From a virus, in the IMG/VR virus record IMGVR_UViG_3300037487_000254, positions 1 through 31,321 of that record: a DNA stretch of 31,321 bases. One strand, given 5' to 3'. The notes below the pieces were generated by a model, which searched no databases, was not told the DNA's origin, and saw only the letters and a list, made by a program, of their open reading frames with translations. The number at the start of each line of letters is the position of its first letter. Within the stretch, counting starts at the first letter, position 1. Of this stretch, positions 1 to 31,321 are shown piece by piece. Made by a program: the position numbers and the translations under genes.

Positions 1-843
1 AGTTTGTATATCATCAATATTCGTAATAGCATCTACCCATCCTTGTATATCGTTTCTCTTGACAAATATCCCTGCATCTGCGAGACTATCTCTAAAGCCT
101 AGTATATCTGAACAGATAACAGGAATATTGCAACAGAGAGCTTCTATTTGAGCCATTCCGTAACTATCATACTCGCTTGGCGCAATAAGTAGCTTTGTCA
201 TTGCCAAATACTTCCGTATATCATCTACCAATGGGACGTACTTTATGTTTTTGACTTTCTCATCTTTGATCTGGTGATAGTAACCGCCCTGCACTGCTAG
301 AAACTTTGTTTTAGGCATTCTCTTTGCAATCTCTATTAATATCTGACCGCCTTTGTTTTCGTTATGGTTTATAAGCGTTACATATTCAGCGTCTGGTCTA
401 TCAGTTGAGTAATCTCTGTAATCTATTGGAGCATACAAAGTGTAGGTTTCCTGATTGTAGTTTAATTCTCGCTTTGTGTTTTGGCAGTTGTAAACTGTGT
501 ACACATTCGGTCTGATATTTACCTGCGGATAACCTACGTTATTATGAGCAAAGTTTATTACCTTTTTAGCTTTTAGCCTTTGCTTATTCATTGCATAGTA
601 AGTGCCAGATAGTTGGCAGAATACTAAATCTGCCCAGTCCCACAAATTATTATGGCAGTCTTTGTAATTATCTTTAGCCTTGTAGATTTCTATGCCCTCA
701 AAACTGTAATTCTCAGGGCATCTAGTAACGGCCTTTACCTCGTGACCTTTACTCATTAAATACTTTACAACGCGATGCAGATAGATTTCAGATCCTGCCC
801 TCTGGTGTGGTAAGTAAATGCCTGGACTTAATAGGATTTTCAT
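1..843 (-). CDS. Glycosyltransferase, GT4/group 1 type, partial (C-terminus off the left edge)
   Basis: This frame is open from an ATG at 843 to the window edge, giving 281 visible residues. It starts MKILLSPGIYLPHQRAGSE, the usual opening of GT-B fold group 1 glycosyltransferases: a first beta strand followed by a loop that contacts the donor. Near the visible end it carries a segment PSEYDSYGMAQIEAL, matching the D/E-x7-E nucleotide-sugar binding motif of the family, followed by NIPVICSD. The enzyme would move a sugar from a nucleotide donor to an unknown acceptor in the cytoplasm. The start overlaps the stop of the upstream gene as ATGA, so both are probably translated from one message. 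It is the last visible gene of a five-gene glycosyltransferase block; the target may be phage structural protein, phage DNA or host surface sugar, and the sequence does not decide. Confidence 0.85.
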   Translation of the reverse strand, partial: MKILLSPGIYLPHQRAGSEIYLHRVVKYLMSKGHEVKAVTRCPENYSFEGIEIYKAKDNYKDCHNNLWDWADLVFCQLSGTYYAMNKQRLKAKKVINFAHNNVGYPQVNIRPNVYTVYNCQNTKRELNYNQETYTLYAPIDYRDYSTDRPDAEYVTLINHNENKGGQILIEIAKRMPKTKFLAVQGGYYHQIKDEKVKNIKYVPLVDDIRKYLAMTKLLIAPSEYDSYGMAQIEALCCNIPVICSDILGFRDSLADAGIFVKRNDIQGWVDAITNIDDIQT

Positions 844-1445
844 GTTACCGGTATAAACAGATATGGTCTTTGTATCTTTAATGTTCTGCCATCGTAATTA
901 TGCAAATCGCTTCGATGGTAATGTATAGCTTGTATTCGACTAGCAGGATTATACAATGCATACCCAGCGCTATGTAACTCATAGGCTATTCTGTTATCAC
1001 AACCGGGTATGCCTAAATAGAAATCGCAAAAATTAACATTTCGCATCTTGCCTCTAAATATCCAGACATCTTGACTAAATCTCTCATTGTGTAGCTTTAG
1101 ACCTCCCGGCTTATCATCCCATCTACTTAGCGCTATGCATTGGCGCTCATATAATGTTAGGTTACTCAGCGTATGATTAAAATAAATATCCGTATTGGCA
1201 ACTATTGATATATCTTCTCTGCTTGTTACTGTTCTATCAATTAAGTTAAAAAAGTCCCTATATGTCGGTCTTTTAAATGGTATAATTACCAATTTGTCAG
1301 ATTTTGGCAACTTAACCTGACCCTCTACGAATAAATAAATTTTATTAATATGCGGATTAGCTAAATTCTTATTTAAGCAATATATTAACTCTTTTTGCCT
1401 AACTGCGCTTTTATCTGTGTAAATTGAAGTAAAAAGATTAATCAT
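840..1445 (-). CDS. Glycosyltransferase-like protein, 201 aa
   Basis: The protein has 201 residues and no signal peptide or membrane segment. Residues 79-90 read ISIVANTDIYFN: a hydrophobic strand ending in an acidic NTDIYF motif, which resembles the metal and nucleotide-sugar site of GT-A fold glycosyltransferases. A later GIPGCDNRIAYELHSAGY segment and an HYHRSD motif near the C-terminus resemble small phage and Bacteroidota proteins annotated as glycosyltransferases. It overlaps its upstream neighbour by 8 nt and its downstream neighbour by ATGA, placing it inside the sugar-transfer block. Donor and acceptor cannot be read from the sequence. The family assignment is inferred from the acidic motif plus context; it could be an accessory protein of the block. 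Confidence 0.6.
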   Translation of the reverse strand: MINLFTSIYTDKSAVRQKELIYCLNKNLANPHINKIYLFVEGQVKLPKSDKLVIIPFKRPTYRDFFNLIDRTVTSREDISIVANTDIYFNHTLSNLTLYERQCIALSRWDDKPGGLKLHNERFSQDVWIFRGKMRNVNFCDFYLGIPGCDNRIAYELHSAGYALYNPASRIQAIHYHRSDLHNYDGRTLKIQRPYLFIPVT

Positions 1446-2004
1446 ACTGATTTATTATTTCTTTATAATTTTTATGGTATTTATCTATGGCATGATACCC
1501 AACAGATCCATATTCAAACTCTGTTTCTACCGCAAACTTATTGCAGGTTTCTTTATCGGGCAACTTATACCCCAGATGCCGCATCATGTTACAAAAGTAA
1601 ATATCTTCATTGCCATGTACTGCCATTCCTTGATAAGGATGATTTAAACAAATTTCGTGCATAACTTTAGGATTGCGAATACTTAAACCTCCATTCATGC
1701 AACCTGGTATGTTCTTAATCCACGCTCCGATAAAATCCCATTCCAAAAACTCCTCAATCCCATCTTTAAGTAATCCAGAATCATGTTGAAACACTAGCAC
1801 CCGGTCAAACCTACAACCACGCCAAAAACTAGGATTAGTCAAGATACTATTATAAATCTGAGGAGTTTTTATTTGGTAAATACCATCTTCATACGGCGGT
1901 CTAATATTAAATACATCCCATGAGTTAGGTATAAACCTTTGATGCCTTTCGATTGCTTCCTGAGCCACATCTTCCCGATCATCAACTATTATAGCTGCAT
2001 TCAT
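1438..2004 (-). CDS. DUF5672-type glycosyltransferase-like protein
   Basis: This 188-residue protein resembles the DUF5672 family, often found beside glycosyltransferases in capsule, polysaccharide and phage cargo loci. Recognisable blocks are RVLVFQHDSGLL (about residues 68-79), EWDFIGAWIKNIPGCMNGGLSIR (88-110), HGNEDIYF (130-137), the FAVETEF segment (157-163) and GYHAID (169-174). The acidic FQHD and EDIY positions are candidates for metal or donor binding. There is no signal peptide, so the protein should be cytoplasmic. The start overlaps the stop of the upstream gene by ATGA and the stop overlaps the next gene by 8 nt. Fold and enzymatic activity are inferred from family resemblance; the sugar and acceptor are unknown. 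Confidence 0.75.
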   Translation of the reverse strand: MNAAIIVDDREDVAQEAIERHQRFIPNSWDVFNIRPPYEDGIYQIKTPQIYNSILTNPSFWRGCRFDRVLVFQHDSGLLKDGIEEFLEWDFIGAWIKNIPGCMNGGLSIRNPKVMHEICLNHPYQGMAVHGNEDIYFCNMMRHLGYKLPDKETCNKFAVETEFEYGSVGYHAIDKYHKNYKEIINQYD

Positions 2005-2747
2005 ACTAATTCTTTGTTGTAATTATGATGGCTTTTTAAATAGCTTGGCAAAATTGATTTATCAAATGGGACAGGATTCCAAAGGTTTAAGGCTACACAA
2101 TGCACATCACCAAACTGCTTACTAGGTTTCCATTTATAGAAACATTCATTTAGCCAGTCTTTACGGACCTCGTGAGCGTGACCAAATACATTATACTTGT
2201 ATCTCATAATAGGCTCAGGTTGACAAGTACTAAAATGATAGATAGTCTGCTTTAGGTTTAAATCCTGAGTATGTTCTTTTCTATGCAGATTCTCTAATCT
2301 AATCGGTCTGAATCCATCATAACAAGCATAGTCAAAAGAGCGCCAAAAATTAATAAAACCGTCAATTCCATAAAATCTATCAATTCCCCAATATGCATAC
2401 TTAAATGATGCTTCTAATTCATCTGTTTTGTACACCTCATCCGAATCTACTGTAAGCACCAAATCATAGCCATCTGAGTATTTATATTTAACTGCTCTAT
2501 GCTCACTTTCCGCTCCATATCGTTCCTCTCTATGCCAAATCATCTTATCACCTAATACGCTTTGGCAGATGCTAAAAATATAGCCTTCTGAATCTGGACA
2601 TTGCAGTAGCGTTCCATGACCTTGCGATGGTAAAACGCTATAAGCTATAACCATTTTATCTACGTTATGCACAACGGACATAAGAGCCTCACGCAGATAA
2701 TCACCTGCGTAGTGAATTGTCATAAAACCTAAGACTTTAATTTCCAT
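2001..2747 (-). CDS. Glycosyltransferase family 2-like protein
   Basis: The 248-residue product starts MEIKVLGFMTIHYAGDYLRE and has an LVLTVDSDEVY segment at residues 97-106. The DSD there is a good candidate for the DxD metal and nucleotide-sugar motif of GT-A glycosyltransferases, and the opening resembles the first strand and helix of that fold. Aromatic and His-rich segments follow (for example SFDYACYDGFRPIRL and HYHNYN-like residues near the end). No membrane segment is visible. It overlaps the upstream gene by 19 nt and the downstream gene by 4 nt, so it belongs to the same translationally coupled block. A glycosyltransferase role is likely; specificity is unknown. Confidence 0.7.
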   Translation of the reverse strand: MEIKVLGFMTIHYAGDYLREALMSVVHNVDKMVIAYSVLPSQGHGTLLQCPDSEGYIFSICQSVLGDKMIWHREERYGAESEHRAVKYKYSDGYDLVLTVDSDEVYKTDELEASFKYAYWGIDRFYGIDGFINFWRSFDYACYDGFRPIRLENLHRKEHTQDLNLKQTIYHFSTCQPEPIMRYKYNVFGHAHEVRKDWLNECFYKWKPSKQFGDVHCVALNLWNPVPFDKSILPSYLKSHHNYNKELV

Positions 2748-3643
2748 TGTATTATATTTTTAACCATTGAATCAAATGTGTAATTCTCTTTGACAAACTC
2801 ATTGCCTTGCTTTGCTATTAAGTCCCGCTCCTCTTTATGGTCATCCAGATAGTATCTTAATAGTACCATTAAATCATAAAGGCTATTCCATGTCCTTACA
2901 TGAACGTGATCTATAAAAGGCATATTAGGGTATGCTTTGCATAAACAGAACGCTCCAGATCCTAGTATTCTGTATATCCTATCTGAACTATATGAGTCCT
3001 CATCATAATGGCTTAGATTGATTGCTATCTTGGTTGCTCTGTATGCCTTAGCCTCCTCAGCCTGAGAATGGTTATAATTACCCGATACATTAAACCAGTT
3101 ATTTCCATAAACGCCATACCTATTGCCAAAGTGTTTATTTAGCATCGTATTCATTTCAATCCTTAACCTGCTTAACGGAAATTTATCACCTCCGTAATTA
3201 TTACCGAAAAAAGAAATCTCTTTGCAATTACCTATCTCACCTTCTGGTGTATAAATCTCAGGATCGTATCCAATCTCTAAATAACCTCCGTTTGATACGT
3301 TCCTTACATCTCGCATATTAGAGAACAATGTTTTATCTACATAAGGAGCCATCTGTATCATCCATCCTGGCGTTTCATTTCTTATATCGCCGTTCCAATT
3401 ACAAATCCATGCGCCTGTTTCTTTCATAGCCTTAACAGTCTCTATCTGAATAATGTTAGGTGCTTGAATTTGCATAAAGATTATATCAGGCATAAACTCT
3501 CTAGCTATTCTGACTGCTTCTTGGTTTACATCTTTTGCACCTGTTGATAATTCTATGTAATCATCACAATTAGCTAAAAAGGCTTTACGTGCCGAATCAT
3601 TGGGAGGAGGTGCAACCATTAATCCTAAATGGAAAATTCTCAT
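2729..3643 (-). CDS. CgeB-like glycosyltransferase, GT-B fold
   Basis: The 304-residue product has the layout of CgeB-like and Glyco_trans_1_2 proteins. An N-terminal half includes AREFMPDIIFMQIQ (about residues 47-60) and WNGDIRNETPGWM (83-95). The C-terminal half has KISFFGNNYGGDKFPLS-like, AINLSHYDEDSYSSDR and RILGSGAFCLCKAYP, followed by a C-terminal helix ending VKNIIQWKLKS. The GSGAFCL segment corresponds to the donor-binding turn of the second Rossmann-like domain. It is the first glycosyltransferase of the block in transcription order, overlapping the small upstream gene by 4 nt. Donor and acceptor cannot be predicted. The family call is fairly secure. Confidence 0.75.
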   Translation of the reverse strand: MRIFHLGLMVAPPPNDSARKAFLANCDDYIELSTGAKDVNQEAVRIAREFMPDIIFMQIQAPNIIQIETVKAMKETGAWICNWNGDIRNETPGWMIQMAPYVDKTLFSNMRDVRNVSNGGYLEIGYDPEIYTPEGEIGNCKEISFFGNNYGGDKFPLSRLRIEMNTMLNKHFGNRYGVYGNNWFNVSGNYNHSQAEEAKAYRATKIAINLSHYDEDSYSSDRIYRILGSGAFCLCKAYPNMPFIDHVHVRTWNSLYDLMVLLRYYLDDHKEERDLIAKQGNEFVKENYTFDSMVKNIIQWKLKS

Positions 3644-3816
3644 ATTTTACGGATGTTATCCCAATCTCTTAGGAACTCTAATATTGATGGGTAATTAACT
3701 CGCCCTGCACCGCACTTTCTGCGAACATGAATCCAACCATTTATAACGCCAATACAGATTTTATACTCTTCATTCTTGTATAATCCTGCTTCACCGATAA
3801 AGTTGGCTTTAAACAT
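3640..3816 (-). CDS. Small hypothetical protein, 58 aa
   Basis: The ATG at 3816 gives MFKANFIGEAGLYKNEEYKI and 58 residues; a slightly longer reading would need a TTG two codons earlier and is less likely. The protein is basic near its C-terminus (HVRRKCGAGRVNYPS) and has one Cys. No known domain is recognised. It is the first gene after the capsid-operon terminator and overlaps the next glycosyltransferase by ATGA, so it probably starts the glycosyltransferase message. A TACATTTG box lies at 3820-3827, only a few bases before the ATG, which would make the mRNA nearly leaderless if used. Confidence 0.55.
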   Translation of the reverse strand: MFKANFIGEAGLYKNEEYKICIGVINGWIHVRRKCGAGRVNYPSILEFLRDWDNIRKI

Positions 3817-3841
3817 AAACAAATGTACTTATTTTAATAAC

Positions 3842-3873
3842 AAAAAAAAACCTGCCGATTTCTCGACAGGCTT
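3842..3873 (-). terminator. Rho-independent terminator after the capsid gene
   Basis: On the minus strand an 8 bp stem CCTGTCGA / TCGGCAGG, with one G-T wobble, closes a GAAA tetraloop. It is followed at once by a run of nine T. The stem can be extended by A-T pairs at its base. It lies 23 bases past the capsid stop codon and is the best terminator in the window. It separates the structural operon from the glycosyltransferase block. Confidence 0.92.
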
Positions 3874-3895
3874 TCCCCCATAAACACTAAAAAAG

Positions 3896-5098
3896 TTAGC
3901 TTGGATTAGCATTAAGTGAACCAGTCACAAATGCATCAGTATAGTAAATAGGAAGTGCTATACGACCCTCAACACGAACTGTAATTTTGTTCTCACGAAC
4001 GTTAGTACCATCTTCCTCAAAGAACCTAACAATCGGATTCTCACGAACATAAAGCTGAGCACCTTTTGACCAATCTCCAACAAGGTACTTAGAATCACTC
4101 ATTGCAGTAGATTTGAATACCGGAATACCTGAAATAAACATTTGACCATTTACAGAGGTTACAGTTCCTAGTCCTGGCAAAGTGTAATCATTGGTAGTTC
4201 CTCTAGTAAGTAATAGAGCATAGTACTGCTCAGGACTTAACAAGATACCATTTGCAGAGTGATTGTTTCCATCAACTTGTGCAATTGAATCAACCAACTT
4301 CTCAACCTGAATAGTACGGAAACCTGAGTAAGCCTCAGCATTGGTAATCAAACCACCTAACTGTGGAGATACACCAGTTCCGTTCAATAATTGATTATCT
4401 TCTGCATCAAGGTATTGCTCAAGTAAACGAGACTGAAGGTATGAACGCATTGCAGAGATATCATCAAGCGCCTTGCGTGTGATACGCAAGTAACCTGCAA
4501 TAAACTCAGAAGGTGCAACCTCTTCTGTCAAATCATAGTCAATCTGTGATTTGCTTCCTGAGTTATCTGCCCATGCTCCAACTGATCCCTCAGAACCTGT
4601 TTCTTGCAAGTAGTGAATTGCAGAAGTAGTCATAACTCCAGCATCTAGTAATGATCTGATGTGCAACTTACGCGGTGCAGCTGGGATAATGCCCGGTAGC
4701 ATCTGTACGTTTGCAGCAGCTAGATCAGTAATATTAGATAGTGACATATCGCCAACTGTCTTTAACTCCATTGCAAATGACTTAATCTCTTTTCTTTTGA
4801 ATTTCTCCAAATTATCAAGGTTCTCATCCATTGCAGTAGCAAAAGCCTGTTTGAAAGAAACTGGCGCTTTACTTTGAGCATCCATTTTAATTCTATTGTT
4901 TTCTGATTTGGCTTCAAGCAATGCTTTGTCCATTTCATCAAATTTAACAGTCGTAGATTTTTGCAATTCTTCTAGCTTTAAATCTGCTGCCTTTGTAGCT
5001 TCGCTGATAGCGTTTGAGATGATAGTCTTTGCTTCATCTAATGTTTTGGCTTTGTTTGCATCTAGCAACTCCTGAGCCTTTAATTCTAAATTGTCCAT
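3896..5098 (-). CDS. HK97-family major capsid protein
   Basis: The 400-residue protein has the organisation of HK97-fold major capsid proteins. Residues 1 to about 80 are charged, Ala/Lys/Glu-rich and predicted coiled coil (AKTLDEAKTIISNAISEATK). This matches the scaffolding delta domain that is cut away during maturation. The shell part follows, with typical segments such as APSEFIAGYLRITRKALDD, LQSRLLEQYLDAEDNQLLNG, ISGIPVFKSTAM and the C-terminal NKITVRVEGRIALPI. It is translated two bases after the protease gene, as usual for this pair, and is the last gene before the strong terminator. Unlike most relatives it is not followed by connector genes. It assembles the icosahedral head around the portal; the exact cleavage site is not identified. 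Confidence 0.95.
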   Translation of the reverse strand: MDNLELKAQELLDANKAKTLDEAKTIISNAISEATKAADLKLEELQKSTTVKFDEMDKALLEAKSENNRIKMDAQSKAPVSFKQAFATAMDENLDNLEKFKRKEIKSFAMELKTVGDMSLSNITDLAAANVQMLPGIIPAAPRKLHIRSLLDAGVMTTSAIHYLQETGSEGSVGAWADNSGSKSQIDYDLTEEVAPSEFIAGYLRITRKALDDISAMRSYLQSRLLEQYLDAEDNQLLNGTGVSPQLGGLITNAEAYSGFRTIQVEKLVDSIAQVDGNNHSANGILLSPEQYYALLLTRGTTNDYTLPGLGTVTSVNGQMFISGIPVFKSTAMSDSKYLVGDWSKGAQLYVRENPIVRFFEEDGTNVRENKITVRVEGRIALPIYYTDAFVTGSLNANPS

Positions 5099-5100
5099 TT

Positions 5101-5808
5101 TTATTTTTTTAAGACGTTAATTAAACTTGTTAATATATTCGGCTCATCAGTTTTATGAGTGGCAATTACCGGCTCTTTATCTAATAGTGAATTTTTACCT
5201 AAATTAAAAGCCTGTAGTTGAAATTGCTTTAATGCAATTTCTAATCTGCCAAACCCTTCATCCGTTAAGCTGCCATCTTTTAGCAACTTAATCATTTTAC
5301 TTATCTGATCATTAATCTCACCCATTGTCAAGGATTTAAACCCTGTAAATGGAGTTTCTGGATTTGCACCCAGAGTGACATTTGATCCCTCGTATAACTT
5401 AATCTCTTTGATCATGCGCATTCCTGTGTTTTGGTCATAATCTGCCTTAATGGTTGAAAAACCAATAGAGTGCTGAACAACAATGCCCTCAGCATATAAT
5501 ACCATCGCATCCTTGCCGTAGCTTGTAGGTGCTATAGAACTCTCAAAGTATATACCTTTATCCTGAGCCTCTAATACCATAGGTTTCCCATGCGGTTGCG
5601 ACCAGTTATGCTGATTCAAAAAGAATATCTCATTTGATCCCATAGGACCACGTTCTGCGATAGTTTTAGTCGCTGCGCCCGGCATGATTATATCATCATC
5701 GTAATCAATATTGCCAAAACTAGCGAAGTAGCCTGTGACTGTCATCCTTTCAGAATCCATGTCCTTAATCTCAGCTTTAAAGTTCTTATATTCTAATAAT
5801 CCTTTCAT
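5101..5808 (-). CDS. HK97-family prohead protease (peptidase S78)
   Basis: The 235-residue product matches the U35/S78 prohead protease family. Residues 24-44 (VTGYFASFGNIDYDDDIIMPG) form the typical N-terminal strand pair. The catalytic His is most likely H67 in LNQHNWSQPHGKP, the nucleophile S114 in QHSIGFST, and E140 in LYEGSNVTLGANP occupies the third catalytic position. The C-terminal 60 residues are helical and unlike the protease core. The protein would trim the capsid delta domain inside the prohead. It lies between MuF and the capsid gene, the standard order, and is separated from the capsid gene by only two bases. A TATATTTG box at 5813-5820 just before its ATG could be a weak internal promoter. 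Confidence 0.93.
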   Translation of the reverse strand: MKGLLEYKNFKAEIKDMDSERMTVTGYFASFGNIDYDDDIIMPGAATKTIAERGPMGSNEIFFLNQHNWSQPHGKPMVLEAQDKGIYFESSIAPTSYGKDAMVLYAEGIVVQHSIGFSTIKADYDQNTGMRMIKEIKLYEGSNVTLGANPETPFTGFKSLTMGEINDQISKMIKLLKDGSLTDEGFGRLEIALKQFQLQAFNLGKNSLLDKEPVIATHKTDEPNILTSLINVLKK

Positions 5809-5832
5809 GTTTCAAATATAGTTATATTTTAA

Positions 5833-6693
5833 TTATCTTTTTAAATAGGGTGCAGTTCTAGGTTTTAGTATTGGTAAACCATCTGCATCCTTTATCGCTT
5901 CGGTAGCCATTACACATCGGCAATTAATAACTTCAGATGCTAACTGACTTGGCGGAGTTCCTAAAGGATCGCCAGGATACATCATTTCAGTAACTGCATT
6001 AGTTTTAGGATCTCTGACCATAAAAGGCTGATTAATTCCTATTCTATCCTGTGTCATTGCTAAATGTGAAAGTCTCGTTCTTTTATCTTTAGTATTAATC
6101 CAAAATTTTGCAACCTCATAATCAGAACTCTCAGCACCTAGATTTATTCCATGATTAGCTGCCGTAGTTGATTCTGTTCGTGCTATCACTAAAGACCTTG
6201 CTCTGTTAAATGCAGGATCATTTAGCGTTTCTTCAAATAGCTTTGCCTGTTCTCTTCTGGACAAATTTTGTCCTAAAATATTGGCTAATAAAGTCTGTAT
6301 CTTATCTCTTGTTGTAGTATCAATTCCTTGCACTTTATTATATCCAATAAATCTAAAGAAATTGACCATCTCCTCATACCATTCGGCATTAAAGAAATCT
6401 ATTATAAAATCCTTTTTAGTTTTAGGTACTGAATTGCGAATCCAGTCATAAGAAAATGTCGCAGCTGATACGCCAACCTTTGTGTAAATTTGTTCTAATC
6501 CTGAATACAAAGGTTTCTGTTGAACTAAGAACTCAATGTATAATTCAATGTTATCGAAATTGTCCTCATTTACAAATTTTGATACTGCACCTGTTTGATC
6601 GTCTAATGCTTTCTTGATGATAGGGTAAGCATAAGCCTCATACTCTTTATGCAGCCTTAAATACGTTTTGTGATATTTAACACTACTTGCCAT
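5833..6693 (-). CDS. MuF-like phage head morphogenesis protein
   Basis: The 286-residue protein carries the C-terminal signature of the SPP1 gp7/Mu F minor head protein family. The helix RSLVIARTESTTAANHG lies at about 167-182. KDKRTRLSH follows at 203-210, and the domain ends with VINCRCVM at 256-262, whose two Cys are conserved in the family. The N-terminal half is helical and predicted to contact the portal. Such proteins are incorporated in few copies near the portal and may enter the cell with the DNA. The start overlaps the portal stop by 11 nt, in the usual portal-MuF-protease-capsid order. Confidence 0.9.
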   Translation of the reverse strand: MASSVKYHKTYLRLHKEYEAYAYPIIKKALDDQTGAVSKFVNEDNFDNIELYIEFLVQQKPLYSGLEQIYTKVGVSAATFSYDWIRNSVPKTKKDFIIDFFNAEWYEEMVNFFRFIGYNKVQGIDTTTRDKIQTLLANILGQNLSRREQAKLFEETLNDPAFNRARSLVIARTESTTAANHGINLGAESSDYEVAKFWINTKDKRTRLSHLAMTQDRIGINQPFMVRDPKTNAVTEMMYPGDPLGTPPSQLASEVINCRCVMATEAIKDADGLPILKPRTAPYLKR

Positions 6694-8125
6694 TTATGGT
6701 TGCATTGTTATACGCCTGATCTAGCGACAGTTCATCAATAGGTACTAAGTTAGCCGGTACATAAATATTCCCCATCTCTGGAGTGCTGATCTTGTCATAA
6801 CCCTGAGCAATTCGTTTCTCATCTGGAGTAATCCAATATGAGTTAGCCAACCATGCAGTAAGCCTTTCCATATCCTCTTGCATCTCAGGATAACTACTAA
6901 AATCAAAATCAAAGTAGTATTTCTTTCCGTATGCCTTAGCGTATGGCTCGCAAACAAACTTGTTGATAGCATCCCTGATCTTGCGAGATAATGGAGCAGT
7001 TGCGTTATAAATTAACTGCTTAGACGCCCAACCCATGTTATTATCCGTAGATGCGGCTTCACTACCTGAAAACTGTATAGGAACGTGAAACGCTGCATAA
7101 ATCTTTCTGGTGTCTATGTTAAGTGATTCGATTAACTGCAAATCAGTTGATGGCATTCCTATCTGTGTCCATTTTAAAGGCCCTGAACTAGGGAAAATCC
7201 GATCCATTAAAGTCTCGCCACGTTTAGCCTCTACAAATTTCTCCTTTAGCACATTCATCTGATCTTTAGTCAAACTTGCACCCGGTCCATCTGGTGAGAT
7301 AAAACCATAAGCGCCTCCATTACGTATCTGCTTTAATAATTCGGCATCACCCTCATTTTCTTTTAGTACATTTCGGTAAATAGCTTTTATTGGTGATTGT
7401 CCATAAAGTTGCGCACCTGTCAGAGTAAAATCAGGATTAAAGGATTTAAAGTGAACAACTTGATTAGCCGGTATTGGAACTTCGGTCATGTAAACAGATC
7501 GCATCTGATAGCCTTTTATTGGCTCAAACATTCCGCCAGAGATAATCTCTATAAACTGACTAGGCAAAGAGTATAACTGTGACCAGATTTGTTTCTCGGT
7601 CATTGCAGGATCCTTGCCATTCCCAAAGATATATCCATCGCCAGTACATAAGAAAAAACCTGCTAAATCAGTCATCCACTCTTCATACGTTTGCTGTGGA
7701 TTAGGTTTTGCTAATAAGTCAAGAATTGGATTGCTTTCAACTTGATTAAACATCTGCTCTTTTAACTGCAATGTTCGCATCTTAGCAGTCGGGCCATCAG
7801 CCATTGACATATTTTCATAAACCTTGAGATCCTTTTTAGTCACACCCTCTTTAATCTCATAAAGACAATAAGCGCATTCAGATATTTTCTTTGAGATAAT
7901 ATCAATGCAAGTATAAACATCTGCGTTTTTCTTAAATCCTTCATCTACAAACTTTACCTTATCTTCAAAATCAACTATAACCTGATTATTGCCAATCCAT
8001 CCAAAAACATTCTGGTTGTAAAGGTTAGCGGTTATTTGTTGTTGAAGTCCAGGCATTAAAGCCTCTAGCTGAGAGGTAGCTGCTTTATCTATGTCAGCTT
8101 TAAATATTTTAGAAAATAAGCCCAT
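6683..8125 (-). CDS. Phage portal protein, HK97 type
   Basis: Starting at the ATG at 8125 the protein has 480 residues. An upstream TTG at 8140 would add five residues but overlaps the terminase stop and is less plausible. It matches the HK97-type portal family: an N-terminal region VYTCIDIISKKISECAYCLY, the wing segment NPILDLLAKPNPQQTYEEWM, the VVHFKSFNPD motif, and the clip/crown region with TDNNMGWASKQLIYNA and DAINKFVCEP. Twelve copies would form the DNA channel at one capsid vertex, bind large terminase during packaging and the connectors afterwards. It begins one base after the terminase stop and overlaps MuF by 11 nt. Confidence 0.94.
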   Translation of the reverse strand: MGLFSKIFKADIDKAATSQLEALMPGLQQQITANLYNQNVFGWIGNNQVIVDFEDKVKFVDEGFKKNADVYTCIDIISKKISECAYCLYEIKEGVTKKDLKVYENMSMADGPTAKMRTLQLKEQMFNQVESNPILDLLAKPNPQQTYEEWMTDLAGFFLCTGDGYIFGNGKDPAMTEKQIWSQLYSLPSQFIEIISGGMFEPIKGYQMRSVYMTEVPIPANQVVHFKSFNPDFTLTGAQLYGQSPIKAIYRNVLKENEGDAELLKQIRNGGAYGFISPDGPGASLTKDQMNVLKEKFVEAKRGETLMDRIFPSSGPLKWTQIGMPSTDLQLIESLNIDTRKIYAAFHVPIQFSGSEAASTDNNMGWASKQLIYNATAPLSRKIRDAINKFVCEPYAKAYGKKYYFDFDFSSYPEMQEDMERLTAWLANSYWITPDEKRIAQGYDKISTPEMGNIYVPANLVPIDELSLDQAYNNATINGK

Positions 8126-8126
8126 T

Positions 8127-9293
8127 TTAGTTCCAATCAAATGAATATTCTTGTTTAATTTTAGATGCTAATTTATTCAATGCCACATACCTCAAAGGAT
8201 CAATAAGGTGATTAAAAGCATCTATCGGCTCATTTAGCATCCTGCCTGTTTTATCTTTTTTCCAAATGTAACTAAATAATTCCTTTTTAAAGTTATGGCT
8301 ATTTGCCGTAACATTTATTTTATATCTTTTAAGGATATCAATGCCTTGCTTAATACTGTCTGGCCCTTTCATTGCGCCATGAATATTAAATCCTTCTGCA
8401 TAGATTTCCTGTATTGACTTGGGCTCTGCACTATCTGCAATTATCTCCTGATCCTCCGTTACCCCAAATTCTCTTAGCTTCCGGCATATATCCATATTGG
8501 TTAGCCTAGTCTCATAACACATCTCATTTACCCATAGTTCGCCACCTGACTTATAAACCTCTATAATACCGGTTGGATCATTAGTAAAACCAAAGTCAAT
8601 GCCATAGCTTATAAGTTCCGCATCTTCTGGTATCCGTTCACAGATTGCCCAGTTACGGAATATCACGCCTTCAATCTTACCTGTCAAACCTCTGGCATAA
8701 ACGCGCCACAGTTCTAAATCTAAATCTTTTATAGCTTCGATTCTTTGATGATCCTCCTTAGATATAAATGGATTATGCCGATGGTCTGATATGATCAGCT
8801 TTGTATTTGGCTGACCGATTAGCTTAGTATGCGCCCAGAACTCATTAGTCGGGTTGTAATCAATATAGATTTGATTCTTTGTCCTAATTGCTAACTGCCA
8901 ATATATCTGATAGCTTATACCATTAGCCTCATTCACGAATAAATAGTCACGCTTACCATTCTTAGCTGATTGCTCATTCTCAAAGGAAACAAACTCTATC
9001 AGCGATCCGTTAGTAAAGTAGATAATCCGTTCAGTCTTATTCCAGAATTTAAGTTGTGATTGCAGGTATTTGTTATCGGCAAAGATATTTTCAGCATCCC
9101 TGTATGCGCCTTTTCTTAGATTAGGTAATGATTCACCGGCTACTGTTATGACTGACCTCTGTTCGGTTACTGCTTTATAGAATAACAGTTGCATAATGGA
9201 ATACGTTTTACTTGAAGATGTGCCGCCCTGGTTAATTAATACTTTCTCTTTAGCATTGTAATTCTCATAAAAGACAGGAGAGGATTTAAACAT
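8127..9293 (-). CDS. terL: Terminase large subunit
   Basis: The 388-residue protein is a PBSX/Terminase_3-type packaging motor. The ATPase has a Walker A motif in NQGGTSSSKT (residues 21-30) and a Walker B motif YLFVNE (117-122) with catalytic E122. NQIYIDYNPTNEFW (140-153) fits the coupling motif C region. The nuclease domain has SYGIDFGF (D233), EIIADSAEPKSI (D287) and EPIDAFNHLIDPLRY (D358, D365), the expected RNaseH-like acidic triad. It cuts concatemeric DNA and pumps it into the prohead through the portal. It overlaps the small-subunit candidate upstream by 8 nt and stops one base before the portal start. Confidence 0.95.
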   Translation of the reverse strand: MFKSSPVFYENYNAKEKVLINQGGTSSSKTYSIMQLLFYKAVTEQRSVITVAGESLPNLRKGAYRDAENIFADNKYLQSQLKFWNKTERIIYFTNGSLIEFVSFENEQSAKNGKRDYLFVNEANGISYQIYWQLAIRTKNQIYIDYNPTNEFWAHTKLIGQPNTKLIISDHRHNPFISKEDHQRIEAIKDLDLELWRVYARGLTGKIEGVIFRNWAICERIPEDAELISYGIDFGFTNDPTGIIEVYKSGGELWVNEMCYETRLTNMDICRKLREFGVTEDQEIIADSAEPKSIQEIYAEGFNIHGAMKGPDSIKQGIDILKRYKINVTANSHNFKKELFSYIWKKDKTGRMLNEPIDAFNHLIDPLRYVALNKLASKIKQEYSFDWN

Positions 9294-9696
9294 TATCTAT
9301 TTCATTTTCATTACTTGCTAATGGAGGAGCAGTATTGTAAATAACTGGAGCAGGGATAACTAATTCACCTTTAAAATCCATATCAATTTCCTGCTTTGGT
9401 ACGCCATAGGCCGAATCCAGTATTGCCCTATAGGCAACGGTATCTTTTTGCCTGATCATCTTATCAGCCTGAATAATTGTTCCCATCTCTTCAATTGTCA
9501 TTGATTTGGTAATTTCAGGATATTGCTTTTGTAACTGTTCTAAAACCTTATCAGGATATATGGCAGTCATCTCTAAAACCTTTCTTGCAATAGTTGATCG
9601 ATTCTTTATGCCTACAGGCCTACCATTGACGTTTCCGCTTTGACCTTTCTCGTAAACTATCGCACCTCTTGGGGTTTCTCCTTTTTTAAATGGCAT
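9286..9696 (-). CDS. DUF5681-containing protein, probable terminase small subunit
   Basis: The 136-residue protein opens with KKGETPRGAIVYEKGQSGN followed by VNGRPVGIKNRSTIARKVL, the glycine and basic-rich DUF5681 signature found in phage genes directly before large terminase. The middle (YPEITKSMTIEEMGTIIQADKM, RAILDSAYGVPKQ) is helical. The C-terminal tail is loose and acidic. Position and size support a small-terminase role, recognising viral DNA and loading the large subunit. That function is inferred from synteny rather than a recognised DNA-binding fold. Its ATG overlaps the stop of the methylase relic, as in phages where an intact methylase precedes this gene. Confidence 0.75.
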   Translation of the reverse strand: MPFKKGETPRGAIVYEKGQSGNVNGRPVGIKNRSTIARKVLEMTAIYPDKVLEQLQKQYPEITKSMTIEEMGTIIQADKMIRQKDTVAYRAILDSAYGVPKQEIDMDFKGELVIPAPVIYNTAPPLASNENEIDNV

Positions 9697-9879
9697 GGCC
9701 GTTACGTTTAATAATTAAATTTGCATCTAAGGATTTCATTCTATTTACAATTACATCGCAGTATTTTGGATCTAACTCCATTCCAAAGCACTTACGTTTA
9801 AGTTGGTGAGATGCTACCATTGTAGTTCCGGAACTCTGGGGTTGTTTGGATTGGACTTTATACTGGATAGTTTTATCAT
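9686..9879 (-). pseudogene. Internally deleted relic of a ParB-domain DNA methyltransferase gene
   Basis: Two ends of one gene are visible in different frames. From the ATG at 9879 the first frame reads MIKLSSIKSNPNNPRV, the typical N-terminus of phage ParB/N6-DNA-methylase fusions, and then breaks at a TAG at 9814-9816. In a second frame, open to a TAA at 9686-9688, the sequence reads SSGTTMVASHQLKRK, then GMELDPKYCDVIVNRM. That is the SAM-binding motif I and the last helices of the same methylase family. Everything between, including the ParB-like domain and the DPPY catalytic motif (about 350 residues in relatives), is missing. The junction lies near 9832-9836. No other methylase is visible in the window, so this product cannot methylate DNA. 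The promoter upstream is retained. Confidence 0.8.
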
Positions 9880-9903
9880 TTCTGATGTGTTTCTGTTAAA
9901 TAT

Positions 9904-9935
9904 CAAAGTTATAAAATAATTCCTGCAACCTCAAA
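9904..9935 (-). promoter_or_regulatory. Bacteroidota-type promoter for the packaging/head operon
   Basis: On the minus strand a TTTG (-33 box, 9932-9935) is followed by a 20-base spacer and TAACTTTG (-7 box, 9904-9911). This fits the Bacteroidota primary sigma consensus TTTG-N19-21-TAnnTTTG exactly. Transcription would start near 9897-9900, about 20 bases before the ATG of the methylase relic, and continue into the terminase, portal and capsid genes. It is the only consensus-quality leftward promoter I found, so it is the likely late head promoter. Confidence 0.7.
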
Positions 9936-9954
9936 ACCGTTCATATTTGCTTAA

Positions 9955-10076
9955 CTATCCCTCAAAATTACAAATTTCTTTTAACCTTTGGATTTTTACC
10001 TGCTCCCAGCTTTTCCAATTATTAAACCATCCAGCATCCTAAATGCTTTTACTAAATCTTCATCTTTATTCATCAT
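9955..10076 (-). pseudogene. Possible small frame-broken gene
   Basis: From the ATG at 10076 one frame reads MMNKDEDLVKAFRMLDG and stops at 9996-9998. In an overlapping frame ending at 9955-9957 the sequence reads WFNNWKSWEQVKIQRLKEIC followed by NFEG. Together the two look like one small protein interrupted by a one-base change near 10030. It could also be chance. I recognise no family. Confidence 0.3.
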
Positions 10077-10085
10077 ATAATTCCA

Positions 10086-10403
10086 GTATAACAGTATAAC
10101 ACCAGTATAACAAGCCTTTGTTATAGTGTAACTATCTGACTATCAATTAGTTAACCCCCACTATAACACTATAACACGATTTTCGCGTTTTTATAAATTT
10201 ATTCCTGTATAACAAATTTATATATAATAATAATAGGTTATTTTTATTATCTACTGTTTTTGTTAGAGTTGTTATACTACTTTTACAAATACGTGATTTC
10301 CTTGTTATACTGTTATACTGCTCAAAAAAATGGGTTTTTAGTATCATAAAGCTTGTTTTTAGTATAACAAGCTCTTTGTTATAGTGCTGTTATAGTGTTA
10401 TAG
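10086..10403 (-). repeat. Array of 14 copies of the 8-mer (G/C)TATAACA in both orientations
   Basis: Plus-strand copies begin at 10086, 10094, 10105, 10161, 10169, 10207 and 10362. Reverse-complement copies begin at 10119, 10270, 10303, 10311, 10377, 10388 and 10396. Four pairs are directly abutted in tandem (10086/10094, 10161/10169, 10303/10311, 10388/10396). Two other copies form near-identical inverted pairs around short GCC or GCTC centres (10105/10119 and 10362/10377). The stretch is AT-rich and holds no credible gene. It lies between the primase-helicase gene and the promoter of the packaging operon. Plausible roles are a replication origin, a terminase recognition site or binding sites for a regulator; the sequence alone does not choose between them. 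Confidence 0.85.
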
Positions 10404-10429
10404 TGCTGATTTTTGTAACTGTTTGATAA

Positions 10430-12733
10430 TCAGAAGATTTTTTCATAATTGGCGTTTTTCTGTTCGCCTGATTTTAAAAGTAGCTGATCTTTCTTATCAC
10501 TCCATCGACCTATCACAACTCTGACATATTCAGGCTTAAAGTTGAAATTTTTTGCAATTTCAATGGCTGTTTTCATGGAAAAGTTAGCAGGAAGTGACCT
10601 AAAAAAGTCCGCAAGGTTTCCAGATATCTTGTCAAGCGGTGTCAATGGTGCCAAAATTTTCATTGATTTATGCATATTACCTAAGAAGTATTCAGTTAAT
10701 CTTATGGCGCGTTCCATGGCTTGATTTGATACTATTGTGCTAATATTTCTACCATCATACATCACCTGAATGATAAGGGAAAAACGTAGGCAATAATCCT
10801 GATATTTTGCGATAACTCCTTTAATGTTGTCATCTGGGGCAAAGTTGTATTTCTTGTTTTTGTTGTTAAACCATTCGGCATAAAGCTGATTAGCCTCATG
10901 TGATAAAGTATAATATCTTTGATTTTCCCTAAGTGATAATAGAGATAAAAATAAGTCCTGCATCTCGTATTTTATTACGAAAGGTATTTCATATTTTTCC
11001 CAGTCTTTCTTTTTATCGGGTTCAGGATAGCAAAATAAAAAACGATGGTAAAATCCGTTATGCTCATTTTCTTTATTGCTTAACGAATCTAATACACCCG
11101 GCTGTATGCCTCCGACTATTGAACAAAACGGATTTTCTACCTTGTTTTCATCGCGTGATATACGTTGCAATAAAACTGGAGAACCTGACCATAATTCAAG
11201 CCATTTCTGAACCTCGTCATTATCACCGTAACGGTTCATCCGTTTAAGGAATCCGCTTAACTCATCCGCTAAGATGCAGCATCCATCAGGATTATGTGAT
11301 AGAATCTTAACCACCATTTCAATAGTACTATCTTTTATAAGTATCTGTTTCATTGATGGCGGTGTTGGTTCGTCTATGCCATCACCTTTCTTTTGGTTTT
11401 TGTATTCACCAAGTTTTAATTTATAGATTTCCTTTTCTGCTAGATAGTCTTTATACAGCTTTGCATCGTATGATTCAATATAACTAAACATAGTCTTTAA
11501 CGATGGGCTTTTGGAAGCACCAGGAGGCGCCACCATTGCGATATAAAGTATCGGCTTAACACAATAACCATCATTAGCTATAAGTGTCGCTGAATTGCCT
11601 ATAATGCTTGATACAGCACCAAGTGCCGCAGCGGCTAAATAATCATGTTGAATATGACTGTAATTTATAAAGTCAAGTATAGTATCCGGAAATATATCAT
11701 ACGGAAATTTCAATCTATCAACTGGGATTAACGGCTGATTGGTGACTGGTTCTTGTTCTATAATTTCAATATTTGCGCTATCGCAAATAATCTGAATCTT
11801 ATCTACTGTTGAAGTCCAGTCCTTATCCTGATCGTAATAAACTAATCTTGATGGGCTTAAATTCCAGCTATGATCGTCCTTATCGGTACGAGTTCCCCAA
11901 TGAGGAAAACCAGGTAATGATGAAGTAAATAGCTGAACATTTTTTGTATTAAAATAAACCTTTGCAGATAGTTTGGCTTTTGAACCTTTACGTAAATAGG
12001 CAATAAATTTGTCCTTTTTGAAATACTTATAATCCCGGTTCACAAATAATCCTATTTCGTTTAATACTAAATCAAGTGCTTCATCGGTAATATTTCTATC
12101 AAACTGCAAGCATAGGTTTTCATATTCTCTAGGATACTCAATAATAATATTTGAGCGTTCCCCAGGCACCGGGACGTACTTATCAAATGATTGAGCGCAT
12201 GACATTAGGGTATCAAACTCATCATCTGTCAATTCGTCTAAATCAGTAAACTCATTGTGAAACATATTATACCCAGGTGTAGGGTCACAATAGGAAAGTG
12301 TACCACCGGTATATAAGGCAATAACCTCCTCGCCTTTAATTTCTCTAGCTAATGATACTTTGCTTTTTAGTTTCGAATATTTGATGTATACGTGATATCC
12401 AGCGTTTCTGGTTTTCTCAATACATATTTTGGAAAATATTCCATCATCCTGAGATTGAACGGCTTTCATCCAAATATCAAATACAGCTTTATCATCTGTA
12501 TTTTTCAGGTCAAAGTCTATACATCCAAAAGGTGGGAATAATTTTAAAGCTATACCATTGGAAGCGGAAACATCTTTAATAAAATTTGAGAATGTACCTT
12601 CTGTATAATTTTCCGCTGTGACTTTACCATGCTCAATACAATGGGAGGTAGCTGATCTTGTTTCTGCATCCCAGATTAATGGAATAGGCTTCAAACCAAG
12701 TTTGAAAAGTTCTATAAAGTAGTCTGCATTCAT
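10430..12733 (-). CDS. Primase-polymerase/helicase-like protein (Prim-Pol plus DUF3987)
   Basis: The 767-residue protein appears to have two parts. The N-terminal 200 residues resemble a bifunctional primase-polymerase: FGCIDFDLKNTD (about 69-80) supplies D73 and D75 as metal ligands, AGYHVYIKY (111-119) carries the conserved His, and YTGGTLSYCDPTPGY follows. After a linker, residues from about 340 match DUF3987, a P-loop ATPase related to replicative helicases. Walker A is APPGASKSP (402-410) and Walker B is CCILADELSGF (485-495). GSPVLLQRISRDENK and GGIQPGVLDSLS follow, and the C-terminus is helical. It would prime and unwind DNA at the viral origin. It overlaps the upstream gene by 4 nt and lies beside the 8-mer array, consistent with an origin there. 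Confidence 0.88.
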   Translation of the reverse strand: MNADYFIELFKLGLKPIPLIWDAETRSATSHCIEHGKVTAENYTEGTFSNFIKDVSASNGIALKLFPPFGCIDFDLKNTDDKAVFDIWMKAVQSQDDGIFSKICIEKTRNAGYHVYIKYSKLKSKVSLAREIKGEEVIALYTGGTLSYCDPTPGYNMFHNEFTDLDELTDDEFDTLMSCAQSFDKYVPVPGERSNIIIEYPREYENLCLQFDRNITDEALDLVLNEIGLFVNRDYKYFKKDKFIAYLRKGSKAKLSAKVYFNTKNVQLFTSSLPGFPHWGTRTDKDDHSWNLSPSRLVYYDQDKDWTSTVDKIQIICDSANIEIIEQEPVTNQPLIPVDRLKFPYDIFPDTILDFINYSHIQHDYLAAAALGAVSSIIGNSATLIANDGYCVKPILYIAMVAPPGASKSPSLKTMFSYIESYDAKLYKDYLAEKEIYKLKLGEYKNQKKGDGIDEPTPPSMKQILIKDSTIEMVVKILSHNPDGCCILADELSGFLKRMNRYGDNDEVQKWLELWSGSPVLLQRISRDENKVENPFCSIVGGIQPGVLDSLSNKENEHNGFYHRFLFCYPEPDKKKDWEKYEIPFVIKYEMQDLFLSLLSLRENQRYYTLSHEANQLYAEWFNNKNKKYNFAPDDNIKGVIAKYQDYCLRFSLIIQVMYDGRNISTIVSNQAMERAIRLTEYFLGNMHKSMKILAPLTPLDKISGNLADFFRSLPANFSMKTAIEIAKNFNFKPEYVRVVIGRWSDKKDQLLLKSGEQKNANYEKIF

Positions 12734-13362
12734 ATAGATTGAATTAAAGATAATGCAGCCTCTTTTAGCTTTTTAGTAAACACATTGTTATCACAAGCCC
12801 ATTGAAGGTACTGTAATTCATCTTTATCGGTCATGCTATCAAGTTGCCTTCCTGCATACTTTCCAAAGTGAATTGTCAAAGGCTTGTTAGTCGATATATT
12901 TGTAAGGAATCCACCACATTTACAAGTTGCTTTATAGTGTACGTTTTTGTCAATTTTATAATCATTTACCCTGCCGCATCTTTTGCAGGTTATGTCTTTA
13001 CCATTAATTCCGCATGCAATTGCATAAGCCTCATGCTCAAAATAATCCGGGTGAAATTCCCCATAAAAAAATGGAGCATACTTGCTTCCTTTGTGCATCA
13101 ATACGCACCAGCAATCAACAAAATAACCATCTTGAAATGTTGGATAATCTCTAAATGTCAGATTCCCTTCAAGCAAAACAATATTAGCTTTTTTTGATGC
13201 TTCACCCGCGTATCCTTTAAGCTGATCACTTGCCGGGTATTCACAACATTTAAGGTAAAGATTATGTTCTTCGATATAGAACATAGATTTTTCTGGGTAA
13301 AATTTTGGTGTATATCCCAATTTTGTGAGATACACAAAGTACTGTTCTTCTTGCTTATTCAT
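12730..13362 (-). CDS. Zinc-ribbon protein with a DUF3820-like C-terminus
   Basis: The 210-residue protein has a central CxxC...CxC cluster (ITCKRCGRVNDYKI, then ATCKCGGFL, about residues 124-151) that should bind one zinc ion. Its C-terminal 45 residues (IHFGKYAGRQLDSMTDKDEL, then YLQWACDN) match the small DUF3820-like module seen next to DNA-processing domains. The N-terminal half is rich in aromatic residues and unassigned. It overlaps the primase-helicase start by ATGA, so a role in replication or DNA repair is likely but not shown. A long-loop hairpin followed by T6 lies just upstream and may reduce its expression. Confidence 0.65.
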   Translation of the reverse strand: MNKQEEQYFVYLTKLGYTPKFYPEKSMFYIEEHNLYLKCCEYPASDQLKGYAGEASKKANIVLLEGNLTFRDYPTFQDGYFVDCWCVLMHKGSKYAPFFYGEFHPDYFEHEAYAIACGINGKDITCKRCGRVNDYKIDKNVHYKATCKCGGFLTNISTNKPLTIHFGKYAGRQLDSMTDKDELQYLQWACDNNVFTKKLKEAALSLIQSI

Positions 13363-13385
13363 ATTTGTTTAAAATGTAAGCTAAT

Positions 13386-13441
13386 AAAAAAGAGGTTACC
13401 AGCCGTTCAGATTTGCGCTATCCTACTAAGCCGGTAACCTC
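13386..13441 (-). terminator. Hairpin plus T6: terminator or attenuator
   Basis: On the minus strand a perfect 9 bp stem GAGGTTACC / GGTAACCTC, extendable past one mismatch by two pairs, encloses a loop of about 30 bases and is followed by TTTTTT. It lies between the VRR-NUC gene and the zinc-ribbon gene. The loop is longer than in typical terminators, so an attenuator with another folded form is possible. Confidence 0.6.
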
Positions 13442-13500
13442 CGTTAATATTTTATGTGTCAATTACTTAAAGCGCAATCAGTAACGACATCACTAATATA

Positions 13501-13959
13501 CTAATTTTTCAAATAACTTTCCAGAACTTCTTTCGCTTGCTCAAAGCCTTCAGCAATCACAACTTTGTAACCTATGGATCTAAGCAAATTATGCATGGCA
13601 GCTTGTTCCTGCACGTGCTTTCTGGATGACAAAGAACCATCCTTTAAAAAGGTTCCGGAATTAATCCGCTTTAGTTCAATGAATAATCCGATGTAAGTCC
13701 CGGACTTGTGATAAACCTGCACATCCGGAAAACCCCTAAACGGATCTAAAATCAGTTTAATGTTCTGCATCTGCCCGGAAAGTTTCCCGGCAGACTGTAT
13801 ATCAGAACGGAATAAAAGGTTAGGGTATTGTAGTTTAATCCATTTACAGAATTGCAGCTGCACGCTCCATTCGGTTTGCTTTAGATCTGATTCCTTAACC
13901 ACCTTTGCGCTTTTGCCGGAATTGTACATATTTAGGGGATCGTATTTGTTGAAGGTCAT
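13501..13959 (-). CDS. VRR-NUC domain nuclease
   Basis: The 152-residue protein matches the VRR-NUC branch of the PD-(D/E)xK nucleases. QLQFCKWIKLQYP (about 34-46) is the first helix, FRGFPDVQVY (74-83) gives D79, and YIGLFIELK (89-97) gives the E95-x-K97 pair. HVQEQAAMHNLL (115-126) supplies the conserved Gln helix. The C-terminal GYKVVIAEGFEQAKEVL closes the fold. Such small nucleases are often standalone enzymes in phage replication modules, thought to cut branched or structured DNA. It overlaps the next upstream gene by 4 nt and is followed by a 140-base gap holding the hairpin at 13386-13441. Confidence 0.88.
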   Translation of the reverse strand: MTFNKYDPLNMYNSGKSAKVVKESDLKQTEWSVQLQFCKWIKLQYPNLLFRSDIQSAGKLSGQMQNIKLILDPFRGFPDVQVYHKSGTYIGLFIELKRINSGTFLKDGSLSSRKHVQEQAAMHNLLRSIGYKVVIAEGFEQAKEVLESYLKN

Positions 13960-14183
13960 TTCCTTTTATCTTGTGCAGCCCAGCCGCGTTTCATTTCTTT
14001 TACCCATTCTTGAATATATTCTCTTTGCTCCGGGAACTTTTGCCAAAAGTACCTTTCTCGATCTAACCGGTATTTCCGTAACCAGTCCGGCTCCCGGTAT
14101 GGCTTCGGCTTTGCTTTCGAACGAATTATTGGGTTCTCGATTGCTCTGCCTTGGCCATCGGTTGGGATGTGTTTTGGAGGCAT
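13956..14183 (-). CDS. Small basic hypothetical protein, 75 aa
   Basis: The 75-residue product is strongly basic and rich in Arg, Lys, Pro and Trp (RSKAKPKPYREPDWLRKYRL, then FWQKFPEQREYIQEWVKEM). It has no membrane segment and no recognised domain. Its composition suggests a nucleic-acid or protein binder. Overlap with the VRR-NUC start by ATGA indicates coupled translation, so it may assist that nuclease. Otherwise its function is unknown. Confidence 0.6.
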   Translation of the reverse strand: MPPKHIPTDGQGRAIENPIIRSKAKPKPYREPDWLRKYRLDRERYFWQKFPEQREYIQEWVKEMKRGWAAQDKRK

Positions 14184-14193
14184 TAGAATAAAG

Positions 14194-14448
14194 TTAAGAT
14201 ACTGCCTTTAACTGTTTCAACCCAAAAGTATCAGGCATGTCATTAGGACCTACACTTCCATCCTTTAAAATTCGCATAGCATCCAGCGTTAATTTATTTG
14301 CCTTTATGATTTGAGCAGCTACTCCGCTAATTGCTTTTGCCTTTTGAAATTCAATTTCCATTTTATCCGCTTTCAGGGTTTCATCGTTCAATCTTTCCAA
14401 TTGAGCAAACAAGTGATCATTCAGATCAGTAATTTTATTTCGTGCCAT
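14194..14448 (-). CDS. Conserved small phage protein, 84 aa
   Basis: The protein starts MARNKITDLNDHLFAQLERL and continues with a helical QKAKAISGVAAQIIKANKL segment. It resembles a small family common in Bacteroidota phages and prophages, found between HNH-type and nuclease genes. It is predicted all-helical and soluble. The C-terminal tail (DMPDTFGLKQLKAVS) is loose. Its start overlaps the HNH gene end by 14 nt. The role is not known to me; the gene context suggests early DNA metabolism. Confidence 0.65.
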   Translation of the reverse strand: MARNKITDLNDHLFAQLERLNDETLKADKMEIEFQKAKAISGVAAQIIKANKLTLDAMRILKDGSVGPNDMPDTFGLKQLKAVS

Positions 14449-15124
14449 ATTCTTTGATTTTACGGTTTAGTTTTAAGTGCGTTCTTTTAGTTTTAATCAA
14501 TTCAGGATGATTGATTAATATTTCATTCTTTAATTCGTGATCTACTTTCCGGGATGATGCAGCTAAATAAGTCGCAACCATTGTATCACTAAGATTTATA
14601 GGTCCCGAATTACGGTTCATGTTTTCTTCTCTGGTAATTAGTTCCCAATTATCAGCATAAGTGTTCAGCTTATTATAGGTTTTGCAGACTAAGATTAAAC
14701 CTTTAGGGATAGTTCCGTTTACCTTTTCCCATTCAAATCGGTGCTTGTGTACGTACTTTCCCTTGCTGATTCTAATTTCAATATACCCATCTTTGGAGAT
14801 CCGTTCTGCTCCATCGTATTTGGTGTTGTGTGGCTCATCGCCTTTCTTGAACTGTGTTTCCTGAATACATTTAATCTTTTCAGGAGACATCCATTCGGTA
14901 ATTTTCTTTCCTTTATTTGAAGGTGTTTGACCTTTTTTAAATCTGGAGTTTTCCTGAAATTTCTTTGCTATCTCTGCAGGAACATTTAAGCCTAACAGTT
15001 TCAATCTCTGCCTTGCTCCGCTTTCGGATCTGCCTAAATTTTTAGACATTGTTTTTGCAGGGATTTTCAAGTAATTATCCTGCAAATATTTATCTTCTAT
15101 CGGCTTAAATTTTTCAACTTTCAT
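14435..15124 (-). CDS. HNH endonuclease-like protein with N-terminal HTH
   Basis: The 229-residue protein has an N-terminal HTH-like segment (about residues 8-50, with AKTMSKNLGRSESGARQRLK), then FKKGQTPSNKGKK, a recognition-arm type motif. The catalytic region follows: GYIEIRISKGKYVHKHRFEWE, then NGTIPKGLILVCKTYNKLNT and DNWELITREENMNRN. This is the layout of HNH_3-type phage HNH enzymes. The usual DG of the metal loop (FKDGN in many relatives) is replaced by TY here (CKTYNK), so activity may be altered. It could be a homing enzyme or a DNA-processing nuclease of the phage. It overlaps the downstream gene by 14 nt and a very small upstream frame by 11 nt. Confidence 0.78.
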   Translation of the reverse strand: MKVEKFKPIEDKYLQDNYLKIPAKTMSKNLGRSESGARQRLKLLGLNVPAEIAKKFQENSRFKKGQTPSNKGKKITEWMSPEKIKCIQETQFKKGDEPHNTKYDGAERISKDGYIEIRISKGKYVHKHRFEWEKVNGTIPKGLILVCKTYNKLNTYADNWELITREENMNRNSGPINLSDTMVATYLAASSRKVDHELKNEILINHPELIKTKRTHLKLNRKIKEYGTK

Positions 15125-15227
15125 AATAACTCAAAATCGCATCAATTATATCATCAATTTTATACTTCATTAATGATCTTCCTCTTAGGAAGTCCATTAT
15201 TATTTGTTGGTGCAGGTGATTAAACAT
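15114..15227 (-). CDS. Possible 37-residue protein overlapping the HNH gene start
   Basis: An ATG at 15227 opens a 37-residue frame, MFNHLHQQIIMDFLRGRSLM continuing KYKIDDIIDAILSYYES, that fills the gap between the HTH gene and the HNH gene. It overlaps both neighbours by about 10 nt, the pattern of real genes in this operon. The residues are compatible with a small helical protein. No family is recognised, and an internal Met could also be the start. Confidence 0.4.
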   Translation of the reverse strand: MFNHLHQQIIMDFLRGRSLMKYKIDDIIDAILSYYES

Positions 15228-15471
15228 TTGATTGCAAAACTATAATTACCGGATTTTGAACTTTGGCATAATACCAATGATTGGTAAGCCACTTGTAAAG
15301 CGATGCTTTCGGAAAGTTCATCAACCTGGCCGCTTCGGTAGGTCCCAGATTATTAGCAACTGTATATTCAATCGCCAAACCGATAACCTCGTTTGAGTAC
15401 CTATGCCCATAGCGACTAACTAAAGGTCTGCCAAAGTTACCAACTGTTTGAGGTTCGTGAATGTTTTCCAT
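15220..15471 (-). CDS. Helix-turn-helix protein, 83 aa
   Basis: I chose the ATG at 15471 (MENIHEPQTVGNFGRPLVSR); the longer open frame upstream overlaps the SSB-like gene and reads as noise. Residues about 27-63 (SNEVIGLAIEYTVANNLGPT, then EAARLMNFPKASLYKWLTNH) form a clear helix-turn-helix of the Psq/transposase type. The C-terminal VIIVLQSNV is short and hydrophobic. A DNA-binding regulator is likely, acting on the phage genome. A 7 bp hairpin lies just upstream. Confidence 0.65.
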   Translation of the reverse strand: MENIHEPQTVGNFGRPLVSRYGHRYSNEVIGLAIEYTVANNLGPTEAARLMNFPKASLYKWLTNHWYYAKVQNPVIIVLQSNV

Positions 15472-15486
15472 TGTTAGGAGAGGTTC

Positions 15487-15507
15487 AACCCGGTTATTAG
15501 CCGGGTT
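15487..15507 (-). other. Hairpin between the SSB-like and HTH genes
   Basis: A perfect 7 bp inverted repeat AACCCGG / CCGGGTT with a 7-base loop lies 8 bases past the SSB-like stop and 16 bases before the HTH gene ATG. No T-run follows on the minus strand, so it is not a normal terminator. It could stabilise the mRNA or control translation of the HTH gene. Confidence 0.5.
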
Positions 15508-15514
15508 GGTTAGA

Positions 15515-15802
15515 TTAAAAAGGGAGATCATCCGATGCAGAACTTGCCGCAGCCGCTGGTTTAGCCGCATCAGGCATTTTAGCATTACCGAAATAGACTT
15601 TGTCATCTGGTGCATCCTTTTTGGAGTTTAGCTGAAACGATAGGACATTACCATATTGATCAGGTTCGTCATTCATCCAGACCGCGATATTTGCGTACAG
15701 CTTTCCGTTCTTTTCAGACTTGTTAAAAGCTGAATGATTCTTTTTAAATGCTTCGCTAAGATCGGTCATGCAGATAGATCCATGCATAGGTTTGTTTGCC
15801 AT
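15515..15802 (-). CDS. Single-stranded DNA-binding-like protein with SSB-type acidic tip
   Basis: The 95-residue protein has a compact N-terminal part (HGSICMTDLSEAFKKNHSAF, then GKLYANIAVWMNDEPDQYG and NVLSFQLNSK) compatible with a small OB-fold. A flexible Ala/Ser-rich linker follows, and the chain ends ASDDLPF. The linker plus acidic DDLPF end closely resembles the C-terminal tip of bacterial SSB (DDDIPF), which recruits repair proteins. Its place next to a YqaJ exonuclease and an annealing protein supports a recombination role. The OB-fold is inferred from pattern only. Confidence 0.65.
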   Translation of the reverse strand: MANKPMHGSICMTDLSEAFKKNHSAFNKSEKNGKLYANIAVWMNDEPDQYGNVLSFQLNSKKDAPDDKVYFGNAKMPDAAKPAAAASSASDDLPF

Positions 15803-15804
15803 AA

Positions 15805-16461
15805 TTAGATTGAGTTTAAAATTAAAGTTAAATATTGGGTTGCTTGCTTGATTTTGGTTTCCGCTTGTTCAATGTCTGCCAGCAGGTTTGCACGTTGTAA
15901 TCTTATCCGCTTAAATTGATACTTTCCGGGATATTCAGGATGATAAGATACGAAATCAAACCACTCGCGCCCGGTAATTATCATATAGCCGATTATCTGC
16001 CAGTAACACTCTTTGTAATCCGCTTTTAGATCGCTTGTAAGCGAATGTACCAAATGCGCAGTAATTGTATAAGGGCATTTGATTTCGATGCCTCCATCCT
16101 CATCTATCAAACCATCAGGCGAACCGCCGAAGTTGTCTCCATAAGGAAGGTAACCCGATTGCGTAACTTTGCATCCGAAAACCTCCTCATAAATACCGAT
16201 CGCAATAGGTTCGTGCATTACGCCCCAGTCTGTGTATTTACTTGAAAAATCATCTTTGGCAGGTTTGCCGGTTAGTTTTTCAGCAATGCATTCCATTACA
16301 TAAGTGATTGCACCATCTGAAAGTTTCCCAGCTTCTTTGTCAGCTTTGCTTTTCGGTTCTGTCATTAATCTATGTAACTGACTGCATGAGAACCGCCCCA
16401 TCCTTGATTTAAACCATTCGTCTGTGCGCTGGTTTTCGTTTTGTGTTCCAGTGATAATCAT
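15805..16461 (-). CDS. YqaJ-type viral exonuclease (lambda exonuclease superfamily)
   Basis: The 218-residue product matches YqaJ recombinases of the PD-(D/E)xK superfamily. RTDEWFKSRMGRFSCSQLHR (12-31) is the DNA-entry motif. WGVMHEP (79-85) carries E84, GGSPDGLID (112-120) gives D116, GIEIKCP (124-130) gives E126 and K128, and CYWQIIGYM (152-160) gives Q155. All active-site positions are present. The enzyme should degrade one strand of double-stranded DNA ends 5'-3', leaving 3' tails for the annealing protein. It overlaps the annealing-protein gene by 4 nt and is two bases upstream of the SSB-like gene in transcription order. Confidence 0.92.
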   Translation of the reverse strand: MIITGTQNENQRTDEWFKSRMGRFSCSQLHRLMTEPKSKADKEAGKLSDGAITYVMECIAEKLTGKPAKDDFSSKYTDWGVMHEPIAIGIYEEVFGCKVTQSGYLPYGDNFGGSPDGLIDEDGGIEIKCPYTITAHLVHSLTSDLKADYKECYWQIIGYMIITGREWFDFVSYHPEYPGKYQFKRIRLQRANLLADIEQAETKIKQATQYLTLILNSI

Positions 16462-16982
16462 GATTGCGAAGCTTTAATATCATCCATTGGTACATCCTTA
16501 GAATACATCCCGGTAAACTCAACATCGGATCCGCCATCGGTAAACAATTTACCAAGTTTTGAAGCTGCGTTCTTGAGCGCCAAAGATTCCGCGGCCGGTG
16601 CGTTCTTTTGAATAGCATCCTGGATAATATTTTCGATTTCTAAGGGTTTAGATCCTGACTTTAATTGTATCGGCCAAGCACCCACGCCTGATAAATTGCG
16701 AACGCGACCGGTAATCGGATTAGTAATTGATAGCGTTCCGTACACTAAAATCGAATTGGCCATAATAGAACAGTTCTTGATTTCCCAGTCATAATCTTGA
16801 AAGATAGTAACAAGATTGTTTTTCACTCGCTCAATCGGCTGGTAGGTAATGCCTTTGTGTTCCTTTAGCCATGATTTTGGCGGTGCGGTGTTTAGCAAGG
16901 AATTTAAACTATCCATTTTTACGGATAGTCCCAGGTCTTTTACAATCGCTGGCAGGTTTGGTTTTTTGGTTTCTGTACTCAT
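16458..16982 (-). CDS. Rad52-like single-strand annealing protein
   Basis: The 174-residue protein resembles the Rad52-superfamily annealing proteins of Bacteroidota phages. Key segments are PPKSWLKEHKGITYQPIERV (54-73), the WEIKNCSIMANSILVYGTLS strand pair, PITGRVRNLSGVGAWPIQ (about 108-125) and AESLALKNAASKLGKLF (about 131-150). These match the beta-hairpin/helix core that binds ssDNA in ring oligomers. It lies directly before the YqaJ exonuclease, the standard two-gene recombination pair, coupled by ATGA. It would anneal exposed 3' strands, supporting genome circularisation and gene exchange. The acidic C-terminal tail is typical for partner binding. Confidence 0.8.
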   Translation of the reverse strand: MSTETKKPNLPAIVKDLGLSVKMDSLNSLLNTAPPKSWLKEHKGITYQPIERVKNNLVTIFQDYDWEIKNCSIMANSILVYGTLSITNPITGRVRNLSGVGAWPIQLKSGSKPLEIENIIQDAIQKNAPAAESLALKNAASKLGKLFTDGGSDVEFTGMYSKDVPMDDIKASQS

Positions 16983-16995
16983 ATAAAATAAAAAT

Positions 16996-17042
16996 GCCTT
17001 ACTTGGGTTTGGCGCTGGAAGTCACCGCCCCCGAAATAAGGC
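16996..17042 (-). other. Structured leader RNA before the annealing-protein gene
   Basis: On the minus strand GCCTTA (17037-17042) pairs with TAAGGC (16996-17001). Inside, GGG pairs with CCC and GGCG pairs with CGCC around a short loop. A T-rich stretch follows, then the ATG at 16982. The nested pairing just 13 bases before the ATG suggests an attenuator, translational control or a weak terminator. Confidence 0.5.
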
Positions 17043-17093
17043 TCTTTAAGTTTTTAAAATCCGCTTCCAGACGGTTTACTAAATTAATAAAAA

Positions 17094-17222
17094 TTATTGT
17101 ATATCCAACATCAAAACAAACATCTCTGCTACAAATATTATAACAACTAAGATCATTGCTATAATGATAAGCCAGAAATTGTGGTTTGATTCTGGATCGT
17201 GGTCATCGTGAAAATGCATCAT
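17094..17222 (-). CDS. Single-span small membrane protein, 42 aa
   Basis: The ATG at 17222 overlaps the stop of the upstream gene (ATGATG across TGA), which supports this start over longer readings. The first 15 residues are His/Asp-rich (MMHFHDDHDPESNHN). They are followed by a strong hydrophobic span of 24 residues or more (FWLIIIAMILVVIIFVAEMF). The His/Asp cluster could bind a metal ion. Small membrane proteins in early operons may modify the host membrane or exclude other phages; no family is recognised. Confidence 0.6.
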   Translation of the reverse strand: MMHFHDDHDPESNHNFWLIIIAMILVVIIFVAEMFVLMLDIQ

Positions 17223-17470
17223 CTCAATATCTCCTTTGCTAACTTTAAAGCTGATTCCTGACCTTCCTGATGACAAACGCCACCAGGTTTAATTCGATTA
17301 ATAATTTTAGTCCACATTCTCATTTTCAAAATTTGATTGTGGATATAATCATGCCATTGATTAAACTGATCTGAATGTAATTCACGTGAATAATGCTTTG
17401 GCATCCCATGCTCCCAAGTGATGCTTTCACCACTTGGAAGGATTGTTGATTTAATTAATAATGTTTTCAT
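17219..17470 (-). CDS. Hypothetical early protein, 83 aa
   Basis: The 83-residue product begins MKTLLIKSTILPSGESITWE, has a Trp/His/Tyr-rich middle (QFNQWHDYIHNQILKMRMW) and ends with a basic helix ALKLAKEILR. It is soluble and I recognise no domain. It overlaps the upstream gene by 20 nt and the downstream membrane-protein gene by 4 nt, so translation is coupled. Confidence 0.6.
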   Translation of the reverse strand: MKTLLIKSTILPSGESITWEHGMPKHYSRELHSDQFNQWHDYIHNQILKMRMWTKIINRIKPGGVCHQEGQESALKLAKEILR

Positions 17471-17684
17471 TTTCTTCGAATTGATTTAAAATTTGTGTTA
17501 ACCGATAATTATCTAAATTTAAAAAATTACTCATGATAATAATAGTACCATAACTCAAATCAATTATATAACGATTGATTTTTAGTTCTTGAATGAGTGA
17601 TTTTATGGCGTTCGGGTACTTTTCGCCTTCCGATTGCAATATAGCAAGTGCTTCAGGCTTTAGTCTTTCAAATAGGTTATTCAT
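17451..17684 (-). CDS. Hypothetical early protein, 77 aa
   Basis: I chose the ATG at 17684 (MNNLFERLKPEALAILQSEG). An in-frame ATG at 17693 (MKKMNN) would add three residues. Longer upstream readings overlap the Cys-rich small gene at 17677-17823 and are noise. The protein is predicted helical with a hydrophobic strand (YIIDLSYGTIIIMSNFL). No family is recognised. The start overlaps the end of the Cys-rich gene. Confidence 0.6.
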   Translation of the reverse strand: MNNLFERLKPEALAILQSEGEKYPNAIKSLIQELKINRYIIDLSYGTIIIMSNFLNLDNYRLTQILNQFEENENIIN

Positions 17685-17823
17685 TTTCTTCATCCCTCCT
17701 CCGATCGCAATCATCATGCTGATGACATTTACATTTTTCAATTCGGGCATCGCAATATCCGCAATGCTCGGCTGATGTTTCTGTACGATTGTACAATTCA
17801 TCATAATAACCGTCTAAATCCAT
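17677..17823 (-). CDS. Cys/His-rich small protein, 48 aa, probable zinc binder
   Basis: This short frame is read from the ATG at 17823: MDLDGYYDELYNRTETSAEH, then CGYCDARIEKCKCHQHDDCD, ending RRRDEENE. The spacing CxxC...CxCH...C is a classic zinc-binding pattern and the composition is far from random. It fits between the structured region at 17845-17926 and the next gene, overlapping the latter by 8 nt. It may be a nucleic-acid-binding or anti-host protein; no family is recognised. Confidence 0.65.
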   Translation of the reverse strand: MDLDGYYDELYNRTETSAEHCGYCDARIEKCKCHQHDDCDRRRDEENE

Positions 17824-17844
17824 AATATGCAAGTTTTAATCCGG

Positions 17845-17926
17845 AACATCCCGGTACTGCCAAATCCCCATGCCGATTAAGCTATGGGGTGACAGATTCC
17901 GCAGACTTGCGGAACTGGGGAATGTT
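17845..17926 (-). ncRNA. Candidate three-way-junction RNA
   Basis: On the minus strand an outer stem AACAT(T)CCC / GGGATGTT (17918-17926 with 17845-17852, one bulged base) encloses two inner hairpins. One is TTCCGCA / TGCGGAA (17908-17914 with 17897-17903) with a 4-base loop. The other is CCCCAT / ATGGGG (17884-17889 with 17866-17871), extendable by CTGTC / GGCAG across an internal loop. The element ends about 20 bases before the ATG of the Cys-rich gene. No T-run follows. A leader-type regulatory RNA or small RNA is possible. Confidence 0.5.
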
Positions 17927-18263
17927 AATTACTTGCTTTTATTGCTCCTGTTGTAATTAATTGTTTAAAAGCACCAAGTGACATTTTGTTTCCGGAAACG
18001 CCTGCACAATTTTTTTCAAGTCCTGAAGCGTGATCGCTGATGCGGATAGTAATTTCTGTTTTGCCATTATAAATAAACATGTTTGCAAAACATTTACCCT
18101 CATTCAATACCTCAACATTTAATCTAACATAGTGGGATAACCCATTTGTTAAGCACGTTTCAACATTGACGTTGCTATAACCCATTTCGTTCATCATAGC
18201 CACAACTGGAGATGTGTGATCGTATTCTGTATTAAATTGTAATTTTTTAAATGTAGTTATCAT
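17925..18263 (-). CDS. Hypothetical first early leftward protein, 112 aa
   Basis: I chose the ATG at 18263 (MITTFKKLQFNTEYDHTSPV). The TTG alternative at 18287 lies inside the TATATTTG promoter-like box and is rejected. The 112-residue protein has a mixed alpha/beta pattern (GLSHYVRLNVEVLNEGKCFA, then NGKTEITIRISDHA) and a GNKMSLGAFKQLITTGAI helix near the end. No domain is recognised. As the first leftward gene beside the divergent control region it is probably an early gene. Confidence 0.65.
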   Translation of the reverse strand: MITTFKKLQFNTEYDHTSPVVAMMNEMGYSNVNVETCLTNGLSHYVRLNVEVLNEGKCFANMFIYNGKTEITIRISDHASGLEKNCAGVSGNKMSLGAFKQLITTGAIKASN

Positions 18264-18273
18264 GTCTTTGTGT

Positions 18274-18304
18274 TTTGGTATAGTCAAATATACAACTACT
18301 TTTG
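18274..18304 (+). promoter_or_regulatory. Rightward Bacteroidota-type promoter
   Basis: TTTG at 18274-18277, a 19-base spacer and TACTTTTG at 18297-18304 fit the TTTG-N19-TAnnTTTG consensus. Transcription would start near 18311 and reach the ribbon-helix-helix gene at 18389 after a leader of about 78 bases. A second TAnnTTTG box (TATATTTG, 18362-18369) lies nearer the ATG but has no matching -33 box. Confidence 0.6.
18285..18292 (-). promoter_or_regulatory. Leftward -7 box (TATATTTG), weak promoter candidate
   Basis: On the minus strand TATATTTG lies 22 bases before the ATG at 18263. The expected -33 position carries only T-rich sequence, not TTTG. It overlaps the rightward promoter and lies in a small inverted repeat GTATA-N6-TATAC (18278-18293), so the two directions may compete or share an operator. 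Confidence 0.45.
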
Positions 18305-18327
18305 ATATAAAAAAATTATTTTGATAT
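18300..18327. promoter_or_regulatory. Direct repeats TTTTGATAT, operator candidate
   Basis: Two perfect copies of TTTTGATAT begin at 18300 and 18319, 19 bases apart, close to two helical turns on the same DNA face. The first overlaps the -7 box of the rightward promoter. Ribbon-helix-helix repressors bind such short repeats in tandem, and the adjacent gene encodes a protein of that type. Binding is inferred. Confidence 0.4.
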
Positions 18328-18388
18328 TTTTTTTCATTTTTTTTAATTCCAATAAAATTTATATATTTGTAGAAATAAATTAAAAATC

Positions 18389-18544
18389 ATGAGTGAAAAA
18401 TTAAAATCAATCCCGGTGTATCTTCCGGATGAAAAGCTTGCCGCATTAAAAGAGATAAGTAAAACTAAACGCCAGGCACGTACTCGATTAATCGAGCAAG
18501 AGCTTGACAAGTTATTTAAAAGAGAAGGGTATAATTTTAAGTGA
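18389..18544 (+). CDS. Ribbon-helix-helix-type DNA-binding protein, 51 aa
   Basis: A short frame from the ATG at 18389 reads MSEKLKSIPVYLPDEKLAAL, then KEISKTKRQARTRLIEQELD, and ends KLFKREGYNFK. Residues 6-13 (KSIPVYLP) form the short beta strand, followed by two helices with RTRLIEQELDKLF as the second. This is the Arc/CopG ribbon-helix-helix layout, in which dimers insert a two-stranded sheet into the major groove. It is the first gene of the only rightward unit, between the promoter and two phage hypotheticals. It is a candidate repressor of its own promoter and of the divergent early promoter. Its stop overlaps the next start (GTGA). Confidence 0.7.
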   Translation: MSEKLKSIPVYLPDEKLAALKEISKTKRQARTRLIEQELDKLFKREGYNFK

Positions 18545-18888
18545 AAGAAATGATGGAAAAGCAGACAGCAGTAGAATGGTTCTTCAGTGAACTTGAAAGA
18601 ATGCAATATTTTATTGGTAATGATATGTTACAAGCATATAAACAAGCCAAAGAAATGGAAACGCAAATCAAACCAATAACACCTGAAGCCTTAATTGAAT
18701 TGGGGTTTATAGATACTTCATACGCGGATGAAGGGATTACATTCACAGAATTTAGTTACTACCATGAATTATTTAAAATTCAGGTTTATGGTGATAATGT
18801 AGTTGATTTAAAAATTGGGGGCGAGTGGCAATCTACCAACGCAACAACAATAGAGGACATAAAACATTTAATCAGACTATTTGCATGA
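18541..18888 (+). CDS. Conserved phage hypothetical protein, 115 aa
   Basis: Translation probably begins at the GTG at 18541, overlapping the preceding stop as GTGA, or at the ATG at 18550. The N-terminus (EKQTAVEWFFSELERMQ, then QAYKQAKEMETQ) resembles a short module common in Bacteroidota phages, and the rest (ITPEALIELGFIDTS, EFSYYHELFKIQVYGDNV) a second module seen beside it. The fold looks alpha then beta. Function unknown; the location suggests a role with the regulator. Confidence 0.65.
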   Translation: MKEMMEKQTAVEWFFSELERMQYFIGNDMLQAYKQAKEMETQIKPITPEALIELGFIDTSYADEGITFTEFSYYHELFKIQVYGDNVVDLKIGGEWQSTNATTIEDIKHLIRLFA

Positions 18889-19147
18889 CCACAGAACCGA
18901 AGAGTATCGAGAAATCAAAGATTACTGGATAAAACGTATCAAAGAAATGTCATTGACAAGATTAGAAGCATTTAAGCACTTTGATTTAGTTGAGTTTACA
19001 AATGGATATTCAAAAACAAGTCCACAAATAACAATGGAATGTAAAGGAATTGAAGTTGGTACAGGAAAAGTCGAATGGGGTGCAGTTCAAGATGTTCAAT
19101 ATTTTGTCATAAAACTTGGTCGTGAGGTCGGTCGGCAGAATTGCTGA
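18881..19147 (+). CDS. Phage hypothetical protein, possibly ASCH-like, 88 aa
   Basis: The segment EEYREIKDYWIKRIKEM followed by FKHFDLVEFTNGYSKTSPQI and MECKGIEVGTGKVEWGA, then YFVIKLGR, looks like a small phage family with an ASCH-like beta-barrel (RNA-binding or nucleotide-related). No ATG precedes the conserved YREIKDYW stretch, so a TTG at 18881, overlapping the previous stop by 8 nt, is the likely start. An ATG at 18947 would cut off that stretch. Function is inferred weakly. Confidence 0.6.
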   Translation: MHDHRTEEYREIKDYWIKRIKEMSLTRLEAFKHFDLVEFTNGYSKTSPQITMECKGIEVGTGKVEWGAVQDVQYFVIKLGREVGRQNC

Positions 19148-19195
19148 TAACTCAAAAATATACGCAAGTTTATAGCGGTTTACTAAATATCCACC

Positions 19196-19333
19196 ATGCA
19201 ACAACTAATAAACTTCTTATTTATAACCCTGACAATTTACGTGACCTTATGGATCATTGTTAAACTGTTAAATCTGATTCGGATCTGTTACCGCAGTTTT
19301 GGCAATCACCCCAGAAACCAATCCGATAATTAA
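19196..19333 (+). CDS. Possible small membrane protein, partly antisense to the holin gene
   Basis: An ATG at 19196 opens a 45-residue frame, MQQLINFLFITLTIYVTLWI followed by IVKLLNLIRICYRSF. It contains one hydrophobic span and a basic end, a typical single-span layout. The last third overlaps the 3' end of the holin-like gene on the other strand. It could follow the rightward operon without its own promoter. It may also be chance. Confidence 0.28.
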   Translation: MQQLINFLFITLTIYVTLWIIVKLLNLIRICYRSFGNHPRNQSDN

Positions 19334-19489
19334 TAATTTTTCACCGATTGAATAAAATTGCTCCAGTTCAGGAATAGCCATTAATCCAGTCCCGATTGTT
19401 CCTAAAGCAATTCCAAAATAGATCAGCTTTTTGAAATAGGCTGGAGTTTTCAATGCCAACCTTCTTAATGTTTGTTTTGCGAAATTCAT
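19268..19489 (-). CDS. Holin-like protein with two membrane spans, 73 aa
   Basis: The ATG at 19489 gives MNFAKQTLRRLALKTPAYFK; upstream extensions overlap the endolysin and are rejected. Two hydrophobic spans follow: LIYFGIALGTIGTGLMAIP (about 22-40) and KLLIIGLVSGVIAKTAV (about 51-67), separated by a short acidic loop. The positive N-terminus and size fit class II holins. It lies directly after the M15 peptidase gene, the expected order of a lysis cassette. It would permeabilise the inner membrane at the end of infection. Another small membrane protein at 20059-20226 could share or take this role. Confidence 0.6.
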   Translation of the reverse strand: MNFAKQTLRRLALKTPAYFKKLIYFGIALGTIGTGLMAIPELEQFYSIGEKLLIIGLVSGVIAKTAVTDPNQI

Positions 19490-19502
19490 GATTTTATAAT
19501 TG

Positions 19503-19883
19503 TTACCAACGTGCCTCAGTTCCTCTGCAATCATAGTGACAGAAGCTAGGATAAACACCAACACCACCCTGCATCATTTTACCCTCTTTGATCAGCTTTT
19601 TTATAATGTCTGCTAATTCTGCAGGTGTATATTTTGAAGTGACCAGATCAGCCGCCTTTGCCAACTTATGTTGACTTTTTGGACTGCCTCCGATAGAGGC
19701 ATTATAAGCCTCTGTACGGTACGCAGAATTTAAATGAATAGGAATACCAATAAAGTCCCGAAGTGCTTGTAGCTGCTCAGCTAATAGCCTTACATTTGCC
19801 TCTAATGCTTCCGGTACTTTACTCCCATCGTTACATTTAAACTCACGAATGTGAAAATTTGCACTTAACTGCCCTGCTCTCAC
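19503..19883 (-). CDS. Peptidase M15-family endolysin
   Basis: The 126-residue protein matches zinc-dependent M15 peptidases of the phage endolysin type. LSANFHIREFKCNDGSKVP (7-24) is the common opening, and LNSAYRTEAYNASIGGSPKS (51-70) precedes the metal site. Ligands are H72 in QHKLAKAADL, D79 in the same segment and H116 in FCHYDCRG. It should cleave peptide cross-links of peptidoglycan, releasing virions. It has no signal peptide, so it depends on a holin. It overlaps the next upstream gene by 4 nt and lies before the holin-like gene. Confidence 0.88.
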   Translation of the reverse strand: MRAGQLSANFHIREFKCNDGSKVPEALEANVRLLAEQLQALRDFIGIPIHLNSAYRTEAYNASIGGSPKSQHKLAKAADLVTSKYTPAELADIIKKLIKEGKMMQGGVGVYPSFCHYDCRGTEARW

Positions 19884-20062
19884 TTTTTCTTATTTAAAAT
19901 ATTCTCAACTATCCCGATAATGAAATCAATGATCTTGCGCTCCAATTTCGGGAAAATTAGTTTTATCACCCATCCCAATACTCCGGGAACTGCTTTTTTA
20001 ATTTCAGGGATTAGATTAGTCTTAACCTCTGTTTCAATAAATTCTATTTCTTCTGCTTTCAT
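19880..20062 (-). CDS. Small amphipathic hypothetical protein, 60 aa
   Basis: The product starts MKAEEIEFIETEVKTNLIPE and continues with hydrophobic helices (VPGVLGWVIKLIFPKLERKI, then DFIIGIVENILNKKK). It is amphipathic rather than clearly membrane-spanning. It is coupled by ATGA overlaps to the membrane protein before it and the endolysin after it, so it belongs to the lysis group. A membrane-associated lysis helper is possible; no family is recognised. Confidence 0.55.
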   Translation of the reverse strand: MKAEEIEFIETEVKTNLIPEIKKAVPGVLGWVIKLIFPKLERKIIDFIIGIVENILNKKK

Positions 20063-20226
20063 TTGATTTTGTTTGTGACTTTTATGTAATACCTAATTGC
20101 AAAAACACCGCTGACAATAGCGACCAGGGAAGCTATCAATGTCACGATCGGTTGCACATCGGCAATACTTAATATTGCTCCTGATACACTTACTGCGGTC
20201 GCTAAATCAGCGTTATTATTTGTCAT
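20059..20226 (-). CDS. Single-span membrane protein, 55 aa
   Basis: This short frame starts at the ATG at 20226: MTNNNADLATAVSVSGAILS, then IADVQPIVTLIASLVAIVSG and VFAIRYYIKVTNKIK. There is one strong span (about residues 25-46) and a basic C-terminus, as in small holin or pinholin-like proteins. It overlaps the upstream gene by 11 nt and the downstream gene by 4 nt. Together with the M15 peptidase and the two-span protein it suggests a lysis cassette. Confidence 0.6.
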   Translation of the reverse strand: MTNNNADLATAVSVSGAILSIADVQPIVTLIASLVAIVSGVFAIRYYIKVTNKIK

Positions 20227-20422
20227 CTTTTAATTGAGGTTGTAATTGTTTAACTAACTCAGCAGCTACTGCTTTTACTTGAATGTGAGGACTTGTTGAC
20301 TGCTCAATAACTGCCAATACTGCTTCCCATTCTTGTAACCGTAATTCAACTGTTAACTTTTGTGGTTCTGCTATTGTTTGTTCTGGTTGTAATTCTGTTT
20401 GTACTTCTTCTTTGGTTTTCAT
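20216..20422 (-). CDS. Small Glu/Gln-rich hypothetical protein, 68 aa
   Basis: The 68-residue protein (MKTKEEVQTELQPEQTIAEP, then KLTVELRLQEWEAVLAVIEQ) is acidic and predicted to form a long helix with a C-terminal LVKQLQPQL segment. No domain is recognised. Similar helical proteins are found near phage tail fibre or lysis genes, but its role is unknown. A TATATTTG box lies at 20439-20446, 17 bases before the start. Confidence 0.55.
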   Translation of the reverse strand: MKTKEEVQTELQPEQTIAEPQKLTVELRLQEWEAVLAVIEQSTSPHIQVKAVAAELVKQLQPQLKDDK

Positions 20423-20447
20423 TGGGTTGTTTTTTTGTCAAATATAA

Positions 20448-20747
20448 TTAATTATTGGGTTGTGTTTCTTCTTGTATCGGCTCAGGCTTTACATAATCTT
20501 CTAAGATAGTTAGATTAAGTTTTGCTGCAATCCAATCCCACGCGAAAGTGTCTTCGTTCCATTCTTGATAATCCTGATTAGACATTGTTAAATTACCAGA
20601 TGCAAGTACCTCTTGATTATCGTCTAATAATCCATACCAAAAATTTGCAGAATTATTTAGTTGTAAATTAGTGCCATAAGCATTTAGAATAGTTGCTTCT
20701 TTAGTTTGCCCTTTGTCCCATATAGAGATTGACTCGATTGTTTTCAT
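20448..20747 (-). CDS. Hypothetical protein after the fibre gene, 99 aa
   Basis: The protein has a beta-rich pattern (SISIWDKGQTKEATILNAYG, then NFWYGLLDDNQEVLASGNLT), a Trp-rich WNEDTFAWDWIAAKLNL helix and an acidic Pro-rich tail. It resembles small genes found beside phage tail fibre genes in Bacteroidota phages. It is separated from the fibre stop by two bases. A fibre-associated or assembly role is plausible but inferred. Confidence 0.6.
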   Translation of the reverse strand: MKTIESISIWDKGQTKEATILNAYGTNLQLNNSANFWYGLLDDNQEVLASGNLTMSNQDYQEWNEDTFAWDWIAAKLNLTILEDYVKPEPIQEETQPNN

Positions 20748-20749
20748 AA

Positions 20750-23086
20750 TTAGTTATTAGTTGTTTTTGCAGTCAGATAATATGTAGTTCCATCAATTTC
20801 TATCTCAATAGTTCTGTTTTGTAATGTTGGTGTTACTGTTGCCACGTTACCGATTTTAAAAGGTTTCGCAGTACCTCCAGATGGGGATCCAGTTGTTATG
20901 GTTGAACTAAACGAAGCTGCTCCTGTGGAGGATAAAGAAAATACTGGTGTTGTAAATGTCTTACCTCCTGCAGCTGTTGAAGGCATAATTTCAAATGCTC
21001 CTGCAATACTATCATTATTAGATATTTGCCAATTCGTTGCAGAATTGGATGATGTAAATTTAAGTCTACTTGTACCATTCGAAGTTAATCCATCTCCAAG
21101 AGCCATAACGCCTGAGTTGTCTCCTACTTGCAGTTGTTGGGTTGGCTCCTGTGTACCAATTCCTACGTTACCTGAACCACGTATAACCATAGCATCAATA
21201 CCATTTACAGCGCTACTTTTTCTTACGCCAAAAAATAAAAAGGATGTTACATCATCATCTAATGATGCAATATATTGTTCATTTGTAACTCTTGAAAAAA
21301 GAACCACTCCAGTGTTAGCAGTCCCATCATTTTTAACGACTAATCCACTTGAACCATTCCAGTAATTTGTTGTATTCGCACTTGTAAACGTCCCACTTGT
21401 TCCTGCTAATGCACCTGTAAGCGTAGCACTTGTTCCTGATAAAGCCCCTGTAATTGTTACTCCTCCTGTTAGTGTCCAATTTGTTCCATCGTGTTGTGCT
21501 TTGACTGCCCCTGTACCATTACCAATTAATATGTTATTTGCGAGAGAACTTGAGCCTGAAACAACATTTGCACCTATAAAAGTATTGTTTGAACCTGTTG
21601 TTAAAGTACCACCTGAATTATAGCCAATTCCAACATTATAGCTTCCTGATATGTTATCAGTTAATGCCGAATATCCTATTGCAGTATTACTACCACCCGT
21701 AGTATTTGCAGTTAATGATATATTTCCAAATGCAGAATTTTGACCTCCTGAAATATTAGCACTTAACGAAACGTATCCTAATGCAGAATTACTAATTCCT
21801 GTTGTATTATACTGTAAAGAAGAAGAACCTACGGCAGTATTAAAATTACCATCTGTATTAGCATTTAATGCAGACTTTCCGATTGCCGTATTAGCAAGTC
21901 CTGTATTATTAGATGTTAAAGCATCTACACCTATGGAAGTATTGGTAGCTATTGAACCACCCCCCTTACCAATATTAAGCCCATTTACTTTTAAATCAAC
22001 GCTAAATGTCTTATCCCCTGCAATCGTTTGCGTTCCTGTGGTTATTAAACCTCTATTACTTGCACTTGCACTTGGAATATTGAACGTATGGGTATCAACT
22101 GAGCTGACAATAGCAAAATCAGTACCTGTACTTCCAACTGCGAAATATTGAGCCTGCTTACTTAATCCGTTTAGAGAAGTTAAACCATTTGAAAAGGTTG
22201 TAATTATCTCAGATAAATGATTGTCCTCTGTGTGCAAAGTAATTGTTCTGCCTGAATGAGTAACATAAACCCGAATAGCAATTCTATCTGTTATTGTTAA
22301 GACTGTCTCAGGAATACCAACCGATGTATAATAAATATCTATTGCCGTTCCATTTGTAATGCCTTCAGGAGTTGCAGAACTGCTACCCAATAGAGTAAAT
22401 GCCGTTCCATCATATTTATAAACCTCAACATAAAATGATGGAGTACCTCCGTTAGATGATGCACTAAAATACATCTCTACGTTCCAATTTCCACCCGGTA
22501 TTAATAAAGATGCCGGATCATTTGCGTCTGTAATAAACTGAGCAACATAACCATTCGCTGCAATACTAAAATCAGTACCTGCCCCGATAACAGGAGTTTT
22601 ATTCATTTCGTAGTACGTATTGCCTACAAATGTACCCTGATTGACTGAGCCGTTAAGATAATAAGAAACCGAAGATCCACCGCCACCAGTTGTCGGAAAA
22701 TCAGCCAAAGCACCATCGCCTCTAATGTATTGAGATGCTAATCCAGCAGCCGTTACTGCCAATGTCCCTGCACTTGTAATCGGACTGTTAGCCACACTAA
22801 AGGCCGCAGGCATCGTTAAGCCTACCGATGTTACTTTGCCATTTAACTGATTTTGAACTTTACCGAATGCCTGTAAAATAGTATCAGTTGCCAATATTGC
22901 CGTACCTGTAACCGATAACCCTGTAAGCAGTTTACTAGTCACTCTAGCATCCGTAACAATCCCAGCTACTGTAGTTCTATACGCTATCTGATTACCTGCT
23001 ATGGCAATAGATATAATATTGGCATCAGCAACCGAACTCGGTAATGCTGGAAAGTCTTTTAAATAAATTCCATTAACTACTGGCAT
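20750..23086 (-). CDS. Large tail fibre with beta-roll repeats
   Basis: The 778-residue protein looks like a trimeric fibre. The N-terminus has VTSKLLTGLSVTGTAILATD and ILQAFGKVQNQLNGKVTSVG, segments common in phage fibres. A central part (about 382-517) contains about eight 17-residue repeats of the pattern N(T/S)AIGxxAL-x2-NTxG, similar to the YadA/Hep_Hag beta-roll. It is followed by GTSATLTGALAGTSGTFTSA-type collagen-like low-complexity stalk sequence, a GNVGIGTQEPTQQLQVGD motif and a beta-rich C-terminus. No S74 autoprotease is visible. The fibre probably binds the host surface and could be a host-range determinant. It is preceded by two tail-tube paralogues. Confidence 0.8.
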   Translation of the reverse strand: MPVVNGIYLKDFPALPSSVADANIISIAIAGNQIAYRTTVAGIVTDARVTSKLLTGLSVTGTAILATDTILQAFGKVQNQLNGKVTSVGLTMPAAFSVANSPITSAGTLAVTAAGLASQYIRGDGALADFPTTGGGGSSVSYYLNGSVNQGTFVGNTYYEMNKTPVIGAGTDFSIAANGYVAQFITDANDPASLLIPGGNWNVEMYFSASSNGGTPSFYVEVYKYDGTAFTLLGSSSATPEGITNGTAIDIYYTSVGIPETVLTITDRIAIRVYVTHSGRTITLHTEDNHLSEIITTFSNGLTSLNGLSKQAQYFAVGSTGTDFAIVSSVDTHTFNIPSASASNRGLITTGTQTIAGDKTFSVDLKVNGLNIGKGGGSIATNTSIGVDALTSNNTGLANTAIGKSALNANTDGNFNTAVGSSSLQYNTTGISNSALGYVSLSANISGGQNSAFGNISLTANTTGGSNTAIGYSALTDNISGSYNVGIGYNSGGTLTTGSNNTFIGANVVSGSSSLANNILIGNGTGAVKAQHDGTNWTLTGGVTITGALSGTSATLTGALAGTSGTFTSANTTNYWNGSSGLVVKNDGTANTGVVLFSRVTNEQYIASLDDDVTSFLFFGVRKSSAVNGIDAMVIRGSGNVGIGTQEPTQQLQVGDNSGVMALGDGLTSNGTSRLKFTSSNSATNWQISNNDSIAGAFEIMPSTAAGGKTFTTPVFSLSSTGAASFSSTITTGSPSGGTAKPFKIGNVATVTPTLQNRTIEIEIDGTTYYLTAKTTNN
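21535..21943 (-). repeat. Coding repeats in the fibre gene (about eight units of 17 residues)
   Basis: The repeat begins at NTSIGVDAL near residue 382 and ends near NTFIGANVV at 501 and beyond. Each unit keeps an Asn start, an (A/S)(I/V/F/L)G core and an NT/NI-xG end, while the other positions vary. Unit number could change by recombination. Confidence 0.7.
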
Positions 23087-23091
23087 ATCCT

Positions 23092-23547
23092 TTAATTTAC
23101 AAATACATATTCATCACCACCATCATCCACATAAATACCATCATCCTGAGCCCAAACATAGTAAACCACATCAGCATCAACTATTGCACCATAACCTGTG
23201 ATAACTCCTGTAAATTTAACAAAATCCTCTGATGTTCCTGTAATCTCTAAACTTTCCAGAAATCCCTCCCCCGCATCACCCTCATTAGTATCTAGGTTGA
23301 TCATTGACCAATCCATCATAGTTCTTGACCTTCCTAATGCTTTTAAATCATTCCATCCTATGATTGCCTGATCTACGGCATAAACCGCCTCAAAGTTTAC
23401 AGAATAGGAATGTAACTGACCTAACTGCTTCTGCCCCATTTCCTGAGTGCTTTTGCAAGTCTTAATAAAACTAATTGATTCGCTCAGGCTATTGCTTAAT
23501 AAACAACCAACTGGCAAATCATTAATATAAAGCATTAAGTTAGTCAT
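23092..23547 (-). CDS. Tail-tube paralogue with C-terminal extension, 151 aa
   Basis: This protein aligns by eye to the main tail-tube protein at 29055-29525 and to its neighbour at 23540-23884. Shared blocks are LYINDLPVGCLLS at the N-terminus, SISFIKTCKSTQ, LHSYSVNFEAV, WNDLKALGRSR and GFLESLEITGTSEDFVKFTG. It adds a C-terminal 35-residue acidic, Asp/Tyr-rich part (VVYYVWAQDDGIYVDDGG). A tail-tip or fibre-attachment role is inferred from position between the tip protein and the fibre. It overlaps the neighbouring paralogue by 8 nt. Confidence 0.65.
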   Translation of the reverse strand: MTNLMLYINDLPVGCLLSNSLSESISFIKTCKSTQEMGQKQLGQLHSYSVNFEAVYAVDQAIIGWNDLKALGRSRTMMDWSMINLDTNEGDAGEGFLESLEITGTSEDFVKFTGVITGYGAIVDADVVYYVWAQDDGIYVDDGGDEYVFVN

Positions 23548-23884
23548 AGCCTGTTATGTTTCCACTAAATTTAATAAAATCCTGAACCTCGCCAACTATC
23601 TCTAAATTTTCTATAAATCCCTGTCCTTGCTCACCTTCTATTCCATCGCCTATAATTAACCAATCAATCTTAATTCTTTCAAGCGCTTTTAAGCCTGTCC
23701 AAGACATTATACTATTATTAGTAGTCATAACACCCTCAAAAGGAATTGAGTACGTGTAGAGCCTCCCTAATTGAGATTGCGCGCCCGATTGAGTAGTCTT
23801 GCAAGTTCCTATAAAACTAATCTGCTCTGACCTACTAAATGAACTCAAACAACCTACTGGCATATCGTTAATATATAACATCAT
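23540..23884 (-). CDS. Tail-tube paralogue, 114 aa
   Basis: This 114-residue protein shares the pattern MMLYINDMPVGCLSSFSRSE, then SFIGTCKTTQSGAQSQLG, YTYSIPFEGVM, WTGLKALER and GFIENLEIVGEVQDFIKFSG with its neighbour and with the tail tube. It begins by ATGA overlap after the 838-residue tail-tip protein. Such tube-like folds are reused at the tail tip in many siphoviruses, for example in distal tail proteins. Structure and role are inferred. Confidence 0.65.
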   Translation of the reverse strand: MMLYINDMPVGCLSSFSRSEQISFIGTCKTTQSGAQSQLGRLYTYSIPFEGVMTTNNSIMSWTGLKALERIKIDWLIIGDGIEGEQGQGFIENLEIVGEVQDFIKFSGNITGYD

Positions 23885-26397
23885 GGCGTTCCTTTTACAG
23901 TTACTCTAGTGGTCGCTCCGTAATCAGGCACTAACGTATAAACTAAAGCAATTTCATCATCTACTATCCTGCCTAAAACCGCCTTACAGATATTTTGTTG
24001 AAGATCATAGTTTAGGCTTAAATTCATAAAGTAGCTATCTGGTATAAGATTAATAGTCCATCTTTGCAATGGGTTAAAATATCCAAATATAGATCCCTCA
24101 AAGCGCACAAATGGTCCTGCATAAAGTCTCTGTTTTTCCTCAACTGCAATCCGTAAAAATGCTTTACTAGCTGCATAAGGCTCAGCCAAAATGCTTTCAG
24201 ATATGCCCCGCCTTGTCCATAAAGTTGTTAGTGTTGTTTGATCAGGACCAAATATTGCACCGACAAATAATTCATTTGCACTATCGCCATTAAATACATT
24301 GACTGTTTCTGGTACAAAAGTAAATTTTCCATCCTGAGTAGCTGTATGCATTTCACCTATCTGATCACCAAAATCTAAAAATAAAAATGCAGAAATATTA
24401 GTATAGATTATATTGTTTCCTGTTGCCGTAGGCGCTAAAATTCTAAATGCTATATCACCACTTATAGGTGCAGGATCTGTTAAAATTATAGCATCACCAC
24501 CAACGCCAACTACTGATGCAACCTGATAATAATCTGAAACACCTGCACCTGCAAGTTGCCAACTTCCATTTTGTTGCAAATAATAAATATTGCCTGATGC
24601 ATCCAGAGTGATTGAAAAATTCATATAGGCAAAGAAATCAGGATCTGGATTTTCATACGTAACCACTACCTTTAACCTTTCTTTATTTGTTGCGGTATAA
24701 TTTAAAGGTATTAGATTATTGTTTTCGTAATAATTAGTAACATTTGGCGGATCAAATGGATCAGCCTCGTCATAAAATATAATACCTCCAGTTGGCCATA
24801 AACCAACATACATTACACCTGCTTTAGTCCATCCCGAAATAGTAATTGTATCACATGGTCCTACTGGAGTAGGCACACACCCCAGAGTGCCAAAGAAATT
24901 AGGATTGTCTAACTGTTCATAAGGATTCTGCAATTCGCCATACCGATAAGACATAGACGCATTTTTATATGGTCTATCAATCATTTTCATTTGGTCAGTA
25001 TTAATATGGAAGTAAGGTGCTAAAACAATGCCCTCGCTCTCACCTCCTAAAGTAGCATCTAAATCAGTAGTAACAGTTGGCTGATCATAAATCCGATAAC
25101 CATCTAAATATCTACGGAATACTAAATCACCACTTAAAGCTAGTTCAGTTGGTCTATAAATATACCACTCGCCATCACTTTGAATCATTACCGCAGTCCA
25201 TTCCTCTAGTATTGATCTTAGCACATCTTCGCAATTCATTGGCGTAAATTGGTCATCCTTTATATACCGCTCAGCATTTATGTAAGCCATGTCAAAAGGA
25301 TCGTAAGAATCGCCCTGTGTCATGCTTGTTTCATAAATATTAACGCAAGTATTAAGAACTAAACTAGGTGCATCTAAGCGCACTAAACAGGCTTGTATAA
25401 CCTCTATAAATGTTTGCTTACCTAAATAGAAGTTCCCATCATTCTGAACATAAGACAGATTTTTAAGCAACCCTAAACCATCTACTGCATTGACAGAAAT
25501 AGCATAAGGAGCAAAAGTAAATGATTCCTGGCATCCATCTGGAATTATAAATCCTTGCCATATTAAATCATCAAAGTTTCCCGGACTTGCATAACAAACA
25601 CCATTTGCATTTGCATAGGCTTGACCTTCAGCAGTAAAACCTGTATCAGCATCTGCCAAAGCCTGAGCCGCTGCCTGACTAGTAACGCTAGTATAGTTTT
25701 TAGTAAATACCTCACTAGATCCCTCGCCAGATGCGCATGATGTTTCAAAGACAGCAGAACGGATAGCAGTATATTCTGTAGATGAATGAGTGCTTTGCAA
25801 AAATACATTTATATCAGTTGTAGGTATAATAGTTGTATCTATTGCAAAAGGGAATACGACAGACCTTTCAGTTGGTATTCCTGTAATTTGCAAATTAACG
25901 CCATTATTACCAGATGATGATGTATAACTAAATGACTTAATTAAAACAGTATCACCATTATTAATATTAAATGATCCTGAGGATGTATTAAATTGATTTA
26001 CAATCTGTACACCATTTACCAATATTTCTAAATTTGTATCAACACCAGATAAGTCCTCCTCTAATTCCCAATTTACTATAAAAGTGCTAGGAGTAACTTT
26101 ACGATATATCTGTACCATAAATTCCCTTTCATTCTCAGTATATAAATCCTCTAGCTGAAAGTCCTCAGTAGCTATTAAATTTAACGTACATTCAGAACCA
26201 ATGATAGGCTCTAGCTTATTACTTGAAGTATTTTGATAGTTAATCTGAATTGGATTCTCCTGAGCCTGTATTTCCTCTATAGCACCTGCATAATCTAACT
26301 GAGAAATACTACATAGATATTCATCTGGTATGGCATTAACAATCCTTGTATCTCTGTCTGAATAAAACGTAAAATAATATCTTTGATTATAACTCAT
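23881..26397 (-). CDS. Large tail-tip protein, 838 aa
   Basis: The 838-residue protein follows the tape measure, as tail-tip/hub proteins do. The N-terminus (YFTFYSDRDTRIVNAIPDEY) resembles Bacteroidota phage tail proteins with a distal-tail-like domain. The middle contains WQGFIIPDGCQESFTFAPYA, LLKNLSYVQNDGNFYLGKQT and YINAERYIKDDQFTPMNCED, a conserved domain of these tail proteins. The last 250 residues contain LFVGAIFGPDQTTLTTLWTR and KQRLYAGPFVRFEGSIF. It overlaps the tape-measure stop by 4 nt. It likely forms the tip hub that contacts fibres. I cannot assign enzymatic activity. Confidence 0.7.
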   Translation of the reverse strand: MSYNQRYYFTFYSDRDTRIVNAIPDEYLCSISQLDYAGAIEEIQAQENPIQINYQNTSSNKLEPIIGSECTLNLIATEDFQLEDLYTENEREFMVQIYRKVTPSTFIVNWELEEDLSGVDTNLEILVNGVQIVNQFNTSSGSFNINNGDTVLIKSFSYTSSSGNNGVNLQITGIPTERSVVFPFAIDTTIIPTTDINVFLQSTHSSTEYTAIRSAVFETSCASGEGSSEVFTKNYTSVTSQAAAQALADADTGFTAEGQAYANANGVCYASPGNFDDLIWQGFIIPDGCQESFTFAPYAISVNAVDGLGLLKNLSYVQNDGNFYLGKQTFIEVIQACLVRLDAPSLVLNTCVNIYETSMTQGDSYDPFDMAYINAERYIKDDQFTPMNCEDVLRSILEEWTAVMIQSDGEWYIYRPTELALSGDLVFRRYLDGYRIYDQPTVTTDLDATLGGESEGIVLAPYFHINTDQMKMIDRPYKNASMSYRYGELQNPYEQLDNPNFFGTLGCVPTPVGPCDTITISGWTKAGVMYVGLWPTGGIIFYDEADPFDPPNVTNYYENNNLIPLNYTATNKERLKVVVTYENPDPDFFAYMNFSITLDASGNIYYLQQNGSWQLAGAGVSDYYQVASVVGVGGDAIILTDPAPISGDIAFRILAPTATGNNIIYTNISAFLFLDFGDQIGEMHTATQDGKFTFVPETVNVFNGDSANELFVGAIFGPDQTTLTTLWTRRGISESILAEPYAASKAFLRIAVEEKQRLYAGPFVRFEGSIFGYFNPLQRWTINLIPDSYFMNLSLNYDLQQNICKAVLGRIVDDEIALVYTLVPDYGATTRVTVKGTP

Positions 26398-28403
26398 GGC
26401 CCGAATCTCTGTAATTTAGCACCTGCTCTGTTTAATACACCAATTAAGTTAGTTCCTGAAATCTCAAAAACAACCCGCCCGCCGCCAAAGTCCTGAGCAG
26501 ACCCTGCAGCACTTGTGCTGATAGTAGATGATGCCTGTGGTATAGGTGCTTGTTGTTTCTTTTTAAATAAAGATGCAATACTTGCTACTGCGGCAACACC
26601 TGCTAAGATAGGTAACAATGCTCCGCCGGATGCAACTGTTGAACTACCAAGAACTGCAGAAGTTCCTCCAGTTGTTACTGCATTAGTTGCGGCCTTTTTA
26701 CCCCCAATCTTTAATAAACTACCAACTGCGCTAAATATACCTCCTGCGTCTTTTTTTGCAACTCCTTTTTCGCTAAATGATAATAAATTTGTTACCTGCT
26801 TTGCCGCATCACTTGCTATAATTGATAATAAAGTATTTAATAATGCCTTGCCTAAACTATCAAATGAAAATTTACCATTCATTAATATGTTATCAAAGAA
26901 TGTTTTAAAATTGCTTTCAATCTGAGGCAATAAACTTTCATTTACATATACTTGCCAATCTGTTAATCCTTGTTTTAATGGATTTGAAAGATTTTGAGCA
27001 ATTACAGGCCCAGCAGATGCAATACCCTCTCCAATTCCTAATGCAGCACTAATACCTATTTCTTTTCCTTTGACTTCAATTTCAGTAGGATCAATAGCTA
27101 ATAATTGATTTTGTAATTTTTTTATTATGCTACTATCCGCAGTAAACCCAATACTTATTAAATCATTAATAGCCTTTTTTAAAGCAGTAACTCTTTCCTC
27201 GTTACCTTTACCAAATGTAATTGATAAATCAGCAGAAATTTGTTTAAAATTAATGCTTAATGTTTTTAATATATCTGATTGATTTTTTAAATTTTTTGTT
27301 AATTCTTTAGGTTTTTCTGCATCAATTACAATTTCAGCACCTAAATTTTTAATTAAATCAGAAGTTACATTATCTATAAATTCTATCTCTTTTGCCGCTG
27401 ATTTTATTTCATTTTTTAATCTATTAACATCTGAAATACTTTGATTTGCTGCCTTAGTTATTTGAGTAGATTCAAATGATGCTGCCAAACCAGGCAATGC
27501 CTGACCTTTTACTTTTGTTTTAGCAAGTGTTATTTCTGCTTCCTTTTCAGCTTTTTTTAAAGAAATAGTGTCCTCTAATTGCTTATTAACTAATTTTTGT
27601 CTATTAGCCGCACCAGCCTCTGCTAAACCCTTTGCTAAAATAGCTTTTGTTAATTTTTCATAAGCTATTGCTGCTTTTCCTGCAATAACCTCCTCTGCAG
27701 TAAAACCTTTTAAGTATGTAGGGTTTTGTTTTATTAATTCATCAGCTATTTTTTTTCTTTCCGCTAATGGTATATTTAAATTTTGAGTAGCTTTATAAAG
27801 GCTTTGTAATTGAGATAAATCTTTAGATGCATTTGCCCTGCCTTGTGCTTGAACATCTGAGTAAACTTTTATACTTTCTGTAAGATCTTTATAAGCATTA
27901 ACCGCAACTTTTGTTTCTTTATTTGCCTTTTGTTGGTATTGTTGATAGAATAAAACGGCAGCAGATACAACAGAAAAGGCAATCCCTAATCCAGCAGGCC
28001 CCATTAAAGATGACCCTAAAGCCTTTAATGCTGAACTGCTTGACCCTGTTTCAGCCTTTAACCTTTGAAATGATTCAAGCAAAGGATTTAAGTTGTTCTG
28101 AATAGCTATAAACCCAAAAGGCGCATCTTGTGCAACTCTTCCTAAGTTAGTTAAGGCAAAGGCAGCAGAGTTAGATCCTTTGACTAAAGGTGCGCCGAGT
28201 GTATCTCCTAACCCTTTACCTTTACCAGCTAATCTATCAGCTTCTTTTATAAAATTTTGACCAAAAGTAAATTTAGCATTATTAATTAATGCAAATTTGC
28301 CTAATGTAGTAGTTGCAAAATTACTGATTTGAGTAGTTGCCCCTTTTAAATCTTTATCTAACTGGCCTAAAGGTGCGCCAATAGGTATCTCAATTCCTTG
28401 CAT
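26394..28403 (-). CDS. Tail length tape-measure protein
   Basis: The 669-residue protein has the layout of tape-measure proteins. It is Lys/Ala/Leu-rich and helical with long coiled-coil stretches (AKTKVKGQALPGLAASFEST, KNQSDILKTLSINFKQISAD). One hydrophobic span lies near residues 140-160 (MGPAGLGIAFSVVSAAVLFY) and a second near the C-terminus (ALLPILAGVAAVASIASLF). At about 0.15 nm per residue it would set a tail of roughly 100 nm. It overlaps the assembly-chaperone frame by 14 nt and the tail-tip gene by 4 nt, in standard order. Confidence 0.85.
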   Translation of the reverse strand: MQGIEIPIGAPLGQLDKDLKGATTQISNFATTTLGKFALINNAKFTFGQNFIKEADRLAGKGKGLGDTLGAPLVKGSNSAAFALTNLGRVAQDAPFGFIAIQNNLNPLLESFQRLKAETGSSSSALKALGSSLMGPAGLGIAFSVVSAAVLFYQQYQQKANKETKVAVNAYKDLTESIKVYSDVQAQGRANASKDLSQLQSLYKATQNLNIPLAERKKIADELIKQNPTYLKGFTAEEVIAGKAAIAYEKLTKAILAKGLAEAGAANRQKLVNKQLEDTISLKKAEKEAEITLAKTKVKGQALPGLAASFESTQITKAANQSISDVNRLKNEIKSAAKEIEFIDNVTSDLIKNLGAEIVIDAEKPKELTKNLKNQSDILKTLSINFKQISADLSITFGKGNEERVTALKKAINDLISIGFTADSSIIKKLQNQLLAIDPTEIEVKGKEIGISAALGIGEGIASAGPVIAQNLSNPLKQGLTDWQVYVNESLLPQIESNFKTFFDNILMNGKFSFDSLGKALLNTLLSIIASDAAKQVTNLLSFSEKGVAKKDAGGIFSAVGSLLKIGGKKAATNAVTTGGTSAVLGSSTVASGGALLPILAGVAAVASIASLFKKKQQAPIPQASSTISTSAAGSAQDFGGGRVVFEISGTNLIGVLNRAGAKLQRFGP

Positions 28404-28683
28404 TTTCCAGATATTTTATCATTGCCCTATTCATCTGTTCTTTAATTTTATCCATGTCCTTAATCTCATCATCCTGATAAATAAAAGACATGAACTTCTT
28501 AAAACTAGGCATTCCCTTATTCACGTGAACTCTCATTCCGTTCCAGGTTGCCCATCCAATCCGTTCCCAATCTTTTTTTTCTCTATTAAAAAAGCCTTGA
28601 CATTTAAGAATATATTGATTCCATGTCAAGGCGTAGAAGTCATCAGGCATTAATCCCAGTTCACCAAAAGCAAATGTCAGCAC
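28390..28683 (-). CDS. Tail assembly chaperone, downstream frame (GT-like)
   Basis: As an independent gene this would begin with GTG at 28683. However, its frame stays open upstream to the A-run at 28715-28723 in the preceding gene, so it is more likely made as the C-terminal part of a -1 frameshift fusion, like lambda gpGT. The segment ELGLMPDDFYALTWNQYILK, then RIGWATWNGMRVHVNKGM, resembles the T domain of such chaperones. It overlaps the tape measure by 14 nt, which fits a protein that recruits tape measure to the tube. Confidence 0.75.
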   Translation of the reverse strand: MLTFAFGELGLMPDDFYALTWNQYILKCQGFFNREKKDWERIGWATWNGMRVHVNKGMPSFKKFMSFIYQDDEIKDMDKIKEQMNRAMIKYLENARN

Positions 28684-28697
28684 ATCTTTATTCCAAT

Positions 28698-29051
28698 TTA
28701 ACTTTCCGCTTTGCTTTTTTTTTGTTCAGTAACCTCTGTATTTAATCCCAAAACTCTGAAAACTTCTTTTGAAACGATAACGACTAATTCACCGCTAGGA
28801 CCTCCGCTAGAATCAATCCATTCATGAACATCAAACTCGGTAAAATCAACAATTTCACCTTTTTTTAATATTGGATAAGTTGCCGCGTGGAACATAAACA
28901 TTCTTAGAAATGGCAGTAACTGTTTACCCAATATATCAGATAAATCAGAAACCGATGCATCAAAATGATTTAATGTTTGCTCTAAAGCATAATTGCCAAA
29001 GAAAAACTGCCTATCAACTTCTCCAATTTTATACGTTAAATGTCCTTCCAT
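28698..29051 (-). CDS. Tail assembly chaperone, upstream frame (G-like)
   Basis: The 117-residue protein (MEGHLTYKIGEVDRQFFFGN, then ALEQTLNHFDASVSDLSDIL) resembles G-type tail chaperones that coat the tape measure before tube assembly. It ends TEVTEQKKSKAES. Just before the stop an A9 run on the coding strand contains a classic A-AAA-AAG slippery heptamer at 28714-28720. A -1 shift there fuses it to the downstream frame for a product of about 220 residues. It lies between the tail tube and tape measure, as expected. Confidence 0.8.
   Translation of the reverse strand: MEGHLTYKIGEVDRQFFFGNYALEQTLNHFDASVSDLSDILGKQLLPFLRMFMFHAATYPILKKGEIVDFTEFDVHEWIDSSGGPSGELVVIVSKEVFRVLGLNTEVTEQKKSKAES
28714..28720 (-). 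promoter_or_regulatory. Programmed -1 frameshift site (A AAA AAG)
   Basis: The minus-strand A-run 28715-28723 followed by G at 28714 gives the slippery heptamer A AAA AAG in the frame of the upstream chaperone. After a one-base backward shift translation reads KQSGKLNWNKDVLTF into the downstream frame without a stop. The upstream frame would otherwise end at 28698-28700. Confidence 0.75.
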
Positions 29052-29054
29052 AAA

Positions 29055-29525
29055 TTAGTAACCAGGATAAGGATCTACTTCAGTAATATCACCGTCACCT
29101 AACATAGTGCCTGTAAATGTAATAAACTCACCCTCGGCACCTGTAATCTCTAAAGCGCTAAAATAAGCTGCTCCATATTGTGCAGCAAAGTTTGGTTCTT
29201 CTGTTCCATTTTCTTTTAACAATGCTATCTGGTATTCAGTCAAAGCCTTTGCTCTAGCAAGGTTTTTAATAGTATCCCAAGATGCTTTAGCGGTATCACC
29301 ACCTGCACCGCTTGTATCTGTAAAAACTCCCTCAAAAGGAATCTCATAAGAATAAGTAGTCGGTTTGCGTCTGGTAACTCCCGGATCGCATTTAGTTACT
29401 GTCTCAGCAAAATCCCATGATTCACTGATGCCGTTTGAAGTCAAACACGCTACTGGTTTCCAAGCGCCACCTGTGCGAATGTAAAGCATGAATAAACTTC
29501 CTGAGTAAAATTGCTCGTCTGCCAT
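29055..29525 (-). CDS. Major tail tube protein
   Basis: The 156-residue protein has the pattern of siphovirus tail-tube proteins. It shows SLFMLYIRTGGAWKPVACLT, then ESWDFAETVTKCDPGVTRRK, TYSYEIPFEGVFTD, SWDTIKNLARAKALTEYQI and the terminal YFSALEITGAEGEFITFTGT, followed by LGDGDI. The last block is the conserved tail-tube strand. Hexameric rings of this protein would stack to form the tube. It lies between the tail terminator and the chaperones, the expected place. Two shorter paralogues are encoded near the fibre. Confidence 0.85.
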   Translation of the reverse strand: MADEQFYSGSLFMLYIRTGGAWKPVACLTSNGISESWDFAETVTKCDPGVTRRKPTTYSYEIPFEGVFTDTSGAGGDTAKASWDTIKNLARAKALTEYQIALLKENGTEEPNFAAQYGAAYFSALEITGAEGEFITFTGTMLGDGDITEVDPYPGY

Positions 29526-29526
29526 T

Positions 29527-29949
29527 TTAATTTCTATTTAATTTGTGTTGAAAAGTTAATATGTATTGAAATATGTTTTCTGTTTCTGTTTCTAAAATTG
29601 CCTCATTTGTTAATAATTGTAAGGTTTCAACATTTATAAAGTTAGACAAAGTTAAGTTAGTAACCTGTATTCTGTTTTGTATTTCCTCACCGATAACCAT
29701 AGCAAAACTTAAATCACCATTCCCATTAGGGTATTTGGTTACTATCTGCACGTTAATTGTGCAAAGATACCAATATCCGCACTTTGTTTGCTCTTGTAAT
29801 CTTGTCTGGCTTGATAATATAACGTACTTAGCCGGGACATTCTTTAAAGGTGCTGACTTTGAATATACTGGAATAGTAACACCACCGACTATTAAATTGG
29901 CAAGTGTACTCTTGTATGCATTCAGTATCGCTAGGTTAGCATCCTTCAT
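29527..29949 (-). CDS. Tail terminator/completion-like protein, 140 aa
   Basis: The protein has the size and beta pattern of tail-completion proteins in this position: MKDANLAILNAYKSTLANLI, GGVTIPVYSKSAPLKNVPAK, YVILSSQTRLQEQTKCGYWY, INVQIVTKYPNGNG, and a C-terminal FQYILTFQHKLNR strand. It resembles DUF3168-like tail terminators, which cap the tube and join it to the head. It stands between the gp10-like protein and the tail tube. A TACATTTG box lies at 29954-29961 just before the ATG. Confidence 0.72.
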   Translation of the reverse strand: MKDANLAILNAYKSTLANLIVGGVTIPVYSKSAPLKNVPAKYVILSSQTRLQEQTKCGYWYLCTINVQIVTKYPNGNGDLSFAMVIGEEIQNRIQVTNLTLSNFINVETLQLLTNEAILETETENIFQYILTFQHKLNRN

Positions 29950-29962
29950 TTGTCAAATGTAA

Positions 29963-30496
29963 TTATTTTTTTGCATTATATTTTCGTGTTTCAACTTCCA
30001 ATACTTTCAGTAAAGTTTTAGGATATTGCTGAATGCCTTCAAGGTAGCTAGGTATAAAATATGGTTGTGGTTTTAATCCTTTTCTTAGAATTGAAACTGC
30101 GATGATATAAGCTAATTTTGGATCTATACCATGAGTTTGACACCAACCTCTTATGGCATAAACAAAGTCATCAAAAGTACCGCCTTTTTTACCTCTAAAT
30201 TCAGCTGCCATTTGCTCAAATCCTTTAGGAATACTAACACCTCCTCCAGTACCGAACTCAACATAAGCAGCATAAGGAGCATTTGCAAAAAAGAATGATC
30301 TGTTATAACCAACTCTTGCAGTTGTTTTGCCTATGGATTGTCTTAACTGCCCTAAATCTACTACAACTCTTAGCTTAGCCTGATTAACCATTCCTTGTGT
30401 AGTTTCGTTTGTAACCGCAACCGCTAATCTATTAGCATCTTGACCAAAAGATTTAATCTGAGATAAAAGTTTCGAAATATCTATTTTAGTTGCCAT
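29963..30496 (-). CDS. HK97 gp10-like neck/tail-completion protein
   Basis: I chose the ATG at 30496 (MATKIDISKLLSQIKSF, 177 residues); an earlier reading would overlap the head-closure gene by 62 nt. Key features are RLAVAVTNETTQGMVNQAKL, LRQSIGKTTARV, YAAYVEFGTGGG (about residues 72-83) and the C-terminal KPQPYFIPSYLEG segment. All are typical of HK97 gp10-like proteins, which complete the neck between head and tail. Its start overlaps the head-closure gene end by 11 nt. Confidence 0.85.
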   Translation of the reverse strand: MATKIDISKLLSQIKSFGQDANRLAVAVTNETTQGMVNQAKLRVVVDLGQLRQSIGKTTARVGYNRSFFFANAPYAAYVEFGTGGGVSIPKGFEQMAAEFRGKKGGTFDDFVYAIRGWCQTHGIDPKLAYIIAVSILRKGLKPQPYFIPSYLEGIQQYPKTLLKVLEVETRKYNAKK

Positions 30497-30824
30497 TATT
30501 ATCATCAGTAACGGATGCCAAAATCTCATAAAATCTAAATGTATCATCTACATTCCTGATTGAATGAATGGTAAAAAAATTTAATTCGTACAGAATCCGC
30601 ATATCTTTTGTAGGTGCAAAATCTTTTCTAATACGAATCGTAAATCTAAAGGTTTGGTTTATAACCTGTTCTTGAGCTTGTAACTGTCTATTGCCATCAT
30701 ACGGCTTTATATTTGACCATGTAGATAATACAGGTACAAAAGTAATATCATAATCTTGATTGGCATTTTCAACCGAAGTAAATGTGCCAAATGTAATGCG
30801 CTTATCTAATTTGCCTGGATTCAT
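30486..30824 (-). CDS. Head closure protein (SPP1 gp16-like)
   Basis: The 112-residue protein (MNPGKLDKRITFGTFTSVEN, FVPVLSTWSNIKPYDGNRQL, FRFTIRIRKDFAPTKDMRIL, IHSIRNVDDTFRFYEI) is a small beta-barrel of the phage head-tail joining family. It seals the channel under the connector after packaging. It is coupled by one-base overlap to the connector gene before it and by 11 nt to the gp10-like gene after it. Order connector, closure, gp10 is standard. Confidence 0.82.
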   Translation of the reverse strand: MNPGKLDKRITFGTFTSVENANQDYDITFVPVLSTWSNIKPYDGNRQLQAQEQVINQTFRFTIRIRKDFAPTKDMRILYELNFFTIHSIRNVDDTFRFYEILASVTDDNNGN

Positions 30825-31321
30825 TAGAATAAAGTTATTCGTCTGTAAGGAGATAGTAACAAACTTGCAATAGTAGGGATACCTTGAACTGCATTGTCTC
30901 TATTCTCATAATAGTAGGCTATCATTTCTTTGATTGCAGTTTCTATATCGTCTGGAACCTCAGAACCTCCCTCATAATTCCATCCATAACCAGCGACATA
31001 GGTAACTGTATTGAATCCAGCTGCTCCAGATATTACTTCCGTATAGCCTTGCGTTTCGATTGTTTCAAATGTCAAGACTTCTAAATCAGGATTTGTTACG
31101 CCCTCAACTGATAGCAATGGATAATCATATATTTTTAGCGCACCTGTGACTGGAGTAATTGCAGTTAATTGTCTTTGCCATAAAACCTGTAAGGTAAACT
31201 GCTCAGCTTGATTAACCGCAGATTTTATCAATGATGTAATTAATCCATCTTCTATTGTATAGTCTAGGTCTAGTCTTAGGTACATCTTTGCATCCGCTAG
31301 GCTCACTACATTTAACTGGTT
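30824..31321 (-). CDS. Head-tail connector protein (gp6-like), start probably outside the window
   Basis: The product reads VVSLADAKMYLRLDLDYTIE, then LITSLIKSAVNQAEQFTLQV and a C-terminal helical ETAIKEMIAYYYENR. This is the HK97 gp6-like connector pattern, which forms a ring under the portal. The frame stays open to the window edge (QLNVVSLADAK), and relatives start a few residues further upstream, so the first residues probably lie off the right edge. A GTG at 31304-31306 is a possible but shorter start. Confidence 0.8.
   Translation of the reverse strand, partial: NQLNVVSLADAKMYLRLDLDYTIEDGLITSLIKSAVNQAEQFTLQVLWQRQLTAITPVTGALKIYDYPLLSVEGVTNPDLEVLTFETIETQGYTEVISGAAGFNTVTYVAGYGWNYEGGSEVPDDIETAIKEMIAYYYENRDNAVQGIPTIASLLLSPYRRITLF

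Follow-up and report, generated by a model that had tools for sequence, protein, structure and literature searches.

A mirrored octamer array behind a DUF3987 primase-helicase gene as a proposed iteron replication origin in uncultivated Bacteroidota phages

Several mobile elements place a replication origin next to the gene of the helicase that reads it. In P4, as PMC4234260 states with reference to Yeo et al. (2002), the initiator is a primase-helicase that binds the origin through its C-terminal winged helix. The Rep protein of SaPIs is a self-loading helicase whose C-terminal domain reads iterons immediately 3' of the rep gene, and it apparently does so as two hexamers (PMC7581432). In the crenarchaeal plasmid pRN1, the origin directly follows the gene for a prim-pol/helicase whose C-terminal domain is a winged helix (PMC4234260). 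In geminiviruses, the positions and repeat patterns of the iterons are conserved and the iteron sequences differ between close relatives (PMC12548392). The DUF3987 family is predicted to be a helicase (PMC5862659). The literature searched, whose coverage was incomplete, yielded no account of origins of this kind in DUF3987 phages. The first-pass annotation of the DNA described here knew of no element of its type; P4 alpha/ori-crr and SaPI Rep/ori (PMC7581432) are close precedents.

The window analysed here covers an entire virus record (31,321 bases), a contig that may be incomplete. A search of both strands found 15 copies of STATAACA, compared with a mean of 3.26 and a maximum of 8 in whole-window shuffles that preserved dinucleotides. 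Fourteen of them lie within 10086-10403, seven on each strand, in agreement with the initial count, and the only other copy is at 6706 (-), so the 8-mer is not frequent outside the array. The top 8-mer of the helicase 3' flank occurred 8 times, versus at most 3 in 60 shuffles. The features discussed below are as follows.

9996-10076, minus strand: remnant ORF MMNKDEDLVKAFRMLDGLIIGKAGSR, 26 codons, after the array
10086-10403, both strands: iteron array of 14 STATAACA, proposed replication origin (octamer search, repeat pairing)
10086-10126: outer cluster far from the helicase gene, + (8) + (11) + (14) -
10141-10153, plus strand: second exact match to the IHF consensus WATCAANNNNTTR (TATCAATTAGTTA), between outer cluster and inner pair
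10161-10176, plus strand: inner abutted pair, two copies of CTATAACA, 42 bp start to start from the preceding inverted copy
10207-10214, plus strand: single octamer at the core edge
10214-10253: AT-rich core between the two arms, 37/40 A/T, proposed unwinding element
10270-10277, minus strand: single octamer at the opposite core edge
10303-10318, minus strand: inner abutted pair on the helicase side, two copies of GTATAACA
10362-10403: outer cluster on the helicase side, + (15) - (11) - (8) -, mirroring 10086-10126
10416-10428, minus strand: exact match to WATCAANNNNTTR (TATCAAACAGTTA), next to the stop codon of the helicase gene
10430-12733, minus strand: DUF3987 primase-helicase, 767 aa, proposed initiator (Pfam PF13148, E 4.8e-59)
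10433-10636, minus strand: C-terminal winged helix (predicted), residues 700-767, proposed octamer reader

The four abutted pairs and two inverted pairs reported earlier were both recovered. The abutted pairs have a period of 8 bp (10086/10094, 10161/10169, 10303/10311 and 10388/10396), and the inverted pairs are 18 nt long and 100% complementary (10084-10101 with 10303-10320; 10159-10176 with 10388-10405). Furthermore, the 14 octamers form seven mirror pairs around a single axis at about 10242, with midpoints at 10244.5, 10244.5, 10244.5, 10244.0, 10239.5, 10239.5 and 10242.0. One arm reads + 8 + 11 + 14 - 42 + 8 +, and the mirrored arm reads + 8 + 11 + 15 - 51 + 8 +. Within 3 bp, six mirror pairs were counted in the window, a number reached by 7 of 1000 arrangements in which gaps and strands were shuffled. 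The same symmetry test was weak for several relatives and strong for the window.

Other signals were scarce. No GC skew inflection was found at the array, where one had been proposed as a check; this is uninformative, since nearly all genes run in one direction and the contig is possibly partial. Between 9600 and 10700, there was no exact DnaA box (TTWTNCACA), only three sites with one mismatch. The window had no Rfam match and no nucleotide relatives among named phages.

The large genes flanking the array lie on the minus strand. The helicase gene ends with a stop codon at 10430-10432, leaving 26 bp between this codon and the array. On the other side, the TerS gene (9286-9696, -) starts 390 bp past the array, and together with the TerL gene that follows it (Terminase_3, 8127-9293) it makes up the next full genes. 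The array therefore adjoins the helicase gene directly and the terminase genes only loosely. The remnant ORF at 9996-10076 has longer versions in L006 and L007, and small proteins like it are encoded after the arrays of L035, L051, L053 and L089 despite their differing helicases; it probably marks a module junction in the window. Among the TerS proteins of L008-L067 and the window, the N-terminal parts are interchangeable and the C-terminal tail (IPAPVIYNTAPPxASNENEIDNV) is near-constant. The window TerS differs from those of L009, L016 and L025 ahead of this tail, a pattern that looks like a swapped DNA-binding part and a fixed TerL-contact tail. Elsewhere in the window, an 84-aa protein (14194-14448, -) matches phrog_2044 (E 1.1e-25), a family annotated as RNA polymerase beta subunit; this annotation is probably wrong, as the protein is far too small for a polymerase subunit.

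Which of its neighbours is the array inherited with? In relatives retrieved by the helicase, the array was located directly after the helicase gene, and it was retained with helicases at 94-96, 83, 62 and down to about 48% identity, with differing neighbours beyond it. At 94 and 83% identity, the word is unchanged, the copy number is again 14 and the spacing is almost identical. The idea that related phages would share the array held up, as nearly all relatives with a related helicase have one. L007 has a different terS beyond its array. In L178, L199 and L200, ORFs intervene between the helicase gene and the array, which still lies downstream with its own word; in L178 and L179 it consists of AGTTACA in 7 copies, about 640-890 bp downstream with other ORFs between. 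The DUF3987 relative L203 has a weaker, displaced candidate array about 1 kb away, and L204 contains AAAGTAA 12 times. The intervening ORFs include 4054-4623 in L178 and 5343-6232 in L203. L186 is a prophage in Pedobacter cryotolerans, which points to Bacteroidota as the host group.

The reverse test used 80 loci fetched by TerL (89-98% identical). Many had an array upstream of terS made of other words, and each of these words was downstream of a different helicase: CCTATTAA and AGGTAGTA followed VapE with PriCT-2, and TGTAAAAA followed DUF5906. This comparison bears on the suggestion that the array is a packaging (pac or cos) site read by the product of the downstream terS gene. Some phages are known to have iterated sites close to terS, and the terminase genes are indeed the next full genes after the array. 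However, L016 (AGGTAGTA) and L020/L021 (CCTATTAA) encode an identical 96-aa TerS and a TerL 97-98% like that of the window, yet their words are unrelated. The window and L009 are the reverse case, with a common word and TerS proteins that differ before the C-terminal tail. In addition, L006 and L010, which have related helicases, keep the array and have no terS/terL match in the fetched stretch. Since an identical TerS occurs with entirely different words, the terminase cannot be the reader and the array belongs to the replication module. The packaging proposal is thus contradicted, and we regard it as very improbable.

One VapE locus, L190, is the cultured Flavobacterium phage FPSV-S1. It has an array of GGTTACAC (8 copies on both strands, 2823-3080) directly 3' of its VapE gene and is a ready laboratory model. 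The cultured VapE phages phi46:1, P12024L and mumin6-4 had no such array in the 3' flank examined.

We compared the arrays of the DUF3987 group by word and by spacing. In 15 of 19 DUF3987 loci, the top 8-mer of the 3' flank had 7-11 copies, versus a maximum of 3-5 in shuffles. The words in these loci were GTATAACA, ATATAACA, CTTATGCA, TTATGCAA, TTGCACAA, AAGTAACA, CTGTAATA, AAAGTTTC and AAAAACGA; 7-letter words of relatives' arrays include TTATGCA, TTGTGCA, TATTACA, AGTAACA and AGTTTCA, among others. The remaining four loci include L175 (ACCTTACT, 5 copies), L181 (a GTGACG-type word) and L178/L179. When 7-mer cores were read on the gene strand, the start-to-start spacing was common across words: + 8 + 11 + 13/14 - 51-53 + 8 + on the helicase side and, mirrored, + 8 + 11 + 12/13 - 43/44 + 8 + on the other side. 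The window layout was compared with those of L010, L156, L162, L169, L186, L170, L159 and L180, whose arrays have other words or variants, and each comparison beat 200 of 200 random layouts. The layout did not match the VapE array of L035 in base pairs, so base-pair conservation of the layout is restricted to the DUF3987 group. The two spacer classes (42-44 and 51-53) are about one helical turn apart, a difference suggesting that it matters on which face of the DNA the copies lie. L175, L178 and L181 have helicases 76-83% identical and three unrelated words. Given that the spacing is kept and the word is swapped in all copies together, word and winged helix seem to evolve as a matched pair, like lock and key.

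These comparisons also weigh on two readings in which the array has no replication role. Repeats can expand by slippage, and the array could be a selfish or degenerate product of chance amplification with no function. The spacing is conserved nearly to the base pair at 48-63% protein identity although the words have changed, and we consider this explanation practically negligible. The other is an operator array for a transcription regulator of the late (packaging) operon. TGTTATAS resembles an extended -10 box, promoter-like matches number 10 versus 4.6 expected by chance, and the array does sit between replication and packaging genes. Relatives with other words (TGCATAAG, TGTTACTT) lack the promoter resemblance and keep the layout; moreover, an operon operator does not call for mirror symmetry on both strands around an AT core, and the array stays with the helicase regardless of what lies beyond it. 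An operator function on its own is accordingly improbable. The earlier proposal of regulator sites is not needed to account for the array, but autoregulation is possible.

The reader of the octamers was sought in the adjacent helicase. DUF3987 is the only Pfam match of the 767-aa protein, and its PHROG label is DNA helicase. Alignment of relatives showed an invariant D73-x-D75 and H114 in the N-terminus, which by its motifs may resemble archaeo-eukaryotic primases (AEP-like); a primase HMM gave no match to this region. For the C-terminus, an AlphaFold2 model from 20 aligned sequences (pLDDT 87) has the order helix, strand, helix, helix, strand, strand and is predicted to be a winged helix. With VIA-align, this model matched MecI (Z 8.8, rmsd 2.3, 67 residues) and BlaI (Z 8.5, rmsd 2.0, 67 residues), both winged-helix repressors. 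Its helical part matched MCM C-terminal regions with Z of about 9-10 over 76-94 residues, a lead only, since values of that size are common for helical domains. The P4 origin-binding domain was not among the structural matches listed. Foldseek found no match of the C-terminal model in the PDB at E <= 0.001, and neither the C-terminal region nor the whole protein gave a match in a profile search of PDB sequences. A full-length AlphaFold model from 5 sequences was unusable (pLDDT 37).

Residues 700-767 are the least conserved part of the protein, with a mean pairwise identity of 36%, compared with 55% for the helicase and 54% for the N-terminus. With helicase identity removed, winged-helix similarity was associated with word similarity (partial Mantel r 0.31, reached in 27 of 2000 permutations); the N-terminal control showed no association (683 of 2000). 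As the correlation is modest and comes from 14 sequences with words defined by eye, it is support rather than proof. Could the array be an origin whose octamer is read by another protein, with the helicase recruited to it? The upstream gene (12730-13362) encodes a 210-aa protein of no identified family with a weak zinc-finger-like match (E 0.043), and a host initiator is the other candidate. Nevertheless, it is the helicase winged helix that covaries with the word, and helicases of unrelated classes are each followed immediately by an array. A host protein such as DnaA cannot account for words that differ between phages, nor is there an exact DnaA box. A separate reader is therefore unlikely, although it is the likeliest of the alternatives considered.

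A second element accompanies many arrays whatever their word, namely TGATWATCA followed by AGTTA, in or beside the array. TGATWATCA has a density of 1.70 per kb at arrays versus 0.05 elsewhere in the same loci. The IHF-like site at 10416-10428 is part of this conserved element, and the site at 10141-10153 overlaps GATAGTCA..AGTTA on the minus strand (10137-10144). The whole contig has six exact IHF-consensus matches, including these two. Exact matches were present in 11 of 23 flanks, versus 1.6 expected and a maximum of 7 in shuffles. A host bending protein of the IHF/HU family would be the natural reader of the element and of the IHF-like sites. In L053, which has a DUF5906 helicase (3719-5290) and a TGTAAAAA array, TGATAATCA..AGTTA overlaps the stop codon as in the window, hinting at a host factor common to helicase classes.

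We propose, with a probability of roughly 0.84, that the array is an origin of bidirectional replication and that the adjacent self-loading helicase binds the iterons with its winged helix. The origin with iterons, one of the functions first suggested, is well supported, because the array travels with the helicase, its dyad is centred on an AT-rich core and its word varies with the winged helix. What the sequences show is the layout and its symmetry, the joint inheritance of array and helicase gene, the concerted change of words, the association of word and winged helix, and the predicted fold. By analogy with P4, SaPI and related systems, from which binding, melting, loading, bidirectionality and bending are taken, the process may run as follows. 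The primase-helicase (10430-12733, -) would bind the octamers via its C-terminal winged helix. Each arm, with three tandem copies, one inverted copy, a spacer of about 42-52 bp and an abutted pair, would position one helicase assembly, and the mirror-image arm a second one facing the first. The IHF-like sites in and beside the arms probably introduce bends that could bring cluster and pair together on one complex. The AT-rich core between the inner pairs would then melt, a pair of ring helicases would load in head-to-head orientation, and primers for bidirectional replication would come from the fused primase domain. The geometry imposed by helicase assembly would stay fixed while word and winged helix change as a pair.

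If so, origins and initiators can be predicted for uncultivated Bacteroidota phages without any assigned here, and DUF3987 may be an origin-binding, self-loading helicase. A fixed layout with a free word would separate the needs of helicase assembly (geometry) from those of recognition (sequence). It also poses an evolutionary puzzle, namely how about 14 copies can all change between helicases that are 76-83% identical while the origin keeps working. One tentative answer, which we regard as possible but doubtful, is that the origin word is a replaceable identity tag. The winged helix and about 14 sites would have been switched together repeatedly under a fixed spatial code, and switching would be selected, for instance as an escape from cross-replication, incompatibility or satellites among co-infecting phages. 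The pairs of word and winged helix might then constitute a readable DNA-recognition code.

Compared with known systems, the window is closest to P4 and SaPI. As in P4, its octamers are in both orientations, and its array is 3' of the helicase gene just as crr (4291-4590) is directly 3' of the alpha gene (4636-6969, -). P4 ori consists of three copies of GGTGAACA (10, 11), TGTTCACC (22), 43 bp and two copies of GGTGAACA (10). Its order, +++- (43 bp) ++, is that of one window arm, +++- (42-52 bp) ++; its spacing is + 10 + 11 + 22 - 43 + 10 +, and the window shares the order of cluster, spacer and pair. Both words end in AACA. Unlike the window, P4 splits its sites between ori and crr, about 5 kb apart, and crr consists of 120-bp direct repeats. 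The window has two mirrored arms in one place and no second cis element (a single octamer elsewhere in a contig that may be incomplete). Its helicase also differs from P4 alpha, with DUF3987 as the only Pfam match and no primase HMM match to the N-terminus; a distant kinship of the two winged helices is possible.

In SaPI Rep/ori, and likewise in SCCmec Cch2, an iteron origin lies directly downstream of the initiator helicase gene, as in the window. The SaPI ori has iteron sets flanking an AT-rich region, and the window too has iteron sets on either side of such a region. In contrast to SaPI Rep (DUF927 or D5-type), the window helicase is DUF3987, and the likeness to SaPI is judged from the published description. 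The pRN1 origin is a stem-loop without iterons, unlike the window. Geminiviruses resemble the DUF3987 phages in their conserved pattern with diverse iterons, but they are plant ssDNA rolling-circle viruses with an unrelated Rep and few iterons of 5-6 nt. With another helicase family and two arms in one place, the window would work like the P4 and SaPI systems without belonging to either family. Its novelty relative to these precedents is the two mirrored arms, the proposed DUF3987 initiator, the concerted word switching and the conserved IHF-like sites.
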